Source: an uncultured Actinomycetes bacterium (GTDB lineage Bacteria; Actinomycetota; Thermoleophilia; Miltoncostaeales; Miltoncostaeaceae). Taken from it: a DNA stretch of 64,000 nucleotides. The notes under the pieces were generated by a model. The model was not told where the DNA came from and made no database searches. It saw nothing but the letters and a program-made list of their open reading frames with translations. Below are positions 1 through 64,000 of the stretch, piece after piece. The stretch is taken from positions 68,398 through 132,397 of the forward strand of contig CAITWD010000022.1 of NCBI GenBank assembly GCA_903896045.1, read 5' to 3'. Position 1 is the first letter of the stretch, and every line of letters starts with the position of its first letter. A program made the translations under genes and the position numbers.

Positions 1-918
1 TGGAACGACTGCCACGACCTCGACGGGGAGTCCCAGACGCGCGATGAGTCCGATGGCTTCAATCACGGCCGCCCCGCCGCCCATGTCCATCTTCATCTCT
101 TCCATGCCACCGGCGGGCTTGATGGAAATTCCCCCGGTGTCGAAGGTGACGGCTTTCCCGACGAGTCCCAGCACCTCGCCACGACGCGCCTTGCGCGCCG
201 GGGTGTAGCGCATCACGATCATCTTCGGTGGTTCCGCAGAGCCCTGTGCAACACCGAGGAGCGCACCAGCTTTCAGGCGCACGAGGTCTTTATGCTCGAG
301 CACCCGACAGGTGAGTCCTGGAGTCGCGGAGGCGAGCGTCTTGGCGTGGAGGGCAAGCGCGGTGGGTGTCAAATCATTTGCGGGCGTATTGACCAGATCG
401 CGCGCACCCTGGACGGCGGTGACAAGTTGATCTGCGCGTCGGGCCTGGGCGGTGGTGAGTGTGGATGAGGCGACCTTCAGTGCCGAGACCACAGGCGTGC
501 CTTTGCCGGTCTTGTACTGCTCAAAGCGGTAGTTGCCCGCACCGAAACCGACAATTGCTGCGCTGACGTGATCGGGCGTTGCATCATCTGGGGCAAGGGT
601 GACCTTGCGGGCCTTGAGGGCCCGGGCTTTGGTGCCTGCTGCCCGTCCCGCGCTCCGCCATGCATCCGTGCTCCCATCACCCGTGCCAACGACGGCAACG
701 CGTGGTGCACTCACACGCCCAGCGGTGTGAAACACCGTGATCGTGCCCGCTTCCCCGGTGATCTCGTTATCGGCGATTGCCGCGGCGATCACCCCATCGA
801 GCGCAGTGTCTGCAGCGGCAGCGACGCCTGTGACTGTCGCGGGTTGGGCGAGAAAGACCACGATGAGGTCCGCAACTTGGGACAGGGGGTCTCGGGACGT
901 GCGCACGGTGGTGGGCAT
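1..918 (-). CDS. pepA: Leucyl aminopeptidase (M17), partial; C-terminus lies beyond the window start
   Basis: Hand translation of the minus strand from ATG at 916-918 (GGAGG just upstream) gives MPTTVRTSRDPLSQVADLIVVFLAQPATV...VGKAVTFDTGGISIKPAGGMEEMKMDMGGGAAV..., the M17 metal-site signature. It is missing from the ORF track because it runs off the window. Confidence 0.92.
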   Translation of the reverse strand, partial: MPTTVRTSRDPLSQVADLIVVFLAQPATVTGVAAAADTALDGVIAAAIADNEITGEAGTITVFHTAGRVSAPRVAVVGTGDGSTDAWRSAGRAAGTKARALKARKVTLAPDDATPDHVSAAIVGFGAGNYRFEQYKTGKGTPVVSALKVASSTLTTAQARRADQLVTAVQGARDLVNTPANDLTPTALALHAKTLASATPGLTCRVLEHKDLVRLKAGALLGVAQGSAEPPKMIVMRYTPARKARRGEVLGLVGKAVTFDTGGISIKPAGGMEEMKMDMGGGAAVIEAIGLIARLGLPVEVVAVVP

Positions 919-1077
919 TGGCCTCCAATCACACAGATGAGATGGCAGGGAGCGATATATCTGGGCGTATACTGCCCGCTCGCCCCAGCGAATGTGGGGC
1001 AACGGTTGTTCCCATTGGCGCGCACCGATGGCCCGTCATTCGCGGATCGACCGTGAGATCGATCAGGAGGCCAGACG

Positions 1078-1851
1078 GTGTCAGTGGATTTTGCGCAACA
1101 TGGAGCGGTGGCGGTCGTCACCCTGAACCGCCCCGAAGCGCTCAATGCGTTATCGGTCGAGATGCTCGATGACATCATCGCCGCCGTCGATCGCGTCGAA
1201 ACGGATCCGCAGATTCGTGTGATGGTAATCACCGGGGCAGGAGAAAAGGCCTTCAGTGCCGGTGCCGACATCTCACATATGCGCGAGGCAAGTGTGGATC
1301 AGGCGCGCGCCTTCGGCGCCAAGGGGCATGAGGCAGCACGTCGCTTGGAATCGTGCTCGCGTCCGGTGATTGCCGCGATTAATGGGTTTGCGCTCGGCGG
1401 CGGGTGTGAGCTCATCATTGCCTGCGATATCCGTATTGCGAGCGAGCGGGCCAAGTTCGGTCAGCCGGAGGTCAATATCGGGATTCTGCCGGGATGGGGT
1501 GGCACGCAGCGGTTAGTGCGCATCGCGGGACTTGGCTGGGCCAAGGAGATGGTGCTCACTGGACGCATCTGCACCGCCGACGAGGCGCTTGCGAGTGGAT
1601 TGGTCACCCACGTCTATCCGCATGACACGCTGATGGATGAGGCTCTCGCCCTCGCCGAGCTCATTGCAGCAAAACCTCCACTCGCAATTGCCGCAGCCAA
1701 AGAGTTGATGAATATCGCCTTGGACGATGCGCAAGAAATTGGACTTGCACGTGAACTCGAGGCATTTGCAAATGCCTTTGCAACCCACGATCAGCGTGAA
1801 GGCATGGCCGCATTCTTCGAGAAGCGCTCGGCGACGTTTGAGGGGCGATAA
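1078..1851 (+). CDS. Enoyl-CoA hydratase/isomerase (crotonase) family protein
   Basis: ORF 257 aa; NRPEALNALS, GAGEKAFSAGADI, ALGGGCELIIACDIRIAS, FGQPEVNIGILPGWGGTQRL crotonase motifs. Confidence 0.92.
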   Translation: MSVDFAQHGAVAVVTLNRPEALNALSVEMLDDIIAAVDRVETDPQIRVMVITGAGEKAFSAGADISHMREASVDQARAFGAKGHEAARRLESCSRPVIAAINGFALGGGCELIIACDIRIASERAKFGQPEVNIGILPGWGGTQRLVRIAGLGWAKEMVLTGRICTADEALASGLVTHVYPHDTLMDEALALAELIAAKPPLAIAAAKELMNIALDDAQEIGLARELEAFANAFATHDQREGMAAFFEKRSATFEGR

Positions 1852-1915
1852 GGCCACCTCCTGTGCACATCTGCCACGACGTCACATTGGCGACGCCGTG
1901 GCAGAGCGCGCGTTC

Positions 1916-2875
1916 TTAGCCCTTGCGCTCTTGGACGAGTGCGGTGAGCTTGGGGACGATGTCGTGCAGATCGCCCACAACGGCGAGGTCGGAGAAATCA
2001 AAGATCGCGGCGTGCGGGTCCTTGTTAATGGACACGATCACCTGCGAGCTTTGCATACCGACCTTGTGCTGAATTGCGCCGGAGATACCACAGGCGATGT
2101 AGAGCTTCGGCGAGACGGTCTTACCCGTCTGGCCCACCTGGGTTTGGTAGGGGTACCAGCCTGAATCGACCACGGCACGGGTTGATGCCACAGCACCACC
2201 GAGGGCAGCCGCGAGGCCTTCGAGTTCAGAGAAGGCTTCAGGAGCACCGAGCCCACGACCGCCGGCAACGAGGATGTCGGCCTCTTCGATCGATGGTCCG
2301 GTTTGGGCTTCGTTTGCCTGCTCGACCATCTGCGCCTTGGAGGAAAAATCCTCGAGCGCGATGGCAACATTCTCCACTGCGCCAGCGCCTGCGCGCTCAG
2401 CAGGTTCAAATGAGCCAGAACGAATCAGGCCAAGACGCGGCTCAGAAGTCCAGCCAACATCGACCAGGACGGTGTCGCCAAGGGCGGAACGCTTCCCGAC
2501 GAGGGCGCTTGCGCTGCCTTCGAGGTCGGTCAGGTCCCAGTTGAGGCCTGCATCCAGGCGTGCCGATAGCCCGCCGGCGATGTCGCTGGCGAGGACCGAT
2601 GCGCCAAAGAGCACATTTTGGAATCCATGTGCCCCAACGAGGCTGGCGATGATGTCCACGCGTGCTTGTGGCAGTGGGGCAGCCAGGCTCGCATCATCAG
2701 CAATAAAGACACGTGCTGCGCCGTACTTGGCAGCCTCTTGCGCCAACCCGCTCACACCTGAGCCAATAATGACTGCAGAGGTGTCCGAGTCGAGCGAAGC
2801 GGCCTTTGAAAGGACGCCGAGGGCGGCCTTTTGAATACCTGAGCCGTGGTGCTCGAGGAAGACGAGTGTGCTCAC
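1916..2875 (-). CDS. etfA: Electron transfer flavoprotein alpha subunit
   Basis: ORF 319 aa; VVDSGWYPYQTQVGQTGKTVSPKLYIACGISGAIQHKVGMQSSQVIVSINKDPHAAIF FAD-domain signature. Confidence 0.95.
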   Translation of the reverse strand: MSTLVFLEHHGSGIQKAALGVLSKAASLDSDTSAVIIGSGVSGLAQEAAKYGAARVFIADDASLAAPLPQARVDIIASLVGAHGFQNVLFGASVLASDIAGGLSARLDAGLNWDLTDLEGSASALVGKRSALGDTVLVDVGWTSEPRLGLIRSGSFEPAERAGAGAVENVAIALEDFSSKAQMVEQANEAQTGPSIEEADILVAGGRGLGAPEAFSELEGLAAALGGAVASTRAVVDSGWYPYQTQVGQTGKTVSPKLYIACGISGAIQHKVGMQSSQVIVSINKDPHAAIFDFSDLAVVGDLHDIVPKLTALVQERKG

Positions 2876-3651
2876 ACCAGTTTCCTTTCAACGAGGTAAT
2901 CCAGGACCTTCTGTGCGGCGGAACCGTCGTCCTCAATCTTCTGAGTGTCGCCACGCGATGGTGGCGGGTTGAGGGCGGTGACGGTTGTGCGCGAGCCAGC
3001 CGTGCCCGCACGATCTGCAGGAACACCGATGTCGGCAAGCGAGACCACATCTTGTGGCTTCTTCTTGGCACCCATGATGCCCTTAAGTGATGGGTAGCGT
3101 GGCTCATTGAGCGAGTCAGACACGGCAAGCACGACAGGCAGAGGTGCCTGGATGCGGTCGTAGCCAAACTCGGTCTGGCGCTTTGCGGTGACATTGCCAC
3201 CGGCTACCTCGAGTTCCGAGATTTGTGAGATCACGGGGAGGCGCAAACGGTCTGCGACTGCCGCCCACAACACTGCTCCATCGGAGTCACCTGCGGCCTG
3301 GCCGAACAAGACCAGATCGGGTGATTCACGCTTAATTGCTTCGGCAAGCGCAAGGCTTGTTGCCACAAGGTCCGACCCGACGGCAGCATCGTCAGAAATC
3401 AACACGGCGCGGTCGGCACCCATTGCAAGTCCCTTACGCAGGGACTCAAGTGCACGGTCGGGACCAAGCGAGACGAGGACAACTTCCCCGCCGCCGCCTG
3501 CTTCATTGAGGCGTAAAGCTTCCTCAATGGCATTGAGGTCGTAGGTGTTCAGCGACCTATCTCCTGATCGATCAATCCGTTTTGTGTCCGGATCGATCTT
3601 GCGAAGGGGGCCGGCATCCGGCACTTCCTTCACACAGACGGCGATCTTCAT
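2872..3651 (-). CDS. etfB: Electron transfer flavoprotein beta subunit
   Basis: ORF 259 aa; MKIAVCVKEVPD..., GPDRALESLRKGLAMGADRAVLISD, LFGQAAGDSDGAVLWAAVADRL; overlaps etfA start by 4 nt. Confidence 0.95.
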   Translation of the reverse strand: MKIAVCVKEVPDAGPLRKIDPDTKRIDRSGDRSLNTYDLNAIEEALRLNEAGGGGEVVLVSLGPDRALESLRKGLAMGADRAVLISDDAAVGSDLVATSLALAEAIKRESPDLVLFGQAAGDSDGAVLWAAVADRLRLPVISQISELEVAGGNVTAKRQTEFGYDRIQAPLPVVLAVSDSLNEPRYPSLKGIMGAKKKPQDVVSLADIGVPADRAGTAGSRTTVTALNPPPSRGDTQKIEDDGSAAQKVLDYLVERKLV

Positions 3652-3937
3652 CGTCCTCCCATCGACGCTATTCGACCCGCAATCCTAGAGGACGGACTCC
3701 CCGTCAGAGAAGGGCATCCGATCTTTTTGTCCGCATAGAACGGGCGAGATGTCATTTTTGATGGTCCATTTCCTACTTTTTCGTGCCGAGAGAGGCGCTG
3801 TCAGTCATCCCGACGGCAAATTGCGGCGCAAGCTGGCATGATGCAAAGCCGCGTCAGCGGGCACGCAGCGCGCCCTGCGCTAGAGTCCCTACACGTCGGG
3901 AGATTTTCCCGGCGCCATCACAGACGAAAGTCATCTC

Positions 3938-4153
3938 ATGAAGTCCGACATTCATCCCGAGTACGTGGTCACGAAGGTTGTGTGTTCATGCGGAAACGCG
4001 TTTGAGACACGCTCCACCAAGGACGCAATCAAGGTGGAAATCTGCAACCAGTGCCACCCCTTCTACACCGGCAAGCAGAAGCTCATCGACAGTGGTGGTC
4101 GTGTCGAGCGCTTCCAGCGCAAGTTGGCGCGCCGACAGAAGTCGCGCGACTAA
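3938..4153 (+). CDS. rpmE: 50S ribosomal protein L31 (zinc-type, CxC/CxxC)
   Basis: 71 aa; [26 protein letters not shown]...[29 protein letters not shown]. Confidence 0.97.
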
Positions 4154-4192
4154 GATCGCTCACGTTCGGATGACGGTGACCACCGCGTTGCG

Positions 4193-5302
4193 GTGGCACC
4201 CAACGCAGCATTTGGGGATCGTGTGAGCTCCGGTATTACCGGCCTTGTGGAGCAAATTGAACGGACTCGTGACGAGTTGCAGGCGGCCATGTCCGATCCT
4301 GAGCTCGTCAGCGATCGTGTGCGATTTGCTGATGTCAACCGTCGATGGTCGTCGCTGGCGACCGCCATCGGATTGGTTGAGCGGTGGCGCGACGCCTCCA
4401 ATCGTTCGGCTGAGGCAACCGAAATGCTCGCCGAGGGCGATGACGACGATATCCGCGATCTGTTGCGCGAGTCCAATGACGAGATGGAGGCGCTCGAGCC
4501 GCAAATCCGTGAGGCGATGGTCGAGCCAGATCCAAATGACGACAAAGACGTCATTCTTGAGATTCGTGCCGCCGCCGGGGGCGAGGAAGCCGCACTCTTT
4601 GCGCGGCAGCTTTTGGAGATCTATCTCAAATATGCCGAGCGTCGCGGATTTCGCACCGAGCAATTGTCGGTGAGCGCCGCAGATGCGGGCGGTGTGAAAG
4701 ATGTGACGGTGGGAATCAAGGGTGCAGCGGCCTATTCGATCTACAAGCATGAAGCCGGAGTGCATCGGGTCCAGCGCGTTCCCGAGACCGAGAGCCAGGG
4801 GCGCATTCACACCTCCACTGCAACCGTCGCCGTGCTTCCGGAAGCCGAGGAAGTCGATGTGCAGATCAATGCGAATGATCTGAAAATCGATGTCTATCGC
4901 TCGAGCGGCCCAGGTGGGCAAAGCGTGAATACGACCGACTCCGCCGTGCGTATTACCCACCTTCCCACCGGGATTGTTGTGTCGATGCAGGATGAAAAAA
5001 GTCAACTGCAAAACCGCGAGCGCGGGATGCGCGTGTTGCGGGCGCGTTTGTACGAGCGCGCAATGGCCGAGCGGGCGGCACTCATTAGTTCTGCACGCCG
5101 CGAGCAGTTGGGCAGCGGGGATCGTTCAGAGAAGGTGCGTACCTACAACTATCCCCAGAATCGTGTGACCGATCACCGGGTCGGTGTCACCGTGCAACTC
5201 CGCGAAGCCGTCTTGCAGGGTGATCTTGGTGACCTCACGACCGCGCTCGCCGCCGAGGAGCGACGTCAATTGCTTGAGGCGCACGCGTCCGGCGAGCTCT
5301 AG
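4193..5302 (+). CDS. prfA: Peptide chain release factor 1
   Basis: 369 aa; RSSGPGGQSVNTTDSAVRITHLPTGIVV GGQ motif; followed by prmC. Confidence 0.95.
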   Translation: MAPNAAFGDRVSSGITGLVEQIERTRDELQAAMSDPELVSDRVRFADVNRRWSSLATAIGLVERWRDASNRSAEATEMLAEGDDDDIRDLLRESNDEMEALEPQIREAMVEPDPNDDKDVILEIRAAAGGEEAALFARQLLEIYLKYAERRGFRTEQLSVSAADAGGVKDVTVGIKGAAAYSIYKHEAGVHRVQRVPETESQGRIHTSTATVAVLPEAEEVDVQINANDLKIDVYRSSGPGGQSVNTTDSAVRITHLPTGIVVSMQDEKSQLQNRERGMRVLRARLYERAMAERAALISSARREQLGSGDRSEKVRTYNYPQNRVTDHRVGVTVQLREAVLQGDLGDLTTALAAEERRQLLEAHASGEL

Positions 5303-5310
5303 GACCCGTC

Positions 5311-6159
5311 ATGAGCACCTCGCAGCTTACTGTGGGCGAAGTGGTACGCCGCACGACAACCTATTTTGCCGATGCGGGCTCACCGAGTCCCCGTCTTGAC
5401 GCCGATCTTGTGGTGAGCCATTCGCTCAGAATGACGCGTCTTGAGCTCTACACCGAATTCGATCGCCCGTTATCGGCAGATGAGCTTGCCCACGCGCGGG
5501 AACTTGTTGCCCGACGTGGTCGTCGAGAGCCAATGGCCTACATCCTTGGGTCTCGCGCATTTCGTCGCCTCGAACTCGAAGTGACTCCGGCGGTGTTGGT
5601 GCCCCGACCAGAAACGGAAGTGTTGGTGGAGTGGGTGATGGAGGTTGCCGTCCCGCGCGCGAACATCCTGGATTGGGGAACGGGGAGTGGGGCAATTGCA
5701 CTCGCCCTCAAAGACGAGCGCCCGGATTGCGAGATCACGGCAGTCGACATTTCTGCTGATGCTCTTGAGGTTGCCCAGGCCAACGCCACGCGGCTGGGAT
5801 TGGACGTCACATTTCGTCAGAGCGATGGATGCGATGGGTGTGCCGACGCCAGCATGGATGTCATTGCGGCAAATCCTCCGTATCTGTCTGAGGATGAACT
5901 CACCAATGCCCCGCGCGAATTGAGCTATGAGCCACGTGGTGCACTCGTCGGCGGTCCTCGCGGGGATGAAGTGATCACTGTGCTCGCTGCCCAGGCTGCG
6001 CGGGTCCTTGTGCCCGGCGGGATGTTGGTCTGTGAAATCGGCGCGAGCCAAGCGGAATCCGTCTCCAAAATTTTCACTACTGCAGGACTCGTCAATGTCC
6101 AGGTGCGCAAGGACCTGGCAGGGAATGTCCGGGTGGTCGCTGCGCAATGTCCTGAGTGA
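5311..6159 (+). CDS. prmC: Release factor glutamine N5-methyltransferase
   Basis: 282 aa; VLVPRPETEVLVEWV, LDWGTGSGAIALAL, VIAANPPYLSEDEL (NPPY motif); directly downstream of prfA. Confidence 0.95.
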   Translation: MSTSQLTVGEVVRRTTTYFADAGSPSPRLDADLVVSHSLRMTRLELYTEFDRPLSADELAHARELVARRGRREPMAYILGSRAFRRLELEVTPAVLVPRPETEVLVEWVMEVAVPRANILDWGTGSGAIALALKDERPDCEITAVDISADALEVAQANATRLGLDVTFRQSDGCDGCADASMDVIAANPPYLSEDELTNAPRELSYEPRGALVGGPRGDEVITVLAAQAARVLVPGGMLVCEIGASQAESVSKIFTTAGLVNVQVRKDLAGNVRVVAAQCPE

Positions 6160-6249
6160 GGACGTGAGCTCCGCATCCCCGTCGGATGGCCGTTGAGGTC
6201 TGTACCCTCGAGGAAGGAAATTTGCGATCCATGCCGAGGGGGCACTCAG

Positions 6250-7542
6250 GTGAGTTTTGCCGACGCCAGCAGCTATCTGTCACGTGACATCAGCGAGGTC
6301 GATCCCGATATCGCACGTCTGCTGCGGGCGGAGGGCGCTCGCCAGGCCGAGACCCTTGAAATGATCGCCAGCGAGAACTTCACCAGCCGTGCGGTCATGC
6401 AGGCGGTGGGTTCTGTGCTGACAAATAAGTACGCCGAAGGGTTGCCGCACCGTCGCTACTACGGCGGTTGTGAGGTGGTCGATGAAGTTGAAGAGCTCGC
6501 GATTTCACGTGCCAAGGAATTGTTTGGCTGTGAGCATGTCAACGTGCAACCCCACTCTGGTGCGACCGCCAATGAGGCTGCCTACCAAGCGGTCTTGGCT
6601 CCCGGGGATCGCGTACTTGCCATGGCACTTGCCCATGGAGGCCATCTCTCTCATGGATTGAAGGTCAACTTCTCCGGACGCCTGTATGACTTTCACCACT
6701 ATGGGGTCCGCCGTGGGGATTGCTATCTCGACATGGATCAAGTCGAGCAGATGGCACGTGAGCTGCGGCCAAAGTTGATCGTGGCAGGTGCCTCTGCATA
6801 TCCGCGCATCATTGATTTCGCCGCATTCCGACAAATTGCAGATGCGGTTGGGGCCCTGTTTATGGTCGATATGGCGCATATTTCTGGGCTTGTGGCCGGC
6901 GGGGTGCATCCGAGTCCCGTGGGAATCGCCGATATCGTGACCTCGACATTGCACAAGAGTCTGGGTGGCCCTCGAGCGGGAATGGTCATGTGCCGAGAAG
7001 ACCTCGGCAGCGCGATCGACCGAGCGGTCTTTCCGGGATTGCAGGGTGGCCCCTTGATGCATGTGATTGCCGGGAAAGCAGTGGCCTTTAGCTGCGCCCT
7101 GACCGAAGAGTTTCGTGCGCGTCAGCGTCAGGTGATTGCCAACACTGCCGCGCTTGCCAACGGGCTTGTGGCCGGCGGCGTCGCGTTGGTCACGGGTGGT
7201 ACCGATAATCACTTGGTGCTTGTGGATCTGTCGGCAACCGACCTGACAGGAGTTGACGCTGAGGCGCGTTTGGATCGTGCGGGCATTACCGTAAATAAGA
7301 ACGGCATCCCATTTGATGAGCGCCCACCGACCGTCACCTCGGGGCTGCGCATCGGTACCCCTGCGCTGACGACCCGGGGCCTGAAAGAGGCCGAGATGAC
7401 CGAAATTGCCGCAATTATCAGCGCAGCCCTACGCCCAGAGATTTCCGATGATGAGATGTCGGGATTGCGGACGCGTGCACAGGCGATCTCGCATGCATTC
7501 CCGCTGTATCCCACATTGACCAGCGGGACGGCGATCGGATAA
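6250..7542 (+). CDS. glyA: Serine hydroxymethyltransferase
   Basis: ORF 6193-7542; [49 protein letters not shown]. The likely start is an internal GTG (6250). Confidence 0.93.
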
Positions 7543-7574
7543 CGCGCGTTCGGGCGTTGTTGACCGGCGAGGGG

Positions 7575-8411
7575 ATGTCTGCGGTGGCACCAACGGTTGC
7601 ATTGGTTACTGGCGCCTCTGCCGGGCTTGGTCGCGAATACGCCCACGCACTTGCCGCGCGCGGCCATGATCTGGTGTTGGTGGCTCGACGCGCCGATCGC
7701 CTTGCTGCGCTCGCACAGGAGCTGCGTGATCGCTACCGGGTCGAGGTCGAGGTCTGTGTCGCCGATCTCGCAACCGATGACGGATGCGCGCATTGTTGTG
7801 CAACAGTCGTGGATCGCGAGGTTGATGTTGCCGTACTCAACGCGGGCTTCGGATCACTGGGGCCGTTTGCAGCGGCGGACGCTGCGTGGGAGACCGCCAT
7901 GGTGCGCCTGAATTGCGTCAGCGTCGTCGAGCTGACGCGCGCTGTCCTTCCCGGGATGATTGGGCGTGGGCGTGGTGCGGTACTCATTGTGAGTTCCGCA
8001 GCGGCATGGCATCCGGTGCCCTACATGGCGACCTACGGCGCAACGAAGGCCTTTGAGTTGCATTTTGTGCAGGCGCTTGCCGAGGAGTTGCGGGAAACGG
8101 GCGTGCAGGTGAGCGCGGTGTGTCCGGGGCCAACGGCGACAGAATTTTCCGATGTCCTTGAAACGGCGGGCCGGACATCCGGCAGCGGGTGGCCAAAATG
8201 GATGCCGATTGATGGGGCGGCCGATGTGGTTGCCACCAGCCTTCGTGGCCTCGATCGGGGGCGCGTGGTAATTCCCACAGGGCGGATTGCGTGGTGTACC
8301 CGCCTCTGGTCGCGTCTAATGCCACGGGGTGCTGGGGTGCGGGCGGTGGGCGTCGTGCATCGTCGGCGCAGCCGTGGGCGTCGAGCGGCAGGGATTGGTC
8401 ATGGTGACTAG
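7575..8411 (+). CDS. Short-chain dehydrogenase/reductase (SDR) family protein
   Basis: LVTGASAGLGREYA, LNAGFGSLG, SSAAAWHPVPYMATYGATKAF (YxxxK). Start taken at internal ATG 7575. Confidence 0.88.
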   Translation: MSAVAPTVALVTGASAGLGREYAHALAARGHDLVLVARRADRLAALAQELRDRYRVEVEVCVADLATDDGCAHCCATVVDREVDVAVLNAGFGSLGPFAAADAAWETAMVRLNCVSVVELTRAVLPGMIGRGRGAVLIVSSAAAWHPVPYMATYGATKAFELHFVQALAEELRETGVQVSAVCPGPTATEFSDVLETAGRTSGSGWPKWMPIDGAADVVATSLRGLDRGRVVIPTGRIAWCTRLWSRLMPRGAGVRAVGVVHRRRSRGRRAAGIGHGD

Positions 8412-8486
8412 AATCGGTCAATGTCGAGGGCGTGCGCTGTCGACACAACGACGCATCGCAGGCGACTGCGATCGGGGGCGCGGGGC

Positions 8487-9623
8487 GTGAGCACAGCACT
8501 TGAACCAATTGTGTGTGCGGTAGTCGCAGCGGTCGTCGTCGTCGCAATGACGCCGCTGGTATCCATGCTTGCGCGCCGAATTGGGGCGGTCGATCTCCCC
8601 TCAGGCCGCCGGATTCATACCCATCCGACGCCGCGACTTGGCGGGTTGGCGATCATGCTCGGGGTCCTCATCCCGACCCTGTTTTTGCTCCCCGTCGATT
8701 CTCAGGCGCGCGCATTGCTGGTCGGTGCAGCCCTTGTCGGGCTCATTGGTGCCGTCGATGACATCTTCACCCTTGATCCCATCGTCAAGCTCGTGGGGCA
8801 AATTGCCTGTGCGGCAATTCCCGTTTCTGCTGGTCTGACAATTGATCACATCACCTTGCCGATCATGGGGGTACATAACCTCGGGGCGATGCAGTATCCG
8901 ATCACGATCGTGTGGTTTGTCGCCATCGTAAACATGATCAATTTCATCGATGGGATGGATGGACTCGCCGCCGGGGTTGCCGGATTATCGGCAATTAACT
9001 TTGCCATCTTGGCAGCCTCGTTGGGGCGCACTGATCCCGCCGTGCTTGCTGCGGCAATTGCCGGCGCCTGCGGGGCATTCTTGATCTTTAATTTTCATCC
9101 CGCTCGAGTCTTTATGGGTGACTCGGGCTCGATGTTTTTAGGGTTTGCGATTGCCGGGGTCGCAGTCGACGGGGTCCTCAAAAGCGTTGCGACCGTCGCA
9201 TTGTTTGGCCCGCTCCTCGTGCTGGCGATTCCGATCCTCGACACGTCATTTGTGATCATGCGGCGCATCAAGCATGGAAAGCCGGTCTATCAGGCCGATC
9301 GCAGTCACTTCCACCATCGGTTTTTTACGATCGGGTGGGGGCAGCGCAAGACGGTGCTTGCGATGTACTGCTGGTGCGCACTGCTTGGGATCCTCGCATT
9401 GGTCATTCGCTTCGTTCCCTACCGCTCACAATCAGGGCATATCGAAATCGTTGGCTCGGTCGTGCTTGGGGTGTGTATCGCGATTGCGCTGGGCGCCGCG
9501 CTCTACCTGGTCTATGTGCTCGAGATTCTGAAATGGCGCAATACGCCGGTGGTCAAACTGGTGCGTGAACGATCTGGGGAAGGCCCCTTGAGTGGGCTCT
9601 GGCCACGACGAGGCCGCTCCTAG
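8487..9623 (+). CDS. Undecaprenyl-phosphate sugar-1-phosphate transferase (MraY/WecA/TagO family)
   Basis: Multi-TM protein with [74 protein letters not shown]. Confidence 0.9.
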
Positions 9624-9630
9624 CGCACCA

Positions 9631-9683
9631 ATTGCGGTCGTTTTCCGCAAAAGCGGGAGACGGTTGGCACCAATAACCGCAAT
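9631..9683. repeat. Inverted repeat (ATTGCGGT...ACCGCAAT) enclosing a smaller hairpin CCGC-AAAA-GCGG
   Basis: Perfect 8-nt arms at 9631-9638 and 9676-9683; inner arms 9645-9648 and 9653-9656. Lies between the WecA-like gene and the atp operon. Confidence 0.6.
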
Positions 9684-9710
9684 TTTCCGGCAAATTCACG
9701 GGTTGTGCCG

Positions 9711-9739
9711 TTGAGGTCGTCCTGGCGAACTGGCATACT
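9711..9739 (+). promoter_or_regulatory. Putative sigma70-type promoter for the atp operon (TTGAGG-N17-CATACT)
   Basis: -35-like 9711-9716, 17-nt spacer, -10-like 9734-9739; about 100 nt upstream of the first ATG. Confidence 0.45.
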
Positions 9740-9842
9740 CCGCGCCGCCCGTCGCTGAGGGGTTTTTTTCTGCGCACGGGTTTCAATGTGCTTGAAGGAG
9801 TTCTGACTCGCTCCGACCCACCGTCTCGCCCACGCGAAATTC

Positions 9843-10274
9843 ATGAGCGTGGCTGTCTACCCATCACCCCGTCAAGGGGCACTTCCGTTTGCCGCGGCGA
9901 CGCTTGGCATCATTGTCTGCGTGTTTGCGCTGCCGGTCGTGCTGCTCCTGCGCGGGCCGTTTGAGGGATGGGCAATCGGGACTGGGCTCTGGGTTGTCAA
10001 CTGGGCGCTCGCACAGATGACGACGAAGTTTGCCCTGGGATTTGCCCCGGCCGCCGCCGTCGGTACCTCTGGGGTATCAGTGATTGGGCGGGCATGGCTT
10101 ATCGCCATCGTGTTGTTTATCGTTGCCATTCGGATCTCGCATCCAGTGGCGCTGACTGCAGCGATTGTGTTCGCCGCTGCATTCACAATGGACCTGATGG
10201 GTCGGATGATGTTGTTCGGTTTGACTGAACGCGCAGCCAAGACCCCTGATCAAGAGGGCCCTTCCGACTCATGA
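9843..10274 (+). CDS. Small 4-TM membrane protein, AtpI-like (ATP synthase subunit I)
   Basis: 143 aa hydrophobic protein immediately upstream of atpB and overlapping its start; call rests on position and hydrophobic profile. Confidence 0.6.
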   Translation: MSVAVYPSPRQGALPFAAATLGIIVCVFALPVVLLLRGPFEGWAIGTGLWVVNWALAQMTTKFALGFAPAAAVGTSGVSVIGRAWLIAIVLFIVAIRISHPVALTAAIVFAAAFTMDLMGRMMLFGLTERAAKTPDQEGPSDS

Positions 10275-11143
10275 ATCGTGTGCGACTCCGTTTGAGCGCT
10301 CTTGCGGCACTGGCCGCGCTACTGGCCGTGCCAGCACTCGGTGCTGCGGCGCCGAAGTTTGATCCTTCTCAAGAGTTCAAGCTCGATCCGTACTTGAACC
10401 TCAAGTTCGGTGCGATTGATCTTTCGGTGAATAAGGCTGTGGTCTACCTGCTGGTGACAACGGCCATTCTGTGCATCGGCGGCATCGTGATCGTCCGTGC
10501 GGGAATGCGCCAAAAGCCAGGTAAGGCACAAAATGTGTTGGAAATTGCGTATGAGTTTGCCGAGACTCAGGTCGGGCGGGCATCGCTTCCGGCGAAGGCA
10601 TTCCCGACCTGGTTTCCCTACATCGCCACGCTCTTTTTCTTCATCGCTGTGAACAACCTGATCAGTTTCATTCCGTTCCCGATCTCAAGTGAGAGCGGCG
10701 GACTCGGATTCCTGCCGGACTTTGGGCTGTACGCGGCAACCGCCAACATCAACGTCACCTTGACGTTGGCAGCAATGACCTTCTTGCTGACACACATTGT
10801 GGGCGTGCGTGCACATGGTCCTCTTGGGTATCTCAAGACGCTTGTGCCGGATGCACCTGGTGCGGTCAAGCCATTCATTTTCGTCATCGAGGTGCTCTCG
10901 CAGCTCTTGCGGCTCGTGAGTCTTTCGGTGCGTTTGTTCGCCAACTTGTTGGCGGGCCACTTGCTTATCATCATGGCCGCAGGTTTTACGGTCCTGGTGG
11001 GCAGCTATGTTGGGGCCGTAGCAATTCCCTTCGCCCTCTTCTTTTACGTGTTCGAGTGGGTGCTGGTCGCAGGCCTCCAGGCGTTTATTTTTGCCCTGCT
11101 GAGCGGTATCTACATCGGCTACGCGGTTGAAGCACCGCACTGA
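10271..11143 (+). CDS. atpB: F0F1 ATP synthase subunit a
   Basis: 290 aa; SLSVRLFANLLAGHLLI conserved Arg helix; QAFIFALLSGIYIGYAVE C-terminal helix. Confidence 0.96.
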   Translation: MNRVRLRLSALAALAALLAVPALGAAAPKFDPSQEFKLDPYLNLKFGAIDLSVNKAVVYLLVTTAILCIGGIVIVRAGMRQKPGKAQNVLEIAYEFAETQVGRASLPAKAFPTWFPYIATLFFFIAVNNLISFIPFPISSESGGLGFLPDFGLYAATANINVTLTLAAMTFLLTHIVGVRAHGPLGYLKTLVPDAPGAVKPFIFVIEVLSQLLRLVSLSVRLFANLLAGHLLIIMAAGFTVLVGSYVGAVAIPFALFFYVFEWVLVAGLQAFIFALLSGIYIGYAVEAPH

Positions 11144-11419
<276 letters not shown>

Positions 11420-11424
11420 CGACT

Positions 11425-11973
11425 ATGCCGTTGCAGCTCGCAGAGATCCACGTAACGCAGGCGGGTAATCCGCTCCTGGCGCCAAGCCCGGGGTTGATGG
11501 TCTGGACCCTGGTGACGTTCGGTCTGTGCCTTCTGATTTTCAAGAAGTACGTGTTTCCTCCAATCGCAAAGGGGTTGGAGACGCGTCGTCAGCAAATCGC
11601 CCAGAGCATCGACGAGGCTGAACGCAGCCGCGATGAAGCCATGCAATTGCTTGACGAGTACAAGACGCGTCTCTCTGCCGCACAGCGTGAAGCTGATGAA
11701 TTGCGGGAACGGGGACGCAAGGATGGTGAGCGTCGTGGTGCCGAACTTGTGCACACCGCACAAGAGCAGCGCGACCGCGTATTGGCCGATCAAGGCGCCC
11801 AGTTGGACGCCCAAGCCCGCCAGGCTGCATCTGGCTTGCGGGATGGGGTTGTTGAATTGGCGATCGCTGCTGCCGAAAAGGCAACACGTGGTGCGTTGAC
11901 CGAACAAGATCACCGCCAATTGATTGAAGAGGCCCTCGCCGAGGCTGACCTCTCGAAGTTGACGAGGTCGTAG
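11425..11973 (+). CDS. atpF: F0F1 ATP synthase subunit b
   Basis: 182 aa; one N-terminal TM then long charged coiled coil; between atpE and atpH. Confidence 0.93.
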   Translation: MPLQLAEIHVTQAGNPLLAPSPGLMVWTLVTFGLCLLIFKKYVFPPIAKGLETRRQQIAQSIDEAERSRDEAMQLLDEYKTRLSAAQREADELRERGRKDGERRGAELVHTAQEQRDRVLADQGAQLDAQARQAASGLRDGVVELAIAAAEKATRGALTEQDHRQLIEEALAEADLSKLTRS

Positions 11974-11985
11974 GAGTACGTATTC

Positions 11986-12546
11986 GTGAGTGTTGCTGCC
12001 ACATATGCTGAGGCGCTGTATGAGTCTGCGGTTGCCGCGGGGTCTGTCCCTGAGGTCGCAGACCAGCTGACTCAATTCCAGGATGCGATTGCCGCAAATC
12101 CAGAACTTCATGATGTTCTTGAGAACCCCGAGTTCGACACTCAGGTGAAAAAGGATGTCGTTGCAGATCTTTTGACCGGCGCGAATGAGCTTGTTGCGAA
12201 CTTCGCACAGGTGCTGCTGGATCGTGGACGTATCAGCGAGATCGGCGAGATTGCAGTTGAGTTTTCCGATCGTGTTGCCGCTGCGGAAGGCCGCCTTCGG
12301 GTGACGGTTCGCACCGCAATTGCTTTGCCCGATGATTTGCGGGACCGACTGGTCGCGCAAATTTCTGAACGGACTGGACGCCCGGTCGATATCGACGCGG
12401 TCATTGACCACGAGATCGTGGGTGGATTGGTCATTGAGACTGACGGTTCCGTTGTAGACGCCTCGGTGCGAGCACGACTCGCATCAATCCGGCACAACAT
12501 GCTGCAGACACCGGTACTCAGCGCAGTTGACGCTGAGTCCGTCTGA
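11986..12546 (+). CDS. atpH: F0F1 ATP synthase subunit delta
   Basis: 186 aa; [12 protein letters not shown]..., [25 protein letters not shown]. Confidence 0.94.
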
Positions 12547-12577
12547 ACCGACCGACGAGAAAGGGACAACAAGACCG

Positions 12578-14128
12578 ATGAAATTGCGACCTGACGAAAT
12601 CACCAAGGTCCTGCGTGAGCAGATCGAGCAGTACAAGGGCCAGGTGGATGTCGAAGAGGTCGGTACGGTCCTCCAAGTCGGTGACGGTATCGCTCGCGTC
12701 CATGGCCTGCAGTCCTGTGTCGCTCTCGAGATGCTCGAGTTGCCGCACGGTGTGATGGGCCTCGCGTTGAACCTCGAGGAGGACAACGTCGGTGTGGTGC
12801 TTCTGGGTGAGGACACGCTCATCAAGGAGGGCGACACCGTCCGCCGTACCGGCAAGGTCATTCAGGTTCCTGTGGGTCCGGGCCTGTTGGGGCGCGTCGT
12901 TGACCCGCTGGGCAACCCGCTCGACGACTTGGGTCCGATCGAGGCAGCCGAGTACCGTCCAGTGGAGTTCAAGGCGCCAGGTGTGGTGCAGCGTCAACCG
13001 GTGACCGAGTCCCTTTCGACCGGTATCAAGGCGATCGATGCACTGATTCCAATTGGTCGCGGTCAGCGCGAGTTGATCATTGGTGACCGTCAGACCGGTA
13101 AGACCACCATCGCTGTCGACACCATCATCAATCAGCGCGGCCAAGGCGTGCACTGCTTCTACGTCGCCATTGGTCAGAAGGCATCGACGGTTGCACAGGT
13201 TGTGCAGCGTTTGAAGGCCGCTGGCGCGATGGAGTACACGACAGTCATTGCCGCCACCGCATCCGCATCGGCACCGCTGAAGTACCTGGCCCCGTACTCC
13301 GGTTCGGCGATGGCTGAGTACTTCTTGTTCAGCGGTCAGCACGCACTCTGCATTTACGACGACCTTTCAAAGCAGGCTGACGCCTACCGTCAGATGTCGC
13401 TGCTTTTGCGGCGTCCGCCGGGCCGTGAAGCCTTCCCTGGCGACGTGTTCTACTTGCACTCCCGCCTTTTGGAGCGTGCCTGCAAACTGAGCGACGAGCT
13501 CGGCGGCGGGTCCCTGACTGCGTTGCCGATTATTGAAACGCAGGCGGGTGATGTGTCGGCATACATTCCGACGAACGTGATCTCCATTACCGATGGGCAG
13601 ATCTTCCTCGAGAGCAAGCTCTTCTACTCGGGTGTGCGTCCTGCGGTGAACGTCGGTATCTCTGTGAGTCGTGTGGGTGGTTCCGCGCAAATTAAGGCGA
13701 TGCGTAAGGTCGCCGGTCGTTTGAAGCTTGAACTTGCTCAGTACCGTGACCTCGAGGCGTTTGCACAGTTCGGATCAGAACTTGATGCCGCAACCCAGCA
13801 GACCTTGGCGCGCGGTGCGCGTTTGGTGGCAACGCTGAACCAGCCGGCCTACGCCCCATGGCCAGTCGAGGAGCAGGTCGCGATCATTTACACCGCAAAC
13901 CAGGGCTACCTCGACAAGGTGACCCCGGGCGAGGTGCCCAACGTCAACGAGGCAATTCGCTCTGCCCTTCGTGAAGAAGGAACAGCGCTTGCAGCAATTC
14001 GTGATGAGCGGGACTTGAGTGATGCGACGGCAGCCAAGATCGATGCGATCGCCCAAAAGGTGCTCTCTGACATCCTGCCGCGCGAGGAGACCCCGGTCTC
14101 TGAAGCTCCCGCCCCGGCCGCGGTTTAA
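12578..14128 (+). CDS. atpA: F0F1 ATP synthase subunit alpha
   Basis: [24 protein letters not shown] Walker [31 protein letters not shown]. Start at ATG 12578 (ORF extends to 12527). Confidence 0.97.
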
Positions 14129-14139
14129 GTCTCGGGTTT

Positions 14140-15042
14140 ATGCCAAGTCAGCGCGACATTAAGCGCCGAATTGATTCGGTGCGCAACACCCGCAAGATCA
14201 CGCGAGCCATGGAATTGGTGGCATCGGCGAAATTGCGGCGTGCCCAAGAGCGGATTGAAGCATTGCGTCCCTATGCCAAGGGCATTCGGGAGCAAATGGC
14301 GCACGCTGCGCGTCAGTCCGAGGGATTGCGCAATCTTGCGTTGCTCGATGAGCGTCCCGTGGTGCAGCGCGCAGCGATTGTCACAGTGACCGGAGACCGC
14401 GGTCTTGCAGGTGCGTTCAATGTGAACATCCTGCGGGCAGGTTTTGCTGCGGAGCAACAGTTGCGCGACGGCGGCACCGAAGAGGTCGTCTACGTCGGTG
14501 TCGGCAAGAAGGGGTCGAACACACTGCGTTTCCGCGGGAAGGCAATCGACCAGAACTTCGAGGGCTTTTCCGACAACCCGAACTTTCATCACGCCGAACA
14601 GATTGCCGAGTACCTCGTCGAGCTGTTCACCTCCAAAGAGGTCGACCGCGTCCTTTTGGTCTACAACGCCTTCAAATCGGTGATGCAACAAGAGGTGACC
14701 GTGGAGCAACTGCTTCCTATCGAGCGCGATGTTGTGCTTGGGGCAGGCGCGGTTGCCGGCACGAAGGATGCACCTCCTGCACGACCACTGGTGCTGTTTG
14801 AGCCCAGCGCCGAAGCAGTGCTTTCTGAACTCTTACCGACGTACGTGAATGTCACGATTTATCGCGCACTGCTTGAGAGTGCCGCGGCAGAACACGCTGC
14901 ACGGCGCAGCGCGATGCACAACGCCACAGACAATGCTGCATCGCTGATTGCCGACTACACATTGAAGATGAACCGGGCCCGTCAGGCTGCCATCACCCAG
15001 GAAATTCTGGAAGTGGTTGCCGGTGCGGATGCCCTTCAGTAG
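14140..15042 (+). CDS. atpG: F0F1 ATP synthase subunit gamma
   Basis: 300 aa; RRIDSVRNTRKITRAMELVASAKLRRAQ, TGDRGLAGAFN. Confidence 0.96.
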   Translation: MPSQRDIKRRIDSVRNTRKITRAMELVASAKLRRAQERIEALRPYAKGIREQMAHAARQSEGLRNLALLDERPVVQRAAIVTVTGDRGLAGAFNVNILRAGFAAEQQLRDGGTEEVVYVGVGKKGSNTLRFRGKAIDQNFEGFSDNPNFHHAEQIAEYLVELFTSKEVDRVLLVYNAFKSVMQQEVTVEQLLPIERDVVLGAGAVAGTKDAPPARPLVLFEPSAEAVLSELLPTYVNVTIYRALLESAAAEHAARRSAMHNATDNAASLIADYTLKMNRARQAAITQEILEVVAGADALQ

Positions 15043-15049
15043 CTGCTGA

Positions 15050-16480
<1,431 letters not shown>

Positions 16481-16483
16481 TAC

Positions 16484-16906
16484 GTGGCAGAGCCCGGATC
16501 CTTGCACGTTCGCGTGTTGACCCCCGAAGGCCTGGCCTTCGAGGGGTCGGCGGCAATTGTGTTTGCGCCAAGTGCTGCAGGCGAGGTCGGTATCTTGCCC
16601 CGGCACGAGCCGATGGTCTGCGCCCTGAAATATGGCCAGACCCGCGTGCGTGTGTCTGACGATCTTGAGCATGGATTTGTGACCACCGATGGATTTGTCA
16701 CAATCGATGGCGATGGCGTGCTGGTGCTTGTGGGAGAGGCGTTGCCTGTCGGTGACATCGACCCAGCGCAGGCGAAGGCTGAATTGCACGCCGCAGAAGA
16801 GGCATTGACGCTCGTGTCGTCGGAGGAGCACGTTGCCTACGCGCGCGCACAGACTGCAGTTCGGCGTGCACAGAACATCGTGAAAGCCACAGAGTCGCAC
16901 AAGTAG
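16484..16906 (+). CDS. atpC: F0F1 ATP synthase subunit epsilon
   Basis: 140 aa; LHVRVLTPEGLAFEGSA, AGEVGILPRHEPMVCAL; last gene of the atp operon. Confidence 0.93.
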   Translation: MAEPGSLHVRVLTPEGLAFEGSAAIVFAPSAAGEVGILPRHEPMVCALKYGQTRVRVSDDLEHGFVTTDGFVTIDGDGVLVLVGEALPVGDIDPAQAKAELHAAEEALTLVSSEEHVAYARAQTAVRRAQNIVKATESHK

Positions 16907-16913
16907 CTTGAGG

Positions 16914-16946
16914 CACCGCCCGTGGTCCGAGACCCGGACGGGGTGC
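16914..16946 (+). terminator. Possible imperfect GC-rich terminator hairpin after atpC
   Basis: GCACCgCCCGT...ACGGGGTGC imperfect inverted repeat directly after atpC; no U-tract. Confidence 0.3.
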
Positions 16947-17029
16947 GGGAAGTAGCGGTGAGCGTCGTGCAATCGCGTGTCGGTCCGGTCATGATTTGCA
17001 CATGCTGAGTCTGCGAAAGATGACGTGCG

Positions 17030-18295
17030 ATGGCAACTGATACGCCCCGCCGGCAATCGGGGATGCGCGGCGTCCCATCAGTGCTGCAGCTGCGTGGTTT
17101 CCGTCAGTTCTGGATTGCGTCGCTGATCTCAAACTGTGGGAGCTGGCTGCAGACCGTCGCCGCCGGGTATCTGGTGTACCACTTGACCCATTCGCCGGGA
17201 GTCGTCGGCGCGCTGGCGCTGGTCTCACGCGGTCCAGCGTTCGCGCTCTCCACGCTCGGAGGTTCGCTGGCGGACCGGTTCAACCGTCGTCTGGTTGTGC
17301 AATGGACCTTCGCGCTCCAGGCGTTCGCCGCTGCTGGAATGGCAGTGATGGCATTTTTTGGCCATCTGACGGTCCCAGTGATTTTCGCGTTGACCTTTGC
17401 GCTGGGGGTCGGCTTTGCGCTTGGCCTGCCGGGAGTGCTGGCACTCGTTCCGGCACTCGTTCCGCGCAGATATTTCACCGACGCGGTGTCATTGAATGCC
17501 GCCGGGGTGAATGTTGCGCGATTGGTGGGGCCTGCGATTGGGGGGGTGCTGTTGAGCCTCGTTGGGCCGACGTGGTGTTTCGGAATCAATGCGTTTTCGT
17601 TTGCAGCATTGATCATTGTGTTGGTATGGGTCCGGTTGCGCGACATCGGACCGCGGAGTTCTGGAGTATCCACGCGTTCGGCGATCAGATTCGCACGACA
17701 TGACCCTGCGCTTCGGCGTCTGTTGGTGTCGATGGCGCTCTTTGCCGCGTTTGCGGCACCGATCCAGGAGCTCGCTCCGGTCATTGCGCATGTCCTGGGG
17801 GCAGGTGCGACAGGACTTGGGTTCTTGCTTGGCGCGATGGGTGCTGGGGGAATCCTTGGTGCATGGATTCTCAATCACCTGATGGGACGTGGGCTGCCGC
17901 GCGGTGTCGCGATTACTCGTGCGACTCTGTTTTTCGCCTGCATGATGGGGGTGCTGTCGGTCGTGCCCACGTTCGCATTTGGATTCGTCGTGATGGCGCT
18001 CTGCGGAGTTTTTTGGATCTGGATGTTCATCCTGATCAATACATCGATTCAGTTGCGCGCCCCGCGTACGATGACCGGGCGCATGTTGGGCTTGTACCAA
18101 CTCGTCGTGGTCGGGCCAATTGCAATCGGCGCACTCGGGGCGGGGCTGTGGGCTGAGGTGGTGGGGATTCGGTGGGGTTTCGCGACCTGCGCCGCGTTCC
18201 TGGTGGTGTGGGGCCTGTGGATGCTTGCTCATCCCGTTGCAGAAATCGATGCGGGACGTGCCGAGGATCTCGCTGACCTCGCTCAGACGGCCTAA
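17030..18295 (+). CDS. MFS transporter (EntS-like)
   Basis: 421 aa; LRGFRQFWIASLISNCGSWLQTVAAGYLVYHLT, RGPAFALSTLGGSLADRFNRR, about 10-12 TM segments. Confidence 0.88.
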   Translation: MATDTPRRQSGMRGVPSVLQLRGFRQFWIASLISNCGSWLQTVAAGYLVYHLTHSPGVVGALALVSRGPAFALSTLGGSLADRFNRRLVVQWTFALQAFAAAGMAVMAFFGHLTVPVIFALTFALGVGFALGLPGVLALVPALVPRRYFTDAVSLNAAGVNVARLVGPAIGGVLLSLVGPTWCFGINAFSFAALIIVLVWVRLRDIGPRSSGVSTRSAIRFARHDPALRRLLVSMALFAAFAAPIQELAPVIAHVLGAGATGLGFLLGAMGAGGILGAWILNHLMGRGLPRGVAITRATLFFACMMGVLSVVPTFAFGFVVMALCGVFWIWMFILINTSIQLRAPRTMTGRMLGLYQLVVVGPIAIGALGAGLWAEVVGIRWGFATCAAFLVVWGLWMLAHPVAEIDAGRAEDLADLAQTA

Positions 18296-18341
18296 TCCTC
18301 CGCGCGAACGCCCCGCGCGGCGATGGGTAGGATGTCGCATT

Positions 18342-19445
18342 GTGAGCGAACTTTTTCTAGCCGAGCAACTCATCGCGATCGATACCTCCACCGCGACCGG
18401 TGTCGAACGCGCAACTGATCTGATCGCTGGATGGTTAAGCGCCCGCGGGGTGGGAATTCGTGAGGTCCGTCTCGGGAATCGACGTTGTCTGCTCGCGGCT
18501 GTGGGCACTGGGCCGACGCGTGTGCTCTTTAATGGGCATATCGATGTCGTACCGGGAAGTCCATCGCAGTTCATTCCCGTACAGCGCGATGGCCGCCTGT
18601 ATGGACGCGGCGCGTATGACATGAAGGGCGCTCTCGCCGCGATGGCAATCGCCGTGGCCGAGTGTGCAACACACCCGTTGCGTAACGTTGAGCTTGAATT
18701 GATGATCGTGCCCGATGAGGAGACCTCGGGGCCGGGCCCCAATTGCACCGAGCTCCTTGTTGCCGACGGCCTACGCGCCGATTTTGTGATTTGCGGCGAA
18801 CCGACCGATTTGCATGTTGGTGTGCAAGCAAAGGGCATCGTGATGGTGTGCGCCCATGTCTCCGGGGTCTCAGTACATGGGTCGACCCCGTGGCTGGGAC
18901 AGAATGCGGTCTTGCGGGCGATGGATTTTTATTCCCAGGTGGCGTCATTGCCGTGTTTTGCCGAATCGTCGGAGCTCTTTTCACAGCCATCGGTCAATCT
19001 GGGGCGCATCGCAGGCGGTGATGCACTCAATTGTGTCCCTGAGAGCTGTCAGGTGTGGATCGATATCCGAACGCTGCCAGGTCAGGATCGTGGGGAGATT
19101 CTTGCGCAGCTGCGTGCGATTGATCCTGGGGTCGAGATCGAGCTGCTGTTGGATAGGCCTGCCGCGGTGGTGTCGCATACCGATCCAATGGTGCAGCGTC
19201 TGTTGCATGCAGGGCGTGTGGCTGCGCCACACGCGCAGCCGGTGGGTCGTCATGGCTCATCAGATGCCATCCCGTTTTTGGCGGTGGGGGTGCCCGCGGT
19301 GGAATTTGGACCTGTCGGAGCGGGTCACCATGGCGCCGATGAATATGTGGACATTGCCAGCTTAAGCGCATATCGGGCTGCGCTTGTCGAATTTGTGCGC
19401 GAACTCAACGGAGATGCCGAAGAGGTGATCTGGCCGCAAATCTAG
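18342..19445 (+). CDS. M20 family metallopeptidase (ArgE/DapE-like)
   Basis: LFNGHIDVVPG, GRGAYDMKGALAAMAIA, PDEETSGPGPNC, DIRTLPGQD. Start GTG 18342 (ORF to 18120 overlaps the MFS gene). Confidence 0.9.
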   Translation: MSELFLAEQLIAIDTSTATGVERATDLIAGWLSARGVGIREVRLGNRRCLLAAVGTGPTRVLFNGHIDVVPGSPSQFIPVQRDGRLYGRGAYDMKGALAAMAIAVAECATHPLRNVELELMIVPDEETSGPGPNCTELLVADGLRADFVICGEPTDLHVGVQAKGIVMVCAHVSGVSVHGSTPWLGQNAVLRAMDFYSQVASLPCFAESSELFSQPSVNLGRIAGGDALNCVPESCQVWIDIRTLPGQDRGEILAQLRAIDPGVEIELLLDRPAAVVSHTDPMVQRLLHAGRVAAPHAQPVGRHGSSDAIPFLAVGVPAVEFGPVGAGHHGADEYVDIASLSAYRAALVEFVRELNGDAEEVIWPQI

Positions 19446-19665
19446 GCCAGCTGCAGGCGGTGATTCGTCGTGATGCTGCACGATGTGACGGCGAGTGTGT
19501 ACGGGTTCGCACACGAGTGGTATCAGCCGTCGTCTACACTGCACCTGCCAGCGATACCGGGTTTCTCTCGAGCTCTCTATGGTGGATTACCGTGCGGGGA
19601 CATGGTGGAGCGATCGCGCAACATTTGCAGTCGCACAAAGGGACAATTTCGATGGACATTGCGTA

Positions 19666-20772
19666 TTGCCCACAAGGATCTCGGCCATCTCGTTAACCCA
19701 TGCCATCGTATTAGTGGGTGGCCAGGGAACGCGCTTGCGCCCACTTACCGCGACTCGTCCGAAACCGATGATGCCCTTGGTCGATCGACCATTTGTCGCG
19801 CATCAGCTTGCACATCTCGCTCGACACGGTCTGACCGACGTGGTCTTTTCTTGTGGCTATCGGCCCGATGCGCTCGAGTCGTTTTTTGGAGATGGTTCGG
19901 GGTATGACGTCCGCTTGCAGTACGTCGTCGATCCGAGTCCGCTTGGCACCGCAGGTGCAGTGGCCAATGCGTTCGATCTGCTCGGCGCTGTTGATGACGT
20001 ACTGATTCTCAATGGTGACATCCTCACCGACTTAGATCTCGATGCGCTCTGGCAGGCGCACTCTGACGCCGATGCCGCCGCCACGGTTGCACTCACTCCA
20101 GTCGAGGATCCCAGTGCGTATGGACTGGTGCGACTCCGCGACGATTTATCGGTCGCGGAATTTGTGGAAAAGCCAACTCCAGATCAGCTCATCCCCGGCG
20201 AGCCGTATCGGATTAATGCCGGTACGTATGTGCTGTCTCGCGCGGTGATTGCGGGGATCCCGCGTGGGAAATCAATCTCGATTGAGCGTGAAATTTTCCC
20301 CGGAATCGCAGATCGTCATGCCTTATTTGGATTCACGAGTGACGCATATTGGCGTGACATCGGGACACCGCAGTCGTACCTCGATGCGCATTATGACGTG
20401 CTCGGCGATCGGGTTCTGGCCTCGCAAACCCCGTCGAACACCTACCTTGGCCCCGGCTCCGTGATCGCAACGACTGCGCGTATTGAGGGGTATTCGACGA
20501 TCGGCGCCGATTCCGTGGTTGAAGGAGGTGCCCGCGTGGATGCAAGCATCGTGGGAGCGGGATGTCGAATTGGTGAAAATGCCCAATTGCGCGGATGCAT
20601 TTTGGGTGAGGGGGTGCAGGTTGGCGCAGGCGTCGAGCTCGATGGGCTCGTGGTGATCGGTGACGGTGCACGCATCGCGTCATCGACGCGCATTGTGGGC
20701 CCCGCGTTCGTCGATGCGGGTGATGTGTCATCGGTGTTGTTGACGAACACCGCAGTGGGAGGAGCTGCATGA
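19666..20772 (+). CDS. Nucleotidyltransferase with left-handed beta-helix repeats (mannose-1-phosphate guanylyltransferase-like)
   Basis: AIVLVGGQGTRLRPLTATRPKPMMPLVDRP and C-terminal hexapeptide repeats. Start uncertain: TTG 19666 proposed, ORF opens at 19495. Confidence 0.85.
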   Translation: MPTRISAISLTHAIVLVGGQGTRLRPLTATRPKPMMPLVDRPFVAHQLAHLARHGLTDVVFSCGYRPDALESFFGDGSGYDVRLQYVVDPSPLGTAGAVANAFDLLGAVDDVLILNGDILTDLDLDALWQAHSDADAAATVALTPVEDPSAYGLVRLRDDLSVAEFVEKPTPDQLIPGEPYRINAGTYVLSRAVIAGIPRGKSISIEREIFPGIADRHALFGFTSDAYWRDIGTPQSYLDAHYDVLGDRVLASQTPSNTYLGPGSVIATTARIEGYSTIGADSVVEGGARVDASIVGAGCRIGENAQLRGCILGEGVQVGAGVELDGLVVIGDGARIASSTRIVGPAFVDAGDVSSVLLTNTAVGGAA

Positions 20773-21860
20773 ACGCAGATGTGCTTGACCAGGCATCTTC
20801 GTATGAAATCGACTCAGTGGGAATGTTTGGGCTGATTGCGAACTCGTTGGAGATGTTTGATGAGTCCCGGGCAATAGCGACCTCTGTCGATCTGAAGTGG
20901 CCAGCCGAGGCGGTGCGCAATGTCGCGATATGCGGCCTCGGTGGCTCTGGGATTGCCGGTGATCTGGCGGTTGGCGCATGGCGCGAACGGTTGCGACACC
21001 CCACTGCGGTGGTGCGCGACTATTACCTGCCGGGCTGGGTTGGTGAGGACACGCTCGTCATCTTGAGCTCGTATTCGGGTGAGACTGAGGAGACTCTGAC
21101 CGCAACGAGTCAGGCGACCGAGCGCAATGCACTCTGCGTCGCGATCACCAGTGGCGGAAAGCTGGGAACGTTTTACCGTGACTTAGGTGTTCCGGTCATT
21201 GATGTCCCGCCGGGGCTTCCCCCGCGCGGTGCGTTGCTGCATATGCTGATCTCCCTGGTCGTCGTCTTAGGTCGCATGGGGGTGATCTCATCCCCGGAGC
21301 GTGAACTTGATGACGCGCGCGAGGTGATTGGGTCCAGTCTGGGTGCCCTCGGTCCAGAAGTCCCCACCACAGACAACCTTGCCAAGCAAATCGCCTTGAG
21401 CATGGTCGGCATGGTGCCGATGATCTGGGGCGCTGAGGCGACCGCAGGTGTCGCGCAGCGCTGGAAGGGGCAAATTAATGAGAATGCCCAGATGGCAGCG
21501 ACGTGGTCGCTCCTCCCTGAGCTCAATCACAATGAAATCTGCGGCTTTGACCCCACGGGGCCGCTGTCGGAGTTAACCCAGTTGGTGTTTTTGCGTGACC
21601 CGCACCATCACCGCCAAGTCATCAGGCGATTCGACCTCACTCGCGAGCTCATCGGTGACGCGGTCGGGGGAGTCATGGAACTCGCCGCAGAAGGGCAGAC
21701 ACCATTCGGTCGGGCGATGGATTTGGTCATGCTTGGCGATTACGTCTCGTTGTATCTGGCCATCGCACGCGGCGTCGACCCCGGACCCGTGGACATGATT
21801 GGACGCCTGAAGACGCGACTTGCCGAGACCGGCTACGGACGTGCTACATATCCATCCTGA
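20769..21860 (+). CDS. Bifunctional phosphoglucose/phosphomannose isomerase family (SIS domain)
   Basis: 363 aa; ICGLGGSGIAGDLA, VILSSYSGETEETL, WKGQINENAQMAATWSLLPELNHNEICGF; ATGA overlap with the previous gene. Confidence 0.9.
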   Translation: MNADVLDQASSYEIDSVGMFGLIANSLEMFDESRAIATSVDLKWPAEAVRNVAICGLGGSGIAGDLAVGAWRERLRHPTAVVRDYYLPGWVGEDTLVILSSYSGETEETLTATSQATERNALCVAITSGGKLGTFYRDLGVPVIDVPPGLPPRGALLHMLISLVVVLGRMGVISSPERELDDAREVIGSSLGALGPEVPTTDNLAKQIALSMVGMVPMIWGAEATAGVAQRWKGQINENAQMAATWSLLPELNHNEICGFDPTGPLSELTQLVFLRDPHHHRQVIRRFDLTRELIGDAVGGVMELAAEGQTPFGRAMDLVMLGDYVSLYLAIARGVDPGPVDMIGRLKTRLAETGYGRATYPS

Positions 21861-21869
21861 TCAGGTGAT

Positions 21870-22994
21870 GTGGGTGTGACCGGCACCACATTTATGCGTG
21901 AGCCAGAACAACCGGATGTCGGCGGGGGTTTGACGCCAAACGAGATTTTGCTGCTCGGAGACGGCGAAGTTGTCATCTTGGATCAGACCCAACTTCCCAC
22001 CGAGGTGACCTACCGACGCTGTCGAGAGTGGTCGGAGGTTGTCACTGCAATTTCCGATCTCGCAGTACGTGGTGCTCCAGCGATTGGGATTGCAGGGGCA
22101 ATGGGGGTTGCGCTCGCAGCCCAGAACGCAGACCACGATGACGTGGATGCCTACCGCTCCGAAGTTGCGCGCGCGGCGCAGGCATTGGTTGCCTCGCGGC
22201 CGACGGCGGTCAACCTCCCGTGGGCAATCGGCCGACAGCTCGCGCTCCTCGAGGAGCACCCTGGGCCAACAGAGGCGATGACCGCGAGTCTTCGCATTTT
22301 TGCCAAACGCCTGCACACCGCCGAAGTTGGACGGTGTCGTGCCATGGCGGCACATGGGGCACCACTTTTTGGACACGGGGCACAGATCTTGACCCACTGC
22401 AACACCGGCGCGCTCGCAACCGGCGGAGTCGGGACTGCACTCGGGGTGATTCGCGCAGCGTATGCAGCAGATCCAACCGTGTCGGTCATCGTTGATGAGA
22501 CGCGCCCACTCCTCCAAGGGGCGCGATTGACGGCCTGGGAACTTGCTCGAGATGAGATTCCCTTTGTCCTTGTCACCGATTCGATGGCGGCGTCATTGAT
22601 GGCCGATGGATTCGTGACGCATGTGATTGTCGGAGCGGATCGAATCGCTGCCAATGGGGATGTCGTCAACAAGATCGGGACCTATGGGCTGGCGGTGCTC
22701 GCACGGGCTCACGAGATCCCATTTTATGTTGCGGCACCAACGAGCACGATTGATCTTGCGACACCCACGGGGGCCGACGTGATCGTCGAGGAGCGTGACC
22801 CGGCCGAGGTGCATCACATTGGACTGTTTGGAAGGCCCGCTGCGGATCCCAAGAGTCCGGTACGCAATCCCGCGTTCGATCGCACGCCGCATGCATTTGT
22901 GAGCGCAATCATCACTGAGCAGGGTGTCCATCGGGCGCCCTATGGCCCAGGGCTTCGCGACGCAGTCGATCGATCTGCGCCGCTGACGGCCTAA
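21870..22994 (+). CDS. mtnA: S-methyl-5-thioribose-1-phosphate isomerase / eIF-2B alpha-like sugar isomerase
   Basis: 374 aa; DLAVRGAPAIGIAGAMGVALAA, ILTHCNTGALATGGVGTALGVIR, VIVGADRIAANGDVVNKIGTYGLAVLA. Confidence 0.88.
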   Translation: MGVTGTTFMREPEQPDVGGGLTPNEILLLGDGEVVILDQTQLPTEVTYRRCREWSEVVTAISDLAVRGAPAIGIAGAMGVALAAQNADHDDVDAYRSEVARAAQALVASRPTAVNLPWAIGRQLALLEEHPGPTEAMTASLRIFAKRLHTAEVGRCRAMAAHGAPLFGHGAQILTHCNTGALATGGVGTALGVIRAAYAADPTVSVIVDETRPLLQGARLTAWELARDEIPFVLVTDSMAASLMADGFVTHVIVGADRIAANGDVVNKIGTYGLAVLARAHEIPFYVAAPTSTIDLATPTGADVIVEERDPAEVHHIGLFGRPAADPKSPVRNPAFDRTPHAFVSAIITEQGVHRAPYGPGLRDAVDRSAPLTA

Positions 22995-23093
22995 CGAGGG
23001 GCAGTCGCTATCGAAATGCTGCGGGATTGCCGATCGACGGAGTACGATAGATCTGTCAGTCCGATTGTGATTGCACATGAACAGGAGGGGCAC

Positions 23094-23663
23094 ATGCAGC
23101 TCCAAGTAAAAGGCAGAAATTTGCCTGTCACTGACGCCCTGTTTGCCCACGCTGAGCGAAAGCTGCAGCGGTTGGTGAAGATTTTGCCACCATGGGATGA
23201 GCCGCCGATCGTTGAGCTTGAGCTCTCGGTTGAGCGCAACCCCAAAATTGCGAAGCCGCAGATAGCCGAGTTGACGGTACGCACGCATGGTGGGGTCTTA
23301 CGGGTCCGTGAGAGTGCCGAGGATATGTACGCGGCAATTGATCAGGCGGCGCATAAGCTCGAGCGCCAGGCCGCGCGGTATCGCGAGCGACGCCGACGTC
23401 ACCGAGCACCCCATGAGCGAACGCCTGAACCCATGGAGAGCATCGTTGCCGAGTTGCAACATGAGGCCGAAGCAGAAGGGCCGCGCTTGGTGAAAACCAA
23501 GACATTCTCGCTGAAGCCAATGTCCGCAGAGGAAGCGACGTTGCATATGGACATGTTGCACCACGATTTCTACGTATTTCGTAGTGCCGAAACCGACCAG
23601 GTGCATGTCGTATATCGCCGAGATGACGGTGATGTCGGTCTGATTGTGCCCGAGGCGGCCTAA
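23094..23663 (+). CDS. hpf: Ribosome hibernation-promoting factor, long form
   Basis: MQLQVKGRNLPVTDALFAHAERKLQRLVK... plus C-terminal MSAEEATLHMDMLHHDFYVFRSAETDQVHVVYRRDDGDVGLI; SD AGGAGGGG before ATG 23094. Confidence 0.95.
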   Translation: MQLQVKGRNLPVTDALFAHAERKLQRLVKILPPWDEPPIVELELSVERNPKIAKPQIAELTVRTHGGVLRVRESAEDMYAAIDQAAHKLERQAARYRERRRRHRAPHERTPEPMESIVAELQHEAEAEGPRLVKTKTFSLKPMSAEEATLHMDMLHHDFYVFRSAETDQVHVVYRRDDGDVGLIVPEAA

Positions 23664-23765
23664 TCAAATCCTCCCCATGGGGGGTGATGATGCCCAAATG
23701 GTTCCGCGATTGTCTGGCGCATTGCTACGATCGCGGGACCCACTGGGCAATAAGCTGAGGATTGC

Positions 23766-26375
23766 GTGTCGACCGATATTCTGAACAAGCTGCTTCGCTT
23801 TGGTGAAGGACGCCACATTAAGCAAATGCAGGACCGTGTGGTCGCCATCGGCGCACGCGAGCCGGAGCTGGAAAAGCTCAGTGATGATGAGCTCATTACC
23901 CGCAGTCATGCGCTCCGCGAGCAGGTGTCCAACGGGGCATCACTCGATGATGTGCTGGTTGATGCCTTTGCACTCGTGCGCGAGGTGGGGCGCCGTACGA
24001 TGGGCATGCGGCTGTACGACGTACAGCTCATCGGTGCGCAGGTGTTGCATGCAGGTCGCATTGCTGAGATGAAGACTGGTGAGGGAAAGACCTTTTCGGC
24101 AACAGCCGCCGTGTATCTCAATGCCCTTGCAGGGCGTGGGGTGCATGTTGTGACCGTCAATGACTACCTGGCCCGACGGGACGCCGAGTGGATGACCCCG
24201 GTGTACACAGGCCTTGATATGACGGTCGGTGTGATCGACACGACACTCGATCCCACACAACGGCGAGTCGCATATGCCGCAGATGCCACCTATGGGACCA
24301 ACGCCGAATTCGGTTTTGATTACTTGCGCGACAACATGGCGGTACAGCTCGCCGATACCGTGCAGCGCGAATACTTCTTTTGCATTGTGGATGAGGTCGA
24401 CTCGATCCTGATCGATGAGGCGCGTACCCCATTAATCATTTCCGGTATCCCCGAGGCTGCTGCAGATACCTATTACCGTTTTGCCCGGATCATTCCGACG
24501 CTGCGCAAAAAGGTCGACTACGAGGTTGATGAAAAGGCGCGATCGGTGGCTCCCACCGAGAGCGGTGTGACCAAGGTGGAAAAGGCCCTCGGCATCGAAA
24601 ACTTGTACCTCGATGTGCATGGGCAGCTGGTCAATCACATGATCCAATCGCTCAAGGCAAATGCACTCTTTCGTCGCGACAAGGAATACATCATCCGCGA
24701 TGGAGAGGTGCTGATCGTGGATGAGTTCACCGGTCGAGTGCTTGAGGGGCGTCGGTATTCTGAAGGCCTACATCAGGCGATCGAAGCCAAAGAAGGGCTC
24801 GCGATTCGCGAGGAAAACCAAACCCTTGCAACGATCACCTTGCAGAACTACTTCCGTATGTACGACAAGCTCTCGGGAATGACGGGTACTGCCTCGACCG
24901 AGGCGAATGAGTTCAACAAGATCTACAACGCAGACGTCGTGACGGTTCCAACGAACCAGGCGATTCGCCGCATCGATGAGCAGGACTTCATCTTTAAAAC
25001 CAAGGATGCAAAGTTCGCCGCTGCAATTGATGACATCGCCGCGACCCATGAGCGCGGCCAGCCGGTCTTGGTGGGCACAATCTCGGTGGAGATCTCTGAG
25101 TCGTTGTCGCAGCAATTGAGTGCTCGCGGAATTCCGCACACGGTGTTGAATGCAAAGCAGCACGACCAAGAGGCTGAGATCGTTAAGGACGCCGGCAGGA
25201 TCGGTGCGGTCACGATCGCGACCAACATGGCTGGTCGAGGCGTGGACATCAAACTTGGCGAGGGTGTGGAAGAACTCGGCGGTTTGTATGTGATTGGTAC
25301 CGAGCGCCACGAAAGCCGACGGATTGATAATCAGCTGCGTGGACGATCTGGGCGTCAGGGCGACCCTGGCCGCACGCGCTTTTATCTGTCTGCAGAAGAT
25401 GATTTGGTGCGCATCTTCGCCGGGGACCGGATTTACAAGATCCTCGATCGGCTTGGTCCGGGAGACGACCTGGCGATTGAGTCAAAGATGTTGACGCGCA
25501 CAATTGAAGGTGCGCAAAAGAAGGTTGAGGAGATGAACTTCAACATCCGTAAAACGGTGTTGGAGTATGACGATGTATTGAACAAGCAGCGCGAGGTCAT
25601 TTACGCCGAACGGCGTCGGGTGCTCGAGGGTGAAGACCTTGCCGAGCAGGCCCGCGACTGGGTTGCCGAAGTGCTCGTGGACGAGGTGGGCCGCTACGCT
25701 CCCGAGGACTCTGACCCCACCGAGTGGGATCTCCATGGCTTGGTCACGACCCTGCGGACCTACTATCCGATTTCTGTCAGCGCAGAACAGTTACGGGCGA
25801 CGTATCAGGCGGACGCGATGACCCGGGGCGATTTGCTCGACCGCCTCGAGGACGATGCGATCGCCGCCTATGACCATAAAGAATCGGAGATTGGTCCCGA
25901 GAATATTCGCGAGTGGGAGCGCTACGTGCTCTTGCAGGTCATCGACTTGCATTGGCGTGAGCACCTGTACGCGATGGACTACCTCCGCGAAGGCATTCAC
26001 TTGCGCGCCCTCGCACAGCTCGATCCGCTGTCGGCGTATCGCATTGAAGGCCACACCATGTTCGATGAGACGATGACACTTATTCGCAGCGAATTTGTGC
26101 GGTACATGTTTCACATCGAATCGCCGCAACCGGTCGTGCGTGATGTCGCCCAACCCGCGCAGATCGATTACAGCTATCAAGATGAACCAATTCAGGGATT
26201 TGGTGCTCTCGAGGCCGCGGTGGGACACGATGCGGGTGCTGGGGTCGCACTCGCGCAATCGGATCCATCGCCCGCCCCGCGGACCGTCGCGGCAGAGGAT
26301 CGCATCGGTCGCAACGAGCCTTGCTGGTGTGGGTCGGGAATGAAGTACAAGAAGTGCCATGGCGCAAACGAATAG
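23766..26375 (+). CDS. secA: Preprotein translocase subunit SecA
   Basis: 869 aa; EMKTGEGKTFSATAAVYLNAL, DEVDSILIDEARTPLIISG, ATNMAGRGVDIKLG, C-terminal GRNEPCWCGSGMKYKKCHG zinc motif. Confidence 0.98.
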   Translation: MSTDILNKLLRFGEGRHIKQMQDRVVAIGAREPELEKLSDDELITRSHALREQVSNGASLDDVLVDAFALVREVGRRTMGMRLYDVQLIGAQVLHAGRIAEMKTGEGKTFSATAAVYLNALAGRGVHVVTVNDYLARRDAEWMTPVYTGLDMTVGVIDTTLDPTQRRVAYAADATYGTNAEFGFDYLRDNMAVQLADTVQREYFFCIVDEVDSILIDEARTPLIISGIPEAAADTYYRFARIIPTLRKKVDYEVDEKARSVAPTESGVTKVEKALGIENLYLDVHGQLVNHMIQSLKANALFRRDKEYIIRDGEVLIVDEFTGRVLEGRRYSEGLHQAIEAKEGLAIREENQTLATITLQNYFRMYDKLSGMTGTASTEANEFNKIYNADVVTVPTNQAIRRIDEQDFIFKTKDAKFAAAIDDIAATHERGQPVLVGTISVEISESLSQQLSARGIPHTVLNAKQHDQEAEIVKDAGRIGAVTIATNMAGRGVDIKLGEGVEELGGLYVIGTERHESRRIDNQLRGRSGRQGDPGRTRFYLSAEDDLVRIFAGDRIYKILDRLGPGDDLAIESKMLTRTIEGAQKKVEEMNFNIRKTVLEYDDVLNKQREVIYAERRRVLEGEDLAEQARDWVAEVLVDEVGRYAPEDSDPTEWDLHGLVTTLRTYYPISVSAEQLRATYQADAMTRGDLLDRLEDDAIAAYDHKESEIGPENIREWERYVLLQVIDLHWREHLYAMDYLREGIHLRALAQLDPLSAYRIEGHTMFDETMTLIRSEFVRYMFHIESPQPVVRDVAQPAQIDYSYQDEPIQGFGALEAAVGHDAGAGVALAQSDPSPAPRTVAAEDRIGRNEPCWCGSGMKYKKCHGANE

Positions 26376-26393
26376 CGTGGGCTGCGCCACCTG

Positions 26394-27539
26394 ATGACGC
26401 CACCCGAGTTCGCCACCCGTGAGGATCTCGCGCCGCGCGCCGCGGATCTACGCGCCCGCGTCGACATGCTCGAGGCATATTTGGACCCGGCAGCATTGCG
26501 GGTGCGTCAAGAGGTCCTTGAACAGGAGATGCAACAGCCGGGATTCTGGGATGACCCGCAGGCCGCATCGCGCGTGTCATCCGAACATGCAGCAGTGCGC
26601 GACCGTCGCGTCGAATATGAACAATTGGCGATGGATGTATCTGACCTCGAAGATCTTCTTGAGGTTGCCGATGACGGGGATGAGTCCGATGGCTTCTTCC
26701 AAGAGATCGCGGACGGCTTAGATCGTGTCGAATCCCTCCTCGCCCGTCTTGAGGAGTCGCGACTGTTCTCGGGTGAGCATGATGCCGGCAATGCGGTCAT
26801 GACGATCAATGCCGGAGAAGGCGGCACCGACGCCCAGGATTGGGCCGAGATGCTGATGCGGATGTATATGCGTTGGGGTGAGGCGCGCGGTTTTACCACC
26901 GATATTAAGGAGATTCAGGAAGGCGGGGAAGCCGGCATTAAGAGCGTGACGATGACGGTCTCCGGACCCAGCGCCTACGGGCTTACCTCTGCGGAGCGAG
27001 GCGTCCATCGTCTCGTGCGACTCTCTCCATTTGATTCTGCCCATCGCCGCCAAACGTCATTTGCTGCGGTTGATGTTGCGCCCTTAGTCAGCGACGACGT
27101 CATCGTGGAAATTGACGAAAAGGATCTGAAAATTGATACCTACCGTGCGTCGGGTGCCGGGGGACAGCACGTCAATAAAACCGAGTCGGCGGTGCGGATT
27201 ACCCACGCGCCCACCGGAATCGTTGTCCAATGCCAGAACGAACGCTCACAGATGCAGAATCGCGCCACGGCGATGAGCATGTTGCGTTCGCGCATCGTGC
27301 AGCAGGAACTCGAGCGTCGCGAGGAAGAGGCGGCTCGTGCACGGGGTGAGAGTTTGAAGATTGGTTTTGGAAGTCAAATCCGCAGTTATGTGATTCATCC
27401 CTACACCCTCGTCAAGGACTTGCGGACCGGCGTTGAGGTCGGAAATGCGCAAAGCGTATTGGATGGTGAGATTGACGGATTTATTCGCGCAGAGCTCGAA
27501 CGGCGGGCAAAGCTCGATAGTGGGGATCAGTCCTCATAA
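26394..27539 (+). CDS. prfB: Peptide chain release factor 2
   Basis: 381 aa uninterrupted ORF; NAGEGGTDAQDWAEMLMRMYMRWGE, RASGAGGQHVNKTESAVRITHAPTGIVVQCQNERSQ. Confidence 0.96.
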   Translation: MTPPEFATREDLAPRAADLRARVDMLEAYLDPAALRVRQEVLEQEMQQPGFWDDPQAASRVSSEHAAVRDRRVEYEQLAMDVSDLEDLLEVADDGDESDGFFQEIADGLDRVESLLARLEESRLFSGEHDAGNAVMTINAGEGGTDAQDWAEMLMRMYMRWGEARGFTTDIKEIQEGGEAGIKSVTMTVSGPSAYGLTSAERGVHRLVRLSPFDSAHRRQTSFAAVDVAPLVSDDVIVEIDEKDLKIDTYRASGAGGQHVNKTESAVRITHAPTGIVVQCQNERSQMQNRATAMSMLRSRIVQQELERREEEAARARGESLKIGFGSQIRSYVIHPYTLVKDLRTGVEVGNAQSVLDGEIDGFIRAELERRAKLDSGDQSS

Positions 27540-27634
27540 CTGGTCCGTTCGGCAAGGGATTTCGGCTGCTGCGCCGAATACTCCGTTCGTTCCTTGCTGA
27601 TTCCACCGAGTCGATTTGCAGGTGTTTTCTCCGT

Positions 27635-27664
27635 TTGACAGTCGGCATGATCCCGGGCTACCCT
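27635..27664 (+). promoter_or_regulatory. Putative promoter TTGACA-N18-TACCCT upstream of ftsE
   Basis: Consensus -35 TTGACA at 27635-27640 and TACCCT at 27659-27664, in the 228-nt gap after prfB. Confidence 0.5.
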
Positions 27665-27767
27665 AGGTGAGCTTCTTGGGTACCCAAAGTGCCGAAGCAA
27701 ATTCGGATTCAATGAGTGTGGATCCCCAACGGCGACTTCACCGAGTCGCCCGTCCGAGAGTCGCCGC

Positions 27768-28583
27768 ATGAGCACCGATGCCGATGCGCAGCTGAATTCA
27801 GAGTCTGAGTCGCCCGCCCCAGCCCGACGCACTGGTCGTACTGCGGAGCGCCGCATCGATCGCCGCAGCATCTTGCGTCCAGGTGACGGTTCGATGGTGA
27901 TTTTTGATGGGGTCACCAAACGCTACGGCGAGGATGTGGTTGGCCTCGACAATATTTCGCTGTCAATTGATGCCGGGGAGTTCGTCTTCCTGGTGGGGCC
28001 CTCTGGTTCGGGAAAGTCGACCTTTATTCGATTGCTGATCAAAGAGATGGACGCCTCTGAGGGCACCGTGATTGTCGGCGGGCGTGATTTGGGCAAGATG
28101 GGCAGGTCAAAGGTGCCGTACCTGCGACGTGGGATTGGGTGCGTCTTTCAGGATTTCAAGTTGCTCCCTGGCCGTACGATCTACGAGAATGTTGCGTATG
28201 CACTTGAAGTGACGGGTGATGCGCCGAAATCGATCCGTCGCAAGGTGCCGGAGATCCTGGCACTCACAGGGCTCTCAGATAAGTCCGATCGTTTGCCGAA
28301 TGAGCTCTCTGGTGGTGAGCAGCAGCGGGTATCGATTGCGCGTGCCTTCGTGAACCATCCCCGCCTGTTGATTGCGGATGAGCCCACAGGAAATCTCGAT
28401 CCTGATACCTCCATTGGCATCATGCAATTGCTCTACCGCATTAATCGCACCGGAACGACCGTGGTGATGGCGACCCACGACCGCGACCTTGTCGACAAGA
28501 TGCAGATGCGGGTCATCGCACTTGAGGGCGGCAAACTCGTGCGCGATGAGCGCTCGGCGAGCTACGCGACGGTGGAGCCGTGA
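27768..28583 (+). CDS. ftsE: Cell division ATP-binding protein FtsE
   Basis: [68 protein letters not shown]; about 42-aa N-terminal extension. Confidence 0.95.
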
Positions 28584-29485
28584 GGCTGGGGTTCTTTTTC
28601 CGCGAAGCCATCCGCTCGATCAAGGCAAATGTTGCGATTTCCGTCGCCGCAATTGTGACGGTGATGATCGCCGTGTTCATCCTGGGCACGTTCATCCCCT
28701 CGTACTTGTATGTCCAATCGACGGTGAATCAGCAGAAATCTCGTTTGGACATTCAGGTCTATGTCGCCGATGCTGCACCGCAATCGCAGGTCGCCGCGCT
28801 GCAAGCGCAGATTGTGGCGCTCCAGTCGCAAGGACTCATCAAGAGCTTTAGCTTTATCTCAAAGACCGATGCACTCAATCAGTTCAAGGCGCGCCTGAAT
28901 GACCCGTCAATTCTGACCCTGTTGCCCAATAATCCCTTGCCCGCATCATTCGATGTCCGGCCTGCGGATCCGGCAAAAGACGGGCAGATTGCAACGGCGC
29001 TTCGCACGAGTCATGCGATCGATACCACGATGCCGGGCAACGGCATTAGTTACGCCGAAACCACCACCAATCGCCTCCTGACCATCGCCCAATTCATTCA
29101 GTACGCCGGCCTGGTGTTGATTGCGATCTTGTTGGTTGCAGCGATCTTGTTGATCGGCAACACCATTCGTCTCTCGATCTTCGCGCGTCGTCGCGAGGTT
29201 GAAGTCATGCGCCTTGTGGGCGCCACCAATTGGTTTATTCGATGGCCGTTCATCATCGAGGGCATTATTTGCGGTGTCGTCGGTGCAGCGATCTCGGTGG
29301 TGATTTTGTGGATTGCCAAGATTTTGGTGGTTGATCCGTACGTCTCCACAAGTACCGGTGGTCTCACCAGGGATTCCGCGACGACTATTGGCTTCGGGAC
29401 CCTTGCCGTGATTTTGATTGTTGCCGGTGGTGCTGTCGGGGCAGTGGGAAGCGGATTTACGCTCCGACGTTTTTTGAAGGTGTAA
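28580..29485 (+). CDS. ftsX: Cell division permease-like protein FtsX
   Basis: 301 aa; FFFREAIRSIKANVAIS, RLSIFARRREVEVMRLVGATNWFIRWPFIIEGI; overlaps ftsE. Confidence 0.95.
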   Translation: MRLGFFFREAIRSIKANVAISVAAIVTVMIAVFILGTFIPSYLYVQSTVNQQKSRLDIQVYVADAAPQSQVAALQAQIVALQSQGLIKSFSFISKTDALNQFKARLNDPSILTLLPNNPLPASFDVRPADPAKDGQIATALRTSHAIDTTMPGNGISYAETTTNRLLTIAQFIQYAGLVLIAILLVAAILLIGNTIRLSIFARRREVEVMRLVGATNWFIRWPFIIEGIICGVVGAAISVVILWIAKILVVDPYVSTSTGGLTRDSATTIGFGTLAVILIVAGGAVGAVGSGFTLRRFLKV

Positions 29486-29552
29486 TGCCTTCGCTCGGCG
29501 TGGTGTGTGCCACGGCTGCGGTGCCGAGCTGGTCTGAGGTGGGCGTGGGACA

Positions 29553-30755
29553 GTGAACGACGGTGCACGTCAACGTCGCCCGTGGCTCATGGTCCTTTTG
29601 GGTATATCCGGCGCAGTCGTGGTGTTCGCATTGGGCGTACTGGTGGGCGGCCATCCCCAGGCGACAGGCTTGACCCTTTTGCCCACCGGGGTTCGTCATC
29701 GGGTGCTCGGGGCGGGGAGCGACAACACCGCTGCCGATATTCGCGCGGAACTTATCTCGGGCTATTACCTGCCTGTGCACTCGGCGGCCCTCGAGCGGGC
29801 GTCGGTAGACCGAATGCTCGCGTCTCTGGGTGATCCCTACACCTACTATTTAGACCCGGGTGAGTACGCGGCGATGCAGCGTGAGACGCAAGGGCTGTTC
29901 GTGGGCGTCGGGATTCAGGTGCTCCAGCAGGGTACGCACCTACTGATCGCACGCGTGATCCCCGGCGGACCCGCCGAGCGCGCAGGCCTGCGTGGCGGTG
30001 ACGTCATCATCGCGGTCAATGGCCATTCGGTGATCGGAGAGCCAATGGCCAAGGTTGTCAGCGTGGTTCGTGGGCCTGTGGGTAGTGTCGTGACGCTGAC
30101 CGTGCGCACACAATCCGGAAAGATTGTGCGGGCGCCGATGCATCGTGAGGTCTTGCATTTGCAGTTGGTCACGACCCAATTGCACTCTGTGGGGCAGCGG
30201 CGCGTGGGAGTGATGCGCCTCGCAGAATTCGATCAAGGCGCTGCGGATCAAATTCGGACTGCAATTGCAGCGCTGACGCGTCGTGGTGCAACGTCGTTTG
30301 TCCTTGACCTTCGCGAGAATCCGGGAGGCCTAGTCACTGAAGCCGTCGGTGTGGTGGGGGATTTTGTCCAAAATGGAACGACGGTGGTCACAACGGTCGG
30401 CCTGCACAGCCCGCGTGCGACGACTCGGACGTCGGTGACCCCGGCAACCGCGCGCCCACTCATCGTCCTTGTGGATCGTCTGAGTGCAAGCGCCAGCGAG
30501 ATCGTGTCGGGCGCATTGCGGGATGCCGGGCGTGCGAAATTAGTTGGGCAGCGGACCTTCGGGAAGGCGGTCGTCCAGGAGACGGTCACGCTCCCCAACG
30601 GTGGTGCCCTGCACTTCACCATCGCGCGCTATCTCACACCCAAGGGTTATGACTTGAATCATCGAGGTTTGGTACCAGACATCTCCATTCCGGCTACCGT
30701 GTCAGCTGATGCGGCGCTCAACCGCGCGATTGGGATTGCTGCGGTGGCCCGCTGA
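29553..30755 (+). CDS. S41 family C-terminal processing peptidase with PDZ domain
   Basis: N-terminal TM; DPYTYYLDPGEYAAM, PDZ GGPAERAGLRGGDVIIAVNG, FVLDLRENPGG, LVDRLSASASEIVSGALRDAGRAKLVGQRTFGKAVVQ. Confidence 0.94.
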   Translation: MNDGARQRRPWLMVLLGISGAVVVFALGVLVGGHPQATGLTLLPTGVRHRVLGAGSDNTAADIRAELISGYYLPVHSAALERASVDRMLASLGDPYTYYLDPGEYAAMQRETQGLFVGVGIQVLQQGTHLLIARVIPGGPAERAGLRGGDVIIAVNGHSVIGEPMAKVVSVVRGPVGSVVTLTVRTQSGKIVRAPMHREVLHLQLVTTQLHSVGQRRVGVMRLAEFDQGAADQIRTAIAALTRRGATSFVLDLRENPGGLVTEAVGVVGDFVQNGTTVVTTVGLHSPRATTRTSVTPATARPLIVLVDRLSASASEIVSGALRDAGRAKLVGQRTFGKAVVQETVTLPNGGALHFTIARYLTPKGYDLNHRGLVPDISIPATVSADAALNRAIGIAAVAR

Positions 30756-32554
30756 TGGGGCGCGGTATTCCGACAACTGAGGTGATCGCGGAGATCGTCG
30801 GTTCTGGGAGGGGCGCGGTCGCGCGCACCGCCTTTGCGCGCGGTGAGGACATTCGCATGTCCTCGCAAAGCTTGGGTGAGGCCCGTGTTGGGGATCTTGC
30901 AAAAATTCTCGTCAAGACCCGATCTGCACGAGTGACTCAGGTGTTTGGCAAATCGCGCGCCCCTGGGGCCGTGATGTCCGCATTTCTTGCCGACAATCAA
31001 CGCGGGTATCCGACCGCGCGTGTCGTTGAGCGAGAGGTGGCGGAGATTGTCGAGGGTGATCCGCTCACAGATCCGGGGCGTCGCGACTGCACCGCACAAG
31101 ATGTGGTCACGATTGACCCTGATGGCGCGAAGGATCACGACGATGCCATCGCCGCGTCGATCGAGGGCGACGCTGTGCGCATCTGGGTGCATATTGCCGA
31201 CGTCAGCCACTATGTGCTTCCCGGCACCGCAGTTGATCGGGATGCATCGCGTCGTGGCTGTTCGGTGTATGTGCCGGGGCTCGTTGATCCGATGTTGCCC
31301 TCGCGTCTGTCGAGCGATCTGTGCAGTTTGCGACCGGGTGTCATCCGGCGGGTCATCACGGTCGAGATGGTGATCAGCGCAGATGGTCGCATCACCGATC
31401 CTCGGTTCTATCGTTCGGCGATTCGCTCGCAGCGTCGATTCACGTATCCAGAGGTTGATGCGCATTTCGCGGGTGCAGCCATTGATGAGGCCGGACTTGC
31501 CGCAACGATTGCAGCGGCCCGGATTGCTGCCGAGCGTTTGCATGCCCGACGCATGGAACGCGGTGCGCTCGAGCTGGGCTCGAATGAGCCGGTGTTTATC
31601 TTGAGTGAGACGCGGGTGGAAGGGGTGCGCATCGAGGAGCAAACCCCGTCGCACAGTTTGGTTGAAGAGTGCATGATCGCGGCGAACGAGGCGGTCGCGG
31701 GATATCTCATTGCCCGCAAGACCCCGACGGTCTTTCGCTATCACGAGGACCCCGAACAGCACCAAGTCGATCGTCTGTACGCACAGCTTGCCGCCCTCGG
31801 TGTGGCAACCCCGCCATTACCTGATGGCCACCTCGGTCCGAGTGAGCGCCGGGCGGCGGTGTCGGCAGCAGCAGAGGCAGTCGGTGCGCATCTTGAAGGG
31901 GTGCGCGCGCGAGGGGAGATCGATGGACGCGCCGTATGGGTCTTGGTCTTGCGCGCACTCAAACAGGCCTATTACTCTGCCGATTCGGTCACTCATTCCG
32001 GGCTTGCAAGCGCGGCCTACCTGCACTTCACTTCCCCGATTCGACGCTATCCCGATTTGCTGGTGCACCGCGCGCTCGTTGGCGCACTCGGAATTGGACC
32101 GGTTGGACCGCCACGCAGCGAGCTTGAGGTTGACGCCCTAGCGAGTTCGGAATCCGAGCGCGCCGCAGTCGATCTCGAGCGTCGTGCGGATCGGATGTGT
32201 GCGGCAATGGTGCTTGAGCGTGAGCTCCAGGCTTCCGATTGGGCCACCGTCTTTCCTGCGGAGGTCACCGGAATGATCTCGCGGGGTGCATTTTTACGAT
32301 TTGGTGTGGCCTACGAGGGGTTCTTGCCCGCATCGTCGCTGTCTCCAGGGGAGCTCGTCCTGGATGAGCAGGAGGTCAGTCTCCTCAACCATTCCGGCGA
32401 CGAAGTGATTCGCCTCGGCGACCATGTCGAGGTCCGTGTTGCCGAAATTGACGCGCTGAGGGGCAGGGTGCGGCTCGAACGTGCCGATGCCCCAGCGGGC
32501 GCGAAGATTGCGCGATCTCGTGCCCAGCGACGCATGGCGCGCCGCCCGCGCTAG
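30755..32554 (+). CDS. rnr: Ribonuclease R / RNase II family exoribonuclease (short N-terminus)
   Basis: 599 aa; TIDPDGAKDHDDAIAASIEGDAVRIWVHIADVSHYV, HFTSPIRRYPDLLVHRAL, C-terminal S1-like region and basic tail. Confidence 0.93.
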   Translation: MGRGIPTTEVIAEIVGSGRGAVARTAFARGEDIRMSSQSLGEARVGDLAKILVKTRSARVTQVFGKSRAPGAVMSAFLADNQRGYPTARVVEREVAEIVEGDPLTDPGRRDCTAQDVVTIDPDGAKDHDDAIAASIEGDAVRIWVHIADVSHYVLPGTAVDRDASRRGCSVYVPGLVDPMLPSRLSSDLCSLRPGVIRRVITVEMVISADGRITDPRFYRSAIRSQRRFTYPEVDAHFAGAAIDEAGLAATIAAARIAAERLHARRMERGALELGSNEPVFILSETRVEGVRIEEQTPSHSLVEECMIAANEAVAGYLIARKTPTVFRYHEDPEQHQVDRLYAQLAALGVATPPLPDGHLGPSERRAAVSAAAEAVGAHLEGVRARGEIDGRAVWVLVLRALKQAYYSADSVTHSGLASAAYLHFTSPIRRYPDLLVHRALVGALGIGPVGPPRSELEVDALASSESERAAVDLERRADRMCAAMVLERELQASDWATVFPAEVTGMISRGAFLRFGVAYEGFLPASSLSPGELVLDEQEVSLLNHSGDEVIRLGDHVEVRVAEIDALRGRVRLERADAPAGAKIARSRAQRRMARRPR

Positions 32555-32566
32555 GGTGGGGGAGTT

Positions 32567-33052
32567 ATGGCCCCTGGGAAAACAAAAAAAGGTCAGCGGG
32601 ACGAGCGCTTTCGCGACATCGCCCAGAATCGCCGTGCATTTTTTGAGTATGAGATCGTGGAACGTATGGATGCGGGATTGGTGCTGATCGGCACCGAGGT
32701 GAAGGGGCTGCGCGAGCGTGGCGCATCGATTGGGGATGCCTATGTGATTATCCGCGAGGGAGAAGCCTGGCTGATCGGTGCGACGATTCCTGAGTATTCG
32801 AATGCATCACATTCCAGTCACGAGCCGCAGCGCACACGAAAGCTGTTGTTGCACCGGCGCGAGATTGATCGCCTGACGAGCCGCTTGAATGAAAAGGGCC
32901 TTGCCCTTGTGCCATTGCGGATGTACTTCCATGAGGGGCGCGCCAAGATTGAACTTGGTCTTGGACGCGGGAAATCGAAGTTCGACAAGCGCCATACGAT
33001 CGCAGCACGTGATGCCAATCGAGATATCGCGCGCGCAGTCAAACGAGGATGA
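32567..33052 (+). CDS. smpB: SsrA-binding protein SmpB
   Basis: 161 aa; NRRAFFEYEIVERMDAGLVLIGTEVKGLRERGASIGDAYV, LGRGKSKFDKRHTIAARDANRDIARAVK. Confidence 0.97.
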   Translation: MAPGKTKKGQRDERFRDIAQNRRAFFEYEIVERMDAGLVLIGTEVKGLRERGASIGDAYVIIREGEAWLIGATIPEYSNASHSSHEPQRTRKLLLHRREIDRLTSRLNEKGLALVPLRMYFHEGRAKIELGLGRGKSKFDKRHTIAARDANRDIARAVKRG

Positions 33053-33172
33053 GCACGCGATGATCGGGCGCCTCGTGGAGCGAACGCCGGCGTGAGATGT
33101 TGCGGCTGAGAGGTATGCTGCAGGCTGCGTCAGGACGACGTCGGGCGTCGAGTGCGTGATGAAAGGCGTGAG

Positions 33173-34384
33173 ATGACAGACCCCCTTGCCTCGACGTTGT
33201 CGCAGATGGCCGACGACTACGCAGTCTTTGCCAAATCCCAAGCCGCATCATTTGCGCGCACATATCCGACAGCTATCGAGGCAGCACGGTCCTTCTCGGA
33301 CCTTCCGGAACTCATGGTGGTGGATCTCGGTGCTGCGGATGGAGTGAACTCGCACGAGTTGATCCGTGCACTTGAAAGGGTGCGAGAGGGTCGACGACTG
33401 GTGTATGCCTGTGTCGATCTTCCGAGCAACGTGTGGTCGGTGTCGCACGCGCATCTTGTGCGCGAGTGGGCTACGGCATATGAGGCGGGACAATTTGCGG
33501 TGCTTCCCGCCGAATCAACTCCGAACGAGCATGTTGTCGATGCGGGAACCGGCGTGCATTTTCACAATGCCCATGTCCATGCACGCGCGGTGGGTGAGCA
33601 ATTTGCCGCCAATCCCGATGTGCGCACAATTGTCAGCCATGTCGGCGTCCCATTGCATATGGGGTTGTGCGCACCGGCGGGGTCGGTGCACATCGCCGTC
33701 AGTGGTACAACGATGCACTGGGTGTCGGATTCTGGACAGCTTCGATCCACGGGATCCGTATTTCCGGGATACGCCCACCACATCGATGAGCATGAACGGC
33801 AGGCATGGGCGGCAGCGGCTGCGCGAGATTGGCGGCAGATCCTTGCCTATCGTGCCCAAGAACTCGCCCCGGGCGGGGTGCTCGTGATTGCGATTCCTGT
33901 CGCCGCGCAGGAGGGCCCGGCACGTGATGGCCTCTATTGCGAGATCAATCGCGATATGGATGACGTGTTGGCGCGGTGGCGTCAGGAGGGTCGCATCGAT
34001 GCGCGGGTGCACGATGCAATCACTGTGCCGGTATGGATGCGCACGACGGATGAACTCGAGGCCCCGTTCATAACGCGCGATCCGCTCGTCGATGGGCTGC
34101 GGCTGAGACACATTGAGGTGTTTCGTCTCGACAACCCCTACTGGGATGATGATCCCGCGATATTTGCCGATCGTTATGTGCGCAGCGTTGCCGCATGGGG
34201 GGGACCCCTCTTTCGCCGGGCATTCGCGTTGTCGTACCCCGACCAAGCGGACGCCTTGCTGGCGGCGTTCCTCGCGGAGTTGGAAGAGTGTGTGCGTCGA
34301 GACACCGATCGGTATCGCTGGGATTACATCGAGGCACTCGTTGTCTGTCGTAAAGACCATCCCGCGGACACGCCAACCCAGTAG
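33173..34384 (+). CDS. SABATH-like SAM-dependent carboxyl methyltransferase
   Basis: LMVVDLGAADGVNSHELI (SAM motif I), VSGTTMHWVSDSG (cf. SABATH SSYSLMWLS), PGGVLVIAIPV, then C-terminal substrate-domain-like region. Start at ATG 33173. Confidence 0.7.
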   Translation: MTDPLASTLSQMADDYAVFAKSQAASFARTYPTAIEAARSFSDLPELMVVDLGAADGVNSHELIRALERVREGRRLVYACVDLPSNVWSVSHAHLVREWATAYEAGQFAVLPAESTPNEHVVDAGTGVHFHNAHVHARAVGEQFAANPDVRTIVSHVGVPLHMGLCAPAGSVHIAVSGTTMHWVSDSGQLRSTGSVFPGYAHHIDEHERQAWAAAAARDWRQILAYRAQELAPGGVLVIAIPVAAQEGPARDGLYCEINRDMDDVLARWRQEGRIDARVHDAITVPVWMRTTDELEAPFITRDPLVDGLRLRHIEVFRLDNPYWDDDPAIFADRYVRSVAAWGGPLFRRAFALSYPDQADALLAAFLAELEECVRRDTDRYRWDYIEALVVCRKDHPADTPTQ

Positions 34385-34425
34385 CGCAGTCCTCTGGGAA
34401 GGGTGCTACCGTTACACATACGTAC

Positions 34426-34791
34426 GGGCCCGATCCAGTATCGACGGAGTAGGAGGGTATCGGTAAGCGAGCCGCGGACTCGGTGGACCGCGTCAAAAAC
34501 CGAGACATAACGTAGCTGCGGAGAACTCTCCCAAGCTCGCTCTCGCTGCCTAATCAGCAGTAATTGAGAGCCATTGGCCTTCCCTCGGGTGTCGGGGAAG
34601 ATAACCGGTGTCAGCCTAGCCACCCTGGTTCGTCGGCAACGGTTCTCGGCCGGCGAATAAGATCACAGGAGTACCTGGCGAGGTCCGGTTGGCCGACGGG
34701 AACGGCCCTCGTAAGATCAGCCTGTCGGCTGCGCTCGGAGAAGCTGATACGCAAGTACTTTCGGACGCCGGGGCAGTGCCGGCCGGGTCCA
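34426..34791 (+). ncRNA. ssrA: Transfer-messenger RNA (tmRNA), tag peptide (A)AENSPKLALAA
   Basis: Acceptor GGGCCCG (34426-34432)/CGGGTCC (34784-34790) with G3-U pair; H2 GAGTA/TACTT and GTATCGG/CTGATAC; PK1 CGCGG/CCGCG plus CTCGGT/ACCGAG; tag frame GCT GCG GAG AAC TCT CCC AAG CTC GCT CTC GCT GCC TAA (34515-34553) ending LALAA; H5 GCTCTC/GAGAGC around GCTG/CAGC; near smpB. Confidence 0.95.
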
Positions 34792-34803
34792 CCTTCCATA
34801 CGC

Positions 34804-34837
34804 TGATGTGACGCCCCCTTGTCGGGGTGTCACATCA
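34804..34837 (+). terminator. Terminator-like hairpin after ssrA (TGATGTGAC...GTCACATCA)
   Basis: Inverted repeat with CCCC/GGGG core 13 nt after the tmRNA 3' end; no T-tract. Confidence 0.6.
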
Positions 34838-34902
34838 CGTGATGGTTCTCGTCCGCGATCGCCGTTCGGTGAGGCGCCAGGTGCACGTGTGCGCGCGTGG
34901 GT

Positions 34903-35769
34903 TCAGATCGCAGGCTTTCGCGCGATCGCAAACAGCTTCATAAAGTCGTAGGTCCACCCGCGGGAGCCGGAATGTTCCCGCATGCGTTCTTCCACCGTTG
35001 ACAGCCATGCCGCAACCTCAGGCTGGGACGGATCGCCAATGATGTGGCCCGCCACGACACGCATGCGCTCGATGTATTGCTCAACCGGGACGTGGCGAGT
35101 GCGCCGTTCCATCCAAATATCAATGGGTTCGAGACCCGCCTTGGTCAGGTACCCCTCCATCTCACCGATATCGCGTAAGTTGCCATCGAAGGCGCCGAGC
35201 CATGCGTAATTGATGGGTTCAACGTCGGCAATGATGTCGCGATATGCCTGTTCGCCACCCTTTCCTGAACAGAGGATTGCGACCACGCCGCCGGGCTTCA
35301 GGGCGCGTGCGATTTGTTCGGCAGCGACCCAGCGATGCTGAAACCAGTGGTACGCCATCGAGCAGATCGCCAGATCGAAGGATGCTGGTGCCACTGGCAT
35401 ATCCTCGACGCCTGCGTGGACGAGGGAGACCTCGACCCCATCGAGATTGCCGAGTTTGGCCTGAAACTGTTCAAGCATTCCCTCAGATGGGTCAACGCCG
35501 GTGATGCGCGCCGGTCGGAAGCGATCAATCATGGCTTGGGTTGCCCAGCCAGTGCCACAGCCGACATCGAGCACGTCGTTGTACTCGCCTGGCGGAATCG
35601 TGAGGATCAGGCGTTGCGCGCCCTCGATGTTGTACCGCACTGCTCCGTCATAGTCGGACGCAGTTTCGGTGAACCCACCTGCGATTGAGTCACGGCGATC
35701 TGTTGTCATAGCGTCATTCTGGCCGATGGGGGGCAGGTCCGCCAGTGCGCGTGTGCGCCATGTGTACAC
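34903..35769 (-). CDS. Class I SAM-dependent methyltransferase
   Basis: VLDVGCGTGWATQAMIDRF, ITGVDPSEGMLEQFQAKL, FDLAICSMAYHWFQ. Start probably internal (MTTDRRDSIAGGF...). Confidence 0.88.
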   Translation of the reverse strand: MYTWRTRALADLPPIGQNDAMTTDRRDSIAGGFTETASDYDGAVRYNIEGAQRLILTIPPGEYNDVLDVGCGTGWATQAMIDRFRPARITGVDPSEGMLEQFQAKLGNLDGVEVSLVHAGVEDMPVAPASFDLAICSMAYHWFQHRWVAAEQIARALKPGGVVAILCSGKGGEQAYRDIIADVEPINYAWLGAFDGNLRDIGEMEGYLTKAGLEPIDIWMERRTRHVPVEQYIERMRVVAGHIIGDPSQPEVAAWLSTVEERMREHSGSRGWTYDFMKLFAIARKPAI

Positions 35770-35900
35770 AGGGCGGGCTGGGGCCGATTGTCGCGGTCGT
35801 GCACCACGAGGATTGTCACGGTGGTGCAGCGTGTCGTAGGGTAGGGCTGCGCGGCACCGAATGATGGAGTGCCGTCACATCGCACACATTGGTGGCGCAG

Positions 35901-36956
35901 ATGAGCACGACACAATCACGCGTGGCCCGAGGCATCTCGCATCCGATTGGGCGTCATATCCACTTTGGGTGGCTGTGGGGCTTTGTCGGCTTTGTGATTA
36001 TCGACAGTTTTATTCGCAATCGTGGCATTGAGATCGCCTTGGCGGGACTTCTTGTGGGAGTGCTCAGTCTGATCGGGATGATGCGCACCCGTGATCGAGG
36101 ACACCTTGCCTGGGTGCGTATTGAAGACCCCCTGCTTGCCGTCACCGCGGCAACATTGGTCGTGACGGCGAGTCGGTCGTGGGGGTTGCTGCCCGTGTTC
36201 TGCGTCGCGGTTGTGGGCACCGTTGGTGGCCTGGCGGTGCGCAAAATTGCCGGTGCCACGGATTATCACGGCGGCCCGATTTACTGCGGCACTTTCGTGG
36301 GAATGACCTCTGAAATGGTATTGCCGAACATCTGGTGGGTGGCCGGTGCCGGGCTTCTCGCGGGTGTCTTGTGGTCGATGAGCCGAGAGGCGTGGGTTGG
36401 CATTGGCGGGAAGATGGGGACCGTTGCGCTCGGTGGCGTTCTTCTCACGAATCTGGTCGCATCGGACTTCCATCAACTCGGCCCCGGCGCACATGCGCTT
36501 ACCAGCATTCAGGCGATCGCAGGGATTCTGGTCGTGGGTCTGATTTCCGCTCCTTTGACCTGGTGGCTTGCCCATCGACGCGGCTGGGGCGCGGTACTCG
36601 GATCTGCCGTGCCAACGATGATCTTTGCCGGAGTACTCCAATATGCACCCGATCTATTTGCGGATTCGCCAAAGGTGCTGACCGTTGCATGGTTGGGGGC
36701 GAGCTTTGTGGGGATGACCGCCCCGGCTCGCGTGTCGAGTCCGTGGATCATGATCCCGATCGGGGGCGTGCTGTACGGGTGTTTGCAGATTATTTTAGGC
36801 AAGTATCTGGCCGGCGAGGGGGGTATCGCTGGTGCGACGGCCTTGATTTCGGTGTTTGCGATTCGTGGCGGTGAAAGACTGCTCATGAGTGGCTGGCGTT
36901 TGCAGGACGGTGAGAGAGACACTGTGTCCTCAACGATCCCGGACCCAACTGGATGA
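35901..36956 (+). CDS. Uncharacterised multi-TM membrane protein
   Basis: About 350 aa with many hydrophobic segments; no family recognised. Start ATG 35901 assumed. Confidence 0.7.
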   Translation: MSTTQSRVARGISHPIGRHIHFGWLWGFVGFVIIDSFIRNRGIEIALAGLLVGVLSLIGMMRTRDRGHLAWVRIEDPLLAVTAATLVVTASRSWGLLPVFCVAVVGTVGGLAVRKIAGATDYHGGPIYCGTFVGMTSEMVLPNIWWVAGAGLLAGVLWSMSREAWVGIGGKMGTVALGGVLLTNLVASDFHQLGPGAHALTSIQAIAGILVVGLISAPLTWWLAHRRGWGAVLGSAVPTMIFAGVLQYAPDLFADSPKVLTVAWLGASFVGMTAPARVSSPWIMIPIGGVLYGCLQIILGKYLAGEGGIAGATALISVFAIRGGERLLMSGWRLQDGERDTVSSTIPDPTG

Positions 36957-37762
36957 GTGATGACATCACTCGACGCACGACATCGACCCATTCGATCGAG
37001 GGCGCCCAGGTGGTGTGTGATGTCGTCGGTGAGGGAACGCCCGTGGTGTTGGTGCACGGGTGGGCATGTCGTCGGCGGGACTGGGACCCAATCGTGGAAA
37101 TCCTGGCGGATCGTTATCGGCTCATTCTGATTGATCTTCCGTGGCACGGTGATTCGGTCGCGCCGATGAGCGACTGGCCAATTGCACGCCTTGGGGCGCT
37201 CGTCGATCAGGTCGCCCGTGCGCTCGATGCACCCAGCGCACCGATTGTGGGCCACTCACTCGGTGCCGCGGTTGCGCTTGAGGCGAGTCTCGCTGGCACA
37301 CCTCGCCCTGTCATTGGCCTCGACGGACTGACGTTTTTACATATGTATCCACGCATTGATCCGGAACAGGCCGAACGGACCCTACGACCCTATCTCGAGA
37401 ACTTCACCGACGCCGTCGCGGGACTGTGCCAGCGCTCGTGCCCCACCCCGATCGATGCGACGCTCCTGAAAACGATTATCGATGAGATGTCTGCGACCGA
37501 TCCTCAGGCTGGCCCGGAACTGCTTCGGCAACTACTGGTGTGGGATATGGATGAGGCGCTCGATCGCGCCGCTGTGGCCGGCATCCCGATTACGGTCTTT
37601 GCGGCACAGTCGCTGCTCTCTGAAGGCGTCATTGCGCGCTATGGATCGAGATTTTCGATTGTTCCGGTGGCAACGGGTGGGCACTTCTTTTTCCGCGAGT
37701 TTCCGCATGACACCGCAGGATGCATTGACGCCGCCGTTCGTGATCTGAGTGCTGCTGTCTGA
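36953..37762 (+). CDS. Alpha/beta hydrolase
   Basis: VVLVHGWACRRRDWDPIVEILADRYRLILIDLPWHGDS, PIVGHSLGAAVALEASL (nucleophile elbow GHSLG); ATGA overlap with the upstream membrane protein. Confidence 0.88.
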   Translation: MSDDITRRTTSTHSIEGAQVVCDVVGEGTPVVLVHGWACRRRDWDPIVEILADRYRLILIDLPWHGDSVAPMSDWPIARLGALVDQVARALDAPSAPIVGHSLGAAVALEASLAGTPRPVIGLDGLTFLHMYPRIDPEQAERTLRPYLENFTDAVAGLCQRSCPTPIDATLLKTIIDEMSATDPQAGPELLRQLLVWDMDEALDRAAVAGIPITVFAAQSLLSEGVIARYGSRFSIVPVATGGHFFFREFPHDTAGCIDAAVRDLSAAV

Positions 37763-37777
37763 ATGCGCGCGCGGGCT

Positions 37778-37797
37778 TGTTGGGTTCGATCCCGACA
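37778..37797. repeat. Perfect short hairpin TGTTGGG-TTCGAT-CCCGACA
   Basis: 7-bp stem, 6-nt loop, 16 nt after the hydrolase stop; possible transcription end. Confidence 0.5.
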
Positions 37798-37903
37798 CAT
37801 GATCTGTGGGGCATACTGCGCTGGCTGCCGCTGCGTGGCAGGTGGGGGCTAGACTAGGACAGACCCTGCACCATGTCGTGCGGGCAGCCACGAGGGAGTC
37901 ACG

Positions 37904-38713
37904 ATGGAGTGTGCAGGTCGACATGTGGTGGTCACTGGAGCGTCGCGTGGTATCGGTGCCGCAATTGCCCGTGAATGTGCGCAAAAAGGGGCCCGCGTCA
38001 CACTTGTCGCGCGGAGCGTGGCGCCGCTCGAGGCGCTTGCCGCAGAGATCGGTGGATACGCGATTGCGGCGGATCTCTCCGACTCCGACGCCCGTGCAGG
38101 GCTGATCGCACGTATCGAAGATGCGGCGGGCCCAGTAGATGTGCTCGTCAATAACGCCGGCATCGATTTGACCGGCGGTTTTCTCGATCTTCGCGCAGAT
38201 GAGCTTGCGCAGATCATTGGCGTCAATGTGGTTGCCGTGACCGAACTCACGCGCCAAGTGTTGCCAGGGATGATTGCCCGGGGGTCTGGTCACATTGTCA
38301 TGGTGTCCTCACTCGCTGGTGCAGGCGTCTTTCCGGGGATTTCCGTCTACGCCGGAACGAAGGCCTATGTCACGCATATGACTGAGGGCATTCGCCTGGA
38401 GCTCAAAGGGCTCCCAATTGGGTTGACGATCGTTGAAACAGGTCTTGTGACACCGACCGACATGGCGGATTCGGTGACCGCGTACGGTCCCACGGCAGCA
38501 TCGTTTCGTCGCTTTTCTCGTTTGGGACTGTTGCGAGATGTGGATCGGGACACTTTGGCGCGTGCGATCGTTCGGGCCATCGAGCAGGGCAAATCGCACG
38601 TGCGCTATCCGCGCAGAGCACGTCTGTTTCCACAACTCACCAATGCGCCCAGAAGAATGGTCCAGCTCTGTTTGCTGGGCGTTCCACGTCGGGCGCCACG
38701 TCAGGACAGTTAG
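37904..38713 (+). CDS. Short-chain dehydrogenase/reductase (SDR)
   Basis: [54 protein letters not shown]. Confidence 0.9.
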
Positions 38714-38754
38714 CGCCTCGACGCTGGGCGCCCGCGATTGATGGTGCGGCAAAA

Positions 38755-39858
38755 TTGCGTACGCCCAACGAGAGAGGAGTCGGTGTGCAACTTGGTGTCT
38801 ACAGCTTTGGGGATACCCCAAACGATCCATCGACCGGACGCATGATCGGCGCCCAAGAGCGGGTGCAACAGCTCCTTGCCGAGATTGAGCTCGCCGATCA
38901 GGTCGGCCTTGATGTCTTTGGCGTTGGTGAACATCATCGCGCCGACTTTTCGGTGTCGGCGCCCCCGATCATCCTTGCCGCCGCTGCTGCGCGAACAACC
39001 AACATTCGCCTGACCAGCGCAGTCACCGTGCTGAGCTCCGAAGATCCGGTCCGGGTCTTTCAGCAATTCGCCACGCTCGATTTGGTCTCCAATGGACGCG
39101 CAGAGATCATGGCCGGCCGGGGATCGTTCATCGAGTCGTATCCGCTCTTTGGATTTGATCTGCGCGATTACGATGGTCTCTTTGCCGAAAAACTCGACCT
39201 TTTGCTGGCAATTCGTGATCATCACACGGTGACATGGTCCGGCCGCTACCGCGCCCCGCTTGATGCGCAGACGATCTACCCGCGCCCCGTGCAGGATCCG
39301 CTACCGGTGTGGATTGCGGTTGGTGGGACACCAAATTCTGTTGCCCGTGCGGGTGCGCTGGGAGTGCCGCTCGGGATTGCCATTATTGGTGGTGCACCGG
39401 CACGGTTTCGTCCGTTCGCGGATCTCTATCGCACATCTGCTGCCGAGGCTGGACACGATGTTGCGGCGCTTGAGCTCGGGATTAATTCCTTTTGTTATAT
39501 CGCCGATACATCCCAACAGGCGGCAGCCGAGTTTTATCCCGGGTACGCCGATGTCATGACCCAGCTCGGCAAAGAGCGCGGGTGGCCGCCAAGCACCTAC
39601 GCGCAGTTCGAACAATTACGCGGGCCGCAGGGGTCGCTTCTTGTGGGGAGCCCCGAGCAGGTTGCTGAAAAAATCTTGTGGGAGCATGAAATTTTTGGCC
39701 ACACGCGGTTCTTGGCGCAGATGGACGTCGGGCGCCCGACGCATGCACAGGTCATGCATGCAATCGAGCTGTTTGGCACCAAAGTTGCTCCGATTGTTCG
39801 TGCCGCGCTTCGGTCGCAGACGCGCGCCGATCGCGGCGCCAGCGCGCCCGTCGTCTGA
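38755..39858 (+). CDS. LLM class (luciferase-like) flavin-dependent oxidoreductase
   Basis: [90 protein letters not shown]. Confidence 0.9.
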
Positions 39859-40030
39859 CGCAGCATTCGGGGTGCGCGATCGGTCCGTCCTGGCGGTAAT
39901 CGCGCAAAAATCGCAGGAATGCGTGCCCAAAAAGAGCCATGTTGTCGGCGATGCGTGCTTGACTAGAAGGTGACGGCATCCACGTAGTGCCGCCGACGGT
40001 GTACCTGCCGCCACGATTTGGAGCGATGCG

Positions 40031-40387
40031 ATGACAACTGTCTTTGCGGACCGCATTTCTGGCTGTTCTACCTGGCTAAGCTGCGGTCCTGTTGACCCCG
40101 GTACGGGAGTCTTGTTCCGCTTTCCCAGTGATCTGACCTGGGAGCAGTATGAACTCGTTGCCGATGCGGCAGATCGTCTGGTTGCCCATCTGCGCGAGGA
40201 TGGGGAATATGGATGCCCCCGAGATGATCTTTTTTGGATTTCTCATGAGGAGCTTGCGTCCGAACCGCTCGGGCATATGGCGGACGCGCTTGGTGTCCCA
40301 CTTGGCTACATGCACGGCCAGGTGCAGGCATTTCTTGTCTGTGAGCGTGGCATTGACTGGCTGCGGGTAACACCGATCACCCAGTAG
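40031..40387 (+). CDS. Hypothetical protein (118 aa)
   Basis: Open ORF with host-like codon usage in an otherwise unoccupied interval; no family recognised. Confidence 0.6.
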   Translation: MTTVFADRISGCSTWLSCGPVDPGTGVLFRFPSDLTWEQYELVADAADRLVAHLREDGEYGCPRDDLFWISHEELASEPLGHMADALGVPLGYMHGQVQAFLVCERGIDWLRVTPITQ

Positions 40388-40495
40388 CCCGTACTCACGA
40401 GTGACCGCGGTTGACACGCGATGTCCGCGGCGCGCGCCGGTGCCGGTCGGTACGCTCCTTCTCGGATACTCGAGTCGGCAGAAGGGGTGCAACGG

Positions 40496-40921
40496 GTGAG
40501 TACGCGCATCGATGATCCGCGGGTGCAGGTCGCAGTAGAGCTTCCAAATGACCCCAGCTCGGCAGGATATGAGGAGCTCGCTGGCATTGGGAGCGGGGAG
40601 GACCGACCGCCCATTGAGGAGCTTGCGACGCGCGGCTGGCTGACCCAAGAGACGCATGTGCGTGGCACGCGATTGTTGACAATCGGCTTACGTATTTACG
40701 CCGCACATCCCGAGCTTGAGTTGGTCAATGTGCCAACGATGTTTCTCGAGTCCGCAATTCGCCTGATGAATGAGCTTGCCGCGTATGTGCTCAATGGCGG
40801 CCAACTCGAGCATGAAGATCTCATGCAGATGCGTGACGCCTATCCGTGCCTGTTGGGATTTGCCCGTATTGCAGGAGAAACTCCTGAAGACGAGCTCGTT
40901 CGAGTGATCTTTTTGTCGTAG
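40496..40921 (+). CDS. Hypothetical protein
   Basis: ORF 40421-40921; proposed start GTG 40496 (VSTRIDDPRVQ...) with GAAGGGG upstream; no family recognised. Confidence 0.6.
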   Translation: MSTRIDDPRVQVAVELPNDPSSAGYEELAGIGSGEDRPPIEELATRGWLTQETHVRGTRLLTIGLRIYAAHPELELVNVPTMFLESAIRLMNELAAYVLNGGQLEHEDLMQMRDAYPCLLGFARIAGETPEDELVRVIFLS

Positions 40922-41017
40922 CCATCTTCTGGATCTGCGACCCGATGATCGCCGATCTGGATCGCATGATGTCGGCAGATCGGATGATCGCCTCAGGACA
41001 AATTTCTGGCTATTACG

Positions 41018-41032
41018 GACCGATTCACGGTC
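41018..41032. repeat. Small palindrome GACCG-ATTCA-CGGTC upstream of hup
   Basis: Perfect 5-nt arms in the 200-nt gap before hup; possible operator or start-site structure. Confidence 0.35.
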
Positions 41033-41122
41033 GGAATCGCCTATTTCTGGGCTCTTTCGTCTGACCCCGGTGCTAAGTTCCCCGCCGATGCGTCGTCAAG
41101 TGCACTCGATCAGGGAGTTCTC

Positions 41123-41434
41123 ATGAACAAAACGGAGTTTGTCGGTCTCGTGGCCAAGCGTGCCGAGGCAACCAATGCGGAGTCGCAGCGGTTTGTCCAG
41201 GCAGTGCTTGACGAAATTCTCGAGGCCCTCAAGAAGGGTGAGGATGTTGCATTTGCTGGCTTCGGTAAGTTCTCGGTCTCGCAGCGTGCTGCCCGTACCG
41301 GTGTGAACCCACAGGACCCAAGCAAGAAGGTCAACATTCCTGCACGTGTCGTGCCGCGGTTTACGCCCGGCGCCGTGCTGAAGGAGCAGGTTGCCACTGG
41401 TAACGCCAAGAAGGCTCCTGCGAAGAAGAAGTAG
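41123..41434 (+). CDS. hup: HU family DNA-binding protein
   Basis: 103 aa; MNKTEFVGLVAKRAEATNAESQRFVQAVLDEILEALKKGEDVAFAGFGKFSVSQRAARTGVNPQDPSKKVNIPARVVPRFTPGAVLKE with short AKKAPAKKK tail. Confidence 0.95.
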   Translation: MNKTEFVGLVAKRAEATNAESQRFVQAVLDEILEALKKGEDVAFAGFGKFSVSQRAARTGVNPQDPSKKVNIPARVVPRFTPGAVLKEQVATGNAKKAPAKKK

Positions 41435-41472
41435 TTCGCGCGATGAGCTCCTCGAGCTCACGCCTGGTTCGT

Positions 41473-41499
41473 TGCGGGAGCGGTGATACCGCTCCCGCA
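41473..41499 (+). terminator. Terminator-like perfect hairpin TGCGGGAGCGGT-gat-ACCGCTCCCGCA after hup
   Basis: 12-bp perfect stem, 3-nt loop; no T-tract. Confidence 0.65.
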
Positions 41500-41725
41500 G
41501 GACCACTCTGTCGGGAAGTTGGCAAAGAGATACCCGTTGTATCCGCACGTTGGCAACAAAAAGCGACCAATTGCGCCGCGAGTGAAATTGCTCCTGCTAT
41601 TGTGTGCGCACGCCACCGAGATGTGGCCACTATTTATGAGACATCACCTTCCTTCACATATCCTCGTCGAGCCCGCCCACGTGCGCGGTTTCCGGGGTGC
41701 AGTCTGAGCGACCTTGAGGTAGTGG

Positions 41726-42331
41726 TTGCCTCCTAAGAGGGGTCCTGACACCCGGCTGCCGGCCGGCCCGACGACGCGTATCAATGAAGCGATTCGGGTT
41801 GAGTCAGTGCGTCTGATCGACGACGAGGGTGAAAACCTCGGAGTCGTGCCGATTGCCCGTGCCCAGCAAATTGCAACCGACGCAAACCTCGACCTCGTCG
41901 AGGTAGCTCCCGACGCGCGTCCACCAGTGGTCCGCATCATGGACTACGGCAAATGGCGCTATGAGCAGGAGCAAAAGGCCAAGCAGGCCCGCAAGCACCA
42001 AAGCCAGATTGTCATTAAAGAGATCAAATTTCGTCCGAAAATTGACCCGCACGATTACACGACCAAGAAGGGTCACGTCGAGCGATTCTTGCGTCACAAG
42101 GACAAAGTCAAGATCACAATCATGTTTCGTGGCCGCGAGCTCTTGCATCCTGAGCGCGGAGAGTCCATTCTTCTTCGGCTAGCCGAAGAATTGCAAGATA
42201 TTGCAATCATCGAAAGCCGCCCGAACCTCGATGGGCGTAATATGGTGATGATGCTTTCGCCGGCGCGAGAGATATCCAGCGCCGCACCACACGCAAGCCC
42301 CGATAATTCCGCAACGCCCGAGACTGCCTGA
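41726..42331 (+). CDS. infC: Translation initiation factor IF-3 (apparent TTG start)
   Basis: RINEAIRVESVRLIDDEGENLGVVPIARAQQIATDANLDLVEVAPDARPPVVRIMDYGKWRYEQEQKAKQARK. Confidence 0.95.
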   Translation: MPPKRGPDTRLPAGPTTRINEAIRVESVRLIDDEGENLGVVPIARAQQIATDANLDLVEVAPDARPPVVRIMDYGKWRYEQEQKAKQARKHQSQIVIKEIKFRPKIDPHDYTTKKGHVERFLRHKDKVKITIMFRGRELLHPERGESILLRLAEELQDIAIIESRPNLDGRNMVMMLSPAREISSAAPHASPDNSATPETA

Positions 42332-42332
42332 T

Positions 42333-42530
42333 ATGCCCAAAATGAAGACCAATAGAGCCGCCAGCAAGCGCTTCCGCGTGACGCCGACCGGCAAGGTGAT
42401 GTTCTCGGCGGCTGGTCTGCGCCACAACATGGAGAACATGTCCTCAAAGAATAAGCGTCGCCAAGCTCGTGACCACGAGTTGCCTTCAGAGCACGCGGCG
42501 ATGGCACTCCGACTGTTGGGGAAGCGTTAG
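42333..42530 (+). CDS. rpmI: 50S ribosomal protein L35
   Basis: 65 aa; [44 protein letters not shown]. Confidence 0.97.
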
Positions 42531-42532
42531 AG

Positions 42533-42901
42533 ATGGCTCGTGTAAAGCGTTCAGTTGCCGCCCGTAAGAAGCGTCGTAAGGTTCTTGGCCTTGCCCGTGG
42601 TTACTGGGGCACAAAGAAGTCCAGCTACCGTCGCGCGAAAGAGCAAGTTCAGCACTCGCTCAGGTACCAGTACCGCGATCGGCGCGTGCGCAAGCGTGAT
42701 TTTCGGCGTCTTTGGATCGCCCGTATCAACGCTGCCGCTCGCTTGAATGGCTTGACCTATGGCGAGTTTATTCACGGTCTGAATTTGGCTGGAATCGAGC
42801 TCAACCGTAAGGTGCTCGCCGATCTTGCCGTGCATGAGCCAGAGGCATTCGCCGGCTTGTGCGCGCGGGCCCGTGATGCCCGCACCGCAGCCGCCGCCTA
42901 A
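42533..42901 (+). CDS. rplT: 50S ribosomal protein L20
   Basis: 122 aa; [70 protein letters not shown]. Confidence 0.98.
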
Positions 42902-43751
42902 TCGCGGTCCACGACGTGGGCCGCATCTGCGGCCACTGACTTCCGGGCGTAATCCGCAGCTCAAGCTGCTGCGGTCGCTCGCAGTCAAACGCACTCGTCG
43001 TGAGCTGCGGCTCATGGTCGCCGAAGGTGAAGACCTACTCGTTGCAGGTCTTGCTCATGGGGTCACTCCATCCGTCGTGTTCGTGGATGCGGAGCGTGCC
43101 GATGAGGTGTCTGATCTCATTGCCCAGCTGGGTCCGCAGACCGAGGCCTATGCGGTTCGCCGGGATCTCTTGAGTGAGGCATCGCAGCTCGCTGCGCCCC
43201 CGCGGGTGATGGCGATCTTGCCGCAGCCGGGGCCACACAGCTTTGCAACCGTGCAATTTCCGCCCGTCTGCGGGGTGTGGCTCGCCGGGGTGTCGGATCC
43301 GGGGAATGTCGGCACCTTGGTGCGCAGTGCCGCCGCCCTCGGGGCGGACTGGCTTGCACTCGGGCCCGGTTCAGCGGATCCATTTCACCCGCGCGCTGTC
43401 CGTGCGTCAATGGGGGCGACCTTCGCGGTTCCGCTCCTTGAGGGGGTTCGTGGGGAAGACCTTGCCTCCCGCGAGGGCTTTCGCGTCATCGCGGCGGTTG
43501 CCCACGATGGTGTTGCCCCTTGGCAGACCGATTTGACCGGGCCGTTGGTGCTCGCGCTCGGATCAGAACGGGAAGGGCTTGGTCCTGGGCTGGCCCAACT
43601 CGGTGATCACGCGGATGTGATTCGGGTGACGATTCCGCAAACACGTGGTGCGGAGTCGCTCAATGTGTCGGCGGCCGGAGCGATTCTGTGTGCCGAGGCA
43701 CTTCGCCAGCGTCACATCAGTGAATTCGCGCCGTCTGCTCCTGTAGCCTAG
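42876..43751 (+). CDS. TrmH/SpoU family RNA 2'-O-methyltransferase
   Basis: [81 protein letters not shown]. Start ATG 42876 overlaps rplT. Confidence 0.93.
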
Positions 43752-43757
43752 ATCGCC

Positions 43758-44768
43758 GTGGCCACGGCTGAAGACATCGCCAAACTCACCGCTGCAGCGC
43801 TTGCCGATACGGCAGCTGCAGACTCTCCGGCTGCCCTTGAAGAGGTGCGTGTTTCTCATACGGGGCGACGGAGTCAGTTGGCAGAAATTTTGGCCAGCAT
43901 TGGATCACTCTCGGGTGAAGAACGCGGGATCATCGGGAAGGCTGCCAATATCGCCCGTCGCGATATCGAGGCCGCGCTCGCGACACGCAAAACGGACCTC
44001 GATGCACGTGAGCTCACCGAGCGTCTGACTCGGGATCGTACTGATGTCACCCTCCCCGGTGATCCATATCCGGCAGGAGCCATGCACCTGTTGTCCCAAG
44101 TCCGCCTTGAGATCGAGGAGATCTTTTTGGCGCTTGGGTACGAGATCGCCGATGGCCCCGAGGTGGAAACTGAGCACTACAACTTCACCGCGCTCAATAC
44201 TCCCGAAGGACACCCTGCGCGATCCTCATCTGACACCTTCTACGTCGATGGGGCGCCTGGCGTCATTCTTCGGACGCAAACCTCCTCGGTGCAGGTACGG
44301 GTCATGGAGGCACGGACACCCCCGTTGTATGTGATCAGCCCCGGTGCGGTGTATCGCCGCGACGATGTTGATGCGACCCATAGCCCGATGTTCCATCAGC
44401 TCGAAGGACTTGCGGTGGATGAAGGGTTGTCGCTCGCCCATTTGACGGGGACGCTCAAGCATGTGGCGAGCCAACTTCTGGGGTCGACTGAATACCGCAT
44501 CATTCCTGACTTTTTCCCGTTCACTGAGCCATCCATTCAGCTGTTGGTGCGTTGGATCGATCGGACTGGCAAGAGCTCGTGGATGGAATTGCTTGGCGCG
44601 GGAATGGTTGATCCGAACGTCTTTCGTTTTGCCGGATATGACGCAGAGCGTTGGACGGGTTTTGCGTTTGGAATGGGACTGGATCGCATTGCGATGGTCC
44701 GCCACGGCGTTCCCGATTTGCGCATGCTGTTCGATGGCGATCTGCGTTTTCTCGAGCAGTTTTCGTAG
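43758..44768 (+). CDS. pheS: Phenylalanine-tRNA ligase alpha subunit
   Basis: 336 aa; HYNFTALNTPEGHPARSSSDTFYVDG, LRTQTSSVQVRVME, MFHQLEGLAVDEG, GFAFGMGLDRIAMVRHGVPDLRMLFDGDLRFLEQF. Confidence 0.97.
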   Translation: MATAEDIAKLTAAALADTAAADSPAALEEVRVSHTGRRSQLAEILASIGSLSGEERGIIGKAANIARRDIEAALATRKTDLDARELTERLTRDRTDVTLPGDPYPAGAMHLLSQVRLEIEEIFLALGYEIADGPEVETEHYNFTALNTPEGHPARSSSDTFYVDGAPGVILRTQTSSVQVRVMEARTPPLYVISPGAVYRRDDVDATHSPMFHQLEGLAVDEGLSLAHLTGTLKHVASQLLGSTEYRIIPDFFPFTEPSIQLLVRWIDRTGKSSWMELLGAGMVDPNVFRFAGYDAERWTGFAFGMGLDRIAMVRHGVPDLRMLFDGDLRFLEQFS

Positions 44769-44795
44769 CCAGATGATGAGAGGGCACACCCCACA

Positions 44796-47219
44796 ATGAA
44801 GCTTCCGATCTCCTGGCTGCGTGAGTACGTCGCCCCGGCGATGGATGATGCCCAACTCGCGGAACGCATTACCGATGCCGGTCCTGCAGTTGAGGCGGTG
44901 CACCACCTGCGGATGCCCACCGATGATCAGAACCTCGAGCGGTTTCGTATTGGGCGGATCGTGTCTGCCGAACAGCACCCCAATGCCGATCGCCTACGTG
45001 TCTGTCAGGTTGATCTCGGCGAGGCCGAATTGCGCCAGATCGTCTGCGGTGCAGCGAACGCCAGAGCGGGCATCACTGTCGCAGTTGCACTCCCGGGCGC
45101 AGTACTGCCAGGCCGTGACCCACTCGGTGAGGTCGCGCTCCGTGGGGTCGAGAGCCGCGGCATGATCCTCTCGGAGTCGGAGTTGGAACTTGCCGCCGAG
45201 TCGCAAGGCATTCTGGAGTTGCCCGATGACATCACCCCGGGAACCGCGGTGTCTGAGCTGCTGCCGATCTCAGAGACAGTCTTTGAGTTGGAATTGACCT
45301 CGAATCGCCCAGATCTGATGGGGATCTATGGAATTGCGCGTGAGGTGCACGCGATTACCACCGCGCCTTTGGGTGCGCTCGACGTCTCCGAACCCACGGC
45401 AACGGGCGCCGGGAATGTCGTCGACTATCTGTCGGTTGAGGTCGTCGCAGCAGATCTGTGTCCTCGCTACATGGCGCGTGTGCTCACCGACGTCACTGTT
45501 GGTCCGTCACCGGTGTGGCTGCGTTCGCGTCTTGAGGCCGCAGGGATGCGCGCTATCAACAACGTGGTCGACATCACCAACTACGTCATGCTTTTGACCG
45601 GCCAGCCACTGCACGCATTTGATCTGGATCGCATGGCTGGGCCATCGATTATTGTGCGTCGAGCACATGATGGCGAGCCAATCACGACCCTTGACGGCCA
45701 GCTGCGCAGCATGGATACGGATGTGTTGGCGATTTGTGATGCCGAGCATCCATGTGTGATCGCAGGAATCATGGGCGCCCAAGATGTCGAGGTATCAGCG
45801 ACCACGACCCGCATCGCCCTTGAAGCGGCGAGCTTCGAAGGGCCATCGGTGTTGCATAGTGCACTGCGTTTGGGATTGCGTAGCGAATCAAGCGCCCGTT
45901 TTGAAAAGGGCCTGCCGTACGAATTGCCGCCGGTCGCATTGACGATCGCCTCACGGCTTCTCGTGGAATTGTGCGGGGGGGCACTCGTTCCCGGGACCCT
46001 GGATGTGGCAACCCCTGCCCCGACTCCAGAGCCCATTTCCCTGCGCCATGTCCGGGCCAACGCCATTATCGGGCTGGATATCTCTCCCGACGAATCCGCC
46101 GAGATTCTGCGTCGTTTGGGATGTGATGTTGTGGAGGGTGATATCGCCCACAGCGTGCGTGTCCCCGCGCTTCGACGTCGGGATGTCACACGTGAGATTG
46201 ACCTGATTGAAGAGGTCGCCCGAATTCATGGCTATGGCCGTGTGCCTGCCGAGCTGCCGCGCATGGTGGGGCATGGAACCCGCACACCGGCCCAGCGTCG
46301 TACCGAGCGACTGCGCAGCTTTATCACCGACCACGGCTATTCGGAAATTGTGAGCTACCGGTTTGTGCCCGAAGGCGATGTCGATCGGCTGTGTTTGGCC
46401 GCCGATGACCCGCGGCGCAACCTCGTGCGTTTGGCAAATCCCATCTCAGAAGAGATGAGCGTGATGCGCCGCTCCATGCTTCCCGGCCTGCTGCGTGCGG
46501 CCGCGCAGAATCAACGCCATCAGCGCACCCATGGTCGGTTGTATGAGTTTGGTCGCACATATGCGCCCGCCTCGGATGGGCGTGCGGAGGAGCGGGAATT
46601 TCTGGCAGCTCTGGAATTCGGTGCGCCGACCGATGGGCACTGGCGCGCGCCGCTGGCAACAGTTGATGTGCACGGTGCAGTTGGCCTCGCACACGCGCTG
46701 TGCGCAACCGTTGGTGTGCGGACCACCCTCGAGCCCAACCATGCCCCATATCTCCATCCGGTGCGTCAAGGACGGCTCATGCATCGGGACGTCGTCGTTG
46801 GCTGGATTGGCGAGATGCACCCCGTGGTCATGCGCAATTTTGATGTGTCGGGACCCAGCGCGGTGGTTGTGCTCGATTTGGCCGCATTGGGCGGCGCGGC
46901 GCCACACACCGTGACGCAATTCGATGACATCTTGAACGTGCCCGTCTCCACGAGAGACCTGTCACTCGTGGTCGGCGATGACATTGTCGCGGGGCAATTG
47001 GTCGCAACCGCCCGTCGCGTCGGTGGCGATCTGGTGCGAGATATCGGCGTGTTTGACCGCTATGTGGGCGACAAGATTGGCGACGGTCGCGTCAGCTTGG
47101 CGATTCGCATGACGATTGCCGATCCAACCCGGACCTTGACCGATGATGAGATCACTGAAGTTGTGACACGTGTGCGTACGGCACTCGCCGACGACCACGG
47201 GGCAGAGTTGCGCGCATGA
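44796..47219 (+). CDS. pheT: Phenylalanine-tRNA ligase beta subunit
   Basis: 807 aa; MKLPISWLREYV, N-terminal tRNA-binding domain, NNVVDITNYVMLLTGQPLHAFDLDRM, C-terminal anticodon-binding domain. Confidence 0.97.
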   Translation: MKLPISWLREYVAPAMDDAQLAERITDAGPAVEAVHHLRMPTDDQNLERFRIGRIVSAEQHPNADRLRVCQVDLGEAELRQIVCGAANARAGITVAVALPGAVLPGRDPLGEVALRGVESRGMILSESELELAAESQGILELPDDITPGTAVSELLPISETVFELELTSNRPDLMGIYGIAREVHAITTAPLGALDVSEPTATGAGNVVDYLSVEVVAADLCPRYMARVLTDVTVGPSPVWLRSRLEAAGMRAINNVVDITNYVMLLTGQPLHAFDLDRMAGPSIIVRRAHDGEPITTLDGQLRSMDTDVLAICDAEHPCVIAGIMGAQDVEVSATTTRIALEAASFEGPSVLHSALRLGLRSESSARFEKGLPYELPPVALTIASRLLVELCGGALVPGTLDVATPAPTPEPISLRHVRANAIIGLDISPDESAEILRRLGCDVVEGDIAHSVRVPALRRRDVTREIDLIEEVARIHGYGRVPAELPRMVGHGTRTPAQRRTERLRSFITDHGYSEIVSYRFVPEGDVDRLCLAADDPRRNLVRLANPISEEMSVMRRSMLPGLLRAAAQNQRHQRTHGRLYEFGRTYAPASDGRAEEREFLAALEFGAPTDGHWRAPLATVDVHGAVGLAHALCATVGVRTTLEPNHAPYLHPVRQGRLMHRDVVVGWIGEMHPVVMRNFDVSGPSAVVVLDLAALGGAAPHTVTQFDDILNVPVSTRDLSLVVGDDIVAGQLVATARRVGGDLVRDIGVFDRYVGDKIGDGRVSLAIRMTIADPTRTLTDDEITEVVTRVRTALADDHGAELRA

Positions 47220-48208
47220 GTGCCGGAACCGTCCATGTCCTTGGGGCTGCCGGGTTTACCGGTGCGCAGCTCGCTGCGCTCGTTGCAACGCATCCGCAGC
47301 TCGATTTGGGAACCATTACCGCGCGCGCCGATGCGGGTCGTCGGTTGGTTGATCTGTATCCCGAATATCGTGTGACCGATGTTCTGACGGAGCTCGATCT
47401 TGCGAGCATCGCGCCGGGAGATATCGCGGCGGTGTGTTATCCACATGCCGAGGCCGCAGATCTGGTGGGACAACTCTATGACCGCGGTGCGCGGATCGTC
47501 GACGTCTCCGCAGACCATCGGTTGCGTGATCCCAAGCTCTATCCGGAGGTCTACGGCTTTACTCATCCCCGCGAGGAGATCCTGGCGCAGGCCGTCTACG
47601 GGTTGCCCGAGCGCTATCGGGACGAGATTCGTGGAGCGCGGGTCGTGGCCAATCCTGGATGTTTTCCCACCGCGTCGCTGTTGGCGATCCTGCCATTACG
47701 CGCGCGTCTTACCGATGTCGTGATTGATGCAAAAAGTGGCGTCTCGGGCGCCGGTCGGACACCAACGCCGACGGTGCACTTCTCATCAGTGACCGAAAAT
47801 GTCACTGCCTACAAAGTGCTCACCCATCGGCATGCACCCGAAATCGCTCAAGAATTCGGTCAAGAGGTGCTCTTCACCCCACACCTGGTGCCTGTTGATC
47901 GCGGTTTGCTGGCCTCCTGCTACGCGCGTTTTGTCGGCGAGACCCCGCACCCAGATGATCTATTGGCCGAATATGCCCGTTTCTACGCCGATCATCCATT
48001 TGTGGAAGTTGTCGATGCCCCGCCGGGAATGCGGGCGGTCCAGGGCACCAACTTTGCCCAGGTGTTTGTGACCAGCGATCCTCGACGTGGCCTGTTTGTG
48101 GGATTTGGGGTGATTGACAATCTCGGGAAGGGTGCCGCCGGCCAAGCGCTGCAGAACATCAATTTGATGACCGGCCGCCCCGAAACCGAAGGTCTGTTGG
48201 GTGACTGA
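47216..48208 (+). CDS. argC: N-acetyl-gamma-glutamyl-phosphate reductase
   Basis: 330 aa; VLGAAGFTGAQLAALVATHPQL, VANPGCFPTASLLAILPL, KSGVSGAGRTPTPTVHFS; ATGA overlap with pheT. Confidence 0.96.
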   Translation: MSAGTVHVLGAAGFTGAQLAALVATHPQLDLGTITARADAGRRLVDLYPEYRVTDVLTELDLASIAPGDIAAVCYPHAEAADLVGQLYDRGARIVDVSADHRLRDPKLYPEVYGFTHPREEILAQAVYGLPERYRDEIRGARVVANPGCFPTASLLAILPLRARLTDVVIDAKSGVSGAGRTPTPTVHFSSVTENVTAYKVLTHRHAPEIAQEFGQEVLFTPHLVPVDRGLLASCYARFVGETPHPDDLLAEYARFYADHPFVEVVDAPPGMRAVQGTNFAQVFVTSDPRRGLFVGFGVIDNLGKGAAGQALQNINLMTGRPETEGLLGD

Positions 48209-49418
48209 TTTTTCTCCGATTGAGCGCGGGGATTGGATTGCGGCGCCCGACGGGCTTGTGCGCATTCCTGGGGGCAGCGTCACGAGTCCCGATGGATATG
48301 TCGCCTACGGTGCGACCTGTGGACTCAAAGTCTCTGGTGCGCGCGATATTGGAGTGCTGCGTTCACTGCGTCCGACCCGTTCATGGTTGATGGATACGAC
48401 AAATGCGTTGCCCTCCGCACCGGTGCGGGTCAATCGCACACGCGACCGTTCGCAATTTTCTGCCGTTGTCGTCAACGCGGGTATCGCGAACGCCGCGACC
48501 GGCGATCAAGGGGAGCGGGATGCGCTCGCGATGGCCGAGCAGACCGGACTCCTGCTGGGTGTTGCGCCCGAGACGGTGCTGGTCTCGAGCACGGGAGTGA
48601 TCGGCGAGCACATCGATATGGACAAAATTGGCCGAGGGATTATTGCTGCGACTGACGGGCTCTCGGTCGATGGGGGAACATCCTTTAATGAGGCGATCTG
48701 TACCACTGATCGCACCTTGAAGGGCGGTGCGTTTGTCCTGCAGCTTCCCGAAGGTGATATTCGGATCGGGATTGCCGCCAAGGGGGCCGGCATGATTCGC
48801 CCGACCATGGCGACGATGCTCGCCTATGTCACCACGGATGCGCCGCTTTCTGCCGATGATGTCCGCGAGATCACCCTGGCGGCGGGGGAGTCGAGTTTTA
48901 ATCGGATCTCGGTCGATGGCCAGATGAGCCCGAGTGACACCTTGCTGGTGATGGCAAATGGGGCAGGAGCGCCGCTGGCGGGCGCGTCGAGGCAGGTCTG
49001 TGGCGATGCAATTGCTGCCGTCTGTCGCTGGGCCGCAATCCAGATGGCAAAAGATGGTGAGGGTGCGGCACATACGGTGCGATTGGGTGTGCATGGTGCG
49101 CTCGATCGCGATGAGGCTGCGCGAGTCGCGCGCGCGGTTGCCGAGTCACCGCTGGTCAAGACAGCGATTTTCGGGCGTGATCCCAACTGGGGCCGCATTT
49201 CACAAGCCGTTGGCCAGGCACTTGCAGTGGCTGCGGGTCAGGTATTCGAACCGGTCGTTGTCATTGACGGGGTCGCGATTGCGGATGCCGCAACGGTGAT
49301 GGATCGCGCCGAATATGACATTGAGATTGGACTCAGCCGGGGCAACGCGGAGTACGCGTTATGGGTCTCTGATCTGACCCATGACTACGTCACACTCAAC
49401 GCCGAGTACCACACCTAG
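48201..49418 (+). CDS. argJ: Bifunctional glutamate N-acetyltransferase/amino-acid acetyltransferase
   Basis: 405 aa; VVNAGIANAATGDQGERDA, GMIRPTMATMLAYVTTDA (autocleavage site T), FGRDPNWGRISQAVGQA. Confidence 0.96.
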   Translation: MTDFSPIERGDWIAAPDGLVRIPGGSVTSPDGYVAYGATCGLKVSGARDIGVLRSLRPTRSWLMDTTNALPSAPVRVNRTRDRSQFSAVVVNAGIANAATGDQGERDALAMAEQTGLLLGVAPETVLVSSTGVIGEHIDMDKIGRGIIAATDGLSVDGGTSFNEAICTTDRTLKGGAFVLQLPEGDIRIGIAAKGAGMIRPTMATMLAYVTTDAPLSADDVREITLAAGESSFNRISVDGQMSPSDTLLVMANGAGAPLAGASRQVCGDAIAAVCRWAAIQMAKDGEGAAHTVRLGVHGALDRDEAARVARAVAESPLVKTAIFGRDPNWGRISQAVGQALAVAAGQVFEPVVVIDGVAIADAATVMDRAEYDIEIGLSRGNAEYALWVSDLTHDYVTLNAEYHT

Positions 49419-49450
49419 GCGGCTCTAGGTTGCATCCGGGCGGGTGTGAT

Positions 49451-49478
49451 GTGACAAATGCCTGCCCGTCGCGATAAT
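49451..49478 (+). promoter_or_regulatory. Putative promoter GTGACA-N16-GATAAT upstream of argB
   Basis: -35-like 49451-49456 and -10-like GATAAT 49473-49478 in the argJ-argB gap. Confidence 0.45.
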
Positions 49479-49531
49479 CTCCGCCTTCGAGCTCGGCATC
49501 TGATTCCCCGACATTCAATCGCGAGGCCATT

Positions 49532-50386
49532 GTGAAGGACACCGCGTCACGTGTAGCAACCCTCCTCGAGGCGCTGCCCTACATTCGCGATTTCGCAGGT
49601 GCCACGATCGTGGTCAAGTATGGCGGTGCGGCAATGATTGCCCCGGAGCTCAAGGCATCATTTGCCCGGGACATCGCCTTGTTGAAGCTCGTGGGCATGA
49701 ATCCTGTCGTCGTCCATGGTGGTGGCCCGGACATTTCCCGCTACTCCGACCTCCTGGGCCTGGATGTGCGATTTGTCGATGGGCTCAGGGTGACCGATGC
49801 CCGCACGATGGAGCTCGCCAAGATGGTGCTCGTCGGAAAGGTCAACAAGGAAATTGTTGCCCAGCTCCATGTGGCTGGCGTTGCCGCGGTGGGGCTTGCC
49901 GGCGACGATGGGCAATTGATTACCGCGAGCAAGCAGATGCCCAATGGCACCGACATCGGATTTGTGGGGAAGGTCGATCGTGTCGATCCTCGGGTCCTCG
50001 AACGCCTCGCAGATTTTGTCCCGGTGGTCGCCTCGGTGGGTGTCGATGAATCCGGGCAGAGCTACAACATCAATGCCGATACGGTGGCCGCCAGCTTGGC
50101 GGGAGCACTCCGCGCGCGCAAAGTACTTTTTTTGACCGATGTTGAGGGGCTCCTCGCCGATCCGTCGGATCCCGGGTCGCTGATTTCCGAGTGCACGCTC
50201 ACCGAACTTGATCAGATGCTCGCTGCGGGCGGAATCGGCGGTGGAATGCTGCCGAAGTTGACCGCGGTGCGCGACGCCCTCGCCGACGGGGTCGATGCGG
50301 CCCACATTGTCGATGGCCGTCAAGAGCATTCAGTGCTGATTGAACTGTTCACCGAAGCCGGTATCGGCACCAAAATTACGCCGTGA
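49532..50386 (+). CDS. argB: Acetylglutamate kinase
   Basis: 284 aa; VVKYGGAAM, VHGGGPDISRYSDLLG, YNINADTVAASLAGALRARKVLFLTDVEGLL. Confidence 0.97.
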   Translation: MKDTASRVATLLEALPYIRDFAGATIVVKYGGAAMIAPELKASFARDIALLKLVGMNPVVVHGGGPDISRYSDLLGLDVRFVDGLRVTDARTMELAKMVLVGKVNKEIVAQLHVAGVAAVGLAGDDGQLITASKQMPNGTDIGFVGKVDRVDPRVLERLADFVPVVASVGVDESGQSYNINADTVAASLAGALRARKVLFLTDVEGLLADPSDPGSLISECTLTELDQMLAAGGIGGGMLPKLTAVRDALADGVDAAHIVDGRQEHSVLIELFTEAGIGTKITP

Positions 50387-51561
50387 CGACGCCTGAGTGG
50401 GTTGCACGCGAGCAGGCTGCGCTGATGACCAACTACCGTCGCCAGCCGGTGATGTTCACCCATGGTGATGGGGCATCACTCTTTGACGCAGAAGGTCGCC
50501 GCTATGTCGATTGCATGGCGGGCATCTCCATGATCAATGTCGGCCACTGTCACCCTGAGGTCGTTGCGGCGATTCAGGACCAAGCGGCGCGGCTGATCAA
50601 TGTCTCGAATCTCTATTACACCGAGCCGATGTTGGAGTTGGCCGAATGGATTCGTGATCACTCAATGGGCGGACGGGTCTTTTTTTGCAACTCAGGTGCA
50701 GAGGCGAATGAAGCCGCGCTGAAACTTGCACGTAAGTACGGTGGTCCGAGTCGGCCTGAGGTCGTCGCGCTTAACCAGGGCTTTCACGGGCGCACCTATG
50801 GGGCGCTGACCCTGACCGGGCAACCCGATAAGCAAACCGCATTTACGCCACTGGTTCCCGATATTCATCACGTTGATCGCGATGATCTCGAGGCGCTCGA
50901 GGCCGCGGTTGGACCGCGCACCTGCGCCGTGTGGATCGAGATCATCCAGGGCGAGGTAGGGGTGCACCCGATCTCGCGTGAGATGCTGCGTCTGGCACGT
51001 GAGTTGTGTGATCGTCACGGTGCGTTGCTCGTCGTGGATGAGGTGCAAACCGGGCTGTCGCGCACGGGGCCGCTCTTTGCCTATCAAGAGGTGGATATCA
51101 CCCCAGATGTGATGTGTTTGGCAAAGAGTCTGGGCGGCGGCGTACCGATCGGCGCAATTACCGCGCGCCCAGAGATCGATGCGGTGTTTGTCCCAGGAGA
51201 CCACGGTTCGACATTTGCCGGCGGGCCACTCGCATGTGCTGCGGCGCTGGCGAGCTGCCGTGTACTCGGTGATTCGGGACTCCAGGATTCCGTGCGGCGC
51301 AAAGGTGAACGGTTGCGTACGGGGCTCAACGCACTTGTGGAGACAGGGCTTGTACGTGAGGTGCGAGGGCGTGGCCTGATGTGCGGGATCGATTTGCCCG
51401 TCGCCCGCGCCGCCGAGGTGACCGCGCGAATGCTTGAGGCCGGCTATCTGATCAACAACACTTCAGCCGAGACTCTGCGGTTTTTGCCACCCCTGGTGAT
51501 TGACGAGTCAGACCTCGATGGCCTTGTTGCGGCGCTGGGGACGGTACTCGCGGCCCAATAA
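50383..51561 (+). CDS. argD: Acetylornithine aminotransferase
   Basis: 392 aa; FFCNSGAEANEAALKLARKYG, GFHGRTYGALTLTGQ, LLVVDEVQTGLSRTGPLFAYQ, CLAKSLGGGVPIGA. Confidence 0.96.
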   Translation: MTTPEWVAREQAALMTNYRRQPVMFTHGDGASLFDAEGRRYVDCMAGISMINVGHCHPEVVAAIQDQAARLINVSNLYYTEPMLELAEWIRDHSMGGRVFFCNSGAEANEAALKLARKYGGPSRPEVVALNQGFHGRTYGALTLTGQPDKQTAFTPLVPDIHHVDRDDLEALEAAVGPRTCAVWIEIIQGEVGVHPISREMLRLARELCDRHGALLVVDEVQTGLSRTGPLFAYQEVDITPDVMCLAKSLGGGVPIGAITARPEIDAVFVPGDHGSTFAGGPLACAAALASCRVLGDSGLQDSVRRKGERLRTGLNALVETGLVREVRGRGLMCGIDLPVARAAEVTARMLEAGYLINNTSAETLRFLPPLVIDESDLDGLVAALGTVLAAQ

Positions 51562-51582
51562 TTGCGAGGTCGTGATGCGTGG

Positions 51583-52026
51583 CTAGGCGGCGCTGACTGC
51601 CTGGTGGTCATCGAGGCGCATTGCAAATTCCATAGTGACTTGGGTTCCATCACCGACACGGGCAACAGTGACCTCGTCGGCCAGGGTGCGCATGATCGGG
51701 AATCCTCGTCCACGCAGGCTTTCGGGTGACGTTGGGGCCGATTCTGGATCGACCTCGGGCTCGGCGTCACCGGTGCCCTCATCGGTCACGATGAGTGTTG
51801 CGCCATCGCGACGCATGACAAGCGAGATCTCGACGTACCCGTCATGGGGCGGTGAGCCGTGCTCGATCGCGTTTGAGACGGCTTCGCTTGCGGCAAGCAG
51901 GAGGCGACCTGAGTCCTCGGGAGCCCACGGCTCCCGATCGAGTACCAGCGCGAGCGCGCAGCGAATGAAGGTCAGCGACCGTAATGTCGCGGGGACCCGG
52001 AACGCCGACTCAATTGCGTCGTTGGT
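51583..52026 (-). CDS. RsbW-like ATP-binding protein (HATPase_c_2 anti-sigma kinase family)
   Basis: LLLAASEAVSNAIEHGSPPHDGYVEISLVMRRDGATLIVTDEGTG...RGRGFPIMRTLADEVTVARVGDGTQVTMEF N/G-box pattern. Start at internal ATG assumed. Confidence 0.85.
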   Translation of the reverse strand, partial: TNDAIESAFRVPATLRSLTFIRCALALVLDREPWAPEDSGRLLLAASEAVSNAIEHGSPPHDGYVEISLVMRRDGATLIVTDEGTGDAEPEVDPESAPTSPESLRGRGFPIMRTLADEVTVARVGDGTQVTMEFAMRLDDHQAVSAA

Positions 52027-52171
52027 CATCGCCTCGAGGCTTCTTTCGAAGGTGCCATGAGATCCTATCGACCAAGATCGGACGAACAAAAGATTTGGGG
52101 TCGGCGACCACGGGCCGCGATCGCCTCTAAACTGCGTGGTGTTCCGTTGTCGTCAATGGCTGAGGTTGTGT

Positions 52172-53434
52172 GTGTCTGAGAGTTCGCTAGCCCCACTGTC
52201 CGCGTCGTACCTTGCGCGTCCTGAGGATGTGAAGCGCGTCGTGCTGTTGTACTCCGGAGGTCTTGACACCTCCGTGATGCTCAAGTGGATTCAAGATGAA
52301 TACAAGGCAGAGGTTATTGCGCTGTGTATTGATCTTGGTCAGCCGACCGATGACTTCACTCAGGTGCTCGACAAGGCGCGCATGCTCGGTGCGGTCGAAT
52401 CGATTTTGGTGGATGCCAAAGAGGAGTTTGCACGCGACTACGTGGGCCCATCAATTCTCGCCAACGCCAAATATCAAGGCGGGTATCCGCCCTTCACCAG
52501 CCTCGGGCGGCCGCTGTTGGCCAAGATCGCTGTGGAGACGGCGCGCACATTCGGCGCCGACACCATTGCGCATGGTTGCACCGGTAAGGGTAACGACCAG
52601 GTGCGCATTGAGGCAACGGTCGCAACGCTCGCTCCAGAGCTGAAGGTCATCGCACCCGTGCGCGAATGGCAGATGGGGCGTGATGAGGAAATTGCCTATG
52701 CGCTTGAGCACGGCATCCCAGTGTCGAGCTCGGTCGAGCGCCCATATTCGATCGATGACAACCTGTGGGGTCGCTCCAGCGAGGGCGGCATGATCGAAGA
52801 ACTCGACCAGGCTCCACCAGACGATCTCTTCGAGCTCGTGACCCCGCCAATCAATGCGCCCGATCGGGTGGAAGAGATTGTGGTCGGATTCCGCGAAGGA
52901 CTACCCGTATCAATTGATGGGGTCGAATATGGCCTCGTCGAGATCATTCAACGCATCGCCGAGATTGCGTGTCGAAATGGTGTGGGCATCGTCGATCACA
53001 TTGAGGATCGCGTGGTGGGTTTGAAGGTCCGTGACATCTATGAGGTTCCCGCAGCAGAGGTCATCTTGACGGCGCACCGTGAGCTCGAGAAGCTGGTGTG
53101 TACTGGGCGCCAAAATGCACTCAAGCCGCAACTCGATGGGTTGTGGGCGCAGCTGGTGTACGAGGGCCTGTGGTACGAGCCGCTGTTGGAGAATCTGAAT
53201 GCCCTCATGCGCGATGTGAACCGCAAGGTCACGGGGGAGATCACGATGCGCCTCTACAAGGGGTCGGCGCGTGCCGCCAAGCGCGTGTCGCCATACGCGA
53301 TCTACGATAAGTCGCTTGCCACCTTTAATGCGGACGCATCGTTTTCACAGCACGCATCGCCAGGCTTTATTGAGCTGTTCTCACTCCAGAGCCGAATGGC
53401 GTACCGCATCAACCAGACCCTCGAAGGCAAGTAG
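52172..53434 (+). CDS. argG: Argininosuccinate synthase
   Basis: VVLLYSGGLDTSVMLKWIQDEYKAEVIALCIDLGQ, AHGCTGKGNDQVRIEAT, SVERPYSIDDNLWGRSSEGGMIE. GTG 52172 proposed (ORF from 52136). Confidence 0.96.
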   Translation: MSESSLAPLSASYLARPEDVKRVVLLYSGGLDTSVMLKWIQDEYKAEVIALCIDLGQPTDDFTQVLDKARMLGAVESILVDAKEEFARDYVGPSILANAKYQGGYPPFTSLGRPLLAKIAVETARTFGADTIAHGCTGKGNDQVRIEATVATLAPELKVIAPVREWQMGRDEEIAYALEHGIPVSSSVERPYSIDDNLWGRSSEGGMIEELDQAPPDDLFELVTPPINAPDRVEEIVVGFREGLPVSIDGVEYGLVEIIQRIAEIACRNGVGIVDHIEDRVVGLKVRDIYEVPAAEVILTAHRELEKLVCTGRQNALKPQLDGLWAQLVYEGLWYEPLLENLNALMRDVNRKVTGEITMRLYKGSARAAKRVSPYAIYDKSLATFNADASFSQHASPGFIELFSLQSRMAYRINQTLEGK

Positions 53435-53437
53435 CCG

Positions 53438-54373
53438 ATGCGACGCATCATCCCGCCGCAGCGGTTGCGCATCCATCAAGGTGCAGCGCCGTCAGTGTGC
53501 GCACTGCACCATGGTGCGGCCGGGCTGTCGCTTCTCGAATGCGACCCACCCGCAGGCGCGACTGTACTCACCGCACCGAAAATTGCACTGTCGGTGGCGT
53601 CGCCGTATCCGACCCACGGACTCTCGGCGACCGCCGGCGGCACGATGGTGATGAGCTGGGCCCCAGGGGCAATTCAAAGCATTGTGCTGCCCGATCTCGC
53701 CCAAGCCTTTGATCGGCGCCCCCCTGGTGCGTGTGACGCCCGAGGGGCGGCGCGCGCCAATGCTGCGCTGCTGCGGGCAGATGATGGATGGAGAGGGGTG
53801 GTGCTCCCAAGTATGGGGGACCGTATCTCCGATCTTGGCCCCGGACCGGTTGCGATCTCGGCAAATGGATTGCAAATCGCGATCTACGATGAGGGCACTA
53901 CATATGTGGTCGCGCTGGCGGATGGCGAACCCATCGCCGAGTATCCGGGCGTGGTGGAGGATATTGCCTTTGCCTCGGATCGCCTCTGGATTGCTGCCAA
54001 TGGGGCGGTACACCCTGCAGGCGATACGAGTGCTCAGACGGGATCTCCTGTCATCGCACTTGCCGGCGCAGGGGCCGCGAATCGCGTGCTGGCGCGAGAT
54101 GCTGATGGGCGTCTGACGCGATATGGCGCAGGCGAGCCTGCCGAAAGCTGGACCCCTGTCATCACCGACATCACCGCAATTTCGCTCTCTGACGACGGTG
54201 GTTGGGCCACTCTTTCAGGTCCTGACGCGGTCGCCGTGGTGCGTGCGACGGATGGGGCCCTCGCGCTCTATATCGCCGGCGCATCTGCAATTGCCCTCGC
54301 ATTTGATGGCCGAGTGGTCATTGGTGGCGAGTGGGGTATGGCACTTATTGTTCCCTTTGAGGAGTCCGTATGA
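53438..54373 (+). CDS. Uncharacterised protein, possibly beta-propeller-like
   Basis: 311 aa; repeated short hydrophobic strands with AISANGLQIAIYDE, ISLSDDGGWATLSGPDAVAVVRATDG, ending DGRVVIGGEWGMALIVPFEESV; no enzyme motif. Confidence 0.65.
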   Translation: MRRIIPPQRLRIHQGAAPSVCALHHGAAGLSLLECDPPAGATVLTAPKIALSVASPYPTHGLSATAGGTMVMSWAPGAIQSIVLPDLAQAFDRRPPGACDARGAARANAALLRADDGWRGVVLPSMGDRISDLGPGPVAISANGLQIAIYDEGTTYVVALADGEPIAEYPGVVEDIAFASDRLWIAANGAVHPAGDTSAQTGSPVIALAGAGAANRVLARDADGRLTRYGAGEPAESWTPVITDITAISLSDDGGWATLSGPDAVAVVRATDGALALYIAGASAIALAFDGRVVIGGEWGMALIVPFEESV

Positions 54374-55011
54374 GTACGCGTTCGATTCCGCCGCAGCCGG
54401 TTCTTCCGGATGACCCTGGCCCCTGGTCGGGAATTCTCGATGTGCTGCAGCGTCGGGGCATGCGACCTGGGCGTCGACGCGCGGAGCCGCCGAATGGGCT
54501 GATGATCATGCCGCCGCCGCACACCGAGTTGGAGCTTGCCGGCTTCGACCCCTCGCTGGGCATCGCGGGTACCGACCGTGTGAAGGTGATCTCGGCGGCA
54601 CGTGAGCCTGCACTCGGACTCACGACCCTCGATGGCGATCGGATCCAGGGGATCGCTCGTTTGATTACGCGGACCTGGGCGTTGTCTGACTTGAAGCTTG
54701 TGGGTGAGGATCGATCGGAAACCGACCCTGCGGCAAATTTGCCTCCGGCTGCCGTGTTGTCGGATTTGGCGGACGGAGAACTTCCCGCCTCTGCGGTACT
54801 GGCCCCCGGTGGGCAGGTCGCAATTGTGCCGGTGTATGAGACCCCGCGTATTTATTCGCTGGTCATCTTGCGGACCCAGGATCGAGGAATTTGCCGGGTG
54901 ATCCGATGGGCGCGTGCGGGCACGTGGTCACAGGACGGCAAATTGCTGGTGATCGGCGGGGAGTGGGGACTGCTCGCACTTGAGCATGCGGTGGTCGCAG
55001 GCGGCGAGTAA
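54370..55011 (+). CDS. Uncharacterised protein coupled to the upstream ORF
   Basis: 213 aa; ATGA overlap with the upstream stop; ends SQDGKLLVIGGEWGLLALEHAVVAGGE. Confidence 0.65.
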   Translation: MSTRSIPPQPVLPDDPGPWSGILDVLQRRGMRPGRRRAEPPNGLMIMPPPHTELELAGFDPSLGIAGTDRVKVISAAREPALGLTTLDGDRIQGIARLITRTWALSDLKLVGEDRSETDPAANLPPAAVLSDLADGELPASAVLAPGGQVAIVPVYETPRIYSLVILRTQDRGICRVIRWARAGTWSQDGKLLVIGGEWGLLALEHAVVAGGE

Positions 55012-55015
55012 GTCA

Positions 55016-55049
55016 TGTGTGGGGGCCTGTCGTCGGCAGCCCCCACACA
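55016..55049 (+). terminator. Terminator-like hairpin TGTGTGGGGGC...GCCCCCACACA before dnaE
   Basis: 11-bp perfect stem (55016-55026/55039-55049), 12-nt loop; no T-tract. Confidence 0.6.
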
Positions 55050-55140
55050 CTACCTGTGGCGTTGAGAACCCCGCTTAGACCCCACATATTGTGTTGGCGG
55101 CCTCTTGCCGTGTGGGCGGCGGCGGGTTAGCCTCATAGGT

Positions 55141-58100
55141 ATGGCAGTCGCCCCAGACTTCGCGCATCTGCATGTCCACTCGGACTATTCGATCCTGGAC
55201 GGCGCCTGCAAGATCCAACGCCTGCTCGATCGCGTCGAGGAGATGGGTCAAACCGCGACCGCCTTGACCGATCACGGGGTGATGAGCGGCGCAATCGAGT
55301 TGTACCGCACCGCAAAAAAACGCGGCATCACTCCGATTGTTGGCCTTGAGGCCTACCTCGTGCCCGATCGTCATGCGCGTCCTGGGCGTGAGCGTCGTGC
55401 CCACATCACGCTCCTGGCGGAAAATACGGCCGGGTACTACAACCTGATCAAGCTGTGCTCCAAGGGCTTTCTCGAGGGCTACCACCGAAAGCCCCGCGTG
55501 GATTATGAGCTCTTGTCGCAGCATGCCGATGGGGTCATCGCACTCACGGGGTGCTTGTCGGGAACCATCTGTGGATTGGTTGAGCAAGACGACCTTCCGG
55601 GTGCCCGGGCGGAACTCGATCGGCTTGTGCAGATCTTTGGGCGAGACGACCTCTACGTCGAGATCCAAGACTCCGGCATCCCGGTGCAGCAAAAGATCAA
55701 TGCACAGCTTGCACGCCTTGCCCGTGACGCAGGTCAGACGATGGTGGCGACCTGCGATGCGCACTACGTCTGCCAGCATGATGCCGATGCCCATGAGGCG
55801 CTCTTGGCGATTCAAACACGCGATGTCCTCTCAAACCCCAATCGCTTTAAGTTCGACACCAAGGAGTTTTACTTAAAGACGGGTGCCGAGATGGCGATCG
55901 CGCTTCCGGATTTCCTCGATGCGATTCCTGTCTCAATGGAGATCGCTGGGCGTTGTGGTGGCCTGGAGCTTCCGATTGGGGAGTTCAAGCTTCCGCGGTT
56001 CCCGGTTCCCGATGGCTCGACACCCACCGATTATCTCGAGCGGCTGTGTCGCGAAGGGATGACGCGGCGCTATCAGGCAAGCCCACCCCAGGGGGCAGAG
56101 GAGCGCCTGCGGTTTGAACTTGACGTCATCGAAGAGATGGGCTTTTCGTCCTACTTTTTGATCGTCTGGGACTACATTCGTTGGGCCCGAGAAAATGGCG
56201 TTGCCGTGGGTCCGGGGCGTGGGTCAGCCGCGGGGTCGCTCGTGGCATTCACGCTGCGCATTACCGATCTGGATCCACTCGAGCATGGGTTGCTGTTTGA
56301 ACGGTTCCTGAATCCTGGGCGTAAGAGTCTTCCCGATATTGATACTGACTTCGCCCAAAATGGACGGGAACGCGTGGTGGCATATGTCACCGAACGCTAC
56401 GGCCAGGGCTCAGTGGCGCGTATTGGCACCTTCGGCAAACTGCTTGCGCGCGCGGTGGTGCGCGACGCGGGACGCGTGTTGGGCTATAGCTACGGCCAGG
56501 TCGACCGTATCGCCAAGCTCGTGCCGGAGCGGCCGATCGGTATTCGCCTTGAGGATGCCCTCAAAGAGGGCACCGAGCTCGCTGACGCATACGCCTCAGA
56601 TGAGGTGGTGCGCACGATCATCGATACCGCACGGCCACTCGAGGGGTTGGTACGCAATGAAGGGGTCCACGCTGCGGGAGTGGTGATCGCACCGAGTGAT
56701 GTCACCGACTTTATTCCCGTGCGTACAGATGATGATGGAAATGTTGTGACCCAGGTGCCTGATCACGATGTCGAGGCGCTCGGACTCCTGAAGATGGATT
56801 TCCTTGGCCTTCGCAATCTGGACGTGATTCAAAAATGCCAGGAACTCATCACCGAGACCCACGGGATTGACCTTGACATCGACACGCTGCCGATGGGGGA
56901 TCTTCCGACCTATCAAATGCTTGCTCGTGGCGAGGGGCTTGGGGTCTTTCAGTTTGAATCAAGCGGTATGCGAGACGCGTTGCGCGAGGTGCGTCCCACC
57001 GAATTTGCCGACCTCATCGCACTGGTTGCCCTCTACCGCCCAGGGCCGATGGCATTTATCTCGACCTATGCGCGCAACAAGCGGGACCCATCCAAGGTAG
57101 AACTCGCTGACCCGCGTCTCGAGCCCATCACCGGGCCCACGTACGGGGTGGCGATCTACCAAGAGCAGCTGATGGCGATCTCGCGTGCGATTGCGGACTT
57201 CTCGCCATCGCGTGCGGATGATTTGCGCAAAGCGGTCGGCAAAAAAGATAAAGACCTCATGGCGTCGCTCAAGGATGAGTTCATCTCTGGGTGTATTTCC
57301 TCAGGCACCGCTACCAAGGTTGCCCAGGATCTTTGGGCGCTGTGCGAGGCAGCAGGGGACTACTCATTCAACAAGTCGCATGCTGCCTGTTACGGGTTGC
57401 TGGCGTACCGCACCGCCTACTTAAAGTGCAATTTCCCGTCTGAGTACATGGCCGCCTTGATGAGCTCCGTCATGGACACCAAGGATCGCGTGCCGTTTTA
57501 TGTCGCAGCAGCCCAAGACATGGGCCTTGCGGTGCTGCCTCCCGATGTCAATGTCAGCCGTTCTGATTTTGCGGTGACAGGACCAAAAGAGATTCGTTTC
57601 GGCATGACTGCCGTCAAGGGGGTCGGCGAAAATGCGGTTGCGGCAATCATCGACGCCCGCGGTGCGGGTGGCGCATTTACCTCGATTTGGGATTTTTGTC
57701 GTCGCGTCGATCAGGCCAGTGTGAATAAGCGTGCGCTGGAGAGCCTGATTCGTGCCGGCGCGTTTGACTCGACCGGTGCAACCCGGTTTGGAATTCTTGA
57801 AGTGTTACCGCAGGCGATGGCTGCAGCGACGAAGGCGCGCAACGATGCTGCCGCAGGCCAGGAGTCGCTCTTTGCGGGACTTGATTCGGTCGCGGGTGAT
57901 GGCATTTCGATGGATCTTGATCTTGCCATCCCAGGAGAGGAGTTCTCGCGTGAGGATCTCTTGGCGGCAGAAAAGGAAGCGCTGGGACTCTATGTCTCAA
58001 GCCATCCACTCCAGGATTGCCGCAATCAGCTCTCTCGTGCAGTGACGACTGGGCTGGGACGCCTCGATGACCAAAACGACGGTGCATTTGTGACCGTTGG

Positions 58101-58581
58101 CGGAATTATCGGTGCGGTGAAAGCCATCAATACGCGCCGTGGTGAGGCAATGATGTTCGTGCGCCTTGATGATCTTGAGGGGTCGGTCGAGGTCGTTGTG
58201 GTGCCGGCGGTGCTTGCCGAGGCCCGAGAGGTCCTTGTGGCAGATCGCATTGTGCTCATCACGGGTCGCATCGATCAAAAGGGCGAAGGCGAGACAAAGA
58301 TTGTCGCGCGGACGATTGAACCCTTCGACGTTGATCCAGACAAGGAAGAGCATCGTCTGACGCTGCACGTACATGCGTCACGTCTTGAGCCAGAGCATCT
58401 GCCTCAGTTGCGTCAACTGCTTGTCGACCACCGAGGCGAGTCGCCCGTGGTGATGGTGATGGAAACCGATGAGGGGGCGTATCGCTACCGCTTTGGTGAT
58501 GAGTACAAGGTCAATCCCCGCGACGGAAGTTTGCAGGCGTCCTTGAAGACCCTGTTTGGCGAGCAATGCGTGGTGCGCTAA
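55141..58581 (+). CDS. dnaE: DNA polymerase III subunit alpha
   Basis: FAHLHVHSDYSILDGACKI PHP start, GPGRGSAAGSLVAF, SLPDIDTDFAQNGRERVV, YQEQLMAISRAIADFS, C-terminal OB fold. Start ATG 55141. Confidence 0.97.
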   Translation: MAVAPDFAHLHVHSDYSILDGACKIQRLLDRVEEMGQTATALTDHGVMSGAIELYRTAKKRGITPIVGLEAYLVPDRHARPGRERRAHITLLAENTAGYYNLIKLCSKGFLEGYHRKPRVDYELLSQHADGVIALTGCLSGTICGLVEQDDLPGARAELDRLVQIFGRDDLYVEIQDSGIPVQQKINAQLARLARDAGQTMVATCDAHYVCQHDADAHEALLAIQTRDVLSNPNRFKFDTKEFYLKTGAEMAIALPDFLDAIPVSMEIAGRCGGLELPIGEFKLPRFPVPDGSTPTDYLERLCREGMTRRYQASPPQGAEERLRFELDVIEEMGFSSYFLIVWDYIRWARENGVAVGPGRGSAAGSLVAFTLRITDLDPLEHGLLFERFLNPGRKSLPDIDTDFAQNGRERVVAYVTERYGQGSVARIGTFGKLLARAVVRDAGRVLGYSYGQVDRIAKLVPERPIGIRLEDALKEGTELADAYASDEVVRTIIDTARPLEGLVRNEGVHAAGVVIAPSDVTDFIPVRTDDDGNVVTQVPDHDVEALGLLKMDFLGLRNLDVIQKCQELITETHGIDLDIDTLPMGDLPTYQMLARGEGLGVFQFESSGMRDALREVRPTEFADLIALVALYRPGPMAFISTYARNKRDPSKVELADPRLEPITGPTYGVAIYQEQLMAISRAIADFSPSRADDLRKAVGKKDKDLMASLKDEFISGCISSGTATKVAQDLWALCEAAGDYSFNKSHAACYGLLAYRTAYLKCNFPSEYMAALMSSVMDTKDRVPFYVAAAQDMGLAVLPPDVNVSRSDFAVTGPKEIRFGMTAVKGVGENAVAAIIDARGAGGAFTSIWDFCRRVDQASVNKRALESLIRAGAFDSTGATRFGILEVLPQAMAAATKARNDAAAGQESLFAGLDSVAGDGISMDLDLAIPGEEFSREDLLAAEKEALGLYVSSHPLQDCRNQLSRAVTTGLGRLDDQNDGAFVTVGGIIGAVKAINTRRGEAMMFVRLDDLEGSVEVVVVPAVLAEAREVLVADRIVLITGRIDQKGEGETKIVARTIEPFDVDPDKEEHRLTLHVHASRLEPEHLPQLRQLLVDHRGESPVVMVMETDEGAYRYRFGDEYKVNPRDGSLQASLKTLFGEQCVVR

Positions 58582-58609
58582 CGCCCACAGGTGCAGCAGA
58601 CGGCCGGTC

Positions 58610-59011
58610 ATGAGTGAGTCGGCGGGTATTCCGTCGCGTCGACCAGGGGCGCGTGTGGGGACACCCTTCCCCGATGATGGACCCGGGGGCTGCCGGAGTT
58701 GCGCGGTCCATTGCGAGCGCGTCGTCTACCCCTCAGGTTGCCGCGCGGCCGAATGCACGCGCCTCTACACATACCTGCGCGATGGCCGTGAGGTGATGGG
58801 GTGTCTCGATAAGGTCTTTTGGGCAGAAATTGATGTCGAGCATTTCGCCGCACTTCAACAGAGCCGGGATGGATTTGGCGGACTACGGGTGTGGCGCACA
58901 CCACGCAGCATCTGCCAATGCGCAGTCGTGCGCACGTTTGCGCATCGCCCACATGGTCCATGTGTCGCGCCGGAGTTTGGTACCGATGTCATCGACCCCA
59001 CGCCCGCCTGA
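58610..59011 (+). CDS. Cysteine-rich hypothetical protein (possible metal-binding)
   Basis: GCRSCAVHCERVVYPSGCRAAECTRLYTYLRDGREVMGCLDKVFWAEID; ATG 58610; no family recognised. Confidence 0.6.
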   Translation: MSESAGIPSRRPGARVGTPFPDDGPGGCRSCAVHCERVVYPSGCRAAECTRLYTYLRDGREVMGCLDKVFWAEIDVEHFAALQQSRDGFGGLRVWRTPRSICQCAVVRTFAHRPHGPCVAPEFGTDVIDPTPA

Positions 59012-59026
59012 AGCGAGTGCGGGGTC

Positions 59027-59707
59027 CTATGCGACCCGAACGTAGAGGCCCGCAGCGGCAATATCACTGATCTCGCGTGTCGAGCCATTGTGCGAGATCG
59101 TGCGCTGGCCGGTCGCAGGGGTGTGCGCAGTGATCTCGAGTTCGGTGCCGGGTGCAAGACTCGAGTCATAGAACCAGTTCAAGAGGTCAGTGTCATGCTC
59201 TGCCAGACGGACAATCACGACGCGCGCGGGAGCATCAATATCGCAGAGTGCGCGGAGATCGCGATTTTCTGCTTGCTCGAATGCAGTATCGATGGGCCAG
59301 CCGTGGGGGCAGCGATCGGGATGACCGAGGCGATCGGCGAGGCGGGCGACCATCTCATCATCAAACGCATCTCCCATCGCGTCAGCGTGTTCATGGGATT
59401 CCGCGGGGGTGTACCCCATAAAGTCGGTTAAAAAGCGTTCGATGATGCGGTGATTGCGGACAACGCGCTCTGCCTCGGTGCGTCCTGCGTCGGTAAGCAC
59501 GGGCTTGCCGGTGGCACGCGACACCAGACCGTCATGTTCGAGGCGGCTCATCATCTCGCTCGCGGTGGCAGGACTGACACCGAGCATCTCTGCAACCCGG
59601 GCTGCGGGCGCGGGTCCTCTGCTTGCGATCGGACCATATTCGCCGATCGGAAAGGCGAGAAAGTACAACGCCTCGAGGTAATCCTCGGTTGAGTGGTGGC
59701 GTACTCC
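59027..59707 (-). CDS. DtxR/MntR/IdeR-like metal-dependent transcriptional regulator
   Basis: STEDYLEALYFLA, RVAEMLGVSPATASEMMSRLEHDGLVSR, LTDAGRTEAERVVRNHRIIERFLTDFMGY, CPHGWPID; C-terminal FeoA/SH3-like region. Confidence 0.92.
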   Translation of the reverse strand, partial: GVRHHSTEDYLEALYFLAFPIGEYGPIASRGPAPAARVAEMLGVSPATASEMMSRLEHDGLVSRATGKPVLTDAGRTEAERVVRNHRIIERFLTDFMGYTPAESHEHADAMGDAFDDEMVARLADRLGHPDRCPHGWPIDTAFEQAENRDLRALCDIDAPARVVIVRLAEHDTDLLNWFYDSSLAPGTELEITAHTPATGQRTISHNGSTREISDIAAAGLYVRVA

Positions 59708-59795
59708 CATAATCGAGATGTTACTCCAACCCGTCCTCGCGACGACCATCCCACCGCTGCGCGATACGGGGATGGTCGTCGCTGGGAACCTGTGA

Positions 59796-60506
59796 TTACT
59801 TCTCGGTGATTGCGACCCGGTAGATGTAGACCGGCTGCAATGGCTTGCTGTTGCTATCAGCAGGGACCGAAATGATCCGCTGGACCGTGTCCAAGCCTGT
59901 TGTCACTTTGCCAAAGCGGCTGTAGAGCAGCTGCAATTGGGACGCGCCTGCGGGCGTCGCGACGATGAAAAATTGCGAGCCGTTGGTGTTGGGCCCGCTG
60001 TTTGCCATCGCGAGATCGCCGGCGGCGTAGGGGGTCGTCGGGAGCTCGTCGGGAAACTGATATCCCGGCCCACCTGTGCCGTTCCCGTTGGGGTCACCAC
60101 CTTGAATAACGAAGTTGGGGACGACGCGGTGAAAGGTCAGGCCATTGTAAAAGCCCTCGTTTGCCAGGAAGACAAAGTTGTTCACGGTCTTTGGCGCGGC
60201 AAGGGGATTGAGTTGGAGCACGATCCGCCCACACGAGGTGTCCATGGTTGCGGTGTAGGTCTTGGTGAGATCGATGGACACCGAGGGGGCTGATCCGTAG
60301 GTCTTCGGACTTGGTGCCGGTGAAGGCGCTGTGTGGATACAGGTGCCTGCCGGAACTTTCGGGACGTTGACCGCTGCGCTTGCAGAGGTTGTGCTTTGAG
60401 ACGGAGTTGATGAGCTTGAGGAGCTACTGCCACATGCGGTGAGGACGCACAGACCTGTTGCCACTGCCGCGGCAGCAAGGGTGCGTTGAGTCAATGTGTT
60501 CATAAA
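59796..60506 (-). CDS. Peptidyl-prolyl cis-trans isomerase (cyclophilin), predicted lipoprotein
   Basis: Lipobox-like VLTACGSSSSS; NNFVFLANEGFYNGLTFHRVVPNFVIQGGDPNGNGTGGPGYQFPDE, LAMANSGPNTNGSQFFIV. Confidence 0.93.
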   Translation of the reverse strand, partial: FMNTLTQRTLAAAAVATGLCVLTACGSSSSSSSTPSQSTTSASAAVNVPKVPAGTCIHTAPSPAPSPKTYGSAPSVSIDLTKTYTATMDTSCGRIVLQLNPLAAPKTVNNFVFLANEGFYNGLTFHRVVPNFVIQGGDPNGNGTGGPGYQFPDELPTTPYAAGDLAMANSGPNTNGSQFFIVATPAGASQLQLLYSRFGKVTTGLDTVQRIISVPADSNSKPLQPVYIYRVAITEK

Positions 60507-60642
60507 CTGGAGGGTAGCGGGTGAATTGGACGGCGCGAAATGGCGTCGGTATCGCCGATTGGCCCGAGATTGCATTGTCGGGCGCGCCGACCTCGTCGGT
60601 GGGGGGTTGTGATTCGCCCGAAAACACGCGACGCTGTGCGGG

Positions 60643-61782
60643 ATGGCTGAACTCGGACATACGGCACTCGGCGCATGGAGTGGCGGGCGATTTATGCATT
60701 TTGGGTTGGCGCTTGAGGATGCGCGCTATCTCGATTTGATGCGACCCGATATCGACATTCACACCGTTGTCACTGCCGATGTCTACGGCTCTGGCGAGGG
60801 CGATCGCATGGTGGGTCAGGCGATTGCCGGCCTTCCGCGTGAGAGCTACCAGCTCGTCGGCGCCATTGGCCACGACTTCGTCAAGGGCGAGCGTGAGGGA
60901 GCGAAGGGATTTCCTCGTTTCACCGATCCGCGTCTGCGGCCGCCCGAGCGTTTTGTTGCCTACCTTGAGCGGGCATGCGAGGAAAGTCTTGTCAGGTGCG
61001 GCGTGGACTCCTTTGATCTCTTGCTACTGCATAACCCTGACCGAATCGGATATTCGAGTTCGGTGGTGTGGGAGCAGGGGATGGCGCGATTGCGCGAGCA
61101 GGGACTTGCGCGTGCAATTGGCGTGGCACCGGGCCCCGCAAACGGTTTTACTCTCGACATTCTGCGATGTCTGGAACGGTTCGGGGACATCCTCGACTGG
61201 GCAATGCTGATCTCAAACCCATTCGAGCCGTGGCCCTCGCGTCTGGTGCTGCCTGCGTGCGAGAGCGCCGACGTTCGGGTGCTTGCCCGCGTCGTGGATT
61301 ACGGCGGTGTATTCCATGACGATGTCCCTAACGAGGACGCGCTCGCCGCCAATGATCATCGGGGATTTCGACCTGCGGGTTGGGTCAGACAAGCGCGTGC
61401 GCAGCTTGATCGGATTCGCGAGATTGGCGAGCGCAACGATTTGACGCCACTGCAGTTGTCATGCCAGTGGACCTTGGCCCAGCCAGCCGTCGCCTCGGTG
61501 GTACCGACCCTGATTCAAGAGCCCGGCCCGTTGGCAAAGCTTGTCGAGGAAAAACGCGCCGAACTTGCCCGCGTTCCTGCCACAACGGTATTGAGTGCTG
61601 ATGATATTGCGGCAATCAATGAGGTCGGCGAGAACGCCGGATGTATGGCATTAAAGGGTGGCTCGCCGGTCCATGAAGGAGATGAGCGCGCAGATGCCTG
61701 GCCACTTGATGACGATCTTCGTCGACTTGCTGATCGCTGGGGGATTCATCCCGAGCGCGATTTGGTGAAGACTCACTCCTAA
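60643..61782 (+). CDS. Aldo/keto reductase
   Basis: TADVYGSGEGDRMVGQAIAGLPRESYQLVGAIG, VDSFDLLLLHNPD, LTPLQLSCQWTLAQPAVASVVPTLI. Confidence 0.87.
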   Translation: MAELGHTALGAWSGGRFMHFGLALEDARYLDLMRPDIDIHTVVTADVYGSGEGDRMVGQAIAGLPRESYQLVGAIGHDFVKGEREGAKGFPRFTDPRLRPPERFVAYLERACEESLVRCGVDSFDLLLLHNPDRIGYSSSVVWEQGMARLREQGLARAIGVAPGPANGFTLDILRCLERFGDILDWAMLISNPFEPWPSRLVLPACESADVRVLARVVDYGGVFHDDVPNEDALAANDHRGFRPAGWVRQARAQLDRIREIGERNDLTPLQLSCQWTLAQPAVASVVPTLIQEPGPLAKLVEEKRAELARVPATTVLSADDIAAINEVGENAGCMALKGGSPVHEGDERADAWPLDDDLRRLADRWGIHPERDLVKTHS

Positions 61783-62162
61783 TGTGATGCCGGTGGCGTC
61801 GCGTCGGGGACACCGACTGCAACCACCGCCACGGCGATGATCAGGTGATCGTGTCCGGGGCCGTAATCGGTACCATTGGGAAGGCGCATGCCGCCTTCGT
61901 TGGCGGTCACCGTCACGGTTCCATAGGGGAACTCCCCCGCGACGGTTGCCGTATTGACCTCGTCGGGTCGCGGCACCGCAACCGTGACATTGACGATCAT
62001 CGTGCTGCGATCACCGTTGGGGAGTAGACGCGACAGGCCCGGTAGCGATGTGCGACCAATCGCCTCCCGCGCTGCCCGACAGGCCGCCTTGGTCATATCC
62101 TCGCCGACCAGATCGACGCCGAGGCCCATTTCTAAAAAGAGTGGGGGTGCGTCACCGGTCAC
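61779..62162 (-). CDS. Lin0512-like conserved hypothetical protein
   Basis: 127 aa; [39 protein letters not shown]..., resembles the Lin0512 family pattern as I recall it. Confidence 0.7.
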
Positions 62163-62557
62163 GATGGTGCGTGCTCATCAAAATCGAGGGCGGCGGAGTT
62201 GATGCAGTAGCGAAGTCCGGTGGGATTTGGGCCATCGGGAAAGACGTGGCCGAGGTGCGCATCGCAGGACTGACAGCGGACTTCAATACGCACCATCCCA
62301 TGTGAGCTATCGGTGTGCTCGGCGACGACCCCATCGACATGCGGTTGCGTGAAGCTTGGCCACCCACTTCCGGATTCAAATTTGTCCTCTGAAGTAAAGA
62401 GCGGTTCGCCGCAGCAGACGCAGCGATACATCCCTTCGCCATGGTGGTCCCAGTAGACCCCCGTAAAGGCTCGCTCCGTCGCACCCTCGCGCGTCACGGC
62501 ATATTGCTCTGGGCTTAAACGCTCCCGCCAGGCAGCGTCTTTGGATGGGTCAGTCAT
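62159..62557 (-). CDS. msrB: Peptide-methionine (R)-S-oxide reductase MsrB
   Basis: [63 protein letters not shown] (two CxxC and catalytic RYCIN). Confidence 0.97.
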
Positions 62558-62567
62558 TGCGTGGGTT

Positions 62568-64000
62568 CTAATCCTCGGAGTCAGCGTGTTCAGAAATAAG
62601 TTCGCGCAATGTCTCCATCACGCTTGGATCGCGTAGCGTGGTGACATCGCCGAGCGCACGCCCTTCTGCGATATCGCGAAGGAGGCGACGCATAATCTTG
62701 CCCGATCGGGTTTTGGGGAGATCGTAGGTCCAAATGATCCGCTTTGGTCTGGCGATTTTGCCGATCTGTACCGCGACGTGTTGGCGAACCTCCTCATTGA
62801 GGGTATTGGTATCGGTTCCCTCAATCGGTGTCACGAAGGCGACAATTGACTGACCGGTGATCTCATCGGCCTGGCCGACGACTGCCGCCTCGGCCACCTT
62901 GGGGTGGCCCACGATTGCCGATTCCACCTCCGCGGTGGAAAGGAGATGGCCCGAGACATTGATCGCGTCATCAATGCGTCCCAGAATCCAGATATCCCCA
63001 TCGGCATCGATGCGCGCGGCATCACCAACAAGATAGGTGTCGGAGCCGAAGCGACTCCAATAGGTCTCCACGAAACGATCGGGCTCGTGGTAGAGCGTGC
63101 GCAGCATTCCCGGCCATGGTCGGCGCAGTACGAGGATGCCCTGGCCTTCGCTCATGGCATTGCCATCATTGTCGACCACCTCGGCCACGATTCCTGGAAG
63201 CGGGCGCATGGCGCATCCCGGTTTTGTGTGGGTGATCCCCGGCACGGGGGTGATCATGATTTGACCGGTCTCGGTTTGCCACCAGGTGTCCACAATTGGG
63301 GTTGTCCCGCCCCCAATGACCTCGCGATACCAGAGCCAGGCCTTTGGGTTGATGGGTTCCCCAACAGACCCAAGCAGTCGAAGGCTGGAGAGATCATGCT
63401 TGTTGGGTTCTTCCGCCCCCCAGCTCATGCATGCGCGGATCGCAGTCGGGGCGGTATAGAACACACTCACCTTGTAGCGCTCGATGGTCTCCCACCAAAT
63501 GGCGCGATGCGGGTAGTCCGGCGCGCCTTCGTACATCACGCTGGTAACGCCATTCATCAATGGGCCGTAGATGATGTAGCTGTGGCCGGTAATCCAGCCC
63601 ACATCCGCCGAACACCAGAACACATCGCGGTCGGGCCTGAAATCAAAGACGTGTTTTGTGGTGTAGGCCGCGCCGACCAAATAACCGCCGGTCGTGTGGA
63701 GAATTCCCTTGGGTTTGGCGGTGGATCCCGATGTGTACAAGATAAAGAGCGGGTGTTCGGCATCAAATGGCTGCGCGTCGCAGATGGGGTTTGCGGCATC
63801 GAGGGCACTGTCCCAATCGACATCGCGGCCGGGGGTCATCGGATGGGCAATCTCGGTGCGATCGACGACGACGATGTGTGCCAAATCGGGAAGTCGTTCG
63901 AGAATGGTGTCCACCTCAGACTTGACCGAAGCGACCATTCCTCGTCGACGTGCACCGTCGGCGGTGATCAGCACTTTGGCACGCGATTCTGCCATGCGCT
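62568..64000 (-). CDS. acs: Acetyl-CoA synthetase, partial; N-terminus lies beyond the window end
   Basis: [71 protein letters not shown]-terminal [19 protein letters not shown]. Confidence 0.96.

Follow-up and report, generated by a model that had tools for sequence, protein, structure and literature searches.

The window, the whole 64,000-nucleotide stretch of DNA that was analysed, carries an ssrA gene (Table 1) on which a cmscan search, the Infernal check proposed with the initial annotation, returned the Rfam tmRNA model RF00023 over its full length (model positions 1-374, 106.1 bits, E 6e-42, cut-off 47). The locus thus encodes a true tmRNA, as first annotated. It is the sole tmRNA gene of its genome, a 1.67-Mb draft that is 99.85% complete, and the Rfam scan found no other RNA family within the 64-kb window. 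Upstream of ssrA lie genes for an S41 peptidase, an RNase R, SmpB and a methyltransferase. Such surroundings are usual for ssrA; the PF03492 methyltransferase-like gene is probably a neighbour unrelated to the tmRNA.

Table 1. Features of the ssrA locus, numbered from the first letter of the window
Feature	Position	Strand	Basis or remark
RNase R-like ribonuclease, RNB and S1 domains	30755..32554	+	PF00773, 304.8 bits; PF00575
smpB, ordinary family member, protein partner of tmRNA	32567..33052	+	PF01668, 185.6 bits; alignment
SAM-dependent carboxyl methyltransferase-like gene, between smpB and ssrA	33152..34384	+	PF03492
ssrA, one-piece tmRNA with alternative elbow	34426..34794	+	RF00023 full-model match, 106.1 bits
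Acceptor stem, 5' strand (GGGCCCG), with G3 of the alanine identity pair G3-U70 at 34428	34426..34432	+	sequence
Reduced D region ATCCAGTATCGAC; D-loop GATCCAGTATCGAC	34433..34445	+	sequence
Tag reading frame AAENSPKLALAA, then stop	34515..34553	+	translation
T-arm GCCGG-GGCAGTG-CCGGC; stem 34767-34771 / 34779-34783	34767..34783	+	sequence, RF00023, folding, relatives
T-loop GGCAGTG: G54 G55 C56 A57 G58 U59 G60; C56 at 34774	34772..34778	+	sequence
Acceptor stem, 3' strand CGGGTCC; U70 at 34788	34784..34790	+	sequence
Discriminator A	34791	+	sequence; CCA encoded in part only (ACCT)

On re-reading, the letters and positions initially given for the acceptor, D region, T-stem and loop all proved correct. 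By the standard traits the gene is a tmRNA gene: besides the full-length RF00023 match it has the G3-U70 pair, the discriminator A and a tag frame, and the genome contains smpB. The acceptor GGGCCCG is common to all complete Miltoncostaeaceae members, the tag ends in ALAA, as in nearly all relatives, and both the H2 strands and the TCGAC block are in place. This block (34441-34445) includes the equivalents of C18 and G19 of E. coli tmRNA, which touch SmpB (PMC8363625). What the gene does not have is the usual TTCRANY T-loop with a GG in the D-loop; it has GGCAGTG with AG instead. Folding of the T-arm gave exactly a 5-bp stem and a 7-nt loop, and the same loop is found in relatives, so that the non-canonical T-loop described at the outset is genuine. 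The claimed loss of the D-loop GG stands only for its first base. Position 18 (G13 of E. coli tmRNA) has become A at 34437; aligned from TCGAC, the change is from GG to AG, and the equivalent of G19 is kept at 34438. The absence of TTCRANY and GG is no bar to tmRNA membership, since alphaproteobacterial tmRNAs also do without them.

To follow the variant through the class Thermoleophilia, the exact 21-base T-arm GGACGCCGGGGCAGTRCCGGC was searched in 399 genomes. It occurs in 31 of the 42 genomes sampled from the window's own family, Miltoncostaeaceae (f1), single-contig and complete assemblies included, and outside this family in four genomes of f5 (G060, G181, G199 and G295) and three of f9 (G265, G352 and G393). 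An independent search with the D-loop form GGGNNCGANNNAGNNTCGACG retrieved 33 Miltoncostaeaceae members, the same seven f5 and f9 genomes, and the tmRNA of G070; further matches that were examined (G302, G243, G398 and G138) are not tmRNA genes. In G033 and G171 the D-loop form is present and the T-arm absent, both at contig ends. The two changes are therefore found together in relatives, as the initial annotation had anticipated in proposing a coordinated change rather than a sequencing error. Relatives with a standard loop, which would have spoken against that proposal, did not turn up in the family: none of the sampled Miltoncostaeaceae members has a canonical chromosomal tmRNA. A GG D-loop with a TTCRANY T-loop is the form in families f2-f4 and f6-f8 and in most of f5 and f9. 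In G055 (f7, 99% complete) and G392 (f9, 72% complete) no tmRNA reached the Rfam cut-off, which may reflect losses at the filter step, gaps in the drafts or forms that have diverged further.

Beyond the class, no one-piece tmRNA with the variant T-loop was found in about 360 other Actinomycetota genomes. Nor was the variant T-loop found in two further phyla, represented by a Chloroflexi and a Desulfobulbus genome and sampled with about 150 genomes each; the few matches there do not have a paired T-stem. Plasmid and phage records held no similar DNA, and we rejected a restriction of the variant to a mobile element. In most f1, f5 and f9 genomes with both genes on one contig, ssrA and smpB are no more than a few kb apart. 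In G393, the variant tmRNA is preceded, at a distance of about 2 kb, by a c-di-GMP-I riboswitch (RF01051, 62 bits; L202:2882-2960, + strand).

The D- and T-loops were then compared in 151 tmRNAs, of which 87 belong to Thermoleophilia, 54 to alphaproteobacteria and 10 to other groups. Positions 18 and 55 are A-G in 85 and G-U in 66 of them, positions 54 and 58 are G-G in 83 and U-A in 68, and neither pair shows any other combination. By this comparison of sequences, 18 changes together with 55 and 54 together with 58, with G19-C56 constant (151/151). Both partners of the elbow contact had initially been taken as lost; instead, G19-C56 is intact, and 18-55 and 54-58 have been exchanged as a matched set. 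Because the sequences are related, the counts reflect only a few independent events, namely one gain each in Thermoleophilia and alphaproteobacteria, a joint reversion and two partly changed forms. The partly changed forms are the tmRNAs of G070 in Thermoleophilia (T-loop TGCAATT) and of G783 in alphaproteobacteria (TAG with TGCGATT), both of which combine A18-G55 with U54-A58. The joint reversion is that of the alphaproteobacterium G854, with G18 and TTC; its tmRNA gene (L376, 1-410) is permuted and has a canonical-type elbow at both sites, with TGG and a 6-nt TTCGAC loop. Two other geometries were considered. Antiparallel kissing of the D- and T-loops (C17-G58, G19-C56) is not favoured, as position 17 may be C, T or A and the intermediates have A58. 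An alternative hairpin, GGC-AGT-GCC, is not maintained in loops with a final A and is not the predicted minimum.

The elbow type itself is already known; its presence in a one-piece actinobacterial tmRNA is new. The combination A18 G19 with G54 G55 C56 R57 G58, which characterises the alphaproteobacterial elbow, is exactly that of the window tmRNA. It was found in 52 of the 54 alphaproteobacterial tmRNAs examined, the other two being one intermediate and one double reversion. These two-piece tmRNAs (RF01849 / RF04321) share with ours a D-loop NAG before NNTCGAC, mostly a GGCRGTR T-loop (exactly GGCAGTG in three of the 54) and the conserved G19-C56; the Rfam model consensus is CCGGG-GGCgGUA-CCCGG with GAAAuAGGAUCGACG. 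The window gene is nevertheless not of the RF01849 type, with its permuted gene and two-piece RNA: it is one-piece, in standard order, with the tag and pseudoknots of Thermoleophilia and another T-stem. A change of U342 to G in Caulobacter tmRNA was already noted in a modelling paper of 2005 (PMC1168896), as were two guanines in place of U341 and U342 in the mitochondrial tmRNA of the jakobid Reclinomonas americana. The latter resembles the window tmRNA in having GG at 54-55 and differs from it in being mitochondrial and, like jakobid tmRNAs (PMC3985003), without a tag frame. Purine-purine 54-58 pairs have also been described in tRNAs, as A54-A58 in eukaryotic initiator tRNA and some tRNA-Ala, rather than the G-G of the window; among the tRNAs covered by the consulted part of that source, the 18-55 swap is not seen (PMC7566577). 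Compared with the standard RF00023 tmRNA of the E. coli type, the window tmRNA has the same architecture, acceptor G3-U70, TCGAC, H2, ALAA tag end and smpB, and differs in having A-G instead of G-U at 18-55 and G-G instead of U-A at 54-58. Also new are the exceptionless double covariation, a probable horizontal spread, and the failure of ARAGORN to detect any of the variant genes tested.

The history of the variant was approached with a tree of the tmRNA body, from which the D-loop, T-arm and acceptor were left out. The f1 variants form one clade (100/100) and the f5 and f9 variants, together with G070, another (100/99), both nested in a part of the tree with canonical f5, f7 and f9 tmRNAs. 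In a tree without two divergent extra copies, all variants group, with weak support (88/68) and long branches involved. A single clade of f9 tmRNAs is rejected (p 2e-33), as is a single clade of f5 tmRNAs (p 2e-9), which indicates that several families share the variant lineage through transfer or differential loss of copies. Its presence in a few f5 and f9 genera is thus best explained by a separate tmRNA lineage that arrived by gene transfer or outlived differential copy loss. As for G070, its place inside the f5/f9 variant clade suggests that it may be a partial return and not a stepping stone.

Extra tmRNA copies do occur, as illustrated by G295, which has one variant gene and one of canonical type, and by Miltoncostaea oceani, which has a second tmRNA of canonical type. 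The second gene of M. oceani (L029:1501-1856, - strand; NZ_CP064357.1, about 455860-456215) lies on an 815-kb replicon and is very divergent, with the tag ADNRLALAA and canonical-type loops (CGG and a 6-nt TTCGAA). The PLSDB table for this replicon lists no RNA genes. The 815,643-base replicon of G025, a genome of the window's own family, has a tmRNA region identical to that of the M. oceani SCSIO 61214 plasmid, which identifies the family as Miltoncostaeaceae (Actinomycetota, Thermoleophilia). In G295, the second tmRNA-like gene (L201, contig C341, 589-951, - strand; 65 bits) lies on a 2.7-kb contig; it has the T-arm GCCGG-TTCAACT-CCGGC and a GG D-loop, was missed by ARAGORN and shows no recognisable tag with an ALAA end.

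We are confident in reading the window gene as a standard one-piece tmRNA with an equivalent alternative set of elbow contacts, which would have originated in Thermoleophilia, become fixed in Miltoncostaeaceae and reached other families as a lineage by transfer or copy loss. The elbow most likely arose once in Thermoleophilia tmRNA, independently of alphaproteobacteria; compared with alphaproteobacterial tmRNAs, the variant has a different body, gene order, T-stem and D-loop tail, which makes an independent origin likely rather than proven. With somewhat less assurance, though still inclining towards it, we propose that two interchangeable elbow codes exist (G18-U55/U54-A58 and A18-G55/G54-G58), the second having arisen independently in actinobacterial one-piece and alphaproteobacterial tmRNA, that the 18-55 swap is viable alone, as in the A18-G55/U54-A58 forms, and that the actinobacterial form spread between families as a gene.

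A different history, which we regard as unlikely though worth serious attention, is that recombination brought in the tRNA-like domain or both gene ends from an alphaproteobacterial tmRNA, for instance through an island integrating at the 3' end of ssrA. The loops match some alphaproteobacterial ones exactly (GATCCAG with GGCAGTG in L362), the f5 and f9 variants share the acceptor GGGGGCG with alphaproteobacterial tmRNAs, and the variant lineage is at odds with family membership; ssrA is also described as a frequent site of island integration (PMC11915505). Against such an exchange, the gene is unpermuted, its tag and pseudoknot body fall with those of Thermoleophilia, the T-stem is GCCGG where alphaproteobacteria mostly have CCGGG, and the D-loop tail is in most cases a different one (AGTTTCGAC versus AGGATCGAC in alphaproteobacteria). 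Moreover, about 330 bases of the gene separate the D-loop from the T-loop, so that a swap of the 3' end alone would not bring both.

That the tmRNA is decaying or non-functional, its elbow lost without replacement, is very improbable. ARAGORN is blind to the gene, and RF00023 scores are about 71-108 bits in complete Miltoncostaeaceae members versus about 129-200 in sister families; yet in 38 genomes from three families the T-arm is letter-perfect except for R60, the tag, acceptor and G3-U70 are retained, smpB is intact and the genome has no second tmRNA. Compensation by a second, canonical tmRNA in the same genome was considered separately and rejected, none having been found genome-wide. An assembly or sequencing error at 34772-34778 is refuted for practical purposes by the identical loop in many independent assemblies of relatives, among them single-contig and complete genomes.

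Returning to the reading as a standard tmRNA with an equivalent elbow, the window tmRNA is, judging from its conserved parts, very likely functional and would perform ordinary trans-translation. The corner of its tRNA-like domain would be closed by alternative yet equivalent tertiary contacts: the D- and T-loops would still dock through a Watson-Crick G19-C56 pair, A18 would face G55, and G54-G58 would take the place of the reverse-Hoogsteen U54-A58 atop the T-stem. With its corner closed in this manner, the RNA would present a nearly usual shape to SmpB, EF-Tu and AlaRS. The modifications m5U54 and pseudouridine-55 cannot form on it, since both uridines are absent. The G13-U342 interaction of E. 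coli was reportedly demonstrated by Barends in 2002, in work that may already mention the alphaproteobacterial covariation. That D/T-loop interactions are required for SmpB binding and function is stated, with reference to Barends 2002, in a 2014 review (PMC3968760).

Adaptation of SmpB to the elbow was rejected, as SmpB differences follow families and not elbow type. The SmpB comparison suggested at the outset revealed no residue that sorts variant from canonical genomes, and SmpB of the f9 variant genomes is by alignment an ordinary f9 SmpB. The leucine patch that holds G19 in E. coli (PMC8363625) is conserved or nearly so in the SmpB proteins compared. The tRNAs examined from the window's genome have canonical GG and TTCRANY loops. 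How SmpB, EF-Tu and AlaRS handle the alternative elbow, a question raised by the initial annotation, would largely be answered by the ordinary SmpB and the alphaproteobacterial precedent, the two-piece tmRNA of Caulobacter being known to work (PMC3985003).

ARAGORN found nothing at the window tmRNA and none of the 21 one-piece variant loci. It did detect all the canonical chromosomal loci on which it was run, along with the intermediate and the plasmid copy of M. oceani, and it recognised most of the permuted genes tested from alphaproteobacteria, despite their having the same loop. Miltoncostaeaceae genomes can consequently be wrongly scored as devoid of tmRNA. The current tmRNA database gathers ARAGORN and BLASTN matches in its main protocol (PMC11915505), so the clade may also be thinly represented there.

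The value of these observations lies in a clean natural covariation and an annotation blind spot more than in a new mechanism. The double covariation, the partial forms and the reversion provide comparative evidence for selection on the D-T contact and on 54-58 as base pairs, and the natural elbow variants are ready-made material on the requirements of SmpB and EF-Tu. If the two origins are convergent, a highly conserved tertiary contact of the tRNA fold would have a second workable solution.
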